This document shows, in pieces, positions 1 to 64,000 of a stretch of 64,000 nt of DNA; positions within the stretch are counted from its first letter, which is position 1; each line of letters opens with the position of its first letter. Below the pieces are notes generated by a model. That model did no database searches. It was given only the letters and a program-made list of their open reading frames with translations, and was not told the DNA's origin. Source of the stretch: an archaeon (GTDB taxonomy: Archaea; Thermoproteota; Nitrososphaeria; Nitrososphaerales; Gagatemarchaeaceae); contig JAJYWC010000007.1 in NCBI GenBank assembly GCA_021791695.1, forward strand, positions 1 through 64,000, in the 5' to 3' direction. The position numbers were made by a program, and so were the translations under genes.

Positions 1-2
1 GG

Positions 3-581
3 GGTCTTGGGGCCGGGTGGGAGCTGTTCTCCATCGACCCCTACCGGGTCGGGTCCGACGCCAAGGACGTGATGTTTAAGAGAGTCGCACGCTCGGGGGA
101 CGACAACCTGCAGTTGAGGGTGAGGGAGGCGAGCGCGAAGGCCTCCGTCAGAATCCTTCTCATCCTCACGCGTACGGATGAGGAGGTGCGGGTCAGGCAC
201 GTCGACCTCGCGTCCGAGGCGATGGCACAGCTCGGCAAGAAACTTGCATCACTGGGAGTGGCGGTCGAGCTGGCATGGAGCCGAGACGGGCGGGTCACGG
301 CGTCGGCCGCGTCGAACCCCATCGAACTCGCTTCTGCCCTCATGTACCTCTGGTCCCCTGGGACGGTCGCAGGAGACGCCGGTGCTGAGATGCTCCGGAC
401 GGACCTGCTGGTCACCGACCTCGGGATGCTGGAGGACGAGCGCGTCAGGAGTCTCGCCGCGAGGAAGCCGGTGCTCCTGCTCCTCGATGGCAGGTCCGGA
501 CGGGCCTCCGGGGGGCGCCTATTCGCTTTCAGCGGCGGGGATGACCTGACACAGCTGGCGGAGGTGCTCCTCGAGGGTTGA
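3..581 (+). CDS. DUF58 domain protein, C-terminal part (truncated by window start)
   Basis: Frame is open from the window edge: GLGAGWELFSIDPYRVGSDAKDVMFKRVARSGDDNLQLRVRE resembles the DUF58 'YxxGDxxRxIdWkasAR' motif. Confidence 0.6.
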   Translation, partial: GLGAGWELFSIDPYRVGSDAKDVMFKRVARSGDDNLQLRVREASAKASVRILLILTRTDEEVRVRHVDLASEAMAQLGKKLASLGVAVELAWSRDGRVTASAASNPIELASALMYLWSPGTVAGDAGAEMLRTDLLVTDLGMLEDERVRSLAARKPVLLLLDGRSGRASGGRLFAFSGGDDLTQLAEVLLEG

Positions 582-1360
582 GCGAGAGCCTGAAGCTGCT
601 GTCCTGGGGCGTGCTCGTCGCCCCCCTTTCGTTCTTCTACTTCTACTTCTTCGCGTGGTCGATAAAGAGCGGGGCGGTGCCTCCTACGAGCATGCTGGAG
701 GCCATCGTCCTCGCGACGATGGTCCTGAGGCTGGCGGCCGTGCTTTCTGTAGGGAGGCTGCGGCACGCCAAGGTGTCCCTGATCGTGGACATCTTCGCCC
801 TCGAGGTGCTAATCATCGCGGGGCTCCTCGTGGTCTACATCCTCACGCGCGTCCCGGAGTACCTTTCGCTGCTCACCTCGATAGCGCTCGCTTGGCCGGC
901 GGCTCTCCTGCTCGTCTTCCCTCCCTTCGCGCTGTACAGGTTCGCTTCCAGCATGCTCCACCGCGCCAGCCTCTCCTCGGTCATCCCATCGGCCATAGGT
1001 CTTTTCGCGCTACTCGTAATCCCCGCGGAGGTGGCCACGCTCACCTCGAGCGTCGAGGGCCTCTCGGGCGTCTCGCGGCTCCTGCTGCAGGTCCTGCTGG
1101 GGCAGGCGAGGTCGGCCGCGCTGGTCCCGGAGATAACGTTCACGGGTCTCGTCCTCTATCTTGCGCTGACGTTCTACGTCATCACCCAGGGCGACGGCGG
1201 GGACTGGTTCGGCGCGCTCATCATCGCAGTCGCGGGAAGCGTCGTGGCGCTGGGCTGGTCCGCCCTCGGCTCGCTCCTCACGGAGGACCTTCTGCTACTG
1301 TTCGCGGTCCCCGGACTGGCGATCATCGGGCTGATCTGGTGGACAACCCGTGGACGCTAG
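578..1360 (+). CDS. multi-pass membrane protein
   Basis: 260 aa ORF with many hydrophobic segments, TTG start overlapping the upstream stop. Confidence 0.6.
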   Translation: MSESLKLLSWGVLVAPLSFFYFYFFAWSIKSGAVPPTSMLEAIVLATMVLRLAAVLSVGRLRHAKVSLIVDIFALEVLIIAGLLVVYILTRVPEYLSLLTSIALAWPAALLLVFPPFALYRFASSMLHRASLSSVIPSAIGLFALLVIPAEVATLTSSVEGLSGVSRLLLQVLLGQARSAALVPEITFTGLVLYLALTFYVITQGDGGDWFGALIIAVAGSVVALGWSALGSLLTEDLLLLFAVPGLAIIGLIWWTTRGR

Positions 1361-2573
1361 AAAGCTCACAGCGCTTGCCGTTCTCGTGCTCGTCGCCTTC
1401 ATCCAGCCGGTGCACGGCCAGGCTGGAGGCAGCACCCCGCCCGCGATAGGTCTGGGGTTCAGCTCTGGGACGGTGGGACCTCTCGCCTCGGGGGTCCCCG
1501 TGTACACGGTGGGAGACCAGCTGTGGTTCGAGTCGTACGACGCCCCGGTCAACGTGACCGTGACTCCCCCGAGTCTCGTCGGCGGCACCCTGCAGCCGTT
1601 CCTGGTCCTCGACGTCGCGGCAAACGCGTCGCAGTCGCTGCTCACTTTCTCGAACACCGACCCGCCGGGTCTGTGGTCCCTCGCCGCGTCGACCCCCAGC
1701 GGGGCGACCAGCGTCCAGTTCTACCTCCTCGATGGCGGCGCCCCGGTCCAGCTTTCCGGCTACGGTCTGAGCAGCGGCGGCGAGCTGTCGATGAACTACA
1801 CGCTTGAATCCCCTTCCGCCTACGGCGTGAGCGCGTGCTCGGCGGGCAACCAGTCCACCGCGACGGCGTACGTCCCGATCCCCGGGAGAGCGGGAGGCGG
1901 CACCCTGCTGCTCACCCTGAACGGGACATCGGTCTCGGTCATCCCTCAGGGCAGCTCCGGCCAGTTCACCTTCTGGATGGGACTCTCGCAGGACTACGCC
2001 TACGAGATCAACAACGCGGCCGTGGTCCAGAGGAACATGCAGGCTGCCCAGACCGAGCCCGTCCAGGTGTCCGGAGGTCTCGCCGGCGCGTTCAGCACGG
2101 CGCTGCTCGACTCGATCCCCCTCAGGGCCGGCGAGTTCAGCCTCGTCTCGCACTTCGAGTCGGCGCAGGGCGTCCTCACTGAGGAGACAGACGTTCTGGT
2201 GACGGGCACCGGCTCCTGGGTGTGGCTTCAGGGCTGCTCGGCACCACAGAACCCGCTCTCAGAATCCGTCGTCCTAAATGCCTCGCTGCAGAAGGGACCC
2301 TCCGTCTGGCCCCGCTACGTGTACATGATGTACCAGGAGCTCGGCGTGGGGCTCTTCTCAGCAGCGCCCGTCCCGCTGCAGCCCGCCACCGTCCAGGTGA
2401 TGTCGGCGGGATGGAACCGCCCGCTTACCGACTCGCAGCTAGAGGTGACGGGGGCGTCGCAGTACTCGGTCGGCAACGGGACCGTCTACCTTGTTGGCGA
2501 GACGTTCCCATTCCAGGTCGCCGTCTCCACGCCGCAGACCTCCCCGCAGCAGGTCCGGGTCGAGAGACCCTAA
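1350..2573 (+). CDS. exported protein of unknown function
   Basis: 407 aa, N-terminal signal-like MDARKLTALAVLVLVAFIQPVHGQA, overlaps the upstream gene. Confidence 0.6.
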   Translation: MDARKLTALAVLVLVAFIQPVHGQAGGSTPPAIGLGFSSGTVGPLASGVPVYTVGDQLWFESYDAPVNVTVTPPSLVGGTLQPFLVLDVAANASQSLLTFSNTDPPGLWSLAASTPSGATSVQFYLLDGGAPVQLSGYGLSSGGELSMNYTLESPSAYGVSACSAGNQSTATAYVPIPGRAGGGTLLLTLNGTSVSVIPQGSSGQFTFWMGLSQDYAYEINNAAVVQRNMQAAQTEPVQVSGGLAGAFSTALLDSIPLRAGEFSLVSHFESAQGVLTEETDVLVTGTGSWVWLQGCSAPQNPLSESVVLNASLQKGPSVWPRYVYMMYQELGVGLFSAAPVPLQPATVQVMSAGWNRPLTDSQLEVTGASQYSVGNGTVYLVGETFPFQVAVSTPQTSPQQVRVERP

Positions 2574-2576
2574 TCT

Positions 2577-3149
2577 GTGACCCAGGTCCAGGTCCAGGCC
2601 GACCAGCTCGTCGTCGCGACGCTTTCGGACGCGACCAGGGTCTCGGGGGTTTCGGTGACACTCGCCGACTCTCAAGGGACCGTCGCGACCGAGAACAGCT
2701 CGTCGGGAGAGGCCGTCTTCTACGTACCGCCAGGGGACTACACGGTCACAGGGGTCTACGCCGGCGTCGTCCGGTCTTCCGAGATCTCCTCAGGCGGACA
2801 GACGGCCGGGCAGTCGGAGCAGGTGACCCTGCAGTTCGGCGCTCCCCCTTCGGACACCGCCACGCTCGTGCTCCTGGCTCTCCTCGGTCTCGGGGTGGTC
2901 CTCAGCGGTGCGGTCTGGGGAGCAGTCTACAGGATGCGCCGCCGCGCAGCACCTGCCCTTGGAGGCTCGAAAAAAGAATGTCGGGGCACCCCCGAGGGAG
3001 TGCCTAGCTTATCGCGTAGACGACTTGGACAGATTCGGTTATGGTCAGCGACTGCGGAGCGACCACGGGTGTCTGGCTTGCGGTTCCGGAGGACGTGCCC
3101 AGGTAGACGGGGGATGGGAAGTACGTCGGGCTTGTCGTCACCGAGATGA
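2577..3149 (+). CDS. surface protein with C-terminal TM helix; 3' end uncertain
   Basis: GTG start; TM segment TLVLLALLGLGVVLSGAVWGAVYRMRRR; tail overlaps the convergent gene by ~145 bp. Confidence 0.45.
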   Translation: MTQVQVQADQLVVATLSDATRVSGVSVTLADSQGTVATENSSSGEAVFYVPPGDYTVTGVYAGVVRSSEISSGGQTAGQSEQVTLQFGAPPSDTATLVLLALLGLGVVLSGAVWGAVYRMRRRAAPALGGSKKECRGTPEGVPSLSRRRLGQIRLWSATAERPRVSGLRFRRTCPGRRGMGSTSGLSSPR

Positions 3150-3855
3150 CCCCAGTCACTGCAACGCCGAGCGCAGAGGCGATCGAGTTCGCCTGGGCGG
3201 ACGCGTCCTTGACCGCCTGCTGCAGGGCCTGCTGGTCCGCCTGCTGGAGGACCGAGCTGGACGCGGTGAACTGGACTCCGTAGACTTCGTTAGCTCCAGC
3301 ACCGACCGCCGCGTCTATCGCAGCACCTACCTTGGTGCCGAGCTGCGCAGCCGTCTGGCTCGAGACTGAGATGGTCACCTGTATCTCGTTGTCGACTTCG
3401 TACGTCGCTCCAGGGATCTTGCAGGCGGTGTCGTTCAGGGCGGTGCCGCAGACGATCGGCTGCGCAGGAGTCGCGTAGCTGTACTGCTGATAGATGTTGT
3501 ACGATACCGTCTGGATTTCGCTACTGTTGATGCCGATGTTGCTGAGCGCCGAGATGACGCCGGTCATGATGTTGGCGTTCTCCTGCGCCGCCTGCTGCGC
3601 CGATGGGTCCTGGGTGTTCACGCCGATGTTGAGGAGAGCTCTGTCAGGCTGGATGCTGACCTGGCCGCTCCCGGACACGCTGATGGTGCTGCTGTTGGTT
3701 GGGTCGACACTGCCCCCTGCGTTGTGAAGGTCGAGGGTGCTGAGTGACCCCGTCGTCACGTAGGCGTATGCCTGTGTTGACAGGATGGCGAGAGCCACGA
3801 TGGCTCCCACCGCGATGAGCTTCTGCTTCCTTGTGCTTCCTTGTGCGGTTTGCAT
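3004..3855 (-). CDS. SIMPL (DUF541) domain exported protein
   Basis: Signal/TM followed by ISVSGSGQVSIQPDRALLNIGVNTQDPSAQQAAQENANIM, typical of DUF541. Confidence 0.85.
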   Translation of the reverse strand: MQTAQGSTRKQKLIAVGAIVALAILSTQAYAYVTTGSLSTLDLHNAGGSVDPTNSSTISVSGSGQVSIQPDRALLNIGVNTQDPSAQQAAQENANIMTGVISALSNIGINSSEIQTVSYNIYQQYSYATPAQPIVCGTALNDTACKIPGATYEVDNEIQVTISVSSQTAAQLGTKVGAAIDAAVGAGANEVYGVQFTASSSVLQQADQQALQQAVKDASAQANSIASALGVAVTGVISVTTSPTYFPSPVYLGTSSGTASQTPVVAPQSLTITESVQVVYAIS

Positions 3856-4008
3856 GTTCTGACGTAACCCTGTTGGAGGACGACGGGGATAATACTGAGC
3901 CGTCGAACAGCTGTTCTAATCGTTGAATCGGGCAAAAGTATTAATGACCGACGGCGACAAAAAAGGTCCGGGCAGGCTTATCTACGCCCACGGGCTGCGA
4001 GGAGAAGA

Positions 4009-5055
4009 TTGGAAAAGTCAGCGCGCGCCCCGGTCACACTTCACAGAAAGATTCCGGGGATCCGGCTAGGCAGGTTCACCGAACACTTCCAGGGGTTCGA
4101 ACGCGTCGAAGCGGTGAGGTCTATCTTCGGCGAGAAGACCGAGCAGGTGCTCGGCAGCCTGCGGGTCGGGTTCGTCCCGCTGAGGTGGATGTTCATGGGC
4201 ATCAGGGACAGCGACGGGAACCTCACGGTCGGTACCTACCACCTCAAGAACAGCCCTACGCGCACGCTGTACCTCGACGTCGTCCACGAGCTCTTCCACA
4301 TAAACCAGAGGATGGAGAACGAGAAGTGGTTCCACGGAGAGTTCATGAAGTTCCTGGAGGACAGGACTCTCTACTATGCCAGTCCGATAGAGATCCCAGC
4401 CTACGAGCACACCGTCAGGGAGGCGGAGCGGATAGGGATGGAACGGGAGGAGATCGTGGAGTACCTAAAGATGCTCGAGGCTCCTCCGAAGACCTGGCGG
4501 AACTTCCTGAAGGCTATGGACCTCAAGGATGGTCCCAACCCCGCCAAGAAGGTCACGCGGTTCCCCGTCACGATCAACAGAGACGTCAGACCTGAGTTGC
4601 ACCCGTTCTCCGACTACTTCAGGGGCTTCGAGAAGGTCGACCCGGTCAGGGAGATGCTAGGGGACTCCACCGACTCCATAATCGCGGGCCTGAAGGTGGA
4701 GTTCATAGACTTCCCATTCCCATTCATAATGCCGAGCGAGGAGGACGGCCACCTCATCGTGACGGGCGAGTACTTCAGGACCGGCAAGACCAGCTCGATA
4801 TACCTCGACGTGCTCCTCTCTCTAGGGCTCCTCAGGGCCTTCTCTTCGTGGAGCGGGCGGAGCGGTGAGGCAAAGCTGACAGACAACCCCGAGCTGCTGG
4901 CCGCGTGCACCGCCATGGTCAAGGAAGCGCGGAGGATGGGTCTGTCGGACGGCGAGATTATGGGCCACCTCCAGATGATAAGGTTCGCGATGCCAGCGAA
5001 GGCCTTCGGCGGCTTCCTCAGGAAGCTGAAGGTGAGGCCCGGCCCGGCCGGCTAG
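4009..5055 (+). CDS. tandem-duplicated zincin-like protein; HExxH only in repeat 1
   Basis: Two homologous ~165 aa halves; first has YLDVVHELFHINQ, second YLDVLLSLGLLRA. Confidence 0.65.
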   Translation: MEKSARAPVTLHRKIPGIRLGRFTEHFQGFERVEAVRSIFGEKTEQVLGSLRVGFVPLRWMFMGIRDSDGNLTVGTYHLKNSPTRTLYLDVVHELFHINQRMENEKWFHGEFMKFLEDRTLYYASPIEIPAYEHTVREAERIGMEREEIVEYLKMLEAPPKTWRNFLKAMDLKDGPNPAKKVTRFPVTINRDVRPELHPFSDYFRGFEKVDPVREMLGDSTDSIIAGLKVEFIDFPFPFIMPSEEDGHLIVTGEYFRTGKTSSIYLDVLLSLGLLRAFSSWSGRSGEAKLTDNPELLAACTAMVKEARRMGLSDGEIMGHLQMIRFAMPAKAFGGFLRKLKVRPGPAG

Positions 5056-5498
5056 TCCGTCGCAGGCCTTCCAGAGGAGTAGTCCTTCTCGAGGGCAGCC
5101 CTGTACTTCTCCCAGTCGGCGCTGAGGGCCTTCTCCATCTCCGACTTCACCTCCGGCTGCATCGCCTTGTAGGTGACCCTGGCCCTTATGGTGAGCCTGG
5201 TCCTGCTCCTGCCGACCCGCGTCAGTCGATAGTCGAAGCTCCCCTCCTTCTCGTCGCTGACCGACTCGTTGTGCCACGAACTCGGTGGTTTCAGCGTGAC
5301 GATCCTGACGGATTCTTTCTCCTTCCCGTCTCTGTTGTAGTGCTGTATCCAGACGAACTGGCTCTTGCTTCTCCTGAGTATGTGGCGCGGGTAGGCCCCG
5401 CCGACAATCTGGGTGTCGTCGTCCCTGAAGTCGGTCAGCCACGAGTAGGCGTATTCGAGCGGCACGTCGATGGTCTTCGTGATCCCGTATCTGAGCAC
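5052..5498 (-). CDS. SRPBCC/START-like family protein
   Basis: 148 aa: MLRYGITKTIDVPLEYAYSWLTDFRDDD pattern. Confidence 0.65.
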   Translation of the reverse strand: MLRYGITKTIDVPLEYAYSWLTDFRDDDTQIVGGAYPRHILRRSKSQFVWIQHYNRDGKEKESVRIVTLKPPSSWHNESVSDEKEGSFDYRLTRVGRSRTRLTIRARVTYKAMQPEVKSEMEKALSADWEKYRAALEKDYSSGRPATD

Positions 5499-5963
5499 GG
5501 GCGCATTGCCTCTCTAGTCCAGTTAAACGAATCGGTGGACCATCGCCCTAAAAAATGTCGATTAGGTCGAAGCCCGCACCGCGTCTCCTATCGTACAGGG
5601 ACGACACCCCGAGCCCTCCGGCACTTGTCGTGCAGGGCGGGGAGGACCCATCCGAAGTACGACCCGAGGTGCCTGGACGACCTGCGCGCTACGCTGAAGG
5701 CTCACGGCGACTGGAAAAATGACGGGGGCGGAGTCCCGCCGGAGCGCGTGGAGGCCCGTCTCGCGCCGCAGCTGTAGCTCGCGTCTCTCTCGTCGACGAA
5801 GGAGAGGAGCCACGCCGCATAGACGGCTGCGTATTTCGAGCCGTCCATCTGAGACGCGAAGACGGCGGGAGCCACACGAGGAAGACGGCGTCGGGAGAGT
5901 ATCTCTTTTCCGGGTCCGGACCCCAATTGTTAAGATGCGATTGCAACGTGGGTCGATAGTGAA

Positions 5964-6851
5964 TTGACGGCAGAGAGGGCGACGCGGTCGAGGGTCGTCT
6001 TCGTCGCAGCGGTCGCGTGTCTGCTCCTGCTCAACCTCACGGTCCTCTTCGCGGCGTATCCCGAGACTACGACGAATGATTCGGGCTGCTGCGGCAACCG
6101 GACGCTGGCCAAGGACTTCTCGGCGTTCTACACGGCGGCCTGGCGGCTCGTCCACGACCCGGGCCAGGTCTACACGGCTGGGTTCGTGAACGACGGAGAA
6201 TACCACGTGCTCCCACAGCCCGAGACATACAAGTATCTGCCGTCGTTCTTGCTCTTCGCCATCCCGTTCACAGCCCTTCCCTATCAGCAGGCGCTGACGG
6301 CGTTCGATATGGTACAGTTCCTGCTGCTGCCGCTCATCGCGTTCTTCCTCTACGCGCTGCTAAGGGAGAAGGGAGTTGCCGTCGCTGTGGTCATCGCCGC
6401 GATCGCCCTGCTGCTGCCTTCACCCGAGCCGCAGTGGGGTATATCGGCCGCGTACTACTGGCAGTGGGGCGAGGGCCAGTCGAAGGTCCTCGAGACCTTC
6501 CTGCTTCTCTTCTCCTTCTACCTCGGAAAGACGGGCAGACCAGCCTGCTCGGGAGCCGTGTTCGCCCTCTCCGCCTTCGACCCTAGGTTCACCCTCCTCG
6601 GCCTCCCGCTCTTCATAATGTACAACAGGCCTCGGCTGAAAAAGTCCATGGCCGCGGGCGTCTGCGTCTTCCTGGCGACAAACGTCTTCCTTCTCGACCC
6701 GCCCATCGGTTCCGGTTTCATCACGACTCTCGTCAACTCCGGGCTCTCGACGCCAGTGTACTATTATGCGCTCATCCCCCTGCTCACGGTAGTCGCCCTC
6801 ACGCTCGCGAACCTCGACGAGATAGTAAGGTCATGGAGAAAACTTCTATAA
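5964..6851 (+). CDS. DUF2029/GT87-like membrane protein
   Basis: AKDFSAFYTAAWRLVHDPGQVYT ... TYKYLPSFLLFAIPFTALP pattern; multi-TM. Confidence 0.65.
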   Translation: MTAERATRSRVVFVAAVACLLLLNLTVLFAAYPETTTNDSGCCGNRTLAKDFSAFYTAAWRLVHDPGQVYTAGFVNDGEYHVLPQPETYKYLPSFLLFAIPFTALPYQQALTAFDMVQFLLLPLIAFFLYALLREKGVAVAVVIAAIALLLPSPEPQWGISAAYYWQWGEGQSKVLETFLLLFSFYLGKTGRPACSGAVFALSAFDPRFTLLGLPLFIMYNRPRLKKSMAAGVCVFLATNVFLLDPPIGSGFITTLVNSGLSTPVYYYALIPLLTVVALTLANLDEIVRSWRKLL

Positions 6852-6877
6852 AGCAAAATCAGGAGTTCGCTCGCTAG

Positions 6878-7378
6878 ATGATCCTTAACACGGTGGTGGT
6901 GTGGCTGCACGTCTTCGGCGCTATAGGCTGGATGGGAGCCGGGATGGCCTTTGCCTTTGTGATTGGCCCTTCGGTGGGCCTGATGAGCCCTCCGGCCAGG
7001 ACGGAGTTCTTCGCCAAGGTAGTGCCGAAGTATCTGCGTTTCGTCGAGGTATTCTCGATCCTCACCATAATATTCGGGGTCGTTTCGGCGGTCGTGTTCG
7101 CCGACGGTGACTATTCGATATTCTCTCCCAGCACGACCTTCGGGCTGCTCATCTCGACCGGCGCCGTACTGGGTCTGGCCACGATTGGTCTGGCGATGGC
7201 CGTTATCGTGCCGACGGCCAGGAAGATAAGCGCGATCTCACAGGTCCTGCTGCAGAATCCCGGTCCTCCACCAGCCGAACTTCTGGTACTTGCGAAAAGG
7301 CTGAGGGTCTCTTCGACCCTCGCCCTCTTCGTCCTGATAGTCGTGACGATGCTGATGGTCGGAGCGGCGACGTACTAG
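6878..7378 (+). CDS. DUF2269/CopD-like integral membrane protein
   Basis: MILNTVVVWLHVFGAIGWMGAGMAF; four hydrophobic helices. Confidence 0.55.
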   Translation: MILNTVVVWLHVFGAIGWMGAGMAFAFVIGPSVGLMSPPARTEFFAKVVPKYLRFVEVFSILTIIFGVVSAVVFADGDYSIFSPSTTFGLLISTGAVLGLATIGLAMAVIVPTARKISAISQVLLQNPGPPPAELLVLAKRLRVSSTLALFVLIVVTMLMVGAATY

Positions 7379-7449
7379 GGAAGGGTCCAGCGCCCGCTCT
7401 TCGAGGGACAATCGAAAGACGGAAAAGGGGCCGTGGTGAACCGCTCTCC

Positions 7450-7791
7450 ATGTTCTCCAAAGGACTAAGCGTTGCCGTGACGGTCTCAGACGCGAAGAAG
7501 GCCGCCAGATGGTACAAGGACAAGCTCGGTCTCGAGGTGTCCGAAGAAGGCCACTGGGTCACGGCCTGGGTCAAGGGGTCAGAATCGAAGCTCCACCTCT
7601 GCGAAACGGACCTTGAGCCCGGAAACACAGGGATCTGCTTCTACTCGGACGACGTCAAGGCCGAGGTGGCCGCTCTCAAGAAGAAGGGTGTGAAGTTCTC
7701 GAAGGACTATACCAAGACCGAGTGGGGCGAGACCGCCATGTTCGACGACGCCGACGGCAACGTCTTCTGGATCAGCAACGACGGCCCCTAG
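7450..7791 (+). CDS. VOC (glyoxalase/bleomycin resistance-like) family protein
   Basis: SVAVTVSDAKKAARWYKDKLGLEV...FDDADGNVFWI. Confidence 0.85.
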   Translation: MFSKGLSVAVTVSDAKKAARWYKDKLGLEVSEEGHWVTAWVKGSESKLHLCETDLEPGNTGICFYSDDVKAEVAALKKKGVKFSKDYTKTEWGETAMFDDADGNVFWISNDGP

Positions 7792-8480
7792 CAGGGCGGG
7801 CCGCCTGACCCCAGGCTCTGCTGCGCGCGGCGTGGCTGAGCGCGCTCCTGCGCCCCTCGTCGTACGAGACCGTCGTCGCGCCGCCGCAGGCGCAGTATCG
7901 AACGCAGGACGCTTCTGTGCTCGGTGTATTCGTGGTTGATGTATTCCATCAGCAGAAAGAAGCTCGTCTCGAACTGTTCCTCGTCGTCGTTCCGGAACTT
8001 GAAGACGGGCAGGCTGCTGCTCGGCTCCTCCCACACCGAGTCGAAGGCCTTCAGGGGCGAGAGCTTGCCACCGCCCTTCGCCCTCCGCAAGAGTACCTTC
8101 CTGTCGACGTCCATCAAGACCACGAGGTGGCGGCTGCGGTTCCCGTCGCTCAGGAAGAACTCCCTCGTGGCGTGCCTCGGCGCCGTGGAATCGATTACGA
8201 CCGAGTGTTCGTGGTCCAGTGCGAACTTCCGCAGGTTTGTGAGGCTGTAGTACACGAGCTCCTCGTCGTGGACGGGGGCGGGGTCGTTGAAGTACATCAT
8301 CCGCAGCTCGTCGGGGTTGATCCGGACCGACCCCGCAACGGTCGTCAGGAGCCGGCGCGCCAGACGGCTCTTGCCCGAGGTTGGCGGGCCTATCACCAGT
8401 ATAGTCCACAGGTCGGCCGTCTCTCTCCCTCCTTTCGGAGATGCGGTTCGGCTCAAGATAAGTCTTGGCGACTGCGCCAA
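7788..8480 (-). CDS. P-loop kinase/AAA_33-type ATPase
   Basis: Walker A GPPTSGKSRLARRLL, VIDSTAPRHATREFFL. Confidence 0.75.
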   Translation of the reverse strand: MAQSPRLILSRTASPKGGRETADLWTILVIGPPTSGKSRLARRLLTTVAGSVRINPDELRMMYFNDPAPVHDEELVYYSLTNLRKFALDHEHSVVIDSTAPRHATREFFLSDGNRSRHLVVLMDVDRKVLLRRAKGGGKLSPLKAFDSVWEEPSSSLPVFKFRNDDEEQFETSFFLLMEYINHEYTEHRSVLRSILRLRRRDDGLVRRGAQERAQPRRAQQSLGSGGPPC

Positions 8481-8531
8481 TCGAAACAGGGAAAAAGGAG
8501 GGTCCCGTGGAACGCCTTCGGTCGAGAGCGC

Positions 8532-9296
8532 ATGAGTCTGAGCGAAAAGGCGGGGGCAGCCCTGGAAGCGCTGGGGCTGACCAAGTCGGAGGTCCGTGCG
8601 TACGTGGCCCTCGTCGGGAAGGGTCCGATGAACGCGAGCGAGATTAGCAGGGCGGCACGCATCCCGTACTCAAAGGTCTACGACGCCCTGCAGGCCCTGC
8701 ACACGAAGGGCTGGATAGACGAGCAGCACAGCAGGCCCATCCTCTACACGGCAAAGTCACCGAACACCGCCATGGAGGAGATGAACTCCAGGTACGGGGC
8801 AGAGCGCAAGGAGAAGGAGCTCCTCGCACTGAAGGAGCTGACGGGGATCTACGAGAACAAGGGCGAGCAGGAGAGGCCCGAGATCTGGATCCTCAGAGGG
8901 ACGGCGCAGATACTCTCGCAGCTGAGGAGCCTGGTCCTCGACTGCAGGAACGAGATGCTCATCGCCCTGCCGACGGCGATCGCCCCCTACGCCGAGGAGG
9001 TCGTCGCGCTGCTGATGGCCCTGAAGGAGAAGGGCGTGAGGATAGAGGTGCTCACAGGCTCCGACCTGGACAAGGAGGCGGTGGCGCTTCTGAGCACGGT
9101 AGCCGAGGTGAGGATGAGGAACACGCTGTACGGGGGAGGGGTGATAGCCGACTCGAAGCAGGTGGTCCTGCTGCTGGGTGGGGGCGAGACGGAGGGCGCG
9201 GCGCTCGCCATCTGGGCCGATCACGTCGGCCTCGCGGTCTTCGCCAAGGACTACTTCCAGATGCTCTGGAACTCCGAGGACACCAAGAGGAAGTAG
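8532..9296 (+). CDS. TrmB family transcriptional regulator
   Basis: MSLSEKAGAALEALGLTKSEVRAYVALVGKGPMNASEISRAARIPYSKVYDALQAL; internal ATG of a longer ORF. Confidence 0.85.
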   Translation: MSLSEKAGAALEALGLTKSEVRAYVALVGKGPMNASEISRAARIPYSKVYDALQALHTKGWIDEQHSRPILYTAKSPNTAMEEMNSRYGAERKEKELLALKELTGIYENKGEQERPEIWILRGTAQILSQLRSLVLDCRNEMLIALPTAIAPYAEEVVALLMALKEKGVRIEVLTGSDLDKEAVALLSTVAEVRMRNTLYGGGVIADSKQVVLLLGGGETEGAALAIWADHVGLAVFAKDYFQMLWNSEDTKRK

Positions 9297-9302
9297 ACCG
9301 CG

Positions 9303-9626
9303 ATGATCAGGGACGAGGCTTCGGTGGTGCGGCGTCTGACGAGCTACCTCGACCTCTCGGAACACGAGGCGAGGGCCTACCTGCGTGCCCTCAAGGAAGG
9401 TTCCATCCGGGGGCCCGATGCGAAGCCGCTGCTCGCAAGGGGGATGGTGATACTCTCCTCCAACGAAAAGGTCTATTTGCCCGTCCATCCGAGACTGGCA
9501 CTGTCAAACTTGTTCAGGTCGCGAGGGGACAGGTCTTCCCCGGAGATGAAGGAGAAGAGGAAGCTGGTCGACAGGCTGACGCTGGAGCTGATCCCGGCGT
9601 ACGAGAAGCGAGAGGGCGCGAGATGA
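9303..9626 (+). CDS. small TrmB-like wHTH-related protein
   Basis: YLDLSEHEARAYLRALKEG; overlaps the next gene. Confidence 0.45.
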   Translation: MIRDEASVVRRLTSYLDLSEHEARAYLRALKEGSIRGPDAKPLLARGMVILSSNEKVYLPVHPRLALSNLFRSRGDRSSPEMKEKRKLVDRLTLELIPAYEKREGAR

Positions 9627-10051
9627 GCGAGCAGAAGCACGAGCACGAGATAGTCCTCTTCGGCATGGTCAACGTGAACAGGGACAACTACCTCCAGGGC
9701 ACCGTCGACGTCTGGAGGTGCAGAGGGTGCAAGAAGCTCTTCTGCGACGACAAGCGCTACGGAGAACCCCTGAAGGCGAGTGTGGGCTTCGAGGAGGTCG
9801 GGGAGGGCGAGCAGTGGGCTATTCTCACCTGCACGGACATCAAGGAGGTATACATGATGAGCCTGGGCGTAAAGCCGGGCAAGAAGCTCGCGCACGCGTG
9901 CAAGAACGGGACCCAGCATGAGTTCGTCGTTAAGGAGGACTGGACCATAGAGCCGGACGACGGTGAGACCGTGCACAGGCTCTTCCTCGTGAAGGACCAC
10001 ATCAACGGGAGCATCGAGGCCGGTTTCTACAAGCTAAGGATGCTGAAGTAG
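9623..10051 (+). CDS. conserved hypothetical protein
   Basis: 142 aa ORF, ATGA overlap with upstream ORF, CRGCKKLFC motif. Confidence 0.55.
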   Translation: MSEQKHEHEIVLFGMVNVNRDNYLQGTVDVWRCRGCKKLFCDDKRYGEPLKASVGFEEVGEGEQWAILTCTDIKEVYMMSLGVKPGKKLAHACKNGTQHEFVVKEDWTIEPDDGETVHRLFLVKDHINGSIEAGFYKLRMLK

Positions 10052-10054
10052 GCA

Positions 10055-10471
10055 GTGCTCGTAAAGAGGCTGGCGGGCATCGTCAACATGCTTGAAGGAC
10101 TGCTCGCCGCCATCTTTGCTCTCTCGGTCCGGGTTTCAGGGTCTTGCGGGAACGCAATGGGAATCTGCCCCCCTGCGTCTCTCTCCGACCCGCTCGCCCC
10201 GCTCTTGGTCGTCGGCGTGCTTCTGCTTGCCGACGGGGTCCTGTGCCTCGTGGACAGGTGGCCCGCCTTCCTCATCGGAGGCACACTCTCGCTCGCTGCG
10301 GTCGTCATCGCGGCGGCGCAATGGAACAGGGTCGGCGGGTTGGGATCTGAAGACATCGTGATAACGGCGGCCCTGGGGGTCCTTGCGCTGGCGCTGGACC
10401 TCAAGGCGCTTGTGTCCCGTCGGCCCGTCTCGGAGGAGAACCACCCTCTGAACCTCCCGGTGTTCGGCTAG
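10055..10471 (+). CDS. small membrane protein
   Basis: 138 aa, several hydrophobic segments. Confidence 0.5.
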   Translation: MLVKRLAGIVNMLEGLLAAIFALSVRVSGSCGNAMGICPPASLSDPLAPLLVVGVLLLADGVLCLVDRWPAFLIGGTLSLAAVVIAAAQWNRVGGLGSEDIVITAALGVLALALDLKALVSRRPVSEENHPLNLPVFG

Positions 10472-11022
10472 AGTTCGAAGAGTGACAGCGCCCTGGACCT
10501 GACTATGCCATCGATCTTTTGTCTGAGAATCTCGACATCGACGCCGTGATAGTCGCCCTTCCACGACAAAAGCGGAAGCGATCTCTTGGCTACGCCGAGG
10601 GCGACTTCGTTTTCGTCCTTCTGCAGGTGGACGAACGCCGCACACACCAGTATCAAGCCCTGAAGCAGTTTCTTCTCGTCGCCCCCGGCTACCCTCCAGA
10701 GAGATTCCAGGACCTCGTGTGCCTCCCAGAACCTCTCCGCGTCGAATAGGGAGACGGCTTCTCTTACCGCCTCCGCCTTCGGGAGGAAGACGGCTGGTTC
10801 CTGAAGGTCCTTGTAGAACTCGACCCTCCCAAGAGGCTCGAGAGCGGCAATGAAGACATCAAAGTCCTGGCGGGACCCGAAGAAAACGTCTACCTCGAGC
10901 GCACCGTAGGAGGTCCTCTTTGCGTTCACGGCGTTGCCGCCCATCGTGGAAGCCAGCCTACGGAGGATTTCCAGAGTCGTCCGCAGGTCACCGGCCGGGA
11001 CCATCCTCAATAGGAATCGCAT
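10468..11022 (-). CDS. DUF309 domain protein
   Basis: SLFDAERFWEAHEVLESLWRVAGGDEKKLLQGLILVCAAFVHLQKDE. Confidence 0.7.
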   Translation of the reverse strand: MRFLLRMVPAGDLRTTLEILRRLASTMGGNAVNAKRTSYGALEVDVFFGSRQDFDVFIAALEPLGRVEFYKDLQEPAVFLPKAEAVREAVSLFDAERFWEAHEVLESLWRVAGGDEKKLLQGLILVCAAFVHLQKDENEVALGVAKRSLPLLSWKGDYHGVDVEILRQKIDGIVRSRALSLFEL

Positions 11023-11236
11023 TGGGATTCATCTTGACGGTCGTCGCGACAAGAAATAGCTTTCTGGATGCGCAATGAGACCCCTGTGTTGCGCGGGCGA
11101 TGACCGCATTAGCCCGAATGATCTCGTGATTAGGATCTTGAGTAGGCGAGCCCGCGCAACATCTCGTCTTCAACTGGTACCACATGAAGGCTTCAAATAT
11201 GGGCGCCCTAAGCTCCCGAACGGTCCGGCATCTGCA

Positions 11237-11755
11237 ATGGTAGAGATCGACGTCACGTGCCATCTCGAGGCATTCAGAAGGTTCTTGATCAACAGCACGT
11301 GCAGGAGTTTCATACCTGAATCATATCTCAGAGATTCTGAGGTCTTCCCCGAGAAGGAAGAGGACCCCGGCTCGATATACATCGAGGCGGCGGACAAGGT
11401 CACGCTGAAGAAGATCAGGGACATATCGTTCATCAACGTCAGGGACATCCTCGGCATCATCTACACCTCGAAGAGCGGGAACAGCAAGCTGAAGTGGCGC
11501 CAGATGAGAGGGCCGGTGGGAAGGCTGACGGGAGAGGCGAGCAGCAACAGTCTGGTCAACCTCTCGATGGCGAGAATAATCACGCCGCAGGACGTCGAGG
11601 AGATCATGAGAAAGAACGGCATCGTCTTCCCTCCGGAGGACGAAGGCAGGCCGGAGCCCGAGAACAAGAAGCCCGACGCAGAGCAGATGCCGGAGGACCA
11701 GCCCGTCGCTCCCGGGTTGGACGCGCGGGACGAACCCGACGAAGAGATGAACTGA
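11237..11755 (+). CDS. hypothetical protein upstream of arcadin-1-like gene
   Basis: Internal ATG of ORF 11075..11755; acidic C-terminal tail. Confidence 0.5.
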   Translation: MVEIDVTCHLEAFRRFLINSTCRSFIPESYLRDSEVFPEKEEDPGSIYIEAADKVTLKKIRDISFINVRDILGIIYTSKSGNSKLKWRQMRGPVGRLTGEASSNSLVNLSMARIITPQDVEEIMRKNGIVFPPEDEGRPEPENKKPDAEQMPEDQPVAPGLDARDEPDEEMN

Positions 11756-11806
11756 GCCAGACCGGAGTTTCGTCTCGCTTTAATACGAGCGACGTCCAGC
11801 TCCGGC

Positions 11807-12139
11807 ATGGTCCAGGTAAGGGTTTACAGGATAAGCAGCGTCACGGACCCGCTCACCAGCCTCCCCGCGAAGCAGATAGAGCTGGTCGAGGTGAGGCAGC
11901 GAGGGAACCAGCCTTACGGCATAGGAGACGAAGGCAGGATGGTCCAGAACATGGTGAACCAGCTGCAGTCGATGGGGCTCGTGCCGCAGATGAAGGAGAT
12001 GGTCTTCCCGAAGGTCACGATGGTGCTCACCGAGAGCGAGTACGATATGCTCGGCCTGAGGCTGGACGTGAACGACATCTACGAGCTCGAGATCAGGAAC
12101 GGGTCGATGACGCTCAAAAAGTCCACAGAGGGCGTCTGA
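11807..12139 (+). CDS. arcadin-1-like protein
   Basis: MVQVRVYRISSVTDPLTSLPAKQIELVEVRQRG recalled as arcadin-1 family-like; family call is from memory. Confidence 0.45.
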   Translation: MVQVRVYRISSVTDPLTSLPAKQIELVEVRQRGNQPYGIGDEGRMVQNMVNQLQSMGLVPQMKEMVFPKVTMVLTESEYDMLGLRLDVNDIYELEIRNGSMTLKKSTEGV

Positions 12140-12189
12140 GCTCAGCTTCTGGAACAACGCAATTATATCCGAAGGGAGCCCGCCGGCTC

Positions 12190-12660
12190 ATGGCTTTACT
12201 GAAGGTAGGCGGCAGGGCTCCCGACTTCGTCCTGCCCTCGCAGAGCGGGGAGATGGTCCGGCTGAGCGATTATCTCGGCAAGAACGTGGTGCTGTACTTC
12301 TATCCCAAAGACTTCACGGCTGGATGCACAGCGGAGGCCAAGGCGTTCAGGGAGAGCTACCAGGAGTTCTACGACAGCAACACTGAGGTCATCGGAGTGA
12401 GCGCCGACAGCGTCGAGACTCACGAGCGTTTCGTGCAGCGCTGCGGCCTTCCGTTCAAGCTCCTGAGCGATTCCGCCAAGGAGGTCAGGGAGATGTACGG
12501 GGCGAGCTCGTTCTTCGGAGCGGGAAGGGTGACCTACGTGATAGACACGAGGGGGACCGTCAGGTTCGTCTTCAACTCGCTGGTAAGGCCGACGCGGCAC
12601 GTGCGCGAGGCGCTCGCCGCGCTGAAAGCCGAGAAGGAAGCTCTTCCAAAGTCTATCTGA
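12190..12660 (+). CDS. bcp: peroxiredoxin (Bcp/PrxQ-like)
   Basis: APDFVLPSQSGEMVRLSDYLGKNVVLYFYPKDFTAGCTAEAKAFR. Confidence 0.9.
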   Translation: MALLKVGGRAPDFVLPSQSGEMVRLSDYLGKNVVLYFYPKDFTAGCTAEAKAFRESYQEFYDSNTEVIGVSADSVETHERFVQRCGLPFKLLSDSAKEVREMYGASSFFGAGRVTYVIDTRGTVRFVFNSLVRPTRHVREALAALKAEKEALPKSI

Positions 12661-13102
12661 CCACGAGTACGCTGCACGGGGCGTGTGATACCAGGGCGCT
12701 CGAGACGCTCCCCAGGACGAGCTTCTTGAAGCCGCTCAAACCGCGGGTGCCCACGACTATCAACTGGACCTTCCACTCCTCCGCGTAGTCGGCGATCGAC
12801 TCGACCACGGATGGCACGTTCTCGATTATCTCCCCTCTCACCTTGACCCCTGAGCCTTCAGCCTTCGACACGACGTCCTGGACAACCGTCTCGGCGTCCG
12901 TCCTCGCCTTATCGAAGAACTCCTTCATCGCCGGGGTGGTTGTACCGGCCTGGTTGGTCGCGGCGTAGACCGGCACGGGGATTACGTTGAGCACGAACAG
13001 GGAGGAGCCATCTTTCTTTGCTAGGTCTATCGCCCACTGGGCCGCCCTCATGGAGTTCTGAGAGCCGTCAACAGCGACGAGAATCCTGTCGTAGGTCGCC
13101 AA
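12653..13102 (-). CDS. universal stress protein
   Basis: YDRILVAVDGSQNSMRAAQWAIDLA...LIVVGTRGLSGFKKLVLGSVSSALV. Confidence 0.9.
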   Translation of the reverse strand: MATYDRILVAVDGSQNSMRAAQWAIDLAKKDGSSLFVLNVIPVPVYAATNQAGTTTPAMKEFFDKARTDAETVVQDVVSKAEGSGVKVRGEIIENVPSVVESIADYAEEWKVQLIVVGTRGLSGFKKLVLGSVSSALVSHAPCSVLVVR

Positions 13103-13372
13103 GGGACGCCCTAAGGTCGCTCCCAGAGCTTATGAATGTAGTGGTGCCGCAGCGGGGCTCGACGTGTAGGGACGGTCTAGAGATTGCTCTCGAACGCGAG
13201 CATTCGATGAAGACTGAAACCATCCTCTGGCAGGGGTCGCACCGTAGTCCCTTCCTCCCTGTCGCCTCCCCAGCACGCTCGCAGCGCGAAGGACAGGTCG
13301 TGAGCCGGCAGTGCTTCACCGGATTGGAGGGAATTTCAGTTTATAACCGTCTACAAGCGCTGCGCCTGTAGC

Positions 13373-13443
13373 GCGGCGTTGGTCTAGCGGTAGGATTTAG
13401 GCTTCCCAAGCCTGATGCGCGGGTTCGATTCCCGCACGCCGCA
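13373..13443 (+). tRNA. tRNA-Gly(CCC)
   Basis: GCGGCGT...ACGCCGC acceptor, loop TTCCCAA, T-arm GCGGGTTCGATTCCCGC; no intron. Confidence 0.9.
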
Positions 13444-13497
13444 CCAATCCATCATAGCTCGCAAACGCTATTAATCGAGCCGCAGAGGTTCGTTCTC

Positions 13498-14361
13498 GTG
13501 CAGAAGAACCTCCTCGACGGCGTGTCGGCCAGGCTGAAGGAGCTTGGCAAGGGCGGATACGCCAGGGTCTACCGGCGCGACGGGCGGACGTATCCGAGCG
13601 GTCTCAACGCGCTCGTAGGCGCGGTGCTCGATGCCGCAGGCGTCGATTTCAAGACGGACGCGACGGTGATGGCCGGTTCTTCCCTCAGGGCCGACTTTGT
13701 GGTAGGCGACCGGCTGATATTCATAGGGATGGAGCCCTCGCTGCAGGAGAAGAAGAGGCTCTCCATGGAGGGGAAGAGGTCGCTCGTCCTGTCGGAGAGT
13801 TCCGAGAGGAGCGACGTCTTCGACCTCGGGGTCAGGGCTTCCAGGGATGGTGAGAGCAGCGGGAGGCGGCAGACGATATTCCTGGACGACCCTTCCTTCA
13901 ACTTCGACTACGCCCACATACTGCCGAAGACCGAGAAGTGCTCCGTGATGCACGGACACACCTCGTCGGCTCTGGTCGAGCTCATCGGTGCTCCGAGAGA
14001 TGGCATGGTCGTCGACTTCAACGACGCAAAGCCGGTCATCAAGGACGCCATCGCGGCGCTCGACCACAAGCTGTTCATCAGCGAAAGGTACGTGACTCGC
14101 AGGGACAGGAGGTCCGTCAGTCTTTCCTTTGAGACGGTTCATGGCCCGTTCGAGCTCAGCGTCCCGAGGGGGACCACCGTGCTCCTCGAGGGAGAGGCCA
14201 CGGTGGAGAACCTGGCGCAGGAGCTGCTCCGTAGGATCGTTCCCAAGATGCCGTCCAACGTGGAGGCGGTCGGCGTCTACGTCTACGAGGGCCTGAACAA
14301 GGGGACGCACCTCCTGGCCCAGATACACTCGAAAGAGGCCGAGCGAAGACGGATGCGATAG
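13498..14361 (+). CDS. queD: 6-carboxytetrahydropterin synthase (QueD/PTPS-like) with ~140 aa N-terminal extension
   Basis: FNFDYAHILPKTEKCSVMHGHTSSALVELIG...MVVDFNDAK...ALDHKLF...TVENLAQELLRRI. Confidence 0.8.
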   Translation: MQKNLLDGVSARLKELGKGGYARVYRRDGRTYPSGLNALVGAVLDAAGVDFKTDATVMAGSSLRADFVVGDRLIFIGMEPSLQEKKRLSMEGKRSLVLSESSERSDVFDLGVRASRDGESSGRRQTIFLDDPSFNFDYAHILPKTEKCSVMHGHTSSALVELIGAPRDGMVVDFNDAKPVIKDAIAALDHKLFISERYVTRRDRRSVSLSFETVHGPFELSVPRGTTVLLEGEATVENLAQELLRRIVPKMPSNVEAVGVYVYEGLNKGTHLLAQIHSKEAERRRMR

Positions 14362-14999
14362 TCCTGCTCTCGGGCGGGATAGACTCTGCCACCTGCCTCT
14401 ACCTCGCGAGGCGAAGAGGTTACACGAACAGGGCTCTGACCGTCAGGTTTCACCGGATCGCGCAGGGCGAGCTGGTGGCTGCCAGAAGGATAGCGGCCGC
14501 GGCGGGCGTGGCCGACCACCGGTTCGTGTCCATGCCGCAGCTGATGGAGCTCTCGGACATGAAGTCTAGGAAGGGGTTCGGGGGGCTGCCGCCCACCTAC
14601 ATCCCGATGAAGAACGCAATCTACTACGGGCTGGCGGCAGCGTACGCTGAGGAGACGCGTTCGTCGCGTATAGTGGCGGGCCACAACCGGGAGGACACTA
14701 TGGTCTTCGAGGACACGGGGGACGAGTTCTTTCTCCATCTCGAGAAAGCACTCCTCGCCGGCTCCCAACGACTGAGGAGGAACAGGATGAAGCTGTGGAG
14801 ACCCTTGGGGGAGATGTCGAAGACCGAGGTGGTGTCGCTCGCAGAGAGGCTCGGCGTCCCTCTCGAGCTGACCTGGAGCTGCCATCTGGAGGGGACAGAG
14901 CACTGCTGGAGGTGTCAGGGGTGCGTGGCGAGACAGAAGTCGTTCGCATCGGCAGGGATCCCCGACCCACTCATGCCCAAGAAGACCAAAAACGTATAA
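14340..14999 (+). CDS. queC: 7-cyano-7-deazaguanine synthase (QueC-like); start codon not identifiable
   Basis: DAIVLLSGGIDSATCLYLARRRGY...CHLEGTEHCWRCQGCVARQKSF; frame open upstream of ORF-track start 14475, which would delete the PP-loop. Confidence 0.75.
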   Translation, partial: RAKTDAIVLLSGGIDSATCLYLARRRGYTNRALTVRFHRIAQGELVAARRIAAAAGVADHRFVSMPQLMELSDMKSRKGFGGLPPTYIPMKNAIYYGLAAAYAEETRSSRIVAGHNREDTMVFEDTGDEFFLHLEKALLAGSQRLRRNRMKLWRPLGEMSKTEVVSLAERLGVPLELTWSCHLEGTEHCWRCQGCVARQKSFASAGIPDPLMPKKTKNV

Positions 15000-15023
15000 A
15001 ACCTCTCTCGCCCGGCCAGATTC

Positions 15024-15776
15024 ATGCGACGGGCAGCGAACGACGAGGAACAGGTAGTCAAGAGCCAGTTCATAGATGTCCTAGCCGATACCCAGGTTGA
15101 GCCAGCGGAGCTGGTCGTCGACGCCGGCGTGGGTGACCTCAAGTTACTCTACCACAACGGGAAGGTGGCGATGCCCGTGCTCCTCACGATACAGACGTCC
15201 ACAGGCATGCACAGGGGTGTCCATATGAGCAGACTGGTCCACGCAGCTTCGCAGAAACAGGCGCCGACCATCGAGGGCTGGCTGAAAGCAATCTGCGCCG
15301 AGGTCAACAGGACCCAGCCGGGGGCCCGGGTGTCGTGCGCGTTCGAGATACCCTACTCCGACCAGTTCATACCTGTCGTGGTGAAGACGAGCGAGAAGGG
15401 AGCGATAAGGTACCAGTTCACGGCGAAGGGGATGACAGCCTGTCCGTGCAGCAAGAGGATGATAGGGATAGGTCATATGCAGAGGGCCGAGATAACGATG
15501 GTGCTCGAGAGGCGGACGGCGCTCGATTCCATGGGTACGATAGAGAAGATGGAGGAGTGCTTCTCGGCCGTCCCCACGGAGCGGATGAAGCGGGTGGAGG
15601 AGGCGAAGAAGATACTCGAGGCGCAGGAGAACGCCAGGTTCGCGGAGGACCTGGTCCGGGAGTGCGTGAAGCGCTTCCCCAACGCGCTCTACGTCAGGTC
15701 TAGGTGCCTGGAGTCGATACACGCGCACGATGCGATAGCGACGTGGTCAAAGAACACAAGGTCGGCGCCCCTTTAG
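15024..15776 (+). CDS. mptA: GTP cyclohydrolase, FolE2/MptA type
   Basis: GMHRGVHMSRL...GMTACPCSKRMIGIGHMQRAEITM. Confidence 0.8.
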   Translation: MRRAANDEEQVVKSQFIDVLADTQVEPAELVVDAGVGDLKLLYHNGKVAMPVLLTIQTSTGMHRGVHMSRLVHAASQKQAPTIEGWLKAICAEVNRTQPGARVSCAFEIPYSDQFIPVVVKTSEKGAIRYQFTAKGMTACPCSKRMIGIGHMQRAEITMVLERRTALDSMGTIEKMEECFSAVPTERMKRVEEAKKILEAQENARFAEDLVRECVKRFPNALYVRSRCLESIHAHDAIATWSKNTRSAPL

Positions 15777-15785
15777 GGCGTCTCC

Positions 15786-16178
15786 TCACTGTGGTTCTGG
15801 CTGGGAAACAGGTGGCGGCGCCGACTGAACGGCGGCCGGCTGGACGGGTGCCTGCGCCCCTGGCTTCTGGGCCTCGCGCATCGCCATGTAGCCGTTGTTC
15901 TCCAGCCACTCTGAATGGTCCTTGATGTAGCGCCATATGATGTCGGCTCGCTTGTTGTCGAAGTCCCACGGTGACACGAGGACGATGTCCCTCTCGCGTA
16001 TCCACATCCTCCGCTTCATCTTTCCGCGGATCCTGCAGAGACGTGTGATCCCGTCCACGCAGTTCACGATTACCTGGTTCCCGCCGGAGATCTTGACGAC
16101 CCGGCCGAGTATCTCTCCCGCCTGCGGGAGCACGAGCTCCTTCAGGTGGGCTTCGTTTAGGACCTTTCTCTTACCCAA
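15786..16178 (-). CDS. translation initiation factor aIF-1A
   Basis: GKRKVLNEAHLKELVLPQAGEILGRVVKISGGNQVIVNCVDGITRLCRIRGKMKRRMWIRERDIVLVSPWDF; likely TTG start at 16178. Confidence 0.85.
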   Translation of the reverse strand: MGKRKVLNEAHLKELVLPQAGEILGRVVKISGGNQVIVNCVDGITRLCRIRGKMKRRMWIRERDIVLVSPWDFDNKRADIIWRYIKDHSEWLENNGYMAMREAQKPGAQAPVQPAAVQSAPPPVSQPEPQ

Positions 16179-16336
16179 CTCAATCTCCTCACTTGCGAAT
16201 AGCAGGCACCGCAGAGGCTGCGGAAAGTCCTCGACTCCTCGTTGAAGATGATGCTGGAGTGCGAGCGGCATACCCACCGCTGGCACTCGGCGCACTCGAC
16301 CTTCGCGACAGAGTTGCAGTTATAGCACTTCACCAT
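16157..16336 (-). CDS. 59-aa zinc-ribbon/B-box-like small protein (absent from ORF track)
   Basis: MVKCYNCNSVAKVECAECQRWVCRSHSSIIFNEESRTFRSLCGACYSQVRRLSWVRERS read from the minus strand. Confidence 0.6.
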   Translation of the reverse strand: MVKCYNCNSVAKVECAECQRWVCRSHSSIIFNEESRTFRSLCGACYSQVRRLSWVRERS

Positions 16337-17607
16337 CGCTGACCACCAAAGCCGCTGTTGCCGCCTCCCCCTCTCCTGTTCCTGTTGCCATGGTAGCCGC
16401 CCCTGTAGCCGCCGCCTCTCCTGCCGCCTCCATAGTGCCTCTCATTCTGCAGTTCTGTGATGGTGCCCCTCGAGTTTACATAAAAGTTGTGCTCAGCGTC
16501 CTCCGGGCGCATTGGCTTTATCTCGGCCTTGGTGAGTCCGAGTATCCTCTCGAAGTCAGGCTGCTCGTCGTACGAGACTAATGTGAACGCCTTGCCGGTG
16601 TCACCCGCCCTGGCGGTCCTGCCCACCCGGTGGAAGTAGAGCAGAGGGTCCTCGGGGACGTCGTAGTTTATAACGCAGTCGACCTGCGAGATGTCTATCC
16701 CGCGGCTGGCCACGTCGGTCGCGACGAGGACGTCAGCGTGACCGGACCTGAAGGTGCTCATCGAGTGGTCTCTTTGGTGCTGGCTGAGGTCTCCGTGAAG
16801 CGGGACGGCGTTGATGTAGCGTCTCTGCAGCTCCCTGGCGAGCTTGTGGGCTCCGTACTTGGTCCTGCAGAAGATTATCGTGCTCGCAGGTTTCTCCTTC
16901 TCGAACAGGTCGAGGAGGATATTCAGCTTCTCGTCGGCGTCTGCCACCGCGTAGAACTGCTCCAGCGTGTCGGCCGATGGCTCGTCAGCCGAGACGAGTA
17001 TCTTCTCGGGGTTGTGCATGTACTTGTTCGCTATGTCCATTATCCTCTTCGGCATCGTGGCTGAGAAGAGGCCCATCTGCCTGCGCTCGGGGACCGAATC
17101 CAGTATGAACTCGATGTCGTCGATGAAGCCCATGTCCAGCATCGTGTCGGCCTCATCTAGCACGGCGAACCTGACCCGGCTCAGGTCCAGGCTACCCCGC
17201 TTGATGTGGTCCATTATCCGTCCGGGCGTGCCCACGACTATGTGCACCCCGTGCTCCAGCGCCTGCAGCTGGACGTTGATCGACTGGCCGCCGTATATCG
17301 TCAGTATCTTGATCCTCGTGTATGCGGCGAGTTTCTTAAGCTCGGCAGTTATCTGGACCGCGAGTTCCCTCGTCGGCGCCAGGACGAGGCCCTGAACGTC
17401 CCAGCTTTCCGAGCTGACAGCGTTAAGCATCGGCAGCCCGAAGGCCGCTGTCTTTCCGCTTCCTGTCTTTGCCTGGCCTATCACGCTACGGCCTGATAAA
17501 AGGGGGCCTATCGCGAGTTCCTGGATCGGGAACGGCTTCTCGAATCCAGCCGACCTCACACCCTTCAGTAACAAGGGATGCAAGTCCATTTCTTCGAAAC
17601 TTTTCAT
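16330..17607 (-). CDS. DEAD-box RNA helicase with Gly/Arg-rich tail
   Basis: AKTGSGKT, VLDEAD, SAT, HRVGRTARAG; C-terminus GGGRRGGGYRGGYHGNRNRRGGGGNSGFGGQRW. Confidence 0.92.
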   Translation of the reverse strand: MKSFEEMDLHPLLLKGVRSAGFEKPFPIQELAIGPLLSGRSVIGQAKTGSGKTAAFGLPMLNAVSSESWDVQGLVLAPTRELAVQITAELKKLAAYTRIKILTIYGGQSINVQLQALEHGVHIVVGTPGRIMDHIKRGSLDLSRVRFAVLDEADTMLDMGFIDDIEFILDSVPERRQMGLFSATMPKRIMDIANKYMHNPEKILVSADEPSADTLEQFYAVADADEKLNILLDLFEKEKPASTIIFCRTKYGAHKLARELQRRYINAVPLHGDLSQHQRDHSMSTFRSGHADVLVATDVASRGIDISQVDCVINYDVPEDPLLYFHRVGRTARAGDTGKAFTLVSYDEQPDFERILGLTKAEIKPMRPEDAEHNFYVNSRGTITELQNERHYGGGRRGGGYRGGYHGNRNRRGGGGNSGFGGQRW

Positions 17608-17781
17608 TTTGTTTGCTTTTCCACAGCAATACGTCGTCAGAGAATCAGAGCGTAATCCGTCCTGAATCAACAAACCGCGGATTGCAGTAACCATTTGGCG
17701 GGCTATCCCATATTTAAGGGTATCAGCCCTCGCTTCGCAAGCAAGAAATAGGAAGGAGTCTCTCGTTCGCCAGGATCCAAC

Positions 17782-18264
17782 TTGAGCACCGACGAGAAAG
17801 GCGGCGAAGAGGTCGTCTCGAGGCTGACGCTTGACATCAAGGCGTTGACGCTCCTCTACGAAACCGACGAGGAGCTCCGGCCCATAATAGAAAAGTCCCT
17901 GCTCGAGGCCCAGGACGAGCACGCCATGAGGTTCGTCTCGCTCTTGCAGAAGAGACGCCCTCCAGAGCGCGAGGGGAGCATCCCGATGGCGGTGGGGGAG
18001 ATGGTGCTCGCTTCCTTCCTCACGATAGTGGGTCTGGCCGCTTTCGTGCCCGTCGTGAACGGTATCACGACGCCGCAGCAGTGGCTCGACTACTTCTCGA
18101 ACGCGATAGCCCCGTCGTTTTCGAGCGGGCCGCTCTACCAGGGGGCGCCGCTGCTAGACTTTACGTTCGCGGCCCTGCTGCTGCTGGGGGCGTTCTACAG
18201 CCTGAGAAGTGCCTCTAAGAACCTCAAGCAGGCGGGTCTCGTCGCGGAGCCGAGTGGAAACTAG
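17782..18264 (+). CDS. membrane protein of unknown function
   Basis: 160 aa with two hydrophobic segments, TTG start. Confidence 0.5.
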   Translation: MSTDEKGGEEVVSRLTLDIKALTLLYETDEELRPIIEKSLLEAQDEHAMRFVSLLQKRRPPEREGSIPMAVGEMVLASFLTIVGLAAFVPVVNGITTPQQWLDYFSNAIAPSFSSGPLYQGAPLLDFTFAALLLLGAFYSLRSASKNLKQAGLVAEPSGN

Positions 18265-20099
18265 TGCCGCTGCCGAAAAGATACATCGGCGCACTGGCCG
18301 TCAAGGTCGTAGCGCTGGTCGTCGGGCTTGCGGTTAGCGTCTACGCGACTGGCTACCTCTACGACGAGGTCACCTACCTGGCACAGCGGGGGGCAGCGTC
18401 GCTGGGAGACGTCGTGGTCGTCGTCGCGGCGATGAGCCTCGCGCTAACCGGGGTGGCCCTCATAGCGTCGCTGCCGGAATCGCTCAGGGTACGATTCAGG
18501 AGGCCGAGGAGAGCCCACCGCTTCAAGCCGGTCTACGGCTTCGGGACCGTACTTGCGATAGGCGTGGGTGCCACGCTCGGCTCCCCGCTCTTCATCCTGA
18601 TTCCTCAGAACATCGTGCAGTACGAGTTTGTCTCGCTGGGGTCCCTCCTAGCCGCGGCATTGCTCTCAGTCCTGATGGCGAAGGTGTACGCGGACATGTA
18701 CAGCGAGTCGAGGAACAGGGGGATGGACGCCGTGGGCGGCCCATCCTTCACCAAGACTGCGGTTGGTGTCAGGAGCGTCAGATACTTCGTGAGCAGGGTC
18801 TCGATGTGGGTCGCGAACACGGCGCTTGCCGCGTACTCGAAGATAGTCTTCCTCATCTTTGACTTCGAGTACCTCCCCGGAATCCTGACGGGGTTCGGAG
18901 TGAGGGGACAGGCCGAGGTCTTGATCATCTATGCCATCGCCATCTCTCTCATCGCATGGACGGTCCTCGACTCTCTCTACGAACAGAGGCTGCTGAGCTT
19001 TACCGGCCTCCTACAGATCTTTCTCACGGTAATCTTCGTCGCCATACTCTTGTACGACAGCGCCCTGCTCGGGTCAGTGGGGCACTGGAACCTCTCTGGG
19101 CTGCTCAGCTACACGGGCGGAAGCTCGTGGCCCTACGCGCTGGTGATAAACACAGGGTACCTCTACTTGCTGTTCTTCGGTTTCCAGGAAATCCAGTCTC
19201 TGGAGAGGGATGTACATGATTCTTCGTCCGTCGTACCGGTCTCGTGGATAAAGAAAGGCTACAAGCTCGGCAAAGCAAGCTACCTTGGCGTCGCGATGAT
19301 ACTTACCGTGGTTATCGCGGCGGCGATCAACATATTCTATGGCCTGGCGGTCTTCTCCGTGCACCCGGGCTACTCGGCGGTGATGCAGGTGCAGATACCG
19401 GCGCTGTACCTGGCGAGCGACTACCTTGGCCCGGCCCAGGAGCTCCTCATGGCCATAGCCTTCCTCATCGCTACCGTCACGACGTTCGTCCCTGCCTTCT
19501 TGGCTGCAACGCGTCACCTCGCCGCGCTCGGGGAGGACGGGTACATGCCGTCCTCGCTCGCTAGCCTCTCGTGGTTATTCACGCTGGTCTCGATCTTCCT
19601 CCTGGCTGTGGGGAATCAGAATTTTCTGGTCGAAATCACAGACTTTATGGTCCTCGCGAGCCTCGGGATAATCAGCCTCTCGGCCATCTGGCTTAGGAGG
19701 TCGCGCGGAGTCGCTTACGGGAGAGCCGACATCCTCCCGGCGGTCGTCGGGGTGAGCTGCTTCATCGCAGGGGGTGCAGTCTACTTCATCAGTTCCTCGG
19801 TAGTGGTCTTCGGGGCGCTCGCCATTCTCTTCGCGTACCTCGCCTTCGACATACTCGAGCTGGGAGCGCTCGGGGTCCAGCTCTTCCTCTCCGTCCTGAG
19901 CCTGGCCTGTCTGCCCCTGCTGGAACTCTTCCCGCAGGTAGTCCAGGCGAAGGGTCAGTTCCTTTCGCTCCTTCCCATCAGTGCTGCGGACGCGCAGGCC
20001 GCGCTCTGGGGGATGCTCATCGTAGCTCCTGTCATCCTGCTGTTGAACCTCTACGTCGACGCATCCGTGCTGAACCGCAGGAGCCCGGCCGGAAGTTAG
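18264..20099 (+). CDS. APC superfamily amino acid permease
   Basis: 611 aa, ~12+ hydrophobic helices, GVGATLGSPLFILIPQNIVQYE near N-terminus. Confidence 0.75.
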   Translation: MPLPKRYIGALAVKVVALVVGLAVSVYATGYLYDEVTYLAQRGAASLGDVVVVVAAMSLALTGVALIASLPESLRVRFRRPRRAHRFKPVYGFGTVLAIGVGATLGSPLFILIPQNIVQYEFVSLGSLLAAALLSVLMAKVYADMYSESRNRGMDAVGGPSFTKTAVGVRSVRYFVSRVSMWVANTALAAYSKIVFLIFDFEYLPGILTGFGVRGQAEVLIIYAIAISLIAWTVLDSLYEQRLLSFTGLLQIFLTVIFVAILLYDSALLGSVGHWNLSGLLSYTGGSSWPYALVINTGYLYLLFFGFQEIQSLERDVHDSSSVVPVSWIKKGYKLGKASYLGVAMILTVVIAAAINIFYGLAVFSVHPGYSAVMQVQIPALYLASDYLGPAQELLMAIAFLIATVTTFVPAFLAATRHLAALGEDGYMPSSLASLSWLFTLVSIFLLAVGNQNFLVEITDFMVLASLGIISLSAIWLRRSRGVAYGRADILPAVVGVSCFIAGGAVYFISSSVVVFGALAILFAYLAFDILELGALGVQLFLSVLSLACLPLLELFPQVVQAKGQFLSLLPISAADAQAALWGMLIVAPVILLLNLYVDASVLNRRSPAGS

Positions 20100-20100
20100 C

Positions 20101-21231
20101 CTAACTCCTCGTCTCGCTGAGACCCAGGGTAGAGGAGAGGGACGCGCTGATGGGACCCAGGAGCTTCAGCCGCTCCAGCGCGAACTTGGGGTCGACCCTC
20201 CTGATCTCCTGCATTGACTCCTTCGACTGGCCGAGTATCGTGACCACCCGCTGCATGAACGAGAGGCAGTCGAGCGTCAAGAGGACATCGTTGCCGTCGC
20301 ACTCCAGCTTGCTGAGCTGGAGCTTGTTCTTCTTGAGCTCGATTATGGCGTCGACCAGCCGTCCCATCGCCTGCTTCACCGAGACAAGGTCGATGTGTTT
20401 GCTCAGCGCTGCCTCTCCTGTGACGTCGACCTTGTTCCCGCCGGAATAGTATCCGATCGTGACGAACGACTCGGCTCCCGAACGAGAGAACACCATCTCG
20501 ACCGAGTCCTTCGTCTCGTGGTTGGAGAACGTCGCCGTAAGGTGGCTCTTCGACGCCCTCGCCTTGGAGAGGGCGTACGCGTCGAGCCGCTCAAAGTCGG
20601 CCACGGGTTCCTTGCGCAGCCAGGCCTTTCCCAGCCTTACGGGAAGTTTGAGGCCCTTCTGGATGTTGGCGAAGGTTACCTCTCTGCGGAAGAGTTCTGA
20701 GCTCGCCGTGTTGAGGAGGAACTCGTACTCTATCTCACCGGAGCAGCGATGCTCGAGGGTAGCAGAGTAGGAACCGTCTGCCAGTTCAAGGGTAACCTCT
20801 TCGTCGACCACCGGCAGCGGGGAGGTCGCAAGATAAGACTCGAGGCTCTTCTTCGCCTTGAGCTCCTCGGAGTTCAATTCGGCGGTGAGGTCCTCGAGCG
20901 TCGTCTTGAGCTTCGCGCTGACCCGGTCCTTGGTCTGCTGGATCGCCAGCGCTGCGAACTCGCCTATCTTGCCGGAGAGGCTCTTTGCGTCGGCCGGGTC
21001 GAGATGAAGCCCGTCGAATGTCTTCGAGATGCGCTCACCGAGCTCGTCTAGCTCCTCTGTCTGTACGTCGGTTACAGACTTGGCCTTGCCCTGCTCTTCG
21101 AGGATGCGCTTCCAGTTCTGCGAGTACCTAACTGCATCGACCAGCTCTGTGAAGAGCAGCTCCGCGTTTCCTGGAGCGGCGGTCGGGGCGGGTGCTCCTC
21201 CCTTCACGTTCCTTGCGGGTGGAGACGACAT
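20101..21231 (-). CDS. hypothetical protein, coiled-coil rich
   Basis: 376 aa ORF; no family recognised. Confidence 0.5.
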   Translation of the reverse strand: MSSPPARNVKGGAPAPTAAPGNAELLFTELVDAVRYSQNWKRILEEQGKAKSVTDVQTEELDELGERISKTFDGLHLDPADAKSLSGKIGEFAALAIQQTKDRVSAKLKTTLEDLTAELNSEELKAKKSLESYLATSPLPVVDEEVTLELADGSYSATLEHRCSGEIEYEFLLNTASSELFRREVTFANIQKGLKLPVRLGKAWLRKEPVADFERLDAYALSKARASKSHLTATFSNHETKDSVEMVFSRSGAESFVTIGYYSGGNKVDVTGEAALSKHIDLVSVKQAMGRLVDAIIELKKNKLQLSKLECDGNDVLLTLDCLSFMQRVVTILGQSKESMQEIRRVDPKFALERLKLLGPISASLSSTLGLSETRS

Positions 21232-21237
21232 GGCGAA

Positions 21238-22104
21238 CTATACTGCACCGCTCCCTGCCGAGATGAAGGAGCGAAGGTGGCGGTTGAACTCCGAAGGATT
21301 CTCCATGTGAGGAAAGTGCCGCGCGCTGGAAATCTTCACGGACTGGCTCTTTGGGATGGCGGCGGCGGTCAGCTCGCCTATCCTCCGGAGCCAGAGTGCG
21401 CTATCGCTGCCGTTGACCACGAGCGTCCTCGAAGCTACCTTCGAGGCCTTGTCCTTGAAGGAAGGGAACTTGGTCCTGAGCTCGGCGATCGTCTTGGCGT
21501 TGTCGAGCGTCATCGTCCTCGAGGCCTCGGACATCGCCTTGAACGCCCCGGGATGGTCCTGGACCCCGTCTACGTTTAGCTCGACTGCCTCCTCGGCCCT
21601 CCCGGCGTCGAGCGCGGCGAGGGAAGGCTTCAGCGAACGATTCTGGAAGCGTCTCGCAGATAGAGCGACCGACGGGCTCCGGAGCAGCAAGGCGAAGAGC
21701 TGGCCGGAGTTCGTCTCGTCTTCTACCAGGAGCGTCGCTATGGCCGGCTCAACCAGAACCAGAGACCGGACGCACTCAGGGTGGTCTGCGGCGAGGTACG
21801 CCGCTACGAAGCCTCCGTATGAGTGGCCGACCAGGTGGACGGGGGCGATGTTGAGCCGCTCGATCAACGCTCTCAGGTCGGCCGCGTTGTTGGCGATGGT
21901 GCTGTCGCTGACGTCGCCCATCCTGACGTTCGGATGCGCGTACCTCCTGCTGTAGCAGACTGTCCGGTAGGTGTTTGAGAGCTCGTCGGACTGCAGGTTC
22001 CAGGCGCGATAGTCCGTGGGTATGCCGTGAGAAAATACGACCGGCTCACCGCTGCCTTTCTCCTCGTAGTAGAGCCGGACTCCCTCGAGGTCGAGGATTG
22101 GCAT
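21238..22104 (-). CDS. alpha/beta hydrolase
   Basis: GEPVVFSHGIPTDYRAW...VHLVGHSYGGFVAAYLA. Confidence 0.9.
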   Translation of the reverse strand: MPILDLEGVRLYYEEKGSGEPVVFSHGIPTDYRAWNLQSDELSNTYRTVCYSRRYAHPNVRMGDVSDSTIANNAADLRALIERLNIAPVHLVGHSYGGFVAAYLAADHPECVRSLVLVEPAIATLLVEDETNSGQLFALLLRSPSVALSARRFQNRSLKPSLAALDAGRAEEAVELNVDGVQDHPGAFKAMSEASRTMTLDNAKTIAELRTKFPSFKDKASKVASRTLVVNGSDSALWLRRIGELTAAAIPKSQSVKISSARHFPHMENPSEFNRHLRSFISAGSGAV

Positions 22105-22139
22105 CGAGGCTGGCGACCTTCTCCGACCTATAAGCAGTT

Positions 22140-22823
22140 CTAGGCGGCCGTTGCTCCAGTCTGCGTGACGGCCACCGGATGCAAACTCTTTGACCTGACC
22201 ATGTAGACGGACAGAACGGCTATCCAGACCAGGACGCTACCCAGGAAGAGCCTTTCGAGCAGGCCGCCGAAGAGCGCATCAGCGTGCGGAACAACGAATG
22301 GGGCGAGAAGCTCGACGAGACAGAGGAGGACGGCCAGCAGCGAGACGGGCATCGCCAGCCTGCTCGCGCCTTCGAGGGCCCCGACCCTGCGCATCCCGAG
22401 CGAGATGGAGAGCGCCCCGAAAGCGCCTCCCAGGAAGGCGATTATGGCCACGACCAGGTGAATCGCCCCGTGCCACGAGACGGGTGTCGCCGGCGCGTCT
22501 GTGGGGAATATCGCGAGGAGCAGGGCTCCCACGGACCAGGCGCCAAAGGCGTAGAACCCGCCGCGGAACCTGGAGAGGTCGGCGCCCGCGAGCCTGATCG
22601 AGCCCAGGAGCGCGAACATGAACTCCAGCGACAGAATGCCCCGGTTGAGGAAGTTCAGGGTCATGAGGAAGCCATAGGGGCCCACGGCGAGGTCGCTCTC
22701 CGCCTGACTTACCGGGTTGTAGTGCGGAGGGAGGCTCTGGGCTACGATGTCCAGCACGAGGTAGAGGGCGACCCCCGCCAGGGTGACCCGGTAACGCCTT
22801 GCCGATTTTTGCGAGTCACTCAT
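22140..22823 (-). CDS. DUF998 family membrane protein
   Basis: PVSQAESDLAVGPYGFLMTLNFLNRG; multi-TM. Confidence 0.65.
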   Translation of the reverse strand: MSDSQKSARRYRVTLAGVALYLVLDIVAQSLPPHYNPVSQAESDLAVGPYGFLMTLNFLNRGILSLEFMFALLGSIRLAGADLSRFRGGFYAFGAWSVGALLLAIFPTDAPATPVSWHGAIHLVVAIIAFLGGAFGALSISLGMRRVGALEGASRLAMPVSLLAVLLCLVELLAPFVVPHADALFGGLLERLFLGSVLVWIAVLSVYMVRSKSLHPVAVTQTGATAA

Positions 22824-23295
22824 CTTCCATCATGTCCTCTATCCTGTGTCGGGCTTCATCCAGGACTCTCGCGACCTCTGCGCGCCTCTTGCCGGACATC
22901 TCAGGAAGGTAGACCCTGATGGTGCGCTGCAGCCTGTTGGCGCTTCGGAGGATCGGAAATTCGCCCTGTCCCGGTGGGGTCCCTCCGGCGGCCTTCATGG
23001 CCTCGTTGAGGGAGGCTTCGTTCCTGCTCAGATACCGCTTCCCTGCCGCCGTTATCGTGTAGACCGTCCTGCCATCCGCCTGCTCTCCTTCGACGTAGCT
23101 CTGGTCAGACAGCCATTGCAGCGTCGGATAGATCACGCCCGGGCTGGGTTCGTAGACGCCCCCGAACATTTTGGATATCTCCTTGGCCGCCTCGTACCCG
23201 TGCATCGGCCGTGACTCGAGGGTCTTGAGTATCAAGAGCTTCACGGTCCCCTTCCTCACGAATCGCCGTATCCGCGCGGCCTTCAGAGAGTACAA
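22816..23295 (-). CDS. PadR family transcriptional regulator
   Basis: LLILKTLESRPMHGYEAAKEISKMFGGVYEPSPGVIYPTLQWLSDQSYVE. Confidence 0.9.
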   Translation of the reverse strand: MYSLKAARIRRFVRKGTVKLLILKTLESRPMHGYEAAKEISKMFGGVYEPSPGVIYPTLQWLSDQSYVEGEQADGRTVYTITAAGKRYLSRNEASLNEAMKAAGGTPPGQGEFPILRSANRLQRTIRVYLPEMSGKRRAEVARVLDEARHRIEDMMEDE

Positions 23296-23458
23296 CGCGT
23301 AACGATATATCGTGATATGTCTCTATAGGATAAGCCTTTAGGTACACGTTGCGGCCCGGCTCACCGGAACGGGACTCGACAGTTCTTCTCGTGCCGCCAA
23401 TCACGGCGGGAACAGCCCGGAGGAGAGAACCTTGGGCCCACCGGCTGAAGAGCAAAAA

Positions 23459-23552
23459 TGGACCGGGAGGGATTTGAACCCTCGACCTTGGGAGGCTCTT
23501 TGGCCTTCTCCCGCGTGCAAGGCGGGCGTTCGTACCGCTGAACTACCGGCCC
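23459..23552 (-). tRNA. tRNA-Ala(TGC) with ~21-nt insertion in variable region
   Basis: GGGCCGG/CCGGTCC acceptor incl. G3-U70, D-stem GTTC/GAAC, anticodon stem CCCGC-CTTGCAC-GCGGG, T-arm GAGGGTTCAAATCCCTC. Confidence 0.85.
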
Positions 23553-23601
23553 ATGGGCCGCCTCAAGTTTGTGATTGTAATAAGACTGTTGAAGCGACCA
23601 T

Positions 23602-24369
23602 TCAGAGCATCGACCGCCCGCCGGATACGACGAGAGTCTCACCTGTCACGAAGTCCGAGTCGTCCGATGCGAGGAAAAGGACCGCGTCGGCCACCTCCTC
23701 GGGTCTGCCGAGCCTACCGAGAGGCGTCTCTGCTATCCTGGCGGTCCTGGCAGAGTCGCTCATCTGGCGCAGCATATCCGTCTCGGTCGCCCCCGGACAG
23801 ACGACGTTGACGTTTATCGCGGGCGCCAGGTTTAGTGCTAGCGCCTTCGTAAGCCCGACCACTCCAGCCTTGGACGCAGTGTAGTCCGGGATCTCCAGAG
23901 CGGAAGCAGGGGCGTTAAGCCCGGATATGGATGAGATGTTCACTATCTTCCCGCGCTTTTGCTGAATCATGACGGGAGCGACAGCCTTGGAGCACAGATA
24001 GACGCTCTTCAGGTTCACGTCAATTGTCCTGTCCCACTCTTCCTCAACCGACTCGAGGATCTTCTTCCTGAAGATTATCCCGGCGTTGTTAACCAGGATG
24101 TCGACCCTCCCGAACTTTGCCATCGTCGCGTCGACCATCCGCGCAACGTCCTTCGAGTTCGACACGTCCCCCTTGAAGGTGACGGATTCCCCGCCGCTGC
24201 TCGCTATCTCGAGATGGAGCTCCTCCGCTTCCTTCTCAGAGGAGTTGTAGTTGATTACGACCTTCGCCCCTTCGTCTGCGAGCCTCTTCGAGATGGCCCG
24301 GCCGATCCCTCTGGAAGCCCCCGTAACTATCGCGACCTTTCCCTTCAACCTCTGTTTCCCAGCGTTCAA
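23602..24369 (-). CDS. SDR family oxidoreductase (FabG-like)
   Basis: VAIVTGASRGIGRAISKRLADEG...NNAG...YTASKAGVVGLTKALALNLAP. Confidence 0.9.
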   Translation of the reverse strand: MNAGKQRLKGKVAIVTGASRGIGRAISKRLADEGAKVVINYNSSEKEAEELHLEIASSGGESVTFKGDVSNSKDVARMVDATMAKFGRVDILVNNAGIIFRKKILESVEEEWDRTIDVNLKSVYLCSKAVAPVMIQQKRGKIVNISSISGLNAPASALEIPDYTASKAGVVGLTKALALNLAPAINVNVVCPGATETDMLRQMSDSARTARIAETPLGRLGRPEEVADAVLFLASDDSDFVTGETLVVSGGRSML

Positions 24370-24825
24370 GGACCATGGCTATCCGGTCTTGGTCTAATAA
24401 TGTCTTGTCCGCGAACGAAGTCGTTACGACCACAAGATGGGTGCTAGCTAGTTCCCCACTGGGAAACAATGCGCCCCATTACTTCCAGTGAGGTGGCCAC
24501 ATCGTCTCGACAATCCTGTGAGGTCGATCCCCCTACTCTGATAATCCCCCACAATCAGCCCGAGCTTGCCAATTCTCATCGAACGCTAGTCGAATGTCAA
24601 CAGTAGACGAATCTACGCTGAACTCTATCATTCCATCTCTATCGAAGTAGCCCGCAAGTTCTGGACAACTGCGGTAGGATTCTGCGTATCTTCAAGCCTG
24701 TTCCACAGAGTCTGGTTCAGGTTGGATATTTTATCACCACCTGGTGGAAATGCGCGTTGTGGGCGGTGGACCGCCCTAACACTGAGGTCACGCTTATAGC
24801 GGATTGTTTCTCCCCCGCACTCGGT

Positions 24826-24922
24826 GGGCCGGTAGCTCAGAACCTCGGCGAGAGGTGGGCAGCTTGGCTAGAGCACTCGACTGATAATCGAGAGGTCGAG
24901 GGTTCAAATCCCTTCCGGCCCA
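24826..24922 (+). tRNA. tRNA-Ile(GAT) with ~22-nt insertion in the D-loop
   Basis: GGGCCGG/CCGGCCC acceptor, D-stem GCTC/GAGC interrupted by extra 22 nt, anticodon loop CTGATAA, T-arm. Confidence 0.9.
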
Positions 24923-24973
24923 CCTAAATTATTAAGAGAATCCTTTATCTATTTGCCTTTCTAATGGTGAAAT

Positions 24974-26263
24974 ATGCCTGTTGGGAGCAAATACAAGCAT
25001 CTTCTCGATGACCAAGACGTCAGACGGTGGTACGAGAACCTCGAAGCCAAGTCGGTTATCACAGCGACCGTCTATCTCAGAACGCTTGGGCTATACTCCA
25101 ACCTTGCGAAGACTACGCCCAAGGGAATATTGGCAGAAGCACGATCCAAGAAGTTCAGGGACGAGTTTACCGACTTTATCAGGAGGATGGAGAAGGAAGG
25201 CAAAGCAGGCTCCTACATCGAGCGATTCAAGAAGGTGATTCTCTCTTGGACTTCGTACAACAATCTCGATGTTAAACTCAAAGTGAACATCAAGGGAAGC
25301 TCCGAGACCCCGACGATTGCCACCGAGAGAGTGCCCAGCAAGGACGAATTGTCGAAGATTCTGCGCATGGCATCACCAAGAGGCAGGATCTCGGTCGCGA
25401 TAATGGCGTTCAGCGGTGTAAGACCCGAGAGTCTGGGAGACTACCTTGGCACGGACGGGATAAGACTAGGAGACTTTAGCGAGGCGAAGGTGAGGAATGA
25501 CGGACTTGAGATTGAGAAAGTCCCTACCGTCCTTCTCGTGAGGAGAGCGCTCAGCAAAGCGAGACATCCCTACTTCACATTTGTGAGCAGCGAAGGCATC
25601 ACCTACATCCAAGAGCACCTCAAAGAACGGGTCAAGCAGGGTGAGAAACTTACGCCCGAGAGCCCGCTCCTTGCCTTCGACCCAAGGGGCATCAGGAAGA
25701 ACCAGTTCCTGAGGACGACCCTCGTAACGCGGGATGTCAAGGAGGCAATCCTCAAAGCCGGATTCACCTGGAGACCCTACGTCCTCAGAGCCTATTGCGA
25801 CACAAACATGATAGTGTCCGAGTCGAAGGGCTTCATCTCGCATCCCTATCTTCAGTTCCTGATGGGGCACAAGGGAGACATAGAAGCCAGGTATTCAACT
25901 AACAAGGGCAGGCTCCCTCCCACCATGATCGAAGAGATGAGGGAAGCTTACAAGAAATGCGACTCCCTTCTTTCCACCAAAGCTGAGTCAGCCACCGAGG
26001 AGCAAATCAAGAAGACCTTCAATGAACAATTTCTTCTCGTGGCCGGTTTCAAGAAGGAAGAGTTGGAGAAGATGAAACTCGATGAGATGACAAACGAAGA
26101 ACTTCAGAGCCTAGTCAGGCAAAGACTCATTGGGATGATGACCAACAATGGGTCGAGGCAGAAGGTCATTCCTCTTCAGGAAGTGAAATCATACATCGGC
26201 CAGGGCTTTGAATACGTCGCGTCTCTTCCGAACGACGAGGCGATAGTGAAGATTCCCTTCTGA
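24974..26263 (+). CDS. tyrosine recombinase/integrase
   Basis: GVRPESLGDYL (R), VLRAYCDT, LMGHKGDIEARYS (HxxR..Y region); downstream of tRNA-Ile. Confidence 0.8.
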   Translation: MPVGSKYKHLLDDQDVRRWYENLEAKSVITATVYLRTLGLYSNLAKTTPKGILAEARSKKFRDEFTDFIRRMEKEGKAGSYIERFKKVILSWTSYNNLDVKLKVNIKGSSETPTIATERVPSKDELSKILRMASPRGRISVAIMAFSGVRPESLGDYLGTDGIRLGDFSEAKVRNDGLEIEKVPTVLLVRRALSKARHPYFTFVSSEGITYIQEHLKERVKQGEKLTPESPLLAFDPRGIRKNQFLRTTLVTRDVKEAILKAGFTWRPYVLRAYCDTNMIVSESKGFISHPYLQFLMGHKGDIEARYSTNKGRLPPTMIEEMREAYKKCDSLLSTKAESATEEQIKKTFNEQFLLVAGFKKEELEKMKLDEMTNEELQSLVRQRLIGMMTNNGSRQKVIPLQEVKSYIGQGFEYVASLPNDEAIVKIPF

Positions 26264-26270
26264 CCGGTGA

Positions 26271-27110
26271 TTATTCCGAATAGATACCCTTACCAGACCA
26301 TTCCACCACTCTCCTCGATTTGTACCTGACAATCGGGACGATTTCGCTCTCTTCCAGATGCTTTCTCAAAAAGAGGATTGGGAACCATCCCCATCCTTCT
26401 GCGGAATAGACCGACAGGATGAGGACATAGACCACCTGACCATCGACTCCCCATGCCCTTCCTCCCTCCACGTCAGGTGTCCTAACGAAGGGGACAGGTT
26501 GCTGGCGGGCTGCCCTCTCGTGTGTATCCTCGAGCCGCAGCTTGACGTGTTCGATGACACCCGAATCAGTCTCCCTCCTGAGCGTGCTCTCGTAGTTGGA
26601 GATCTCTCTTGCCATAGGATTAGCTAGCTGCGCCAGTTCCACCCTCGCCGTCTCACCCTGATTCAAGTCGATGCAAGGAATGTCGTGAGGCTGCTGCCAG
26701 TATGCTTGAAACTCTGTTTCGCCGAGGGGAATCACAGCGACTTTAGCCTTGCAGTTTGTCGAAGACTCCTTAGCCACGACATCGGCCAGCAATTGAGTCT
26801 CACGACTGTATCGGCTCATACCGTGGAAGGACCTCCTCAGCCTGAATGTGAATCTGCTCGATTCAGGTCTCTCGAAGAATTCATCCAAGGCATCGTAAGG
26901 GCCATCACAAGGGACGTAGCATGTCTCGCCCGACGCAATCCCGATCTTGCTCAGCGTTCCCCACTTCTCCACCGCTTGACCTAGAGATCTGGACACCGCT
27001 GAGGCTTGGAATCCTTTTCGCGCGAGGTGCAGACCCAGCTCTCGCCTCCTGATTATCCCCTGTCTCACCCCCGCACTCAGCTCCTCGGCTATCGAACCCA
27101 TGACCCTCAA
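26271..27110 (-). CDS. element-encoded protein of unknown function
   Basis: 279 aa ORF convergent to integrase; no family recognised. Confidence 0.5.
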   Translation of the reverse strand: MRVMGSIAEELSAGVRQGIIRRRELGLHLARKGFQASAVSRSLGQAVEKWGTLSKIGIASGETCYVPCDGPYDALDEFFERPESSRFTFRLRRSFHGMSRYSRETQLLADVVAKESSTNCKAKVAVIPLGETEFQAYWQQPHDIPCIDLNQGETARVELAQLANPMAREISNYESTLRRETDSGVIEHVKLRLEDTHERAARQQPVPFVRTPDVEGGRAWGVDGQVVYVLILSVYSAEGWGWFPILFLRKHLEESEIVPIVRYKSRRVVEWSGKGIYSE

Positions 27111-27234
27111 GATTTGACAGGCGCTACGTCAGAATTAACGGTTTTGCTGCCTCATTTAGCGTCCTCAGTAGACATCTTGCGGGAATTCTCGACCGCCTTA
27201 TGAAAATCAAACCACTTTCCTGAATCATGCCAGA

Positions 27235-27420
27235 TTGACGACGACGAAGACCACAGTAGTTGACATTCGACCCCTCAAGACCCTCTCTACCAAGCTTCTT
27301 CCTCCAGAGTCGATGCTGAGGCGCGTCCTTTTGGGCGAAGCGGACGCCATGCCCGCTAGCGACTACGCGTCCAAGCTCGGGACGTGGCTTGCAATCCTTA
27401 GAGAGGAGACTACGAGATGA
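27235..27420 (+). CDS. small element protein
   Basis: 61 aa ORF overlapping start of ATPase gene (ATGA). Confidence 0.4.
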   Translation: MTTTKTTVVDIRPLKTLSTKLLPPESMLRRVLLGEADAMPASDYASKLGTWLAILREETTR

Positions 27421-29363
27421 CCTTCTGGAAGTCAAAGAAGAAGAGGCGACAGGAGGAGGAACGAGAGAAAGCGCTGAGGATACGTCAACAGGAGCTCGAA
27501 GAACGAAGGAAGAAGGAGGCGGCCGAGGAGAAGCGCTGGAAGGAACTGGAATCGAAGTATGGCGTTGACAGAGACGAGATCAAGTATCAGCTGGGCGATT
27601 CGCTCGAATGGATAAACCCCCGTTACCCCAAGTCGCAGAAGCTAACCCCCGGCCACGTCGGGGCAATCGGGCTCGTCAAGATCAACACCGGGAAAAACGC
27701 GGCCGAGGAACCATACGATCAGGATGAAGTCAGGTTCAAGTGGATAAGCGAAGTCAAATACATCGACGGCAAGGAGAACGGGAACGTCTTCACGAGCGGG
27801 GCGTCAGGCGCCGGAAAGAGCAGCCTTGAGCGGCTTCTCCTGCGGAAGATGGCAGCGCAGCAGAAGGTAATCTTCTCTTTCAAGGCGAACGACACCCATC
27901 TCGGAATCGGCTATCCAGTAGCGGACGTGAGCGAACTGCCACCTAATCCCTTCACTGATGTGGACGCTTTCGTAAGCGCCTTCGCGATAGCCTTTCCCAT
28001 CAGCTCGATTGGCATCACGGCCAGCCAGGTTCCCGCTCTCCTCCAGGAGCTGGCCCGTGGTTGCAGCTCCTCGAAGGACTTCGACCGCAGTCTTGAACGA
28101 CGAATTAGGGACACTACGGACAGGGTCCAACTCTCCGCCCTGTTCTTTATTCAGGAACAAATGAAATCCATCGAGCTTCGGAAGGGAGGAGGCGAAGAAG
28201 GTAGGGCAAACCTCATCAACGACGCGATTCACAGCGGCCTCGATATTGTCCTCGACTTCTCAAGATTGTCAGACTCTGCAAAGACGTTCTATGCCGAACT
28301 ATTGCTACGCGGGATATGGAACTGGATGCACTTGCCGACGGAAACCAGCAAAAAGAAACAAATCATCGTGTATGTGGATGAGGCTCACAGACTGACCAGA
28401 GGTACCTTCGAGAAGTATCACTCGATACTGAACGAAATGGCTAGGGAGATAAGGGCTAGAGGAGCGCTCTGGACATCGACGCAGAACTACAGCGACATCG
28501 AAGACGGCATCAGGAACCAGTTCGCGACGCAGTTCGTCTTCAACACGTCGTCAAAGGCAGACCTAGAAGCACTCAGGGCCATCGACCCGATGCTCTCGTG
28601 GCTTGTCTCTGGTCTACAGAAACATTACTTCATAGATGCGAAGGCGAGGTTCATTCATGAGGAGATCACCGTCTACACCTGCACTCCAGCCAAAGAGGAG
28701 AGAAGCGATGATTATGCGCATGCTCCGAAGCTAAGCAGGTCGCTCGTTTCCCCATCCGGACTAACGAAGGGCACTCTCGATGAGTACCGCAAGGAGGTCG
28801 AGGAATCGCTGGAAAACAACGGAGTAGTCTGGGTCTCCGGTCTCGCCGGCACTTTCAGCGAGAAGTATGGGACGGACAAGGATGAGGCGAAGCTCAGGAT
28901 CAAGGACATCCTTGAGAAGCTCGTGAACGGGGACGAGGTCCAGAGGATGAAGTGCGAGCTTGCAACGGGCGAGACCGTCGTCCTCTTCTTTCGCAAGTGC
29001 GAGGGTGAGAACGAGAGCCCTCTCCACAGGTGGATGGTTCAGCGAGCCATCGAGTGCTGCAATAGGGAAGCAGTGATTCACGTGGCTTCCTCTGGGGAGG
29101 CGCTGCCCGACATCGAGTTGAGGGAATGGTTTATCGAGTGCGAGACTGGACTAAAGAAAAAGACTGTCGACCTTGAGGAGCGAATAGGAGGATTGGGCTC
29201 GGTCAAGCCCTTCGCCATCGTAGTGCCAAACGAGGACGTGGAGCAGAGGTACGCTAGGTTCGCGTCCGATAGGGTCGTGTTGACGGCGCTCAAGGGTCTT
29301 TCAGAACGCATCAGGACGGAGCTGAGCGCAACTGAAGATAAGGGAGATCGAAAGCATGGCTGA
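27417..29363 (+). CDS. HerA/FtsK/VirB4-superfamily ATPase with coiled-coil N-terminus and possible C-terminal PD-(D/E)xK-like domain
   Basis: Walker A SGASGAGKSS, Walker B QIIVYVDEAHR, STQNYSDI; C-terminal LPDIELREWFIECETGLKKK. Confidence 0.75.
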   Translation: MTFWKSKKKRRQEEEREKALRIRQQELEERRKKEAAEEKRWKELESKYGVDRDEIKYQLGDSLEWINPRYPKSQKLTPGHVGAIGLVKINTGKNAAEEPYDQDEVRFKWISEVKYIDGKENGNVFTSGASGAGKSSLERLLLRKMAAQQKVIFSFKANDTHLGIGYPVADVSELPPNPFTDVDAFVSAFAIAFPISSIGITASQVPALLQELARGCSSSKDFDRSLERRIRDTTDRVQLSALFFIQEQMKSIELRKGGGEEGRANLINDAIHSGLDIVLDFSRLSDSAKTFYAELLLRGIWNWMHLPTETSKKKQIIVYVDEAHRLTRGTFEKYHSILNEMAREIRARGALWTSTQNYSDIEDGIRNQFATQFVFNTSSKADLEALRAIDPMLSWLVSGLQKHYFIDAKARFIHEEITVYTCTPAKEERSDDYAHAPKLSRSLVSPSGLTKGTLDEYRKEVEESLENNGVVWVSGLAGTFSEKYGTDKDEAKLRIKDILEKLVNGDEVQRMKCELATGETVVLFFRKCEGENESPLHRWMVQRAIECCNREAVIHVASSGEALPDIELREWFIECETGLKKKTVDLEERIGGLGSVKPFAIVVPNEDVEQRYARFASDRVVLTALKGLSERIRTELSATEDKGDRKHG

Positions 29364-29622
29364 TAATAGGCGAGCCGAGGAAAGTGTGTCAAAGACTCTA
29401 GAACTGCTGAAGTCGATGGCGCACTCCTCCGTAACCGATTACTTTGCGGATGGTACGCTAGAGGTAGCCGAGGCGCTCGCGGAGACGCGTAGTCTCTCGT
29501 TGGACGCATACTATGCCTACCAAAAGGGCTGCGAAGATGCGCTCAAGAAGGTCATTCAGTGGCTGGAGATGGACTTGGCCGGAAGGCGTTGCAACGTCTA
29601 TGGTGAGCCACTGGATTCTTGA
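29356..29622 (+). CDS. small element protein
   Basis: 88 aa ORF overlapping ATPase 3' end. Confidence 0.45.
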   Translation: MADNRRAEESVSKTLELLKSMAHSSVTDYFADGTLEVAEALAETRSLSLDAYYAYQKGCEDALKKVIQWLEMDLAGRRCNVYGEPLDS

Positions 29623-29653
29623 TGAAGCTCTCCACGAGATTACGATAAAGCTC

Positions 29654-29890
29654 GCCCATAGCAGCCGCCTCCCTTCGGGCTCGAACTTCGTTTCGTGGCA
29701 AATTCACCCCCTCGCTTCGCTCGCCGTGTCCGTCGCTTCGCTCCTCACGGCCTTCCGCTCACTAGCGTTCGCTCCCTCCCCCCTCTTTGCCCCTCCGCTC
29801 GTTCTTCGCCTCACCCCGCCTTGAAGCGGGGCCGCTCCACTCGCTCCTCCGAAAGGAGCTCGTTTCGCGGGGGTGTCGGCTGCTATGGGC
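29654..29890. repeat. structured non-coding block bounded by 14-bp perfect inverted repeat
   Basis: GCCCATAGCAGCCG (29654-29667) vs CGGCTGCTATGGGC (29877-29890); internal hairpins and repeated TCGCTTCGCTC. Confidence 0.65.
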
Positions 29891-30178
29891 TCGCATAAGA
29901 GGGGGAGGGAAAGAAGGAAGAACTGAGCTCCCTGTGCATAACAAGGCTGTATTCGAAACATACTTTAGTTAGGCCATTTCGTGACAACCATTTCGAAGGT
30001 CGCAAATGAAACGCGGTGGTGACTCTTCCCTCTCCTTGTAGTGGAATCATGACAATAAGAATTCATGCCATCACGGCTGCGAGCAATGTGTCTTCTTTTG
30101 GCGAACCAGAATCTAATCGGGTCCTTTTATGAGGTCCAGTGGTGCAATCGTCGTCAATGAGGTCCCTGCACTTCATCC

Positions 30179-31102
30179 CTATCTTCTGCGCTGCAGAATT
30201 GCGACGCACATTGCTATCACCATGATTAACGCCACGACTGCAAGCACTCCAAAGTAAACCGGGTTCAAGCTCGATGCTGAAGGGCTCGATTGATTAGCTG
30301 TACTAGTGGAAGTTTGAGATAAGGAAGACGAAGGAGATGACATATTAGATGTCGAACTGAGAGTTGTGCCCGGCGTACTTGTGCTCGTTCCGCTGCTACT
30401 AGATGTTGCCGTCGCTTGTGACACGGTGAAGTGAAGGAGCAGAAACTGGCTCCACTCGTCCTCCCCGACTACGGTGTAGGTGCCCGGGGGAAAGGTGATG
30501 GGCGCTGCCGAAATCGACGTACCAGCCCCGCCCGTCCAATACCCTGCTGTAGATTGTCCAACGGATTCGTTTCCAAGAGGAGGGAAAGTCGTGGGGACTG
30601 TGCTCTCTGTACAGGCAAACTGCACGCTGGTATTGTACAATGGAAGAGGCGTCGCCGTTTGAAGATCTTCGAGGCTAAGATTACCGCTGAACATTCCGAA
30701 GGCTAATGATGCCCCGAATGCGCAGGCGTCAGAGCCCGACAGTTCTTCAAGCGAATAGCCCCAACGGTCGGCGTAGGGAACGATGTTTGTGGTGTTGCGG
30801 AGGTTCACAGCAGTGAGTCTTATCGACAAGTTTCCAGCAGGGGAGGATACGGTAGAAAGATTCAGGACAAGACGGAGACCGAGCGACGAATTGGATGTTG
30901 AAGTGGATGTGACTGGGACTTGGATTAGGTGTTCAGGCGATGTTGTTGTCGTGGCGTTCGTGCTTCCGAAGGAGAGTTGATCGAACCCCGCCGCATCGGT
31001 AATGCTGCTGGCATGAGCTGTTGGGACGGTATTAACCATGAGAACGGAGAATACTCCAAGCAACAATATCAAAGCAATTCGGCCACTCATTCCGGAATGC
31101 AT
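30179..31102 (-). CDS. exported Ser/Thr-rich protein with C-terminal TM anchor
   Basis: Signal peptide MHSGMSGRIALILLLGVFSVLMVNTVPTAHA, S/T-rich stalk, terminal TM + RRR. Confidence 0.65.
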   Translation of the reverse strand: MHSGMSGRIALILLLGVFSVLMVNTVPTAHASSITDAAGFDQLSFGSTNATTTTSPEHLIQVPVTSTSTSNSSLGLRLVLNLSTVSSPAGNLSIRLTAVNLRNTTNIVPYADRWGYSLEELSGSDACAFGASLAFGMFSGNLSLEDLQTATPLPLYNTSVQFACTESTVPTTFPPLGNESVGQSTAGYWTGGAGTSISAAPITFPPGTYTVVGEDEWSQFLLLHFTVSQATATSSSSGTSTSTPGTTLSSTSNMSSPSSSLSQTSTSTANQSSPSASSLNPVYFGVLAVVALIMVIAMCVAILQRRR

Positions 31103-31627
31103 TTGGAAGGATGAGGAATCAGCAAATTCGGCGATGGCAGGCATATTCGGTAAGTGTTGAGCAACCAGAATTTAGTCTGCGGGGTAAATTCTTATCTAGG
31201 AAAATTAGCGACAATCAAGACCTGCCTGCTTCGTTAGCAACATGTAATTCCGCACTCATTAGGAAAGCTCGGCATTAGACAATCCGCTTAGAGTCACTCG
31301 ATACTTTGGCGGGAGCGCCTTCAGCACCAAGCTTTCCGCCAGCCTAGCCTAGTCAGTGTGTAGCGTGCACGCCGGTAACAACTCGGAATCAAGATTTTTC
31401 AACTTTCAAGATTCCAGCCAAAGGACGGGTTGAGGTTAGTGCATACTTGACCCTGGCGCTGGACGTATCCGCGTCAGATGTTGGCACCGAGGTCTTGCAC
31501 CCCCTTTTGGCGAGTCTGTATGGTTAGAACCGGACTAAATTGAAGAGGGGTTCCGTAATCAGAATATGCAAGAATCAGGCATTCGGTTTAAGTGCAGGGC
31601 TTCCGCCTCACCAAATAGGCTGTTTGT

Positions 31628-32392
31628 TTGACGATCAGGTTCCCGCGGAAATTGGCCATTCGACGTCTCGCAAAGCGCGCGGGGATTTCTCTCGCTATAA
31701 TTCTTGTTTTGGTGGTAATTGCCGGGTCTGTTGGAACAGGCTTGTTCTTTTTCGCTTCTACTCCTCACAACTCCGCTACAAACCAATTGGGGTCGCCGGA
31801 CGCGGTATCCACAAACGCGGTATCGTCCAGTGCTTCGAGTAGTAGCTCAACCCCCGCATTGGTGTCACCTGGACAGCCACAGACTGTCTTTGGGTTCGTT
31901 GTGAACTCCACCTCAGATACGGTCGCTTCATTCCCGAATGATACGATGATTTGGACCAACCATGTTCTTTCAAGCTCCTCATACGTTGCTGGTATAACCA
32001 CTTCAATAGTGACAACTCCCTCAAGCTCCAAATCAAACGTAATTATCGCGGCCTACATCAACGGAAACTTGGTAGGCGAAGAAAAATACGAGATTGGACC
32101 TCCTGTGTCTCCCAGCAGTAACCCTAGCTATACATTGCCATCGAATTTCACTCAGGCTAACGAGGTAACCGTGCAGGTAGGTTCGACGATACAATCGGGA
32201 TCGACGATTTCAGTAGCAATATGGTGCAGTTGTTCACCCACTATTCATGTTGATAGCAATGACCCTACCGCGCGTGGAACTTACGAATATGCCCTTCCTT
32301 CTACAACTACATCTTTGCCTCAAACATTGCCATCGTCCGCGCAGTCAGCGTCGTCGGCACCAGACTTCTGGGCCTTTAGTCAGGGGCAATAA
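31628..32392 (+). CDS. membrane-anchored exported protein
   Basis: N-terminal TM ISLAIILVLVVIAGSVGTGLFFFAS, S/T-rich extracellular domain. Confidence 0.6.
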   Translation: MTIRFPRKLAIRRLAKRAGISLAIILVLVVIAGSVGTGLFFFASTPHNSATNQLGSPDAVSTNAVSSSASSSSSTPALVSPGQPQTVFGFVVNSTSDTVASFPNDTMIWTNHVLSSSSYVAGITTSIVTTPSSSKSNVIIAAYINGNLVGEEKYEIGPPVSPSSNPSYTLPSNFTQANEVTVQVGSTIQSGSTISVAIWCSCSPTIHVDSNDPTARGTYEYALPSTTTSLPQTLPSSAQSASSAPDFWAFSQGQ

Positions 32393-32405
32393 TGGTGACT
32401 AAGAC

Positions 32406-33527
32406 GTGGAACTAATGATGCTAAGATCAGCCAGAAATGGAAACAGGCTGGCTATTCTGTCGCTGTTCGCGTTGCTGGCATTGATGTTGATGAGCTCTAC
32501 CGTGCGACCTGTTCTTGCCTATTCGGGAGGGGAAGGTAACAGCAACAGTTGGGTAAGCACATCATCCACGGAGTGCCAGAATGGCAATTACTCTCCTGCT
32601 GTGTTAGGCATGGCCTGGGACACCGGCACACCAGTGCTGAGTTCAGATGATAATCAAGGCGTGACCGGTGAATGGTCCTGGCAGACCAATGTTCAGACAG
32701 AGCAGAAACTAACGAGTAGCGGTAATGAAGCTGGATACCAGTACGTTCAGTATGTGCAGAACTACGAACTGACTGACCCATGGCTTGAAGTCTTGCTGCC
32801 ACCCCCGACTAACTATCAGATGGAGGGCGGGCAAACTTCTTGGACAGCTTATAATACCTACTACGTAGGTGGCCCCAGCGCAAGCCTTAATCTGGAGGTA
32901 GAAGCCGATGCTACGTGGAGCAATGGCGTTATCACAGCAGTAACCTATTATCTGTGGGATAATGGAGTCCTTCAAAGCCATTCGATATCCGTCAGTATCC
33001 CGGCCGGATACCAGGCCACTCCCGTCGCGTATCAGAATGTCCTAGTCTCTGTCGGAACTAGCGGCGGTAAGATCTATAGTCCAGTTGCGTTCACGGGAGG
33101 CACTGGCGATTTCTACACTTTTGGCAATTCGCAATATAAGAACACCGCTTGTGTAAGCTGGGGAACCGGTGAGACATCGAACATGGGCTACTACGCATGG
33201 CCAGGATCTTGTAGCAATTGTTACCAAGATTACACCGTAGCAAATGAATACCCAAGTATTGCTGTTCAGTCCGTCGACCAGAATGGCAATCTAATCTATG
33301 GGTACTACACGCAGTTGGATACTACGGGTTACGGATATATTGCTTCTGGATACACGACCTACACGTATAGCGACACGTATGTTACCAACGGCACCTCATA
33401 CTATCTTTACGCGGATAGTTATGGCAGCTGTACATTCAATCACTGGTCGGATGGTAGCGCTAGTGTTCCCAGATTGGTTACGCCCAGTGACGAGATGAGA
33501 CTAACCGCAGTATATGATTGCACTTAG
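32406..33527 (+). CDS. exported surface protein
   Basis: Signal peptide LAILSLFALLALMLMSSTVRPVLA; C-terminal domain CTFNHWSDGSASVPRLVTPSDEMRLTAVYDCT. Confidence 0.65.
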   Translation: MELMMLRSARNGNRLAILSLFALLALMLMSSTVRPVLAYSGGEGNSNSWVSTSSTECQNGNYSPAVLGMAWDTGTPVLSSDDNQGVTGEWSWQTNVQTEQKLTSSGNEAGYQYVQYVQNYELTDPWLEVLLPPPTNYQMEGGQTSWTAYNTYYVGGPSASLNLEVEADATWSNGVITAVTYYLWDNGVLQSHSISVSIPAGYQATPVAYQNVLVSVGTSGGKIYSPVAFTGGTGDFYTFGNSQYKNTACVSWGTGETSNMGYYAWPGSCSNCYQDYTVANEYPSIAVQSVDQNGNLIYGYYTQLDTTGYGYIASGYTTYTYSDTYVTNGTSYYLYADSYGSCTFNHWSDGSASVPRLVTPSDEMRLTAVYDCT

Positions 33528-33583
33528 TCGCCCAAAAATCGGTTAACAATTCGAGCGTAGGATTCGCTTAAATCATTAACTGC

Positions 33584-33599
33584 ATCCCTTCCGGCCCAC
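33584..33599 (+). repeat. attR-like 16-bp copy of tRNA-Ile 3' end
   Basis: ATCCCTTCCGGCCCAC identical to 24908-24923. Confidence 0.8.
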
Positions 33600-33883
33600 A
33601 CCTATATTCGTGCAAGTCCTTTTTTCCGACTGCGAAACTTGCAACTCTCCAGAAAGGATCCATGGCGTGCTACTTCGCGGGTCTGTATTAAGGGCCAAGG
33701 CTGTGCCCCATTTGAGGTCGGGTTCGATTCCATTCGTCCTGTTTCAAGAGGCAATTATCAGGCTTCTCTGACGTCCGTTCCCACTTTGCAAAAAAGTCGA
33801 CCGACGCGGAGGTTTCATCCCGGGAAAAGGTAGCGAACCCTGATGGCCGAAGCTTTCCTCCCCTGCAAACGACTCCCGGGGGG

Positions 33884-34147
33884 TTACTCACGCATAAGGC
33901 GGGTCAGGTCAAGAACCTCGACCGCAACGGCTTGGTCATAACTTTCTTCATCGTAGAAGAGCACTGCGAGACCGTCCTTGGTAGGCTCGCCGACCGGTCT
34001 CTCTATGTGCCTGAATCTGATGTAGAGGTCGCCGCGCTCGCCGTAATCTACCGCCAGCACGTTCCTGGGAAGCCTGATCTTGTACCTCTTCTCAAGCTTG
34101 GAGAGGATCTTCTTCAGATCTAGGTCCAAGATCGTTCGGCTAGTCAT
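33884..34147 (-). CDS. small hypothetical protein
   Basis: 87 aa; DGLAVLFYDEESYDQAVAVEVLDLTRLM. Confidence 0.45.
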   Translation of the reverse strand: MTSRTILDLDLKKILSKLEKRYKIRLPRNVLAVDYGERGDLYIRFRHIERPVGEPTKDGLAVLFYDEESYDQAVAVEVLDLTRLMRE

Positions 34148-34311
34148 GGCGCTCGATATCCCCTGTTCTTCCTCTTCTCGTTGATTATGAACGCCGTCCT
34201 AATTAATCCTTCACCGCTTTGTCCTGGGAACTCGTAGATGACAAGGAGGAAGTGATTTGCGTCGGCGCGTTTCAAAGCGTGGAATCGCCCCGGATATCTC
34301 GGTGTAGTTCG

Positions 34312-34539
34312 TCAGGATTCGAGACCGCCTGAAGAAAGAAAACTTGGATCCGGCCCCACTTCAGGGTGCCGAAACCGTACATGCAACCAGTCTTCCCGTG
34401 TCAAGGTCACTCTTTTCCCATCCGAGGTCCTGACATCAACGGGAAGACTCTCCACGGCTGTTAACCTACCCCGTCCGTTAAGATGTAAACGAGCTATAAG
34501 CGGCCCGGCTTCAGTCGCGAGCCTGATTCTTGACTTCAA
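34312..34539 (-). CDS. small hypothetical protein with WxHVRFRHPE motif
   Basis: 75 aa; TREDWLHVRFRHPEVG. Confidence 0.4.
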   Translation of the reverse strand: MKSRIRLATEAGPLIARLHLNGRGRLTAVESLPVDVRTSDGKRVTLTREDWLHVRFRHPEVGPDPSFLSSGGLES

Positions 34540-34885
34540 GGTAGTCGCAGGACAACCCCCGCCCGAACGAGTGGTCTTTTTATTCCGGATTAGAACAAAG
34601 AGAGACTACATTGGAACCGGGAACGAATGAAGAATCTCGGTATCGAACCCCGAGGAGTCCGGGTACCGTCGGACCCGCAGTTGAGACGCCAAAAATGGTA
34701 TCGCATTAGTTTTGAGTCGCGTGAGTCCATCGTTGCGTTGGCTGGTCCAGAGCGTGAGGTCGCCGAGATTTGAGCATGGCATACCGCGCGGAAGTTCTCA
34801 CTAAGAGTTCAATTCCCATGAAGAAGGGCAAAACTGCCTTCGAAAGGCTCAAATTACATGCTGAATGTGGCATGCTAGATGTAGA

Positions 34886-35122
34886 ATGAAAGTGGTACAG
34901 ACCACCCTGACAGAGGAGGAACACAAGCTCTTGGAAGAGTATGCCAGAAGGAAGTCTAAGAGTATCAAAGAAGTTGTGAGGGAGGCGGTGAGAAACGTGG
35001 TCGAGGGCAGAGTGGTCCCAGACGACCCCGTCTTCTCCATGCCACCGGCATCAAAGAAAACTGGGAAGAAGGATAATGGCTCGGTCGAGCATGACCGACA
35101 TCTCTACGGTGTGACCTCGTGA
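34886..35122 (+). CDS. VapB-like antitoxin
   Basis: MKVVQTTLTEEEHKLLEEYARRKSKSIKEVVREAVRN; overlaps PIN gene. Confidence 0.7.
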   Translation: MKVVQTTLTEEEHKLLEEYARRKSKSIKEVVREAVRNVVEGRVVPDDPVFSMPPASKKTGKKDNGSVEHDRHLYGVTS

Positions 35123-35523
35123 TCTTCGTCGACACCAGTGCGTGGTACGCGGCAGAGGTGGAGGACGATGTCAATCATGAGGTTGCTCGCAAGTTCCTGG
35201 GTCAGGTTTCCAAAGGCACTCACGGCGTTCCTTTGACCACTGATTATATCCTCGACGAAGCGATGACGCTGCTGAGGTCCAGAAGAAATCTCGGAGCCGC
35301 AACATCATTCGCTCGCAAGATCCGATCGAGCAACAGCGTCAGGATAGCCTGGGTCGACGAAAGTTTGTTCGAGAAGGGCCTTGAGATATTCTCAAAATCA
35401 GAACGAAGAACCTGGAGTTTCACCGACTGCACCAGCTTTGCCCTGATGAGGCAACTTTCAGTTTCCGAGGCCTTTGCATTCGACAGGCACTTCAGGGAGG
35501 CCGGGTTCACAGTTTTTCCGTAA
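35119..35523 (+). CDS. VapC-like PIN domain toxin
   Basis: MIFVDTSAWYAAEVEDD...TTDYILDEAMTLL...SFTDCTSFALM. Confidence 0.85.
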   Translation: MIFVDTSAWYAAEVEDDVNHEVARKFLGQVSKGTHGVPLTTDYILDEAMTLLRSRRNLGAATSFARKIRSSNSVRIAWVDESLFEKGLEIFSKSERRTWSFTDCTSFALMRQLSVSEAFAFDRHFREAGFTVFP

Positions 35524-35730
35524 TCGCATCCTATTGGCCAACAGCACGGAGTGGCCCGGACTCGAGCCAAAGGCACCGAGTAGAGGTCCCTATTGCCGTG
35601 ACCCGATTGCTTCACACAGTGCAGTGCCGAGTTCGTCGGCGTCCAACAGAAGTGCGGGAACCAGCTCGAACCCGCTCGGGGGCGATTCCCGTCGCTGCCG
35701 CCCAAACCCAGCACTCCGATTGATGTACTG

Positions 35731-36099
35731 TCACCCGAGCCCATCGAGCGGCCGTGTGCGGTTCACATCCAGTGCATGGTCAATTAGTGGTTCCACCCGC
35801 TTGAGGAAATGTACCGTATGCGGCATTTCTCCATGGATATCAAACGCAGCCTCGTCTTTCCATTGTGAGTGGATGAAGAACAGTCGCGTATCGCGGGTGG
35901 AGGAGTAGGCGCCGATGGCCACACAGCCGGGTTCAGCCCGCGCTTGCGGTATCTCCTCACGAATTGCTGCTGTTAGCGCGTCCTGGTGCCCTTCGCGGGC
36001 GTGGAAGCGAGCAAAGATGAAGAGTTCCTTGTCTCGTCCGTGCTCCTCCGGCTTCAATTGGATTCTCGATTTCCCAGTATTGGTAAAAAAGGTATTCAC
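35731..36099 (-). CDS. antibiotic biosynthesis monooxygenase (ABM) domain protein
   Basis: ELFIFARFHAREGHQDALTAAIREEIPQARAEPGCVAIGAYSS; start uncertain. Confidence 0.65.
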   Translation of the reverse strand: MNTFFTNTGKSRIQLKPEEHGRDKELFIFARFHAREGHQDALTAAIREEIPQARAEPGCVAIGAYSSTRDTRLFFIHSQWKDEAAFDIHGEMPHTVHFLKRVEPLIDHALDVNRTRPLDGLG

Positions 36100-36410
36100 C
36101 CGCCCATTTCGCCGCTTCTATCTGCGTCTTCGCTGCGATTCCCGTCGGGCCCGCCTCCGTTCGAGTTCGAGTCCCTTGTCCCCCTCGCGCTTTCACGACT
36201 CGCTTGAGGCATACCATTACTCATGCTGCTGCGAATATAAGCGCCAATCCGGCGAGAGTCTTAAGATAGCAGTAGGAGGATTATTCAGACTGGCGAGCGC
36301 GAAGGCGGATTCAGATATCTAGCCGTTTGATAACAATTAAGGGTGATGTTGCCTGGTACGGATCAGGGCATCAAGCCACGTATGTGTGCGTGCCAGCGAA
36401 GCTGGGGGTT

Positions 36411-36436
36411 GAGGGTTCAAATCCCTCCGGGTCCGC
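36411..36436 (+). other. isolated tRNA 3' fragment (T-arm plus acceptor-like)
   Basis: GAGGGTTCAAATCCCTC (same 17 nt as T-arm of tRNA-Ala at 23459) followed by CGGGTCCGC; no 5' half seen. Confidence 0.5.
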
Positions 36437-36617
36437 TTGGAGCTCAAATACTCGATTGGGTTATTTTCTCGGATGTCCGCCCAGAAAGCAGGCTGTCCTG
36501 TGGCCGATGATGTCTGAAGAGAAGGCTGCTAGAGGGCATCAGCTTGCGCGTCATAGTCGCCGCTCGTTTTTGGCTAGTTTCGCCTTTTCCATACGATGTC
36601 TCCCGCCTCCTTTGGAC

Positions 36618-36914
36618 TCACAGAGCAAGGAGACTCGACCGGCTTAGCTTGAGGGTCACCGGGTCCACCTGGAGTCCGAGAGACTCCAAAGCTGTCACTC
36701 CGAGAACCTCGGCATCGGTCTCCTCACCGAAGACGACTTCTACGTCAGCTTCGACCCCATCATACCTTATTGTCGCCGGGCCAGTTTTTCTGCGAATGGT
36801 CTTGCCTTCGATCGTGCGGAATTGCTTCTCCCTCCTCGGCTTGCTCCCTATCGCCTCGAGCCGCTCGGATCTGACCCATGTCAAGATAGAACCTGTGTCC
36901 ACGATTAGCTCCAC
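36618..36914 (-). CDS. clan AA (retropepsin-like) aspartic protease
   Basis: VELIVDTGSILTWV...LGVTALESLGLQVDPVTLKL; short N-terminus. Confidence 0.65.
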   Translation of the reverse strand: MELIVDTGSILTWVRSERLEAIGSKPRREKQFRTIEGKTIRRKTGPATIRYDGVEADVEVVFGEETDAEVLGVTALESLGLQVDPVTLKLSRSSLLAL

Positions 36915-37301
36915 TTCTGAGTGGGCTGACTCGCTCGAAATCGTTACTGATGCCTTGGTAATGCCCAGCGCCCGCTACCTCCGACTCCTGTATTGTGGTC
37001 GGAAATATAAGGGCCTTCATAGTAAGTACTTACTCTCGCTTCAGGTTGGTGCTCGTCGCCAACGCCTAGTGCTCGAGCTGCGGCAGCGACCCCGCGAGGA
37101 CCACAACCGCCAGGACCAGTATCACATAGTACGACCACCGCTGTACTGCTTCGCGACGGCGAGACTCGTCCCCGCACAACCGAACTCACCGCGAAGATGC
37201 TGGTCAGCAGCCATCCGGCCTCGACCCACCCGCGGCTACGGAGACTCATTCAATACTTAAATAAGCCTTGAAATAATAAATGAGGGTGTGAGCAGCCAAA
37301 G

Positions 37302-37712
37302 ATGATCAAAAAACTCGGAAACGTCGTGCTAGTCGTGAATGACCAGGCAAAGGCCCTCGACTTCTATACGCGGGTCCTTGGCTTTGAGAAGCGGGCGGAA
37401 CTCTCGGCTCCAGGAACGCCTCCAGGAGCCCCGCACTGGATCACTGTCGCACCGAAGGGGCAGGACATAGAGATCAGCCTGTTTCAGGTCGGCTCGTCTC
37501 CTGACCCTGCTACGTCTCAGTTGAAGCCGGGGACCGGCCCTCAATGGAACCTGGTGACCGATGACTGCCGAGGAGACTTCAAGCGCCTGAAGGCCCAGGG
37601 GGTCGCGTTCGACCAGCCCGAGCCCGTCGAGCAGCCTTGGGGGATTCAAGCTACCTTAAGGGATCCCGATGGGAACAGGTTCAGCCTGCTTCAGCCCGGA
37701 ATGGGCCCCTAG
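37302..37712 (+). CDS. VOC family protein
   Basis: [27 protein letters not shown]...[14 protein letters not shown]. Confidence 0.88.
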
Positions 37713-37729
37713 ACACTCGGAAGATCGAA

Positions 37730-38161
37730 TTGAGTCCCAGAACTACGGCCACCAAGAAACCCCGGGGATTCTCGGACGAAGAAAAAGCCGCCATGAGGGA
37801 GGCGGTCCGGGAACGTAGCAGAGGCGCCGGTGAAGGAGAAGGCGCCGTGCTCGCGAAGATTGCCGGGATGAAGGAACCTGACCGCTCAATGGCCAGGCGG
37901 GTCCACGAAATGGTCAAGGCGACCGCACCCGAACTTACCCCAAGGACCTGGTACGGGATGCCAGCCTATTCCAAGGAAGACAAGGTCATATGCTGGTTCA
38001 CACCGGCTGAAAAGTTCAAGGCGAGGTACACAACTCTGAGCTTCAGTGACGAGACGAATCTCGACGAAGGAAGAATGTGGCCGGTCTCATATGCGATAAC
38101 GGAACTGACCCCTGCCGAAGAGGCCAAGATAACCGCGCTAGTGAAGAAAGCGGTCAGCTGA
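37730..38161 (+). CDS. DUF1801 family protein
   Basis: [42 protein letters not shown] start inferred. Confidence 0.7.
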
Positions 38162-38164
38162 AAC

Positions 38165-38587
38165 TTGAAAGCGGCCACGGGTCCCCCACAGAAAGGCACG
38201 CCCCAGTCTCAAGAGGTCGACGCCATAATCAAGGCGGCAGGCGGATGGAAAGGCAAGCAACTAGCGGAGCTGCGCGCCCTCGTCAAAACAGCCGACCCTA
38301 ATGTGATCGAGGAGGTTAAGTGGAAGAAACCATCCAATCCGATGGGGGTCCCAGTGTGGTCCGACCACGGTATAGTATGCATCGGTGGGACGCTCAAGAA
38401 GGCCGTCCGTCTCACGTTCCCCCACGGAGCCAGGCTGAGGGATCACAGGAGGCTCTTCAACGCGTGCCTCGCGGGCAACGCGATGCGCTGCATCGACCTT
38501 CACGAAGGCGAAACCTGGGACGAGACGGGAGTGAAGGCCCTCGTTTTCGAGGCAGCAAAGCTCAACGCCAAAGCAAAAGGACGATAA
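38165..38587 (+). CDS. DUF1801 family protein
   Basis: VIEEVKWKKPSNPMGVPVWSDHGIVCIGGTLKKAVRLTFPHGA. Confidence 0.7.
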   Translation: MKAATGPPQKGTPQSQEVDAIIKAAGGWKGKQLAELRALVKTADPNVIEEVKWKKPSNPMGVPVWSDHGIVCIGGTLKKAVRLTFPHGARLRDHRRLFNACLAGNAMRCIDLHEGETWDETGVKALVFEAAKLNAKAKGR

Positions 38588-38641
38588 TGCTAGATAGTGT
38601 CGCTCCAGACTTAAATAGATATTGAAATATTTCATTTCTTG

Positions 38642-38944
38642 ATGGGAAGTTCGTGGAAAGCTGTGGCCGACGATAGCCGCAGGCAGCTGTTGATGATGCT
38701 CAGGGACGGCGAGAAGACCCCTACCGAGATGGCGAAGAGCTTCGACTTCACTCTATCGGCTCTCTCGACCCACCTCAGAGTCCTGAGGGAGGCGGACCTT
38801 GTCACTGAGAGAAAAGCCGGACAGAACAGGTACTACTCGGTCAACAGGGAGAAGATGGCTGAGATGATGCGCTTCTTTGATGGCTTCTGGGACGAGAACC
38901 TGGCTCGATTGAAGCAGCACGTAGAAGCAAAGGCCAAGAAGTAA
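38642..38944 (+). CDS. ArsR-type HTH regulator
   Basis: SWKAVADDSRRQLLMMLRDGEKTPTEMAKSFDFTLSALSTHLRVLREADLV. Confidence 0.85.
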   Translation: MGSSWKAVADDSRRQLLMMLRDGEKTPTEMAKSFDFTLSALSTHLRVLREADLVTERKAGQNRYYSVNREKMAEMMRFFDGFWDENLARLKQHVEAKAKK

Positions 38945-38946
38945 CC

Positions 38947-39393
38947 TTGCCTAACCTCGAGGTCAGAAAGACGATAGAAGTGGATGCCCCGGCCGATGTC
39001 GTCTTCAGAGCGCTCACAGATGAAAGGGAGCTCGTCAAGTGGCTGCCGCAGGAAGCCAGGATGGACGCCAGAGTGGGAGGTCAGCTTCAGTTCAAGTACC
39101 ATCGGGAGGGACGCGCCAACGAACTTGTCTTTGAAGGCGAGGTCCTCGAGCTGGTCCAAGACAAAAAGGTATCCTACACGTACCACTTTCCGAAAGTCAA
39201 TTCAGGCCAGGCCGCCGGTCCCGCCCCTAACACGGTGGTCACCTGGACTCTCGACCGCCTCCCTGGAGGAAGGACAAGGGTCACGGTGGTCCATACAGGC
39301 TTCTTTACGGGACTCGCAAAGTACGCCGAAGAGGGATGGGAGCGCAACCTATCCCGCCTCGTCCAGTACTGCCGAGGCGTCGTCTCCGGCTAG
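38947..39393 (+). CDS. SRPBCC/AHSA1 family protein
   Basis: VRKTIEVDAPADVVFRALTDERELVKWLPQEARMD; adjacent to ArsR. Confidence 0.85.
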   Translation: MPNLEVRKTIEVDAPADVVFRALTDERELVKWLPQEARMDARVGGQLQFKYHREGRANELVFEGEVLELVQDKKVSYTYHFPKVNSGQAAGPAPNTVVTWTLDRLPGGRTRVTVVHTGFFTGLAKYAEEGWERNLSRLVQYCRGVVSG

Positions 39394-39633
39394 GGATTCA
39401 GGCGACGAATATTCCCGGATGACGAAGACAGCTAGAAGGATACGGTGGAAGGGTCTACCGTCTAGCCTACTTCCCCTCAAAGGCCGGAGGGCGAGGAATT
39501 GGACCTCCGTGTTCCGACCTAAGGTGAAGCTGCACTGTCGAAAACTTAACTAAGCATCTTGACTGGTTTTTCGGCGACATGACAGGTGGGATGCTCGCAG
39601 CGGATAAGGAGAGGGAAAGCCACAGCCAAGCTC

Positions 39634-40605
39634 ATGTACGCAGCACTCGACCTGCATGAGAAATCGGTACAGTGTGTCCTGAAGGACGATCGGGGAAAGA
39701 TCGTCAGAGAGTCTATGATGGGCAAGGACGAGGAGAGGATACTCGGATTCCTCGACGGGACGCGAGCGAAGGTCGTGATGGAGTCTGGATACAACCACCA
39801 GCACATCTACGACGTCCTGAAAGAGGAAGGATACAATGTCACCGTAGCGCACCCGCTGATGGTCAAGGCGATCGCGTACGCCCGGGTGAAAAGCGATAAG
39901 GTGGACGCGAGAATGCTAGCGGACCTGCTGAGAGCCGACATGATACCCGAAGCGTACGTCCCTGACAGGGACGTCAGGGAGGTCAGGGACCTGGTGAGGA
40001 GGAGACACTACATGGTCAAGCTCAGGACGATGCTCAAGAACAAGATCCACGCGGAGATTGCCACGAGATGGATAAAGCACGAAGGAGACCTGTTCACCGA
40101 GGAGGGGAAGAGCTTCCTCAGGTCCCAATCCATCGACGCAGTCAACGATTACCTCGACACGATCGAGTTCCTGAGCGAGAAGATACGCGAACTCGACGAG
40201 AAGGTCAAGCGGGCGGGTCAGTCAGACAGGTACGCGAAGCTGCTCGTGACGATACCGGGAGTGGGATGGTACGCGGCCCTCCTGATCTCCAGCGAGATAG
40301 CAGACATCAGCAGGTTCCCCGACTACGAGCACCTGTGCTCGTACGCGAGGTTGTCTCCTGGGGTGAGGCAGTCTGGAGAGACGCAGCACACATCGAGGGG
40401 CCTCGGAGACTCGATGCTCAACTGGATAATGGTACAGTGCACCCGCGTCCACGTGCGAAGGTCCGACTCGTCGATAACGAGATTCTACGAGCAGGTGAGC
40501 GCGAGGAGAGGTGAGAAGGTGGCGATCGTAGCAGCGGCGAGGAAGCTCATGCGGGCCGTGTACATCATGCTGAAGGAGGAACAAGCCTTCAGGCTGGATG
40601 GCTGA
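39634..40605 (+). CDS. IS110 family transposase
   Basis: MYAALDLHEKSVQCVLKDDRGKI...SDKVDARMLADLLRAD...LLVTIPGVGWYAALLISSEIADISRF. Confidence 0.92.
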   Translation: MYAALDLHEKSVQCVLKDDRGKIVRESMMGKDEERILGFLDGTRAKVVMESGYNHQHIYDVLKEEGYNVTVAHPLMVKAIAYARVKSDKVDARMLADLLRADMIPEAYVPDRDVREVRDLVRRRHYMVKLRTMLKNKIHAEIATRWIKHEGDLFTEEGKSFLRSQSIDAVNDYLDTIEFLSEKIRELDEKVKRAGQSDRYAKLLVTIPGVGWYAALLISSEIADISRFPDYEHLCSYARLSPGVRQSGETQHTSRGLGDSMLNWIMVQCTRVHVRRSDSSITRFYEQVSARRGEKVAIVAAARKLMRAVYIMLKEEQAFRLDG

Positions 40606-40740
40606 AAGCCAGAGCCCTTTGGGTTCTTGCGCCACAGAGCGCGTTTGACAGGTTGGGCCACGGGCTACGCGAAAGCCACAGTGCTCCATCGAGAGCGAAT
40701 AGGAGAGTGCCCATCCAGCAGCAGAAAAGTAATAAGGGCT
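40590..40740 (+). ncRNA. candidate IS110 3' structured RNA (bridge/seekRNA-like)
   Basis: AGAGCCC-TTT-GGGTTCT, GCGC-CACAGA-GCGC and long-range GCTGGATGG...CCATCCAGC pairings after the transposase. Confidence 0.35.
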
Positions 40741-40926
40741 CAGCTCAGCGACATAGGGGGACTCTGAGTCGTCGTCTTGGATTCTGGGACACTTGAAGCG
40801 ACACCGTGTTCCTCACCTACGTGACTGCTCATATCTAATGCACCTGATTTTTGAAAAATTGCCGTTGGTATATATATTGCAATCACAATTCTCATTCTTG
40901 AAAATTAGGCCTGGTTTCCGATTTTG

Positions 40927-41137
40927 AGGAGGACCGGCACAACATCAGGACGGTAAACATTGCGTACATGATGCTAAGACCGTCATCTGAGGGCAAGAAG
41001 GGATCGGGTGAATTACATTCCGTCCTTCGGCATCGACCTGCACCGGTTCCCTCACGCTAACGGCGCCCTGGCAATTGCGGAACTGACCAAGAGGATCCAT
41101 CCGGAGAGTTTCAGACGCCTCGGCGCCACGTCAGCAA
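40927..41137 (+). pseudogene. fragment of B12-binding radical SAM gene (related to 45667-47037)
   Basis: NIRTVNIAYMML ... FGIDLHRFPHANGALAIAELTKRIHPESF vs intact NVRMVNLAYRML...FGIDLHWLPHANGALAIAELTKRIHPESF; frame broken. Confidence 0.8.
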
Positions 41138-41244
41138 TTTCGGAACCAAATGGGGCGTGCCGACTCCATTCCCTTGCATAACCATGATCGCTGGATTGGC
41201 TCCGTGGCCGGGACTGTACCAGCACTCGAAGCCTGCAGGGTAGA

Positions 41245-42441
41245 TCATCTCCCCAGATGGCCTGAATCATCCGACTCCGAATACGTTCCCAGCGCACACG
41301 AGGAGTGCCCCTCTCTCGCCCTCTCTACTCCGCCGGAGATGATGCTGGAATGAGCCGAGGTTCCAACCGATCCTTCTGGGGTTCCGTACAGCCTGGGCTT
41401 CAGCCAGAGCGACAGGTAGACGAGCCCTATCATCACGGGTACTTCGATCAGTGGACCCACGACGGTGGCGAATGCCTGGCTCGAGCCGAGCCCGAAGACC
41501 GAGACAGCGACCGCTATCGCAAGCTCGAAATTGTTGCTGGCTGCCGTGAAGGATGTCGTGACTGTATCCTCGTAGCTGAACTTGAGCTTCCACGAAGACA
41601 CGTACGCAAAGCCGAACATGATCAGGAAGTAAGCCACGAGCGGGATGGCGACACGGACCAGGTCGACTGGCAGAGTGATGAAGTAGCCTCCCTGCAGGCT
41701 GAACATGACCACGAGCGTGAACAGGAGCCCCACGAGGGCGGTCGGCCTGACCCTCCTCAGGAACCGGTCTTCGTACCAGCGTTCGCCCTTTTGCTTCGTG
41801 AGGACGAGCCTCGAGACCACACCCAGCAGGAACGGCACCCCAAGGAAGATGGCGACGCTCTGCGCAATGTCGAGCGGGTTTACACTGATCACGGTCGCAG
41901 AGGCCGACGGGTCGAGCCAACGTGGAAGGACCGTGACGAAGAAGTAGGCGTAGACGGAGTACAGGGCAATCTGGAATACTGCGTTGAGGGCGACGATGAC
42001 GGCGGCATACTCGTTGTCACCGCCTGCTAGCATGTTCCAGACCAGCACCATCGCGATGCACCTCGCGAGGCCAACGATGATCAAACCCTCCCTGAAGAGC
42101 GGGAGGTCGGGTAGAAGGAGCCAGGCCACACCGAACATGAGGAAGGGGCCGACGACCCAGTTGAGAAGGAGGGAATAGCCCATCACCTTCTTCCCGCTCG
42201 CGACCTTTCCCAGCTTACGGTAGTTCACCGCGGCGAGAGGAGGGTACATCATCCAGATGAGCCCTATCGCTATCGGGAGAGAGACGTTGTCGATCTGGAG
42301 AGAGTTGATGAGGGGGCCGGTACCGGGCAGTGCATACCCTATCAGGACGCCGGCTCCCATCGCAGCGAATATCCACACAGGAAGGAGTCGGTCGAGCAGG
42401 GAGAGCCCGCTCATGACCTCCCTTGCGGGGTCCTCTCCCAC
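41245..42441 (-). CDS. ACR3-type arsenite efflux transporter
   Basis: SLLDRLLPVWIFAAMGAGVLIGY...LIWMMYPPLAAVNYRKL...RCIAMVLVWNMLAGGDNEYAAVIVALNAVFQI. Confidence 0.92.
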   Translation of the reverse strand: MGEDPAREVMSGLSLLDRLLPVWIFAAMGAGVLIGYALPGTGPLINSLQIDNVSLPIAIGLIWMMYPPLAAVNYRKLGKVASGKKVMGYSLLLNWVVGPFLMFGVAWLLLPDLPLFREGLIIVGLARCIAMVLVWNMLAGGDNEYAAVIVALNAVFQIALYSVYAYFFVTVLPRWLDPSASATVISVNPLDIAQSVAIFLGVPFLLGVVSRLVLTKQKGERWYEDRFLRRVRPTALVGLLFTLVVMFSLQGGYFITLPVDLVRVAIPLVAYFLIMFGFAYVSSWKLKFSYEDTVTTSFTAASNNFELAIAVAVSVFGLGSSQAFATVVGPLIEVPVMIGLVYLSLWLKPRLYGTPEGSVGTSAHSSIISGGVERAREGHSSCALGTYSESDDSGHLGR

Positions 42442-42468
42442 GTCGGTAGCACCTCGGCGGTGTCGCGC

Positions 42469-42741
42469 CTAGCAGCAGCGCTTGCCCGAAGCAGCCTCCA
42501 GCTCTATCTTCGTCTGGCCCTGAAGGTCCGGCTCTATCTCGCCCGGCGTGGGCAGCCGCTTCGTGTCGGCCTTCGAGTACACAACCTGGTCGTCCCGCCT
42601 GACGTCGAACTGGCCCGCCTCCCCTGGAACGAGCTTCAGGGCGAAGCCTTCATCGTGGACGTGCTTCTCGAGGAGCGCGTTGGTCAGGTCCAGCGCCGTG
42701 GGCAGGTAACAGCCTACACAGAATTCGATTTCGTATTGCAT
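42469..42741 (-). CDS. Rdx/SelW-like protein
   Basis: YEIEFCVGCYLPTALDLTNALLEKH, CxxC redox motif. Confidence 0.75.
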   Translation of the reverse strand: MQYEIEFCVGCYLPTALDLTNALLEKHVHDEGFALKLVPGEAGQFDVRRDDQVVYSKADTKRLPTPGEIEPDLQGQTKIELEAASGKRCC

Positions 42742-42799
42742 GGCTATATTACAGAATACGAAGTATTTATATTATGGAGTTCGAAGCACTGTAGTAACT

Positions 42800-43192
42800 A
42801 TGAGCGGGAAGAGCAGTCAGGACGTGTGCATGTGCGCGCTCGACGGGACCATGGACCTCCTCGGGAAGAAGTGGGCGCTGTTCACGATAAACGCCATCGG
42901 CAACCACGGTTCGGTCAGGTTCAAGGACCTCTATGGCGAGCTGCGTGGCGTATCGCCCTCGACGTTGTCCTCAATCCTACGCCAGCTCGAGTCCCGGGGG
43001 ATAGTGAACAGGAAGTCCTATGCAGAGATACCCCCGAGGGTGGAGTACAGCCTGACCGAGAACGGCGCCCGCTTGAGGGAGGCGATATTGCCCCTCCTCG
43101 TGTGGGCGAGCAGACAGGACGACTACTCCAAACAAGCGGAAGAGTGCGACCCCGCCCAGTATGTCAGGGTCGCGCTCCCTGGGCAACAGTGA
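42800..43192 (+). CDS. HxlR family transcriptional regulator
   Basis: CMCALDGTMDLLGKKWALFTINAIGNHGSVRFKDLYGELRGVSPSTLSSILRQLESRGIVNRKSY. Confidence 0.88.
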   Translation: MSGKSSQDVCMCALDGTMDLLGKKWALFTINAIGNHGSVRFKDLYGELRGVSPSTLSSILRQLESRGIVNRKSYAEIPPRVEYSLTENGARLREAILPLLVWASRQDDYSKQAEECDPAQYVRVALPGQQ

Positions 43193-43411
43193 AAAGTAGT
43201 CGTCTGCCGGAGTTGTTTCGGATGGCCCTGCCATAGAGGTCCCCACATCTCTCTAGTCATCCAGAATATCTCTTCCAAAGTCGTGCACCGGCATCCTGGA
43301 GAGGACCCAGAGGATGTACGATTTGAGCAGCGATAATACGCGCTCCTGTATCATTCTCACGAACGAGAATCACATTCCCCGGTTATATGCCGCTTCCGGC
43401 GCCGAGTCTCC

Positions 43412-43627
43412 ATGGCTTCGCCCGAGGCACATCATGCGAGCTTTTTGCACCTCGCCTCCGAACATGTCAGGAAGTATCTCATACTCTACACTTTGCTGAG
43501 CGTGGCAGTCGCGATTCCGGCCGGCTACTACTCGCAGGATTTCACCGCTGCCAACAAGGGGTTGTTCTCGAACCTGGTGATTTTCTTCGCAATTCTGACA
43601 ATCTATCCGTCGATGATACAGCCGTGA
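43412..43627 (+). pseudogene. N-terminal remnant of a transporter-like membrane protein
   Basis: VRKYLILYTLLSVAVAIPAGYYSQDFTAANKGLFSNLVIFFAILTIYPSMIQP then stop; later membrane-like pieces in other frames. Confidence 0.45.
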
Positions 43628-43904
43628 TCGCGATCATCTACATCACCTCGAAAAGCCCGTAAGGCGGTTCTTCACCCCTGCATCAGAGAAACCTTCGGTC
43701 GCGGTCATGGTCACCGACGCCGCCGATTCGAAAAAGGGAATCTAGAGCATGACCGAGCTCTCTAGAAGGGACAAAGAGTCGCCCCCACATCCTGATCGGG
43801 GCGGTCGTGGTCGGAGCGGCCATCGCTCAGCTCGTGGGAAAGGCCATCCCCATATTCCGTCGGGCCCGCGACAAATCTGCAGCTAGATTCGGTATCACAG
43901 GTGA

Positions 43905-43995
43905 GGGCTCGGCGGTACCTGTACACCAAAGGACACATGCCTCAGGATGAACTCCAGCATGGCCTCGAGGGATTCCTCAGAGTCTTCAAGGGACA
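43905..43995 (+). pseudogene. C-terminal fragment of NAD(P)/FAD oxidoreductase (related to 51677-52939)
   Basis: RRYLYTKGHMPQDELQHGLEGFLRVFKG vs DSYYFYTKGHMPPDALQHGIEGVLGVFKKG. Confidence 0.7.
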
Positions 43996-44270
43996 GAGTA
44001 GGCGGACTGGAACATCCGAGAGAAATCTATTCACTCAACTCATTCATACTTCCGAATCCCCGGTCCTGATGGCGCTCCGCTGCTTATCGACCAAGATGCT
44101 CTCAGGTCACCAAAAGGTTACCTGTCAACCACGTACTCGCAGCGAGCACGGTGAGCGGCGTAGAAGCACAATAACGTCCCCGGTAGGGTTGGATTTGCAG
44201 TGCTGAATCTATGGAAGAAAATGACGATACGCGACTAGTGCGGCAGACAGGAGCGCTCATCAAGGAGCCT

Positions 44271-44951
44271 CTATCTGTGTTCGTTTTTTCCGAGAAAGCG
44301 GACTTTGTCTTCCGGAAGCTTCTTCAGCCTCTCGTTCCTGAAGACGCTCACAAGACACTCATCGCCCTTGTAGCCTATCATTTTCTCCATTCGGTCCATC
44401 TGAATCGCGTCGTCAGCCGAATTGCTCAGGGGGTTGTTGATGTAGAAGTTTCCTCTATCATGGCCAGTCACAACGACCCAATGAGGAACATCTTCCCCAA
44501 TCAGCGGCTGCCCATCCATCAACAGTAGTGGGACGCGAAAAGAGGTGAGTTCTCTGAAGAGCGTTGTTGATTTTATCCTTCCCTTAACATCTTCAACTCC
44601 GAGTTCCATGCACCTCCTCTTTCTCTCCAAGAAGAAGAGCCTCATCATCGACCTGTTCACACCCTCGATTCTCGGTTCGAGCTTGTCGACGAAGCCGTAT
44701 GAGCCGAGGTTGCTGATGACCCTCGCCCCGAAACCTCTGATGGCCGCTGAGAAGGCCAGTCCATACCTGCTCGCCCCGTATATCTCGACCATGCTCGCTT
44801 CCCTCCATATGTCCATCTCCAGACTCTTCGACAGTTTCATTTCCCTATCGAGGTATTTCATAACCATCATGAGCGAAGCAGGGCCGCATGTGAAGTCGAA
44901 GCTCTGACGGTAAAATGGCACCTCAAGACGAAGCTTCGTGTCCACTATCAT
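44271..44951 (-). CDS. C39-like peptidase family protein
   Basis: VPFYRQSFDFTCGPASLMMVMKYLD...PHWVVVTGHDRGNFYINNPL. Confidence 0.8.
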   Translation of the reverse strand: MIVDTKLRLEVPFYRQSFDFTCGPASLMMVMKYLDREMKLSKSLEMDIWREASMVEIYGASRYGLAFSAAIRGFGARVISNLGSYGFVDKLEPRIEGVNRSMMRLFFLERKRRCMELGVEDVKGRIKSTTLFRELTSFRVPLLLMDGQPLIGEDVPHWVVVTGHDRGNFYINNPLSNSADDAIQMDRMEKMIGYKGDECLVSVFRNERLKKLPEDKVRFLGKNEHR

Positions 44952-45117
44952 GCTTTGTTATGTTTGCGCAACCTATTATTTCTGCGTGACCACTTGCCGT
45001 TAAGGCTCTGGCGAGATGCGTGGGACACCTCCCTCTCCAGCCTGATCCCCTTACGGCGAGTTCTCAGGGACAGGTGAGAAAAGCTGGAGCCCACCGAGTC
45101 CCTCTCGTACCTGTCGG

Positions 45118-45615
45118 TCAGAGATTGCGGCGCGCCCGCTGGCAGGCCGAACGAGGCGCCAGAGGGTCGTTCAAGACTGCTTCCGGAAACCTCTCCTCCA
45201 TGACCTGCGAGTAGGGTTTCACACGCGGACCGTCGTATACTGCGGTGTCATAACGTCCGACCAACCTGTTGAACCCATGCATTGCCTCCTCGGCCAACCC
45301 GGCGCTAAGGGTGCGAAGCATCATACTTCCAAATCTGAGCCCCTCTCCTCCGCGCCAGTCAAGCTCCTTCTTGCTGAAGAGCGAGTCGACATTCGCGTCG
45401 TTCACTTTCTCCTGGATCCTGGTTAATGCTTCCAGTCGTTCGTCCTCCGGAAGCTGAAGCGCTTCGTCAATCTCCGCGATGGCAAGCTTTGCCGCCCTCT
45501 GATGCGATTTCACTGCCTCGTAGGTTGCCGGGTCGATTAGGCCGTAGCGGAACTTCAGCTCATTCAAACGGGCTGCGGCGTCGTAGCTGGCGTCGAGTAT
45601 CTGTCCGCGGCTCAT
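45118..45615 (-). CDS. hypothetical protein
   Basis: 165 aa ORF. Confidence 0.45.
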   Translation of the reverse strand: MSRGQILDASYDAAARLNELKFRYGLIDPATYEAVKSHQRAAKLAIAEIDEALQLPEDERLEALTRIQEKVNDANVDSLFSKKELDWRGGEGLRFGSMMLRTLSAGLAEEAMHGFNRLVGRYDTAVYDGPRVKPYSQVMEERFPEAVLNDPLAPRSACQRARRNL

Positions 45616-45666
45616 AACGTCCGTCTCATAGGAGAGGATAGACTTCCAGGTCGGCTCGAGCAGGGC

Positions 45667-47037
45667 CTATCGGTGCTCCTCGAGGGTCTTGTAGAAGTGC
45701 TTGTAGCCGAACTTTGGGTCCTCGAACGCCCCGCTGGCCGGGTCGAGGAACGGTCCCATCGGCGCTATGAAGAACTCCAGGCGGGGGTCAGCCTTGAAGC
45801 GGTTGATCAGATGTTCGCAATAGGGTATCGTGTTCATCACATCCTCGTACGTCTGGTGCGGTATCCCTACCATGAAGAAAAGGTCCAGCCTGCGGCAGCC
45901 GTGGGAGAGCGCGCTCGCAATCGTGTCCTCGATTTTGCTGTTGGGGACGGGGAACTTCAGGGTGTCGAGCCTGCGGAGCTTCTCGTCGGCCGTCTCGATT
46001 GTGACTTCTAGGCTCCATTTTTGTACGCTGCTCTGAATGATCTCGAAGAAGTCATCCCCTGCCGGGAAGAACAGTTCAAAGACGAGCTCGTTGGGGATGT
46101 TCTCCCTCTTGAGCAAAGAGAAGAACTTCTTGGCCCTATCCAACCCACCTAGGCGCTGGTCATGGATCATGACGATGGGGCCATTGGAGAAGGAATGGAA
46201 CGACTTGATGTCGAAGACGAGCTTCTCGGGGGACCTGAAGGCGGGCCGGCTGCGTTCGCACATCTGCTCGTACGCAGATCGCGACCCTCCGCAGGTGGAA
46301 CAGTTCAGTATACATCCCCGCGAATTGAGAATCATCCCGGTAGGATGTCCCAGCCAGCGTAAGTAGGGCATCACGTCTGCCAGATTGTGGTACTTGAAGA
46401 CGCACTTTACCGCATACTGATAGTCGGGGATATCGATGTAATTCAGGTCGGGTGGTATGAACGTCAGCGGATTGACAACGACCTCTCCATCGGGTCTCTT
46501 CCAAGTCAGGTTCTCGACCGCTTCCAGCTGCCCTTTGTTGCGGAGCGCGTGGAGGAGCTGACGACACGGTTCCTCAGTGGAGTCACCCCGCATCACAAAG
46601 TCAACGAATGGGTACCGTACCAGCTCTTCGTGATAGTAGCTGGAAGAGAGCCCTCCAAGGAGCACGAAACTCTCCGGATGGATCCTCTTGGTCAGTTCCG
46701 CAATTGCGAGGGCACCGTTAGCGTGAGGGAGCCAGTGCAGGTCTATCCCGAAGACGGTCGACCTCAGCTGTTTCAGCCGTCTTTCGACATCGAAGGCAGG
46801 GTCCTTCAGCATCCTGTACGCAAGGTTCACCATCCTGACGTTGTACTGATTCTTGCCGAGGTACGACGCGATGCTCGTTATTCCTGCAGGATACATGCAG
46901 GATACATCTAGAACTGGTCGGTGGAGGGGATGGCGTCGGCGACTGGCCCCTGCATTATCGTCTCTTCCCTAAAATCGTAGACCGACGGCGCATGGAGCAG
47001 GGTCAGGTCGGTACGAAAGACATCCTTGAATCCCATG
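45667..47037 (-). pseudogene. B12-binding/radical SAM protein, 5' end disrupted (intact reading from 46896)
   Basis: GCILNCSTCGGS (CxxxCxxC); upstream in-frame MGFKDVFRTDLTLLHAPSVYDFREETIMQGPVADAIPSTDQF* then 11-bp tandem duplication. Confidence 0.65.
46885..46906. repeat. 11-bp perfect tandem duplication TGCAGGATACA x2
   Basis: TGCAGGATACATGCAGGATACA read directly. Confidence 0.9.
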
Positions 47038-47739
47038 TGTTGCAGACCTCAGCTCGACTCAGCTATTGGCTTTTTCCTCGTCACCCAGTCTACCGCCAGG
47101 ACAAGCACAAGTCCTAGCAAGGCGCGTGCGCGGTGACTGTAGTTAGGTGCGCGCCGGCTGTTCTAACATGCGTCGCGAATCCCAAGAGGATAATCATCAT
47201 AGCAGAAACCGCAATCCACGATCGCGTCGCGCTGGCGATCTTGATTCTGTGATTGGGGTGTGAATTGCGTAGTTAAATCGGTAGCACGATTCTCTATTTT
47301 GAGAATTGGGATTCCTCTAAGGGATTGTTCGACGTTCAGCGAGCTCTTCAAATCCCATGACTTGTATATGCCATTTTGTTCGATATTTCTTCTGGAGTTT
47401 TCCTTCGGTAGCGGTACCCAAAACGCCGGGCTACCGCCGACAGAGATGAGGCGAAGAGGACGAGGTCACGTCTGGAGCAGTAGCATTCGAGGGTTCATAG
47501 AATCCTCTCATTGCGAGAGCTATCGACCTTACGCTACGGGATCTTCTTCGGACTTTGCGCAAGGTAAGCCAACGCGGCAATGGTAATCACCAGCCATTGA
47601 AGCTAATCGGTCTGAAAGCTGTCTCGGAACAGTGAATTAGTCCGATTTACTCTGGGCCTTCTTAGGTAGTTTAGGTTAGGGTTTGTGGAGCATCTTCGAC
47701 ATGTCAACCCGGCCCTGAATCCCCTTGCTCCACGCTAGA

Positions 47740-48816
47740 CTAACCAGTCTTACAGTACTCGCCGCTGTCAATCCGCTTCAACGCCCCTATGCCCTTTATC
47801 AGGCTGCCTATGCCAATTACTCCCACCACCCCAAGGACCAGCCCTGTCGCCACTCCCACGGCGTCGAGGTTTGGAATGGGGTTTCCAGTGCTTATCGCGA
47901 AGTTTTCGAGCGAAGGGAAGAACGCGATGAAGAGGCCTACGACGGCGAAGAGGAGTCCGCCGTAGTAGAGGGTCCTTCCAGCGGTGTATTTACCGAGGTA
48001 GCACACGTCGTCCTCGGACAGCTTCTTCAACCTGGCAAAACGAGCAAAGATGGCGCCAAAAATTATCTGCATCGTCATGGTCCCGAGCCCGAAAAAGAGT
48101 CCGGGAAGGGGGGCATAGATCAGGCCGGGGACCTGCGGGGCGAGGATGAAGGTTATGATCGTGGCGTAGGCTCCGAAGCCGAAACCTGCAATCAGGCCGT
48201 GCACCGTGGCCATGCGGAGCGAAACACTGTGCATGTGCGCCTCGTGCGGCGGGACCCTCTCCGCAGACGTGGTGTGATGACCCCCGGCCAACGGAGCATG
48301 GTCTCTGAAGCCATGGAGAATGCTTTGTACGAGGGAGTCGAAGGGGAGGTGAAGGTATCTGCCCTTCAAGACGTAGGAGCCGGCGACGAACATGACGACC
48401 CCTACGAGCACATAAATCGGTCCGTCAAGGTTGTACGTCTTGTAGATTGCGGCCAGGCCAAGGAAACCAAGGGTCGTGAGGAACGCCCGCTGGACCGTGA
48501 AGCCCGCCGAGAAGGCGAAGCCTGCTTTCATCCCTCCCTTCGTGCTGTAGCTTCCTATCGAGTAGCTGAATGTTATTGGCCAGGTGTGCTCGTCTGGTGT
48601 CGCTCCATGGAGCAGACCGAGGATGAATGATATTATCAGAATCATGGAAAGGGTCAGCCCCTGCGGAGGGTTGAGGAGCGTGCTCAGGTCAAACACTCGG
48701 CATCGTTTGAGGACCCCAGGCTGCTGGTGAAAAAGGCTTCTACGAATCTGGGCTGACAGCTGCTTGCTGGCGACCCGTTTTGGTAACCCCGGTGCGACCA
48801 GAGTCGGTCCTTCCAC
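47740..48816 (-). CDS. nickel/cobalt transporter or UreH-like membrane protein
   Basis: FILGLLHGATPDEHTWPITFSYSIGSYS; multi-TM, His-rich loop. Confidence 0.6.
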   Translation of the reverse strand: MEGPTLVAPGLPKRVASKQLSAQIRRSLFHQQPGVLKRCRVFDLSTLLNPPQGLTLSMILIISFILGLLHGATPDEHTWPITFSYSIGSYSTKGGMKAGFAFSAGFTVQRAFLTTLGFLGLAAIYKTYNLDGPIYVLVGVVMFVAGSYVLKGRYLHLPFDSLVQSILHGFRDHAPLAGGHHTTSAERVPPHEAHMHSVSLRMATVHGLIAGFGFGAYATIITFILAPQVPGLIYAPLPGLFFGLGTMTMQIIFGAIFARFARLKKLSEDDVCYLGKYTAGRTLYYGGLLFAVVGLFIAFFPSLENFAISTGNPIPNLDAVGVATGLVLGVVGVIGIGSLIKGIGALKRIDSGEYCKTG

Positions 48817-48883
48817 TCGACCGGCCCGTGCCCTCTTGTGTTGTTTTATCCTTTAGCGCCCTTTAGCGGGGAGCATTGGTATC

Positions 48884-49933
48884 AGAGGGTGTGTTAGAAG
48901 TTCACTGGCGAAGCGTTTGGCCGATTGACAAGTTGCCAATCAGAGAAGGGGTTCAGACAGAATGGTGAACGAAGCTGCTGGAGGACAACGACAGTCGCTG
49001 CGTAGCGTTAGCTCAGCACGCCACCCGTTGAGCAAAATCGACGGGGCCCTAGATGTGAGCAAGACGACGGAGCATCACGCTCGTCATCGCTACCCTTATC
49101 CAGTTCTCGCCCGTCTCTGGCAATCTCTCGTAGTCCTTCGAGAGGCGCCTGTATCGTCCCAGCCAGCCGAACGTCCGCTCGACTATCCATCGCCATCGCA
49201 GGACTGTGAACTCGTGCTGCCCCTCCAACTTCGGCACGATCTCCAGCCTCGGAGCAGGCCCGAAGGTCCGCGTGACCCACTCGACGAGCTGGCCGGCGTA
49301 TCCTCCGTCTCCCCATATGACAAGCAGCCTGGAGAAGTGACCCACGATTGTGGCGGGGAGGAGCCTCGCGCCATCCCTGTCTTGGATGTCTGCAGGATGG
49401 ACCACTACGCTCAGGAGGAGGCCGAGCGTATCGACAAGTATGTGCCGCTTCCTCCCCTTTACCTTCTTCCCAGCGTCGTAACCACGTATTCCGCCCTGCT
49501 CCGTCGTCTTGACCGACTGGCTGTCGATGATTGAGGCGCTAGGCTGTGCCTCCCTTCCCGCCTTGAGACGGACCATCTCACGGAGCTTGTCATGGATGCG
49601 CGTCCACGTCCCGTCGATTCACCAGAGCCTGAAGTAATCCCACACGGTGCCCCAGGGCGGAAGGTCATGTGGAAGCTGGCGCCAGGGACATCCCGTCCAT
49701 ATCATGTAGAGGATCGCGTTGACTATCTCCCGCATATCCACCTCGCGGTGCCTCCCGCCGTGCTTCTCCGGTGGAATCAGACGCTCTATGATGCGCCACT
49801 GCTCGTCGGTGAGGTCAGAAGGGTATGGTCTGCGCCCGCTCAACGTTCAACGGATGGCGGTCGCATCGGTCGTCAATACACCGCGACAGCAGAGGAACTT
49901 GACCACCGAGATAAAACTTCTAACACACCCTCT
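48884..49933 (-). mobile_element. IS5-type insertion sequence with 19-bp perfect terminal inverted repeats
   Basis: AGAGGGTGTGTTAGAAGTT at 48884-48902, reverse complement at 49915-49933; transposase between. Confidence 0.88.
49049..49843 (-). pseudogene. IS5 family transposase interrupted by one in-frame TGA
   Basis: RRPYPSDLTDEQWRIIERLIPP...[46 protein letters not shown]; both ORFs in the same frame. Confidence 0.85.
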
Positions 49934-50338
49934 TAGGCAAGTTCCGAAAGACCTAGCTCCACGCGGCTGGCCCGCGTAATGATAGACGGCGCGATAGTCC
50001 AGAGAGGGGTAGTCGCCAAGAGTGCGGTCTCAGTGTCCGTCCGATAGAACGAGGGAACCGAGCACACCCCAGGCCAAGAGCACACTGCGGAGGACCTTCC
50101 CCCGGTCGGCTCGTCAACTGTGTCTGCGACAAGACATCCGTCGTCTTCTGTCTGAAGAGGTTCACCGCCTTGATCCTGTGGGAAAGGGGCCGGCAGGCGG
50201 GCATAAGCCGAGAATGGGGGCGAAGCACGCACATTCTGGAACTCCAACCGTATCCTGTCCTTTCGAAGGCTTCATGTTGAGAGCTCAGATCTTGACTGCG
50301 AAAACGCATCCCGCTCCAGAAGAGATGGACAAAGTTAA

Positions 50339-51268
50339 TTGGCCACTAATAGCAAAGGAAGCGCGGGGAGCGTAGTCTTGTTCTCCCGAATCCTGGTAGC
50401 TGTCGACGGTTCAGAGAACGCGCTGAGAGCGTGCGAAGCTGGAGCAACATTGGCAAAGGCGTATGCCGCAGAGGTCACCGTGATACACGCCATCCCGTCT
50501 CCCTCCATCTACGGGGCACCTCCTGCAGGCGAGCAATTCTACCGAAAGCTCGACGAGGAGGCGAAGGGGATCGCCGAAAAGGCCGCATCAGCGATAGAGA
50601 GGGACGGCGTGGCGAAGGTGAGGAGAGAGACCCTTCGGGCTCACGGGTCTACCGTGCAATCCCTGCTCGACTACGCTTCCTCTACGAAGAGCGAGCTCAT
50701 CGTCTGCGGCACGAGGGGCTTGGGCGGCTTCAGAAGAATGATGATCGGCAGCGTCTCCTCCGGCCTGGTTGCACACGCCGGTTGCCCAGTGCTGGTCGTC
50801 AGGACGGACAACGCTGGGAAAAAGAGACCTGAATTCAGGCGAATCCTGGTTGCTGTCGATGGCTCAGAGGAAGCACGAACGGCCGCGAAGGTGGCGGTCG
50901 ATGTGGCGAAAAAGCTGGAGGCGGAGGAGCTGACAGCGCTGTACATAATGACTCTGCCGTGGGCAGCCTATTCGGGAGATGTCGCTGTTCCGGTCGAGAA
51001 CATTGAAGATCAACTCGAGGAAGTCGGAGAAATGGCCACCGCCGAAGTCGAAGCGATAGCGCAGAAGGAGGGCGTCAAGGTGAAGAAGGCCATAGAGGAA
51101 GAGGTCGGGTCATCCGTTGGTGGCATAACGAAGTACGCGGCGGCAGAGAAGGTCGACCTGATAGTTTTGGGAACGCGAGGGCTTGGAGGCGTAAAGAGGC
51201 TGCTCCTCGGGAGCGTGGCGAATGGCGTCGTGACCTATGCCGGGTGCTCGGTCTTGGTTGCCCGTTAG
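50339..51268 (+). CDS. tandem universal stress protein (two UspA domains)
   Basis: RILVAVDGSENALRAC ... RRILVAVDGSEEARTAAK; two GTRGLGG motifs. Confidence 0.9.
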   Translation: MATNSKGSAGSVVLFSRILVAVDGSENALRACEAGATLAKAYAAEVTVIHAIPSPSIYGAPPAGEQFYRKLDEEAKGIAEKAASAIERDGVAKVRRETLRAHGSTVQSLLDYASSTKSELIVCGTRGLGGFRRMMIGSVSSGLVAHAGCPVLVVRTDNAGKKRPEFRRILVAVDGSEEARTAAKVAVDVAKKLEAEELTALYIMTLPWAAYSGDVAVPVENIEDQLEEVGEMATAEVEAIAQKEGVKVKKAIEEEVGSSVGGITKYAAAEKVDLIVLGTRGLGGVKRLLLGSVANGVVTYAGCSVLVAR

Positions 51269-51446
51269 CCCGAAGGAAGGAACCGAGAAGATTGCCCGGA
51301 TGGGAACCAGCGACTGCCGGGGTTGCGGAACTGTTCTGGCTGGCAAGCTGGAGCCTGTACAAGGGAGTTCGCCACCGCCCCGGAAGGACACTATGCCTGA
51401 GTCGGCCCCTCGCAAAGACTGATATAACGAGCGGAAGCTTCCTGAA

Positions 51447-51680
51447 TTGATGACCCGGAAGAGAGGGGCAGCGGTCGAAAAAGTTGACGCCAGCCAGATG
51501 ATGCCCAACACCTATGAAAACTGGCTCAAGAAGCAGCAAAGCGGAGAGGTCAGGGCGAGGGCCGGTTTCATTGGGGAGCAAGCTATTGGAATAGACGCAC
51601 GAAGGGAGAACGGGGCCAACAGTGCCGAGACAGTTCGCGAGAAGGCGAAACGCAGCAAGAGAGGAAAGAGCGCCCGCTAA
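51447..51680 (+). CDS. small hypothetical protein
   Basis: 77 aa, basic ORF. Confidence 0.4.
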   Translation: MMTRKRGAAVEKVDASQMMPNTYENWLKKQQSGEVRARAGFIGEQAIGIDARRENGANSAETVREKAKRSKRGKSAR

Positions 51681-52939
51681 CCATCTGTTGCCCCGTTGGC
51701 TTTCTGTCTAACAAATCCCTTCTTGAAGACCCCAAGGACTCCCTCAATGCCATGTTGGAGTGCATCCGGGGGCATGTGTCCTTTAGTGTAGAAGTAGTAA
51801 CTGTCGAAACCCCACTTCATCAGATGGGCTGCGGGACCGTCCAGGGCGAGGTCTGTTTTACCTCCGAAGAGGTAGTCCGAGAGTATCAGGGTAGCTTCTG
51901 TCCCCCCGCGATTCATTACACAGAATATCTCAGGCTGGAAGGCCGGGATCTCTCCCTCTCCCGTCAGATCCCGCACCAAACTTGCAGCTGCGATGTCGGC
52001 CTGCATTATCGCGATGTGTCCCAGCTTCGGCATCGAGAGGGAGGTCGCATCTCCGGCGGCGAAGATGTTCTGGTGACTGAGGTGTCGCATGGTTGAGTCC
52101 GTGGGGACGAAGCCTTTCTCGTCGCCAAGTTCCGACCTTGCAACGACAGGGTTGCCCAGATATTCGGGTATCACAATTGTGAGCTTGCTCTCAAGCGCGG
52201 CACCATCCTCGAAATGCACCGAGTCCTCTTCTATGCGACTGATTGTCTTACCCGTCATGACCTTGATTCCGCGGCGTTCGATTGTCGGTCCCAGTTGTCC
52301 ATGCACACTCGGTCCGACATCCTCGAAGAACGTCTCTCCGGGGCTGAACACAGTTATGGTGCTTCGATCACGGAGCCCCTTCTCTCTGAGAAAGTAGTCC
52401 ACCATGAACATTACCTCGCCTACCGGCCCTTCGCATGGGGCGGCCAATGCGGGGACCTTGACCCTGCTCCCCCACTCGGTCTTCGCAGCGCCTACGACGA
52501 TCGGCCCACCCGGGAACGTATTCAACGCATTCCAGAGCCTCGGAGCCTCGAAGTCGTCGCAGACCGAATAGCCATGCTCTCGAAAACCGGGCAGCCTGTC
52601 ATACCCCTTGGTTGCCCCCAGTGCCAATACTAGATAGTCGTACGTGACCGTTTCGCCGGAACTCAGCTTCACCAGATTCCCGTCGGCATCAATTCGGTCC
52701 ACGGCTGCGTTGAGAAAGGTACCGCCCCTTTCCTTGAGGAGAGGCTCAAGGGGTATTTGCACGTGCCCGAGAGGCTTTCCCGCGAGGGCCACCTCAGGGA
52801 GCGAAGGCTTCTCGAGGCTGGTCTTCCGCTCGTCGACCAATAGAAAGTCAACACTGTTGTGCAGCCCGCGACTGAGTCGGTAGAAAGCTCTCAGGCCTGC
52901 AAACCCGCAGCCGAGTATTACGATGCGACTCTTGGTCAT
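51677..52939 (-). CDS. NAD(P)/FAD-dependent oxidoreductase (SQR/NDH-2-like)
   Basis: RIVILGCGFAGLRAFYRLSRGL...YDYLVLALGATKGY...NIFAAGDATSLSMPKLGHIAIMQADIAA. Confidence 0.85.
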   Translation of the reverse strand: MTKSRIVILGCGFAGLRAFYRLSRGLHNSVDFLLVDERKTSLEKPSLPEVALAGKPLGHVQIPLEPLLKERGGTFLNAAVDRIDADGNLVKLSSGETVTYDYLVLALGATKGYDRLPGFREHGYSVCDDFEAPRLWNALNTFPGGPIVVGAAKTEWGSRVKVPALAAPCEGPVGEVMFMVDYFLREKGLRDRSTITVFSPGETFFEDVGPSVHGQLGPTIERRGIKVMTGKTISRIEEDSVHFEDGAALESKLTIVIPEYLGNPVVARSELGDEKGFVPTDSTMRHLSHQNIFAAGDATSLSMPKLGHIAIMQADIAAASLVRDLTGEGEIPAFQPEIFCVMNRGGTEATLILSDYLFGGKTDLALDGPAAHLMKWGFDSYYFYTKGHMPPDALQHGIEGVLGVFKKGFVRQKANGATDG

Positions 52940-53083
52940 TTGCAAAACCCCCTTGAATCCTGTGGAAGTGGCAACCTCCATTTGTTCATTTCGGCGGGTC
53001 CTCGCGGTTACCGACAGAGCCCAAGATTAGTACGTCAACCGCGCACTTGCTGGGAGTTCAGTTCTCCGTCCATTTTGGTGACG

Positions 53084-53446
53084 TCAGTCATCGGTTCGTT
53101 CCGCGACCTTCTTCTCCTGACATTTCTCGCACTCGCAGACTTCCAGCAGGTAGTCGTAGGGATATATGCCAGCACTGTGACCATCTGACCACGCGAAGGC
53201 AATGGCATAGAGCCCGACCATCGAAAACTCCGTTACTCTGATATCCTCTGGAGGTACTGAGCGGAGAGGAATGAACGTCCTGCCTCCCAACGGGAGGCCC
53301 TCCCCTGCGCATTCAGCGCACGGGCACTCTTCACGGAGATGCTTGTTCGCAAAAATGCTCCTGTGCCCGTCGCTCCAATCAACGAGCACTCTGTTCTTTT
53401 CAAGGAGAACCTTCTTCGGGACTGTCAAGGCGCGCTGGTCCTCCAA
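53084..53446 (-). CDS. DUF971 (GBBH-like N-terminal domain) protein
   Basis: VLVDWSDGHRSIFANKHLREECPCAECAGEG...AIAFAWSDGHSAGIYPYDYL. Confidence 0.85.
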   Translation of the reverse strand: MEDQRALTVPKKVLLEKNRVLVDWSDGHRSIFANKHLREECPCAECAGEGLPLGGRTFIPLRSVPPEDIRVTEFSMVGLYAIAFAWSDGHSAGIYPYDYLLEVCECEKCQEKKVAERTDD

Positions 53447-53540
53447 GCCGCACCAAGGAGCGCGACTGTGGCATCACGGGACGACGAGCGACACCAGTTG
53501 AGACGTATGACCATACCTTTGATGACCATGGTCAGGGTCG

Positions 53541-54611
53541 TCACTGCCTGGCTCTCTCGTATGCTACCATGCTTACCATCCCCGCCACCCGGAAGGCGAC
53601 TTCTCTGAAGGCGAGACTTTCCGGAGCGTCTGGCTGGGCGATGACTATGGGAACACCGAGGTCGGACTGCTCTCTTATGGCGAGGGAGATGGGGATCTCA
53701 CCAAGGAATTGTGCCCCGAGGCGCGATGCGGTCTCTTTTCCACCACCCCTCGAGAATATCGATGTTTGGGCCCCGCAGTGAGGGCATACAAAGTAGCTCA
53801 TGTTCTCCACCACACCGAGGATGGGCACGTTCAGCTTCCTGAACATTGTTAGCGCCTTGCTCGCTATGCTCAGAGCTGCTTGTTGTGGCGTGGTTACCAC
53901 CACGACGCCGCTGAGCGGGACGGTCTGCGCAAGCGTCAGCGAACTGTCACCCGACCCAGGCGGGAGGTCCACTACGAGATAGTCCAAATCTTTCCATTCA
54001 ACCTGGGTCAGAAGCTGCTTGACTGCACTAGCCACCATCGGCCCCCTCCAGATCAGGGGAGTATCGCCTCTGTAGAAGAACCCGAGAGAGACCGCCTTAA
54101 CGCCGTGCGCGACTGGGGGAATTATTGCCTCGCCCGCCGTCTCTGGTCTGCCCTCGATGCCCATTATGAGTGGGATGCTTGGGCCGTAAATGTCGGCGTC
54201 CAGTATGCCCACCTTCGCTCCACTCGCAGCAAGCGAGACCGCGAGGTTTGCAGCTACTGTTGACTTGCCGACTCCCCCTTTGCCGCTCGCTATCGCAATC
54301 ACGTTCTTCACCCCTTTTGGAACTTCGGACTGGCCGACGGGACGCGTCGCCGCCACGATTGAGGCAACCTTCATCCGCACTTGTTTCACCCCATCTACTG
54401 ATTCGACGGCTTGTCTCACGCTTTGCTCCATCTGCGCCCTCATCGGACAGGCAGGGGTCGTCAGGTTCAACGTGAAAGAGACCACGTCGCCAGCCACCTG
54501 CAATTCCTCCACCATGTTCAGCGATACAATATCCTTCTGAAGTTCGGGATCGTTCACCCGCCTGAGCGCGTCCATGATTTCCTGGGTGGAGACCATCGCA
54601 AACGCTCTCAC
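53541..54611 (-). CDS. Mrp/NBP35 family P-loop ATPase with N-terminal MIP18-like domain
   Basis: IAIASGKGGVGKSTVAANLAVSLA...GILDADIYGPSIPLIMG. Confidence 0.93.
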   Translation of the reverse strand: MRAFAMVSTQEIMDALRRVNDPELQKDIVSLNMVEELQVAGDVVSFTLNLTTPACPMRAQMEQSVRQAVESVDGVKQVRMKVASIVAATRPVGQSEVPKGVKNVIAIASGKGGVGKSTVAANLAVSLAASGAKVGILDADIYGPSIPLIMGIEGRPETAGEAIIPPVAHGVKAVSLGFFYRGDTPLIWRGPMVASAVKQLLTQVEWKDLDYLVVDLPPGSGDSSLTLAQTVPLSGVVVVTTPQQAALSIASKALTMFRKLNVPILGVVENMSYFVCPHCGAQTSIFSRGGGKETASRLGAQFLGEIPISLAIREQSDLGVPIVIAQPDAPESLAFREVAFRVAGMVSMVAYERARQ

Positions 54612-54820
54612 GCGAGCTCCTCCCTTTAAGGTTAGCTTGGGTCACCAGAACCAAGACTAGTCTTGTGTAACGGCAGGGAGGAACGGGTTCCCCCAACTCT
54701 ACCTCAGCACTGTGCTTAGGTGTGCATTGTAGCAGATCCGATGGCTTTCCAGCCTGGTTCCCAAGATTGAGAATCAGGTCCGGATTTTATTAAGGGGCAC
54801 GCTAGACAAAACCGACGGAC

Positions 54821-57271
54821 ATGAGCAGACGCAAGAGTTGGTTTCAGATTGATCGAAGGGGCTTCCTGAAGGTCTCCGGAGTTGCCGGACTGTCTGCGGT
54901 CGTTGCTTACTCGCTCCTCTCCCAGAATGGTATCATCAAGAGTATATTAGTTCCTGCCGCCGCCCAGACTCAGCCCCAACAGGGGGCCACCGAAACAACG
55001 TATCGGACGGGGCACGCCAACAACTGTGACGGCTCATGCGGGCTTGAGGCGACTGTCGTGAACGGAAACATAGTCATGTTCAGTAATGCCACGTTCAACG
55101 AGCCGGACTTTCCTCCCAGAATCTGTCTCAGAGGACTGTCTCAGCTCCAGTACGTCTACCATCCTGATAGGCTGAAGTATCCGATGCAGCGAGTCGGAGC
55201 GAGAGGGAGCGGACAGTGGCAGCAGATAACGTGGGACCAAGCAACTACGACCATAGCTAACCAGTTCACCCAGATTGCTTCTCAGTATGGAGCTCAGTCC
55301 ATTTACATAGCGCCCTACACGGGAAACTTGGCTGCCATCAACGGTCTGATCGGGCCGGGATACAGGTTCGCGAGCGTAATCGGTGCGAGCGCCGGTGACT
55401 TCGAAGGGGACAACGAAGGCGACTCGGCGAGCCCCACTGGGGCAGTCGAGGAACTGGGATCGTTCGACGGGCACGAACTCACCGACCTCCTGAACGCAAG
55501 GATGATAGTGCTCTGGGGAAACAACCTCGGAGAAACCGACATTCCCGACATGAGGTTCGTACTGGATGCGAGAGACTCGGGCACGAAGGTGGTCTACATC
55601 GACCCGAGGTACACCACCACGTCCCAACTTTCGGACCAGTGGCTCAGCATAAGGCCGGGGACGGACGGAGCACTCGCTCTTGGGATGATAAACGCGATAA
55701 TCAGCGGGTCGCTATTCAACCAGAACTACGTCACCAACTACACCGTAGGCCCCTTCCTAGTTCGGCAGGACACGAACCTCTTCCTAAGAGAGAAGGACGT
55801 CGTGCCTGGTGGTTCGTCATCAAAGTACATGGTCTTCGATACGACTAGCAACTCTGCCGTGACGAGCGACACGGCTGGCATCACCCCGAGCCTGACGGGC
55901 TCGTACACCGTGGCTGGAATAGCATGCAAGCCGGCCTTCCAGCTGCTGAGCGACCTTGTTGCACAGTACACCCCGGGTGCAGCTTCGGCGATAACCGGTA
56001 TTCCCGCCTCGACCATCCAGACCTTCGCGGAAGAATTCGCTGCGGCGAATCCCGCCGCCATCAAGGCGGGCTTCGGGGGGATCTCGCACTGGTACTATGG
56101 AGACCTGACCTACAGGGCCCTGATAACCCTCTCCGCCCTCTGCGGGTACATCGGCGTCCACGGCGGGGGCGTCACCACCTACAACGGAGCGCTCTTGGAC
56201 GCAGCCATCGACCTGCCAGATTGGATTACACCAGACAAGAAGTCATATCAGTACCTCCCTCCCATCTCCTTCTGCGACGCAGTCCTGAACGGCAACCCGT
56301 ACCCTGTGAAGGCTGCCTGGTTCCCTTGCGACAACTTCGTCAACCAGCAGGGGGACACGAACCGCACTATCTCGGCCATCCAGGCTCTCGATTTCATGGT
56401 CGCCACTGATGTTTTCATGACACCCACCGCCCAGTACGCCGACATCGTGCTGCCGGTCGCAACACAGTACGAGAAGGAGGACATCCTCCTGGGCGGCAAT
56501 ATGTACCTGCAGTACCTGCCGCAGATAATCCAGCCGATGTGGGAGAGCAAGTCGGACCTGGACATGTTCGGTATGGTCGCTGAGAAGATGGGGCAGGGCT
56601 CCTACTTCAACCAGACACCGGACGACTACATCAGCCTGCTTCTCAGTGGTCTGCCCTCAGGCCTCACGCTCGACACGCTCAAGTCACAGGGAGTCGTGAG
56701 GCTGGCAGATGAGGACTTCGCCTCGTCGGCATATCAGCCGATTACGCGCCCCTACGTGCCCTTCTTTCAGCAGAACTTTCCGACGCCATCCGGCAGAATC
56801 GAGTTCTACGTCGAGTCTCTCGTCCCATACAACATGCCACTGCCGATCTATAATGAGCCGATAGAGGCTTCGCCATCCAACCCTCTCTACCAGAAGTATC
56901 CGCTCGTCCTGATTACCTCACACACGAAATTCAGGACACATACACAGTGGAACAACCTGGCCTGGCTCCGCGAGCTCAACCCGAAACAGTTCATCGAAAT
57001 CAACCCACAGGACGCCGCAGCCCGGGGCATAAACGACGGAGACACGGTCACGGTCTTCAACGACCGGGGAACGATACAGACGCTGGCCAGGGTGACCTCT
57101 GGCATGAGACCCGGTACCGTCAACATCTATCAGGGCGATTGGCAGGAGTTTCCTAAGGGGACGGTGAACATGCTGACACACCAGAAGATCAACCCCGCAC
57201 AGTCAGTCGTGTTCCTGTTCCAGTCCAACACCGCATATTTCGATGTCCTCGTGGACGTGAAGAAATCATGA
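54821..57271 (+). CDS. DMSO reductase family molybdopterin oxidoreductase, catalytic subunit (Tat-exported)
   Basis: Tat-like SRRKSWFQIDRRGFLKVSG; CDGSCGLEATVVNG; VLWGNNLGETDIPDMRFVLDARDSGTKVVYIDPRYTTT. Confidence 0.88.
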   Translation: MSRRKSWFQIDRRGFLKVSGVAGLSAVVAYSLLSQNGIIKSILVPAAAQTQPQQGATETTYRTGHANNCDGSCGLEATVVNGNIVMFSNATFNEPDFPPRICLRGLSQLQYVYHPDRLKYPMQRVGARGSGQWQQITWDQATTTIANQFTQIASQYGAQSIYIAPYTGNLAAINGLIGPGYRFASVIGASAGDFEGDNEGDSASPTGAVEELGSFDGHELTDLLNARMIVLWGNNLGETDIPDMRFVLDARDSGTKVVYIDPRYTTTSQLSDQWLSIRPGTDGALALGMINAIISGSLFNQNYVTNYTVGPFLVRQDTNLFLREKDVVPGGSSSKYMVFDTTSNSAVTSDTAGITPSLTGSYTVAGIACKPAFQLLSDLVAQYTPGAASAITGIPASTIQTFAEEFAAANPAAIKAGFGGISHWYYGDLTYRALITLSALCGYIGVHGGGVTTYNGALLDAAIDLPDWITPDKKSYQYLPPISFCDAVLNGNPYPVKAAWFPCDNFVNQQGDTNRTISAIQALDFMVATDVFMTPTAQYADIVLPVATQYEKEDILLGGNMYLQYLPQIIQPMWESKSDLDMFGMVAEKMGQGSYFNQTPDDYISLLLSGLPSGLTLDTLKSQGVVRLADEDFASSAYQPITRPYVPFFQQNFPTPSGRIEFYVESLVPYNMPLPIYNEPIEASPSNPLYQKYPLVLITSHTKFRTHTQWNNLAWLRELNPKQFIEINPQDAAARGINDGDTVTVFNDRGTIQTLARVTSGMRPGTVNIYQGDWQEFPKGTVNMLTHQKINPAQSVVFLFQSNTAYFDVLVDVKKS

Positions 57272-57287
57272 TCACTGGAGTTGATGA

Positions 57288-58160
57288 GTGAAGATGACAA
57301 AATATGGAATGCTAATCGACCTGAGTAGATGCGTGGGCTGCCAGAGTTGCGCGGTGGGATGCAAGGTCGAGAACAACGAGCCATTGGGCATCTGGTGGAA
57401 CAGGGTCTTGACCGTCGGTGGAGACGAGATCGACACACCGTCGGGCGATTTCCCGGACGTACAGATGCATTACCTTCCCCTCAACTGCCAGCACTGCGAG
57501 AACGCACCCTGTGTGAAGGTCTGTCCCGTGCAGGCCACGTACAAGCGCGAGTCGGATGGCCTCGTCCTGGTCGATTACGACAGGTGCATAGGATGCAGAT
57601 ACTGCATGGCCGCTTGCCCCTACGGAGTGCGGACATTCAACTGGGGTACGCCGCAGTATTCACCAGGAGTCGACTTTCCCGTAGGCCACCAGGGTGACCA
57701 CTTCGACCCCGACCCGACTTCGGGACCGAACAGACTCGTATACACCCCAGATCGTCCCAAGGGCGTCGTCGAAAAGTGCTCCTACTGCGTGCAGAGGGTC
57801 GACAGTGGCGTTGAGCCGTTCTGCATTCAGGTCTGCCCCACCGGGGCTCGGATTTTTGGCGACCTCGATGATCCTTCGAGCATCATCTCAACGAGTGTGA
57901 GGGACGGAAATGCCCAACAACTCCTCCCGGAGCTGGGGACGAACCCGCAGCAGTTCTTCATCCCACCGTACATTCAGAAAGATGTTGTGCCGATCACCGG
58001 TAACTCATCACCCTCCAACCTCGTCCCGAGTCCCGACATAATCGCGGCGGCGGAGGAAGTTGGAGGGTACATTCCGGGCTTCAAACCGCCAGCAGGCGAA
58101 ATCGTGCCGCCTCCCCCACCGCCCGCACTCGATCAAAGTACAGCAGGAGATGGTGCCTAG
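57288..58160 (+). CDS. 4Fe-4S electron transfer subunit (DmsB/PsrB/NrfC-like)
   Basis: CVGCQSCAVGCKVEN, CQHCENAPCVKVCPVQATYKR, CIGCRYCMAACPYG. Confidence 0.9.
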   Translation: MKMTKYGMLIDLSRCVGCQSCAVGCKVENNEPLGIWWNRVLTVGGDEIDTPSGDFPDVQMHYLPLNCQHCENAPCVKVCPVQATYKRESDGLVLVDYDRCIGCRYCMAACPYGVRTFNWGTPQYSPGVDFPVGHQGDHFDPDPTSGPNRLVYTPDRPKGVVEKCSYCVQRVDSGVEPFCIQVCPTGARIFGDLDDPSSIISTSVRDGNAQQLLPELGTNPQQFFIPPYIQKDVVPITGNSSPSNLVPSPDIIAAAEEVGGYIPGFKPPAGEIVPPPPPPALDQSTAGDGA

Positions 58161-59516
58161 ATGAAGAGCGAAGGTCCTACGAAGACCACTCATCTGCGCT
58201 TCTACTCGCTGGTCGCTGTCCTCCTGGCGGTTGTCGCCCTAGGCGCGTATGCGTGGATACTCGAGCTGCAGTACGGACTCGCAGTCACCGACATGCGCGA
58301 TGTCGTCTCATGGGGACTGTACATCTCCCTGTTCGCATGGTTCGTCGGAATCAGCGCAGGTGGTCTCATCGTCTCCTCGGCCTCGGCCGTCTTCAGGATT
58401 CAGCAATGGCAGCCTATCGCCAAACTTGCGAACCTAATCGCCTCGGTAGCCATCGCTCTCGCCGCCTTCAGCATAATCCCTGACCTCGGGCAGCCGGGCC
58501 GAATCCTCAACCTCTTCGTCTATCCTAACCTCACGTCTCCACTGATATGGGACATAACGATCATAGGGACGTATCTGTTCATCTCCCTTCTCGAGCTCGG
58601 ATTGCTCTTCTCGGCGGACAGGGCCAAGGGGAGAGGGGACGAGACGAAGTATCTCAGCAGAGAGAGGGTCGTACGAGGTGTATCATTCGTTGCTCTGCCA
58701 GTGGCGGTGCTTACCCACTCCATCACGGCATGGATTTTCGGTCTCCAGATATCGCGGCCGCTCTGGAACACAGCTCTGCTGGCTCCTCTCTTCATTGCGT
58801 CGGCGATAGTCTCCGGTCTCGCCCTGGTGATCTTCGTCTCCGTGTTGGCGAACAAGTACGCGAACCTCGGCGTGGACAGAACGGTCATAACAGGACTGGC
58901 AAGACTGCTCTCGGTTGTCATCCTCGTTGACCTGTTCCTGCTCACGTCGGAGTACATAACGGCGGTCTGGCCGGCGACTCCGGCCGAGATATCACCACTG
59001 GTCGTCGAGTTCTTCGGACCCTACGGGTGGCTAGCATGGACGCAGTGGGTCTTCGCGATAGCCGCGTTCGCGATACTCGTCGTCCCTAGGTGGAGCCGCT
59101 CCAGCGCAGCCCAGTTCGGAGCGTCAGTGCTGCTGCTCCTAGAGGTCTTCTTCTACAGACTCGAGCTGATCATCCCGGGCTTCGTCAACCCGCTCGTTCA
59201 GTACCCGCCTGGTACATCGGTCGGTACGACGACCGGAGGCGTCTCTCTCAGCGGGATTGGTGTAGCCGTTTCCAACGTCAACCCCTCCAGCCCCGGCTTC
59301 TCGTTCCAGCTAGTGGGTGCGTACTTTCCCACCTGGATAGAGTGGTCGATATCTATAGGTATCGTTGCTATGGCTGCTCTCCTTATCACGCTGGGCGTTC
59401 GCTATCTCCCGGTGCGCCCGGCTGAGACAGGTCAAATGTCCGTGCCGACCACCCCTGACGCTTCAGCCACGATAATCCATCGTCGTCCGCCTTCACTGGA
59501 CGACCCTGAAGTCTAA
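58161..59516 (+). CDS. NrfD/PsrC-like membrane anchor subunit
   Basis: Multi-TM, WGLYISLFAWFVGISAGGLIVSS; third in operon. Confidence 0.85.
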   Translation: MKSEGPTKTTHLRFYSLVAVLLAVVALGAYAWILELQYGLAVTDMRDVVSWGLYISLFAWFVGISAGGLIVSSASAVFRIQQWQPIAKLANLIASVAIALAAFSIIPDLGQPGRILNLFVYPNLTSPLIWDITIIGTYLFISLLELGLLFSADRAKGRGDETKYLSRERVVRGVSFVALPVAVLTHSITAWIFGLQISRPLWNTALLAPLFIASAIVSGLALVIFVSVLANKYANLGVDRTVITGLARLLSVVILVDLFLLTSEYITAVWPATPAEISPLVVEFFGPYGWLAWTQWVFAIAAFAILVVPRWSRSSAAQFGASVLLLLEVFFYRLELIIPGFVNPLVQYPPGTSVGTTTGGVSLSGIGVAVSNVNPSSPGFSFQLVGAYFPTWIEWSISIGIVAMAALLITLGVRYLPVRPAETGQMSVPTTPDASATIIHRRPPSLDDPEV

Positions 59517-59538
59517 CTGTCAAGAAGGGAATGAGACC

Positions 59539-60162
59539 ATGTCCAACCAGGAGGCAATCGAGCAGACGAAAGGAAGAAGTGCGACATATCACGTCCTTTC
59601 AAGGTGCTTCAGCAGGCCAGATCGACACCTGGATCAGTTGACCACCGCACTTGACCAGATAGTACACGTCTTCGGCCTATCGCCGGGATTCGAGCCCCTC
59701 TCGGTATGTCTGTCTGACACGGAGCTAGAGTACAATCGCTTGTTCGTTGGTCCCGGGCGTCTGCCGTGTCCTCCATATGAGTCAGTACATCGAAAAGATA
59801 GACCCGAGGTCGAGGCCGGACTTGTGATGGGGCCCTCCGTACACGACGTCCTGAAGCGATACAGTGAGGCCGGCTTCTCTCTTGGCTCCGGGTTCAGAGA
59901 CCTCCCCGATCATATCGAGGTCGAAATGGAGTTCATGCACCTCCTCTGCGAGAAAGAACTGGAGTCTCAGGGGGAATGGTCTCCCTGGAGGAGAAGGCAG
60001 GAAGAATTCGTCAGGCTGCACCTGGTGCCATGGGTCTACCACTTCGCAGACCGCGTGGAACAGAAGAGTCGGTCGCCATTTTACAAGTCAGCCGCCCTCC
60101 TTCTGAGGGAATTTGTCTCGACGGAAGCTGCAACACAGACGGGAGTCGATTCCCTTCGATGA
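59539..60162 (+). CDS. TorD/DmsD-like molybdoenzyme chaperone
   Basis: LEYNRLFVGPGRLPCPPYESVHRKDRPEVEAGLVMGPSVHDVLKRYSEAGF...DLPDHIEVEMEFMHLLCEKE. Confidence 0.88.
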   Translation: MSNQEAIEQTKGRSATYHVLSRCFSRPDRHLDQLTTALDQIVHVFGLSPGFEPLSVCLSDTELEYNRLFVGPGRLPCPPYESVHRKDRPEVEAGLVMGPSVHDVLKRYSEAGFSLGSGFRDLPDHIEVEMEFMHLLCEKELESQGEWSPWRRRQEEFVRLHLVPWVYHFADRVEQKSRSPFYKSAALLLREFVSTEAATQTGVDSLR

Positions 60163-61553
60163 AGGTCTGCGCCGCCATAGGACCTCTTGAAGGGCCGGAG
60201 CTTGGACAAGCGGTGGCTGCTCATATCAGAGAAGATTGGCCCCAGTGCACAGTCGTATCGGACGACGCGCAGGTTCCTGCTGGCACCGAGGCTCTCCTGA
60301 CGGTGGGCACTGGACCAGACAGGATTATGGAATCGATACTGCTAGTCGAAAGGCTGGAGAGCCAGGGCCCGCTTGACAACATCCTCTTCCAGATAGACGC
60401 GAAGCTTGGGAAGCTGACGCACTCAGACCTTGTCAAGACCAAGGTCTCTTTCATCTCTGACGCAAACAGAAGGGTCTCAAGGCGAGAACTGTTCAATTTC
60501 AGGGGAGGTTTCCAGATATATTCGGATGTGCCGTTTGTCTTCACGGAGCGGTGCGACGCGAGGCATGGGTGTTCAAGGTGTGTGGAGGTCTGCCCCGTCC
60601 AGTCGCTCCACATAGTTGGGGGGTCGGTCGCGGTGAACGAGGCCGACTGTGTCAGATGCGGTCTGTGCGCCGAGAATTGTCCAACGTCCGCAATCCAACT
60701 CCCCAGGTTCTCCGAGGAAGCCTTCCTCGGACTTCTGGACGGGTTGAATGTATCGGACGCGCCGAAGAAGACCCTTGTGCTGACGTGTAAAGCAGGCGCT
60801 GTTAAGATCGAGCCATGGATGTGCGTCGAGGAGGTCAACGACGTGGGGGTGGTCGGGCCGCGGCATCTGGCGCTGGCCGCGAGCTCAAGCGTCGGTGCCA
60901 TAGCAGTCTACTGTGCCGACGGACGATGTGTCGGCAAAGAGAAGGCAAGGGCTGCCGTCGAGCTCATCAGGTACATCTCGGGGGATGAAGGCGCTGTGTT
61001 GACCTTCGCAGAGGGCCCCAGCGGAATCTCGGAGGTGATGAGCGCACACGCTTTGTCGCGTCCTCCCAAGGAACCCATGCCGTTTGCACGCAATACATGG
61101 GCGAGCTATGTGAATGCTCTGAGGGCAATCGCAAGGGAGGACGCTAGTGCAGCCGGCCTCAGGCTCACCAAGCTTGTGGTCTCTGAGGCCTGCACTCTTT
61201 GCGGCGTTTGCGCGCGAGAATGTCCGCACTCCGCACTCAAAACAGACGCAGGGGTGCTTTCTTTCGACCCGGCCAACTGCACCGGATGCAGCCATTGCGT
61301 ATCGGTGTGCCCTGAGCGTGCAATCTCTCTGGGGAACCTACCGATACTGTCTGATTTGCGCGAAACGGCAGTCTCGCAAGATGAGGTGGTTCCCTGCGCT
61401 AGGTGCGGTAAGCCTCTCGAGAGCGCAAGACTCCTGAAGAAGGTCGTGACGCTACTTGGCAGGGAAGACCCGATGATGAAGTATTGCAACGACTGCAAAC
61501 AGCGTTTGGCCTTCGAAAGCCTGCTGAAGCGCAAGGGCCAGGGAGGGACGTGA
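60159..61553 (+). CDS. multi-4Fe-4S protein with MvhD-like region and C-terminal Cys motif
   Basis: Four ferredoxin-type motifs: CSRCVEVCP, CVRCGLCAENCP, CTLCGVCARECP, CTGCSHCVSVCP; ATGA overlap with TorD. Confidence 0.75.
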   Translation: MKVCAAIGPLEGPELGQAVAAHIREDWPQCTVVSDDAQVPAGTEALLTVGTGPDRIMESILLVERLESQGPLDNILFQIDAKLGKLTHSDLVKTKVSFISDANRRVSRRELFNFRGGFQIYSDVPFVFTERCDARHGCSRCVEVCPVQSLHIVGGSVAVNEADCVRCGLCAENCPTSAIQLPRFSEEAFLGLLDGLNVSDAPKKTLVLTCKAGAVKIEPWMCVEEVNDVGVVGPRHLALAASSSVGAIAVYCADGRCVGKEKARAAVELIRYISGDEGAVLTFAEGPSGISEVMSAHALSRPPKEPMPFARNTWASYVNALRAIAREDASAAGLRLTKLVVSEACTLCGVCARECPHSALKTDAGVLSFDPANCTGCSHCVSVCPERAISLGNLPILSDLRETAVSQDEVVPCARCGKPLESARLLKKVVTLLGREDPMMKYCNDCKQRLAFESLLKRKGQGGT

Positions 61554-61557
61554 TCCA

Positions 61558-62223
61558 ATGAGGTTTCCGGTGATCATCCTTGCTGGGGGATTGTCCACAA
61601 GGATGGGAACGGATAAGTCCCTTCTTCTGCTGGGGCAGAACAGCTTCCTTGGGTCGATAATCTCGGAGATGCTTGTACTGTCCCGCGAAATCGTAGTCAC
61701 GGTGGGACGAAAGGAAACACAAGCCTATGCCGCGTTCCGGGAAAACGATAAGGTCAGCATTATCAGAGATGAGGAGTATATCGAGAGCCCTCTCGGCGGG
61801 ATGCTTACGGGTTTCAAGCATGTTCACGAGGATTATGCCGCCGTCTTGGCATGTGATTCACCGCTCGTCAAGGGATCCATAGTTAGTCACCTCTTCGCGT
61901 CTGCAGCGGGGCGGGACGCGGCAGTTCCCATTTGGGACATCGCTGACAAAATGACGACTGAGCCTCTCTGCGCGGTTTATAAGGTCGAAAGCGCGCGACG
62001 GGCGATCCTCCAGATTCTAGAAGAAAATGGGAAGAAAGCATGCAGAGAAATGGTCCTTAGGCTGCCCAGCGTTCGTTTCGTTTCCGCTTCTGACCTCAGG
62101 ACCTTCGACAGAGAGCTCGATTCCCTCCGGAACATCAACACGAAGAAGGACTACGAGGACCTCGTCGCGGAACGCCGACCATCCTCTGGTGAAATCGCTG
62201 TTGCTCTCGCCGTCAAAGAGTGA
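61558..62223 (+). CDS. mobA: molybdenum cofactor guanylyltransferase
   Basis: VIILAGGLSTRMGTDKSLLLLGQNSFL...DEEYIESPLGGMLTGF...VLACDSPLV. Confidence 0.88.
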   Translation: MRFPVIILAGGLSTRMGTDKSLLLLGQNSFLGSIISEMLVLSREIVVTVGRKETQAYAAFRENDKVSIIRDEEYIESPLGGMLTGFKHVHEDYAAVLACDSPLVKGSIVSHLFASAAGRDAAVPIWDIADKMTTEPLCAVYKVESARRAILQILEENGKKACREMVLRLPSVRFVSASDLRTFDRELDSLRNINTKKDYEDLVAERRPSSGEIAVALAVKE

Positions 62224-62232
62224 GCAGAAGGC

Positions 62233-63528
62233 TCAGACAACATCTGAAAGAACGTCTGTGCCGAGGAGTCGTACTTCGACTTCCTCCCCGTCGGTAATCG
62301 TTTCATGGGAAGCCAATCTCACAAATCCATGTGCGAGTGAGAGGTTGGAGGTCATGTTGGAGCCCCACCCCAGCGGGACTGCCATGAACTCTCCCCGCGA
62401 GTTACTCGCGCGTTCTAGCCTCGCCAGCATGAGCGCCTTGAGTGGCCGGTCGTTCGAGAAGCTTCCTTTGGCTCGGGCTCGGATGGAGGGTTGCCTCGCG
62501 CCGAAGCTGAGACCCGAGAGCAGGTTGATTGCAGGCAACACTATCTCGAAAAAGGCGAGCGTTGCGGAGACCGAGTGACCAGGTACGACTATGACGGGTT
62601 TGCCGCCGACAACCGCCATGCCGGTGGGTCTGATCGGCACGACCTTCACTCCATGAAAGATTGTTCGAGCTTCGCTCCCAGCCAGAAGGACGGCATCAGG
62701 GGTGTAGTCTCTCTGGCCAACTGAACTTCCACCAACTGTGATAATCGCGTCCGCATCCTTCAGAGCCTTTCTTAGATGCGCCGCGATGTCCGATGGGTCG
62801 TCTTTGGCGATTCCGGCTAGTCGAACCTCTAGACCTAGTTCTTGCAAGAAGCCTCCGAGAAGATTGGCGTAGTTATTTGTCGTAGTGTGTCCGAGGCTTT
62901 CGACCTCCTCGGGGTCGAAAGCCCGCAGCTCATTGCCAACCGATAGTATCCCGACCACGGGGTCCTTGAATACCTTCACTCGCTTCCTGCCCACAGCGAT
63001 GAGCAATGCGATATCTGCAGGGCCGATGATTTTTCGTTTCTTCAGGACCAACTGGCCCTTGTGGATGTCTTCTCCCTTTAGCGATATATTCTTCCAGCGC
63101 TCGACCGTTCGTGCTACCTGAACCCGACCTTCGAGCAGTCTGGTCTCCTCCATCCTCACCACCGCATCACATCCCTCGGGAATTGGGGCGCCGGTCGAGA
63201 CGTGCACCGCTTCTCCACCTTCGACTCTCACTGGATTCGCGTCCGAATTGGGATACAGATCCCCCTTGATGCGAAAAGTCCTGGGCACTTCTGGAGACGC
63301 CCCATCGAGATCGGAGAGCCTGAGGGCGTAGCCATCCATGGCCGAAACAGTCTGTCCGGGGATCTCCAACTCTGAGATGACATCTTCCGCTGCAATCCTT
63401 CTGAGCGCTCGATCCACGGCTATCTCTTCCACCGAAGGCTCGAATGCTTCAAAAGTGCTCTCGATCCTTCGTCTGACTTCCGTGAACTCCAGGAGCTTTA
63501 GGTACCGCTGCGAATCCGCCCTGCTCAT
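62233..63528 (-). CDS. moeA: molybdopterin molybdotransferase
   Basis: SAMDGYALR...VSTGAPIPEGCDAVVRMEE...ILSVGNEL...VGGSSVGQRDYTPD...VIVVPGHSVSATLAF. Confidence 0.93.
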   Translation of the reverse strand: MSRADSQRYLKLLEFTEVRRRIESTFEAFEPSVEEIAVDRALRRIAAEDVISELEIPGQTVSAMDGYALRLSDLDGASPEVPRTFRIKGDLYPNSDANPVRVEGGEAVHVSTGAPIPEGCDAVVRMEETRLLEGRVQVARTVERWKNISLKGEDIHKGQLVLKKRKIIGPADIALLIAVGRKRVKVFKDPVVGILSVGNELRAFDPEEVESLGHTTTNNYANLLGGFLQELGLEVRLAGIAKDDPSDIAAHLRKALKDADAIITVGGSSVGQRDYTPDAVLLAGSEARTIFHGVKVVPIRPTGMAVVGGKPVIVVPGHSVSATLAFFEIVLPAINLLSGLSFGARQPSIRARAKGSFSNDRPLKALMLARLERASNSRGEFMAVPLGWGSNMTSNLSLAHGFVRLASHETITDGEEVEVRLLGTDVLSDVV

Positions 63529-63588
63529 GTTGATCTGCTCCGCGACACACAGCCAGGGAAGTGGGCGTTCAATGCATTCGTCCTCGAT

Positions 63589-64000
63589 TTAACCTATCAT
63601 GGTAATGACCTTTTTTATGTCCCGGGGCAGCGACAGTATGGGTATGCCTTGGAATTCGCCGGTCTCGGTGAGAATCGTCTTCGCCAAGATGCAGACTGGT
63701 GCCGGATGCACTGACAGAAGGTCCCGTGCATCCTTTCCTGAATCGGCGCAAAGAATTCTCACCAAGCCCTCCCGCTTTCGTAACTTCATGTACAGGCCCT
63801 CGATCAGCAGATAATCGACCCCTGCGCCCCGGTAGATCGGAAGGAGTTCGTCCAGCGTCATCCTTCTCGTATCACCTCTCCTGACAATCGTGAGCTCGTG
63901 TGGGGCCAGCGCCACGACCACAGAAGCGCCAGCTTCAGCGTGCTTCCATGTGTCCTTCCCCTTCGTATCTATTGTAAACGATGGCTCGTGGATGTGCTTC
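63589..64000 (-). CDS. mobB: molybdopterin-guanine dinucleotide biosynthesis protein MobB (partial, runs off window)
   Basis: KHIHEPSFTIDTKGKDTWKHAEAGASVVVALAPHELTIV...DYLLIEGLY. Confidence 0.8.
   Translation of the reverse strand, partial: KHIHEPSFTIDTKGKDTWKHAEAGASVVVALAPHELTIVRRGDTRRMTLDELLPIYRGAGVDYLLIEGLYMKLRKREGLVRILCADSGKDARDLLSVHPAPVCILAKTILTETGEFQGIPILSLPRDIKKVITMIG

Follow-up and report, generated by a model that had tools for sequence, protein, structure and literature searches.

An integrated element in the tRNA-Ile gene of a Nitrososphaerota archaeon represents a family with a common integrase, a conserved structured block and exchangeable surface-protein genes

A mobile element of 8,676 bp (~8.7 kb) is integrated in the tRNA-Ile gene of a Nitrososphaerota archaeon within the 64-kb window, the whole stretch of DNA analyzed here, and it is a member of a hitherto unremarked family in which one integrase, inverted arm sites and a folded block accompany surface-protein genes that are shuffled among related archaea. 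The family recombinase targets the 3' ends of tRNA genes, tRNA-Ile among them, inserting at a core of ~16 bp flanked by inverted arms and restoring the tRNA, and a fixed module, composed of the integrase, a 61-aa protein and here also a HerA-type ATPase, ends in the block and is followed by exchangeable cargo. By analogy with known systems, and with a probability of roughly one half, we propose that the element is integrative and plasmid-like, with a HerA pump that would move DNA between cells, and that pump-less siblings would ride along.

The integration target was tRNA-Ile(GAT), located at 24826–24922 on the plus strand. Once a ~22-nt insert in its D arm (about 24841–24862) was removed, the 75 nt of the tRNA folded into the cloverleaf; L059 has a different insert, and L058 lacks one. 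Since the gene starts at about 24826 and contains this insert, the start assigned by ARAGORN (24853) is too late. The attL core ATCCCTTCCGGCCCAC at the 3' end of the gene (24908–24923, plus strand) was exactly repeated at attR (33584–33599, plus strand), just after a conserved ATTAACTGC, and these were the only two copies in the window, for a chance expectation of 6e-5 per window. Adjoining attL is the left integrase-arm site TTAAGAGAATCC (24932–24943, minus strand), an inverted copy of the right arm GGATTCGCTTAA (33560–33571, plus strand). The two 12-bp arms were the sole matches in the 64 kb with at most one mismatch, none occurred in shuffled sequences, and the left arm beside attL was also kept in L051, L054, L059 and L063. 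The G+C content of the element was 52.3%, versus 61.4% in the left flank and 56.9% in the right flank. In three genomes of the same genus (G006, G008 and G009), tRNA-Ile lies beside the same upstream genes, an SDR gene and tRNA-Ala, at a site without the element, in a comparison that is collinear on the left side only, the right flank being rearranged. The initial annotation had claimed an exact 16-nt border repeat and an insertion in tRNA-Ile; both were borne out, as were the empty sites that it had proposed to look for. Neither a core nor an arm was found within the element, and the presence of two tandem elements in the window copy was thus rejected. The direct repeat of the tRNA 3' end at both borders, the intact integrase between them and an attP outside the integrase gene agree with pNOB8-like integration, and the intact integrase simply reflects that arrangement.

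All of the genes previously named between the repeats were found to be intact open reading frames, including the unsplit integrase. This tyrosine recombinase (INT; 429 aa; 24974–26263, plus strand) contains the catalytic residues R150, K195, R272, H299 and Y307, which are invariant across the integrase family. It was 84–86% identical to the copies in other genera, and one own copy was 92% identical to that of G022, values far above the 57–66% identity of the vertical marker Mrp between the same genomes; this comparison suggests that the family spread horizontally. The core, the arms and the integrase with its catalytic residues recurred in relatives, and siblings of 3–5 kb at tRNA genes consist only of the integrase, the ~260-nt structured block and exported proteins. 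Tandem arrays of family elements, solo right ends and INT fragments were also seen among relatives. The 61-aa protein (27235–27420, plus strand) is a hallmark of the integrase family, with 22 matches in 14 of 46 genomes, most of them less than 6 kb from an integrase match. Meanwhile, the 279-aa ORF (26271–27110, minus strand), which is divergent to the ATPase gene, matched no family in searches including Pfam, PHROG and NCBIfam, and its position, equivalent to that of the wHTH regulators of sibling elements, hints at its function. The 88-aa ORF overlapping the ATPase stop (29356–29622, plus strand) also had no family match.

The HerA/VirB4-like ATPase (27417–29363, plus strand) comprises a coiled coil (residues 2–48), an ATPase domain (~113–425), a winged helix (~454–526) and a nuclease-like alpha/beta domain (~535–643). 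Its fold matched those of HerA and VirB4, in accordance with the initial annotation, and a match to phrog_2666 was restricted to the ATPase core. A full-length homologue, winged helix and C-terminal domain included, was identified on pPO1, a 7.6-kb plasmid of Picrophilus, and Nitrosopumilaceae-like relatives adjoin a 5–6-TM protein. In the element's own ATPase the nuclease motif is non-canonical, having E-x-E in place of D/E-x-K, and the C-terminal domain gave no confident nuclease match by Pfam, PDB profile or Foldseek; its assignment as PD-(D/E)xK can be argued from its topology and from a D-x-K motif present in two distant relatives. Neither relaxase, VirD4, VirB6 nor pilin was found among the element genes, and no separate nuclease gene (NurA-like) was present, the nuclease-like domain being fused to the ATPase instead.

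The fixed module terminates in a conserved structured block (29647–29913), probably an RNA of the integrase/ATPase strand (plus). In intact copies, no more than 30 nt ever separate this block of ~260 nt from the stop of the final gene in the integrase/ATPase operon. Double changes were observed in 14 of 32 pairs, a level reached by none of 500 shuffles, and slid structures gave 2–6. In addition, the wobble was strand-specific, amounting to 48 G-U versus 7 A-C cells (20 versus 7 without two mostly U-G pairs). Because the fold of the window block as a single sequence was not unusual (z −1.7), covariation is the sole basis of the case for its structure. A known RNA family was ruled out by the lack of any Rfam match at either threshold, and a coding sequence was rejected on the grounds that no frame is open throughout all copies and that, in the window copy, each of the six frames is interrupted by stops. 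Beyond the element family, a single genome in the sample of the order contained the block, at a distance of 1.8 kb from a HerA relative adjoining tRNA-Ile, and the block was kept beside unrelated integrases in L056 and L065. On these sequence features, the block constitutes a new conserved structured family, probably an RNA of the integrase strand. The initial annotation had described it as a structured non-coding block; beyond that description, the element is one of a family and the block is conserved across its members.

The three exported proteins noted earlier were confirmed as cargo. The product of 30179–31144 (minus strand) has a Ser/Thr-rich stalk and a C-terminal membrane anchor and belongs to a host surface-protein family with a 57–64% relative in G008; that of 31628–32392 (plus strand) is exported or N-anchored; and that of 32406–33527 (plus strand) is an exported protein whose C-terminal domain also occurs in a chromosomal surface protein of L059. 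Exported proteins accounted for 19 of 25 cargo ORFs versus 18 of 97 flanking ORFs (p=1e-7). Furthermore, two genomes whose flanks are 95–99% identical shared integrase, block and insertion site but had unrelated cargo, and cargo is thus exchanged at one fixed site. The initial annotation had left a reduced virus, a plasmid and a cargo island as options. The last is apt for the surface genes, given this exchange of cargo at one site and its enrichment in exported proteins, and the plasmid is favored because a full-length ATPase relative sits on a natural plasmid, whereas the virus was unsupported, as set out below.

In the mechanism that we propose, the recombinase would excise the element as a circle, and the HerA-type ATPase, which combines a DNA-binding winged helix with a nuclease-like domain, would form a ring pumping the element DNA to another cell, much like TdtA in Thermus ICEth1. 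The block would act in cis as RNA, either controlling the operon or marking the DNA; the 3–5 kb siblings, with integrase, block and cargo, would move with help from pump-carrying members; and cargo would turn over by tandem insertion and recombination. It is a tentative and rather improbable extension that the block represents a new RNA class or a folded ssDNA site needed by the pump and that the 3–5 kb elements are satellites mobilized in trans; for the helper/satellite link, the basis is a weak co-occurrence of pump and block across genomes, the block being present in five of six genomes with a pump (p=0.03). If true, a virus-free and T4SS-free helper/satellite system would reshuffle archaeal surface proteins through tRNA-borne cassettes. 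Apart from this extension, the family, with a plausible pump in one copy, offers a testable route for archaeal gene exchange without T4SS or virus, and a mechanism of surface-protein variation that matters for how uncultivated archaea contact other cells and evade viruses.

The block might instead be a mere 3' untranslated structure or terminator, with the small elements being decayed, immobile relics and the cargo differing by ordinary homologous recombination. This explanation is possible, if on balance unlikely: the invariable placement of the block less than 30 nt from the operon stop in intact copies and the existence of solo right ends and INT fragments agree with it, but the small elements have intact integrases 84–92% identical across genera, the block is retained with the two unrelated integrases, and a ~260-nt fold with a closing helix and covariation exceeds a terminator's needs. 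That the repeat is coincidental and the interval ordinary chromosome has a vanishingly small probability; the core is just 16 nt, but its low chance expectation, the empty sites, the arms and the many siblings sharing ends all speak otherwise, the arms and siblings having already refuted it.

Two further readings concern the ATPase. It could serve in anti-virus defense (HerA plus nuclease) on a site-specific integrating island, the surface proteins being further cargo and movement depending on the host or other elements. We consider this doubtful. A PADLOC scan of the ATPase only gave mad8 as the best match (7e-10) and a weak HerA match, its fold matches included the SIR2-HerA and DUF4297-HerA defense complexes, and relatives stand beside C5-methyltransferase, Vsr, GmrSD-like or restriction genes in L053, L159, L163 and pPO1. 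However, no methyltransferase or other defense partner was seen in the element, whose eight ORFs gave no Pfam or NCBIfam match to MADS or HerA-effector partners (other mad genes, SIR2, DUF4297, NurA). Moreover, relatives from Ferroplasma and other Thermoplasmata carry a pair of membrane helices at the N terminus and adjoin large membrane-anchored surface proteins, and one relative is among the six genes of a small plasmid. A reduced provirus, with the ATPase as its DNA-packaging motor and the exported proteins as spikes of a membrane vesicle-like (pleolipovirus-like) virion, is decidedly improbable. Anchoring of the exported proteins, a profile match of the ATPase to the STIV B204 packaging ATPase (2.5e-6) and matches to viral HerA/FtsK-type folds such as the Haloarcula virus PH1 ATPase are consistent with it. 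In contrast to virion proteins, the exported proteins are swapped between elements rather than conserved, and one is a member of the host surface-protein family. No PHROG structural match and no relative in phage records was obtained, and searches of IMG/VR with ATPase, integrase and block patterns and of BFVD by fold returned nothing specific; no capsid, portal, terminase or known virus-family hallmark was found in the element, and a recognizable virus was rejected.

The integrative plasmid-like reading may be compared with known systems. ICEth1 of Thermus thermophilus (14.9 kb), known for TdtA transjugation, is inserted in tRNA-Ile with its own tyrosine recombinase and has an orphan HerA-type ATPase with nuclease function and no T4SS genes (PMC5365140). 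The present element is alike in having a HerA-type ATPase beside the integrase in a tRNA-Ile-borne element of a similar size class. In ICEth1, however, NurA and restriction-modification functions are encoded by genes of their own, the att repeats measure 47 bp and a conserved block has not been reported, whereas the element here has a fused nuclease-like domain, surface-protein cargo and pump-less siblings with common ends and block. The cryptic integrated elements of Thaumarchaeota have a tRNA-targeting recombinase and short att repeats but lack hallmarks of viruses or conjugation, the smallest described (2.6 kb) consisting of an integrase, a wHTH and two hypotheticals (Krupovic et al., 2019; PMC6563490). 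The present element answers to this description; small integrated elements of Thaumarchaeota have mostly been filed as cryptic since their contents were unrecognized, a residual category without signature genes, whereas the family here is definable by its ends, integrase, block and HerA variant. Ends, integrase and block provide a search handle, and one family copy carries a plausible DNA pump. Thaumarchaeal T4SS-type ICEs combine VirB4 with VirD4, VirB6/TadC, TFIIB and ParB genes (PMC6563490); such an ICE was rejected here, as the element has a single motor and the other ICE genes were unmatched. The Ced/Ted import systems also use a HerA/VirB4-like motor (CedB, TedB; PMC9905601), and some relatives of the present ATPase adjoin a 5–6-TM protein, but the element has no CedA/VirB6-like channel or CedA1-like pilin. 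pPO1 of Picrophilus oshimae, which shares the full-length ATPase, has Cdc6, a methyltransferase, a putative restriction enzyme and a recombinase annotated as resolvase/invertase family; unlike the element here, its annotation includes neither a tRNA integrase nor exported cargo. Tycheposons and phage satellites are small, tRNA-integrating cargo elements of bacteria that need helpers; unlike them, the archaeal element showed no capsid or phage link. Methyltransferase or restriction-type genes such as those beside the ATPase relatives are likewise carried by ICEth1 and pPO1.

The initial annotation had claimed an exact repeat of the tRNA-Ile end, and this was borne out: the 16-nt core ATCCCTTCCGGCCCAC was found at 24908-24923 (attL, the end of tRNA-Ile(GAT)) and at 33584-33599 (attR), and nowhere else in the whole window, against a chance expectation of 6e-5 occurrences at the window base composition. 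The gene list proposed there for the element was likewise correct. Beside the cores lie two 12-base arms inverted relative to each other, TTAAGAGAATCC at 24932 on the left and GGATTCGCTTAA at 33560 on the right. No third arm site with at most one mismatch was found in the 64 kb, and mononucleotide shuffles gave no matches. The G+C content of the element was below that of either flank. As for empty tRNA-Ile sites in relatives, which had been suggested as a check, the left side was recovered: in three genomes of the same genus (G006, G008, and G009), tRNA-Ile adjoins the same SDR gene as in the window, in most of them with tRNA-Ala also beside it, and neither arm nor integrase follows it in G006 and G008, while the G009 contig stops at the tRNA. 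None of the three gave an empty site that was perfect on both sides, because their right flanks have been rearranged relative to one another.

Integrase matches were detected in 29 of the 46 same-family genomes, many of which are incomplete assemblies. Those closest to the window copy, a group at 75-86% identity, lie immediately 3' of tRNA genes or of tRNA-like ends, namely tRNA-Ile in G001, G002, and G035, tRNA-Arg in G002, and further sites elsewhere, and the catalytic residues R150, K195, R272, H299, and Y307 were invariant. Intact copies share the order tRNA, core, arm, integrase, block (a structured non-coding stretch), exported protein genes, arm, and core. Cut at the core repeats, the elements measured 3.09 kb (L147), 3.66 kb (L059), 3.77 kb (L136), and 4.85 kb (L141); in the window's own genome, L051 holds two in tandem, of 3.7 and 4.3 kb, one of which has lost its integrase and carries a transposase. 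The element-derived end, in which the core is preceded by C (C-ATCCC), occurs at more than 20 places in the family, the reversed control pattern being almost absent, and among 19 distinct right ends whose flank is complete, most read GGATTCGCTTAA-N-ATTAACTGC ahead of the core. The window integrase shared 84-86% identity with copies from other genera, and the second copy of the same genome 92% identical to that of G022, whereas the Mrp ATPase, used as a vertical marker, was only 57-66% identical to those of the same other-genus genomes, which points to horizontal spread of the integrase.

Solo right ends C-ATCCCTTCCGGCCCA without integrase, most with an arm, were also seen at five loci (L135, in the window's own genome, L143, L146, L149, and L151) and look like relics of departed or decayed elements. 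Two further integrase elements (L058, 11502-12938; L064, 10522-11977) encode a 2-TM protein along with the 61-aa protein but have other genes replacing the ATPase, and thus the pump slot may itself be open to exchange.

The clearest natural experiment on cargo is the pair L141 (G022) and L147 (G037), whose flanks, insertion site, integrase, and block are 95-99% identical; homology breaks off at the block's 3' end and restarts some 25 bp ahead of the right core, the cargo in between being wholly different, and hence cargo is replaced between block and right end. Across nine delimited elements, with ORFs of at least 120 aa called mechanically and export predicted by a simple hydropathy rule, one N-terminal export/anchor segment was found in 19 of 25 cargo ORFs versus 18 of 97 flanking ORFs (Fisher p=1e-7). 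Among the cargo ORFs without such a segment are those of the ATPase, the 279-aa protein, and the transposase. Relatives of the 321-aa exported protein were present in 20 of the 46 genomes. Since the nearest (57-64%) lies in a same-genus genome, where the fetched stretch has neither arms nor integrase, this protein was probably captured from a host.

The block (29647-29913 in the window) has copies 70-82% identical, which come directly after the integrase stop in small elements and, in the window and L056, directly after the final gene of the ATPase operon. Sixteen copies gave a long closing helix with inner helices, in which both partners had changed in 14 of 32 pairs, a value that none of 500 shuffles reached; slid structures gave 2-6. 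Wobble cells numbered 48 G-U versus 7 A-C (20 versus 7 without two mostly U-G pairs, p=0.02), and this strand-specific wobble speaks for an RNA on the integrase strand rather than a feature of double-stranded DNA. A coding sequence was rejected, as no frame is open in all copies, and Rfam gave no match. With a covariance model, the block was located in 18 genomes of the family; in the order sample beyond the family, G117 alone had a copy, which had first been detected by a profile built without it. The G117 block lies 1.8 kb from an ATPase relative, at a locus adjoining tRNA-Ile with a very different integrase, and L056 likewise combines block and ATPase with a different integrase; the block thus accompanies the ATPase as well as the integrase. 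In another genus, three genomes (L125, L126, and L154) have blocks that are nearly identical and lie among the same genes, one of them for an exported 424-aa protein, with no integrase nearby; these blocks are possibly domesticated. An unusual arrangement was seen in L128 and L130 at 7.8-8.3 kb, where two short fragments of the block, inverted, come after a full copy.

The ATPase matched Pfam AAA_10 and HerA_C below cut-off and NCBIfam VirB4/TraC at 2e-6 to 2e-8, and a profile of 11 relatives matched VirB4 4ag5 (1.5e-9), Nezha HerA (9e-8), and STIV B204 (2.5e-6). Its structural model (pLDDT 78) matched HerA and VirB4 folds, with a winged helix and then an alpha/beta domain in PD-(D/E)xK nuclease order C-terminal to the motor. 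In this domain D565 is invariant, and the following motif reads D-x-K in L067 and L069, two distant relatives, and E-x-E in the window ATPase; as Foldseek of the domain alone returned no confident nuclease, its predicted nuclease activity is uncertain. The ATPase has relatives in Ferroplasma acidarmanus, other Thermoplasmata, Micrarchaeota, and Nanoarchaeota, and Picrophilus oshimae carries a full-length one on its circular plasmid pPO1 (7,646 bp), annotated as FtsK-related by the plasmid's authors, who also mapped its transcript start (PMC3177234). In Thermoplasmata, relatives begin with two membrane helices and lie next to a large anchored surface protein; those in L068 and L069 have a 5-6-TM partner, and others neighbour methyltransferase, Vsr, or restriction genes. 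At L156 (F. acidarmanus), L158, and L164, the neighbours of the relatives are proteins of 712-1218 aa that have a membrane segment at each end, together with small 2-TM proteins, two of the ATPases having two N-terminal membrane helices; no tRNA was present in the fetched stretches.

The site, ends, intact recombinase, siblings, cargo exchange, cross-genus spread, and conserved block fold are demonstrated, and the following mechanism is proposed. It is well established that tyrosine recombinases excise circles between sites of such kind and that HerA-family rings translocate double-stranded DNA. The ATPase would drive transfer of the element and, more tentatively, elements without it might be mobilised by ATPase-carrying ones. 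The block was present in 5 of 6 ATPase genomes versus 18 of 46 overall (p=0.03), an overlap only suggestive of mobilisation in trans. The best precedent for such transfer is TdtA of ICEth1, a membrane-bound HerA-like hexamer required for DNA donation and encoded with nuclease and restriction-modification genes on an element inserted in tRNA-Ile (PMC5365140). The restriction-modification neighbours of the ATPase relatives could equally signify a defence role; they fit the ICEth1 precedent just as well, and do not decide between the two. The window element resembles ICEth1 in tRNA-Ile insertion and, under ATPase-driven transfer, would do so in its outline of working, but has neither a NurA gene nor a restriction system and is not a member of that system. 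By gene content it fits the cryptic integrated elements of Krupovic et al. (2019), and belongs to neither their T4SS-type ICEs nor their proviruses. No description of the conserved block, the shared ends, or the surface-protein cargo swap was found in the literature searched, and of these the block is the likeliest to be new.

Several minor features were observed around the element. The D-arm of the target tRNA-Ile contains an insert of about 22 nt (24841-24862), with other inserts in L059 and none in L058, which is a non-canonical, variable tRNA intron. The tRNA-Ala(TGC) at 23458-23553 is 96 nt, as are several tRNAs in relatives, suggesting an intron or insert. Just outside the element, a PIN-domain-like ORF (35119-35523) preceded by a small ORF (34865-35122) resembles, on sequence alone, a toxin-antitoxin pair. 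The stretch at 36330-36436, with the T-arm-like GAGGGTTCAAATCCCT and no ARAGORN call, has matches of about 47 bp (87-89%) in L129, L142, and L150 and is putatively either an intron-rich tRNA or a tRNA relic.

Follow-up and report, generated by a model that had tools for sequence, protein, structure and literature searches.

A gene within an integrated archaeal element of about 8.7 kb encodes a 648-aa protein, in which a DNA motor of the FtsK-HerA superfamily is followed by a predicted winged helix and a PD-(D/E)xK-like domain. In its build, this archaeal protein resembles a coupling ATPase combined with a MOBC relaxase, and it probably functions in the same manner. By analogy with these systems, the chances appear evenly balanced that it is responsible for MOBC-like mobilisation of small integrative elements in archaea and of plasmids such as pPO1. 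The fused, archaeal, and cross-phylum form of the protein is new; both halves are of known kinds, and such fusions may have been mentioned before. The analysis is based on a stretch of 64,000 nucleotides, termed the window in the following, which sits on contig 56 of a Gagatemarchaeaceae assembly consisting of 1.8 Mb in 77 contigs.

The gene and its mobile element

The open reading frame at positions 27417-29363 of the forward strand is intact, starts with ATG, and comprises 648 codons, which bears out the gene as it was called in an earlier note on this DNA. It is not a chance frame, because full-length homologues are encoded in other genomes, on plasmid pPO1, and on contigs of Thermoplasmata and DPANN archaea. 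An integrase gene follows a tRNA-Ile gene upstream, and the 16-bp sequence ATCCCTTCCGGCCCAC from the 3' end of this tRNA gene is repeated exactly at 33584-33599. The motor gene is therefore located inside an integrated element with the approximate bounds 24908-33599 (~8.7 kb). The element and its target comprise the following features:

24853..24924, forward strand: tRNA-Ile(gat), integration target (ARAGORN)
24908..24923, forward strand: attL core ATCCCTTCCGGCCCAC within the tRNA-Ile 3' end (16-bp exact repeat)
24974..26263, forward strand: tyrosine-type integrase, 429 aa (phrog_1 integrase, E 1.5e-4)
26271..27110, reverse strand: 279-aa protein without significant family match (family scans)
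27235..27420, forward strand: 61-aa protein whose gene runs 4 bases into the motor gene; copies precede two relatives
27417..29363, forward strand: HerA/VirB4-type ATPase - winged helix - PD-(D/E)xK-like protein, 648 aa (ORF, homologues, PDB profile matches, AlphaFold2, Foldseek)
29356..29622, forward strand: 88-aa ORF that shares 8 bases with the 3' end of the motor gene, without family match (ORF list)
30179..31144, reverse strand: 321-aa protein, either cargo or a host surface protein, with signal-like (N-terminal) and TM (C-terminal) segments (sequence)
31628..32392, forward strand: 254-aa protein of cargo or host origin, with a TM segment at the N-terminus (sequence)
32406..33527, forward strand: 373-aa secreted-type protein, last gene ahead of attR (sequence)
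33584..33599, forward strand: attR core ATCCCTTCCGGCCCAC (16-bp exact repeat)

An unoccupied integration site was not found; congeners have the same tRNA gene, and the right flank differs. The contig that carries the homologue of genome G033 (L030) encodes a full-length integrase relative that is 49% identical to the one in the window and has a Phage_integrase match below the cut-off. Upstream of the homologues in L030 and L031, there are copies of the 61-aa protein with 62% and 58% identity, respectively. The 321-aa protein has many homologues across the host family, and a 65% identical copy of the 254-aa protein is encoded in G006. Beyond the element, an 18-bp T-arm-like match to tRNA-Ala at 36411-36428 is possibly an unannotated tRNA or a remnant.

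The N-terminal motor

The assignment of the N-terminal part to a HerA/FtsK-type motor, which had initially been based on the motifs GASGAGKSS and IIVYVDEAH, agrees with profile matches in the PDB and with Foldseek matches. The motifs are located as follows:

27798..27824, forward strand: Walker A GASGAGKSS, residues 128-136 (sequence; G-x-x-G-x-G-K core positions invariant in alignment A1)
28362..28388, forward strand: Walker B IIVYVDEAH, residues 316-324 (sequence; D321, E322, and H324 invariant in alignment A1)

The PDB profile matches comprise HerA-Sir2, STIV B204, VirB4, YjgR HerA, and TdpA, and the full-length model (pLDDT 76) matches DndH-C, HerA, and VirB4 in Foldseek with E values from 1e-11 to 1e-7. 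Walker A, Walker B, and the core of the FtsK-HerA superfamily are all present. The motor belongs to this superfamily, and a narrower label is not justified. AlphaFold2 puts residues 2-48 into a single long helix, in line with the coiled-coil N-terminus that had been proposed.

Two further sets of motor matches bear on functions other than DNA transfer. The family phrog_2666, which is labelled terminase large subunit, matches all eight scanned members with a best E of 1.8e-16, and STIV B204 is among the PDB matches. The protein might accordingly be a virion packaging ATPase with a terminase-like nuclease, encoded by a small provirus with unrecognised capsid proteins. The secreted-type proteins in the same element would suit such a provirus, as membrane-enveloped archaeal viruses also encode secreted-type proteins. 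However, the phrog_2666 match extends only over residues 312-432, which form the shared half of the motor with Walker B, and no capsid-family match was obtained among the scanned neighbours in the window element and its relatives, divergent capsids being possible. In addition, no homologue was detected in phage records or, in searches with the single protein and with profile A3, in IMG/VR viral contigs at the sensitivities used, and pPO1 carries Cdc6 and restriction-modification genes but no virion genes. A packaging function is thus very improbable.

The second set of matches concerns defence. The PADLOC model mad8 matches eight of the eight scanned members (best E 1.7e-15), HerA defence models match weakly, and methyltransferases are encoded near several homologues. 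These findings would be consistent with an antiviral or inter-element defence protein resembling HerA-nuclease or HerA-Sir2 systems. In contrast, neither a mad1-mad7 set nor any other defence partner was found among the scanned neighbours in the window element, where the motor is the only defence-like gene, and the methyltransferases nearby differ in kind and have the appearance of restriction-modification cargo. A role in defence is therefore quite unlikely.

The C-terminal winged helix and PD-(D/E)xK-like domain

Structure prediction with AlphaFold2 for residues 444-648, based on the eight sequences of alignment A6, resulted in a model with a pLDDT of 86.5 and a pTM of 0.81 that contains two domains:

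28776..28994, forward strand: winged helix, residues ~454-526 (AlphaFold2 of alignment A6)
29013..29291, forward strand: PD-(D/E)xK-like domain, residues ~533-625, with H537, D565, E574, E576, and K580 (AlphaFold2, conservation, Foldseek)

The winged helix corresponds to the wHTH-like stretch that the earlier note had placed after residue ~440. It is followed by a core in the order alpha-beta-beta-beta-alpha-beta, consisting of helix 535-548, strands 553-556, 566-568, and 572-575, helix 584-592, and strand 599-603. The stretch HRWMVQ...LKKK, which had been quoted as resembling a PD-(D/E)xK core, opens the first helix of this core. D565 lies ahead of the second core strand and E574-x-E576 on or just past the third, a placement as in PD-(D/E)xK enzymes. 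All 14 aligned members have H537, D565, E574, and E576 without exception, and T577, G578, K580, R589, and N605 are nearly invariant among them; the Micrarchaeota and Nanoarchaeota members have the variant PD...YEIQTTARK.

The predicted topology is PD-(D/E)xK-like and not that of an unrelated fold. Foldseek matches of the C-terminal model in the PDB are weak (none with E < 0.001) and superpositions are poor, with a TMq of about 0.3. Among these matches are VC1899 and the influenza PA endonuclease, two proteins with a PD-(D/E)xK fold. Altogether, the C-terminal half very probably adopts a PD-(D/E)xK-like fold. The canonical active-site lysine is absent, with a glutamate at its position (E574-x-E576), and a conserved lysine is found at position 580, which may replace it. 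As the canonical lysine is missing, the predicted domain is only a putative nuclease. With this qualification, AlphaFold2 topology and family-wide conservation support the original suggestion of a translocase and a nuclease-like domain on one polypeptide.

Relation to MOBC relaxases and other known systems

The best BFVD match spanning both C-terminal domains is gp146 of Bacillus phage G (Foldseek, E 2e-4, prob 0.99), which is a Replic_Relax protein (PF13814, E 4e-25); the second viral structure match of the C-terminal model is an Mrr-type protein. PF13814 is listed as a MobC relaxase family (PMC5357655). MOBC relaxases are related to PD-(D/E)XK proteins, and in TraX of pAD1, a winged helix forms the N-terminal part and a restriction-type active site is backed by mutagenesis (PMC12857230). 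In MOBC relaxases and PF13814 proteins such as TraX of pAD1 and MobC of CloDF13, a winged helix precedes a PD-(D/E)xK-type domain, as predicted for the archaeal protein, and the conserved residues occur in the same order H ... D ... E-x-(D/E). These proteins are also partnered with an FtsK- or VirD4-type ATPase and also located on mobile elements. In contrast to them, the protein studied here is archaeal, has the ATPase fused in one chain, and carries an E-x-E-T-G-x-K signature. It also lacks significant profile similarity, as hhalign of the archaeal domain against ten phage PF13814 proteins gave probabilities < 5%, and PF13814 was not matched in Pfam by any of eight members. Therefore, membership in PF13814 is not claimed. 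Two archaeal PF13814 matches (L099 and L100) were rejected as relatives because only their HTH-like parts align.

In ten of ten phage loci read, and in poppyseed, a PF13814-type gene is located directly downstream of an FtsK/SpoIIIE gene, in most cases overlapping it. The FtsK/SpoIIIE and Replic_Relax pairs of Bacillus and Geobacillus phages thus combine the same two activities side by side but differ in being bacterial, in being encoded by two genes, and in having an FtsK-type motor rather than one of the HerA/VirB4 type. Annotations of the phage homologues of PF13814 include replication initiation as well as relaxation proteins, and these homologues are found beside FtsK genes in phages that need no conjugation. 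This would also suit a replication or maintenance factor, whose wHTH-nuclease end would act at the origin of the element while the motor segregates or resolves copies, with no transfer from cell to cell. In agreement with this, family scans recognised no replication initiator in the window element. However, pPO1 encodes a Cdc6 itself and presumably replicates by a theta mechanism without detectable ssDNA, so that its homologue is not needed as an initiator. A replication or maintenance function is rather unlikely.

Streptomyces TraB and the conjugation ATPases of the VirB4/VirD4 type belong to the same motor superfamily as the archaeal proteins, some of which have two N-terminal hydrophobic segments. 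Streptomyces TraB is not known to carry a nuclease domain. In archaeal HerA-NurA, a HerA-type motor is coupled to a nuclease as in the window protein. HerA-NurA differs in acting in chromosomal repair and in that NurA is a separate protein with an RNase H fold (PMC9905601), whereas the window protein has no HAS-barrel match in a Pfam scan; a nurA-like neighbour was not recognised around the window gene in family scans. ORF1 of pPO1 from Picrophilus oshimae (FtsK-related, COG0433) is homologous over 79% of the window query including the C-terminal domain. In 2011, it was described only as FtsK-related, and the C-terminal domain was not noted (PMC3177234).

Family and distribution

Apart from the window, full-length homologues are encoded in six other genomes of the same order. 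Homologues are also found in two Nitrosopumilaceae-like genomes (G428 and G421), on the 7.6-kb plasmid pPO1, and, according to a genome search with profile A3, in Ferroplasma acidarmanus (Fer1), other Thermoplasmata, Micrarchaeota, and one Nanoarchaeota bin. A single-protein search of genome contigs gave no match, whereas alignment A3 as query did find homologues; alignments A1 and A2 proved too diverse to be used in some pattern searches. In the tree, members from Nitrososphaeria and Thermoplasmata are intermixed, with that of G066 placed beside a Thermoplasmata contig (support 99/98), and the DPANN members form one group. These mixed taxon labels fit with a mobile gene. In G421 (L098 / L038 2565-3440 and 1486-2565, minus strand), the motor gene is broken into two frames that overlap, which may reflect a frameshift or decay.

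Two hydrophobic segments precede the motor in G001, pPO1, Ferroplasma, L066, and L067, while the other members have one or, like the window protein, none. In pPO1, transcription is reported to start within the annotated CDS, past at least the first of the hydrophobic stretches (PMC3177234), which makes the membrane anchor of this protein uncertain. Just past the motor gene of pPO1 and extending into the next ORF, there are dense direct repeats of the GTAAGTA type (L034, 6240-6540), a possible array of binding sites. In two Thermoplasmata loci, a large, divergently transcribed, membrane-anchored surface-type protein with C-terminal zinc-ribbon-like cysteines (L064:7592-9730 and L066:1868-4270) is conserved upstream of the motor gene.

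The hairpin element downstream of the gene

Downstream of the motor gene, comparison with relatives points to a conserved noncoding element, copies of which were located at other loci, on mobile elements from both Nitrososphaeria and Thermoplasmata:

29654..29890, forward strand: conserved structured noncoding element, closed by ~20-nt inverted repeats (sequence comparison with relatives)
29697..29791, forward strand: hairpin GGCAAA-TTCACCCC...CCCCTC-TTTGCC inside the noncoding element (pattern scan, covariation)
Copies of the noncoding element: L034:3727-4010 (pPO1); L069:13417-13700; L097:16753-17050; L029:8364-8606; L032:9349-9500; L033:13100-13312; L098:640-1080

Hairpins with the conserved TTCACCCC...CCCCTC and a stem sequence that differs each time are present twice each in pPO1, L069, and G428 and in G001, G010, and G066; G421 has two looser copies. 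A scan of 0.8 Mb of loci returned none besides the known ones and none in reversed sequence. When 12 hairpin modules were aligned with variable inserts removed, 97% of the cells were paired and covariation was 0.919 compared to 0.164 after shuffling, in an alignment that was assembled by hand and for which the stem helped to recognise some of the modules. A stem-free pattern scan had previously returned 8 of them. Between the window and G010, identity is 79% in the hairpin element, 64% in the motor gene, and 43-51% in the flanks. Rfam contains no family matching within the element. When the whole element was folded as RNA, z was -9.4 in pPO1 and, much closer to zero, -0.2 in the window and -1.2 in G010; folding stability alone is therefore no proof of structure. 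Judged from the aligned sequences, it is the covarying stem that proves the element to be structured.

A scan of 398 genomes from the phylum returned the short-insert pattern in three, and two of these also encode the motor protein. Of 101 relatives, 17 carry the version present in the window, with 24 copies altogether. One of these is a second copy in the genome of the window itself, at C60:44657-44935 (L130), with 81% identity to the window element. This copy (G000:C60:44657-44935) lies beside a second integrase, indicating another integrated element in the genome. The motor protein is absent from all 18 copy loci examined, and in at least 6 of these the hairpin element begins within ~10 bases after the stop codon of an integrase. 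The integrases at L130, L132, L133, L134, L138, and L139 are related to that of the window and have 414-430 aa, with that of L138 cut short by the contig end. The possibility that the hairpin element is exclusive to the motor protein was rejected, as copies occur beside integrases in loci without this protein. The hairpin is thus a cis element of several integrase-bearing elements and not a private partner of the motor. Two pattern matches in IMG/VR (L118 and L119) were rejected, as the hairpin does not form and the protein is missing. The element may act as an oriT-like site, as an origin, as a recombination accessory, or in the form of an RNA.

Proposed function and implications

Packaging, transfer, and defence had all been considered in the earlier note. 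Among these, transfer fits best, because the C-terminal part resembles PF13814/MOBC relaxases in its build and in its partnership with an FtsK-type ATPase, and because the gene is carried by small integrative elements and a plasmid, in none of which capsid genes were recognised. Packaging and defence are less favoured, as no capsid or defence partner genes were recognised among the scanned neighbours. Whereas the reading frame, its motor family, the predicted C-terminal fold with its conserved residues, the location in a mobile element, and the conservation of the hairpin were established directly, nicking, site recognition, and transfer are inferred from the resemblance to relaxases.

As a MOBC-like mobilisation protein, the polypeptide would consist of a hexameric DNA motor of the HerA/VirB4 type fused to a winged helix and a PD-(D/E)xK-like domain acting as the relaxase. 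In several relatives, the motor would be anchored in the membrane via two N-terminal helices, with a coiled coil or nothing recognisable in the window protein. Recognition of a cis site within the mobile element, perhaps the hairpin next to the gene, would fall to the winged helix, and the nuclease-like domain would nick one strand. Subsequently, the motor would pump the DNA through a pore provided by the host or by another element. Such transfer would need a helper, because neither pore genes nor the rest of a conjugation apparatus were recognised within the 8.7 kb element.

In its furthest form, the proposal would be that of an archaeal relaxase in which a MOBC-type PD-(D/E)xK nicking domain, joined to its own coupling motor, acts on an oriT-like hairpin. 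This hairpin would be one conserved between Nitrososphaeria and Picrophilus and present as well on integrase-only elements, which would be mobilised in trans. Taken as a whole, this is doubtful. If true, it would represent a self-contained mobilisation system common to small mobile elements across several phyla of archaea.

According to two publications, conjugative elements of archaea have no known relaxase that can be recognised as such (PMC6563490; PMC9905601), which leaves open how archaeal mobile elements ready their DNA for transfer. Homologues on pPO1 and in Ferroplasma acidarmanus Fer1, both from cultivated hosts, make the question testable, and the hairpin element with stems covarying across phyla is a candidate cis site. 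If the reading as a mobilisation protein is right, the fused protein would be a candidate nicking enzyme of the kind that seemed to be missing from gene transfer in archaea.
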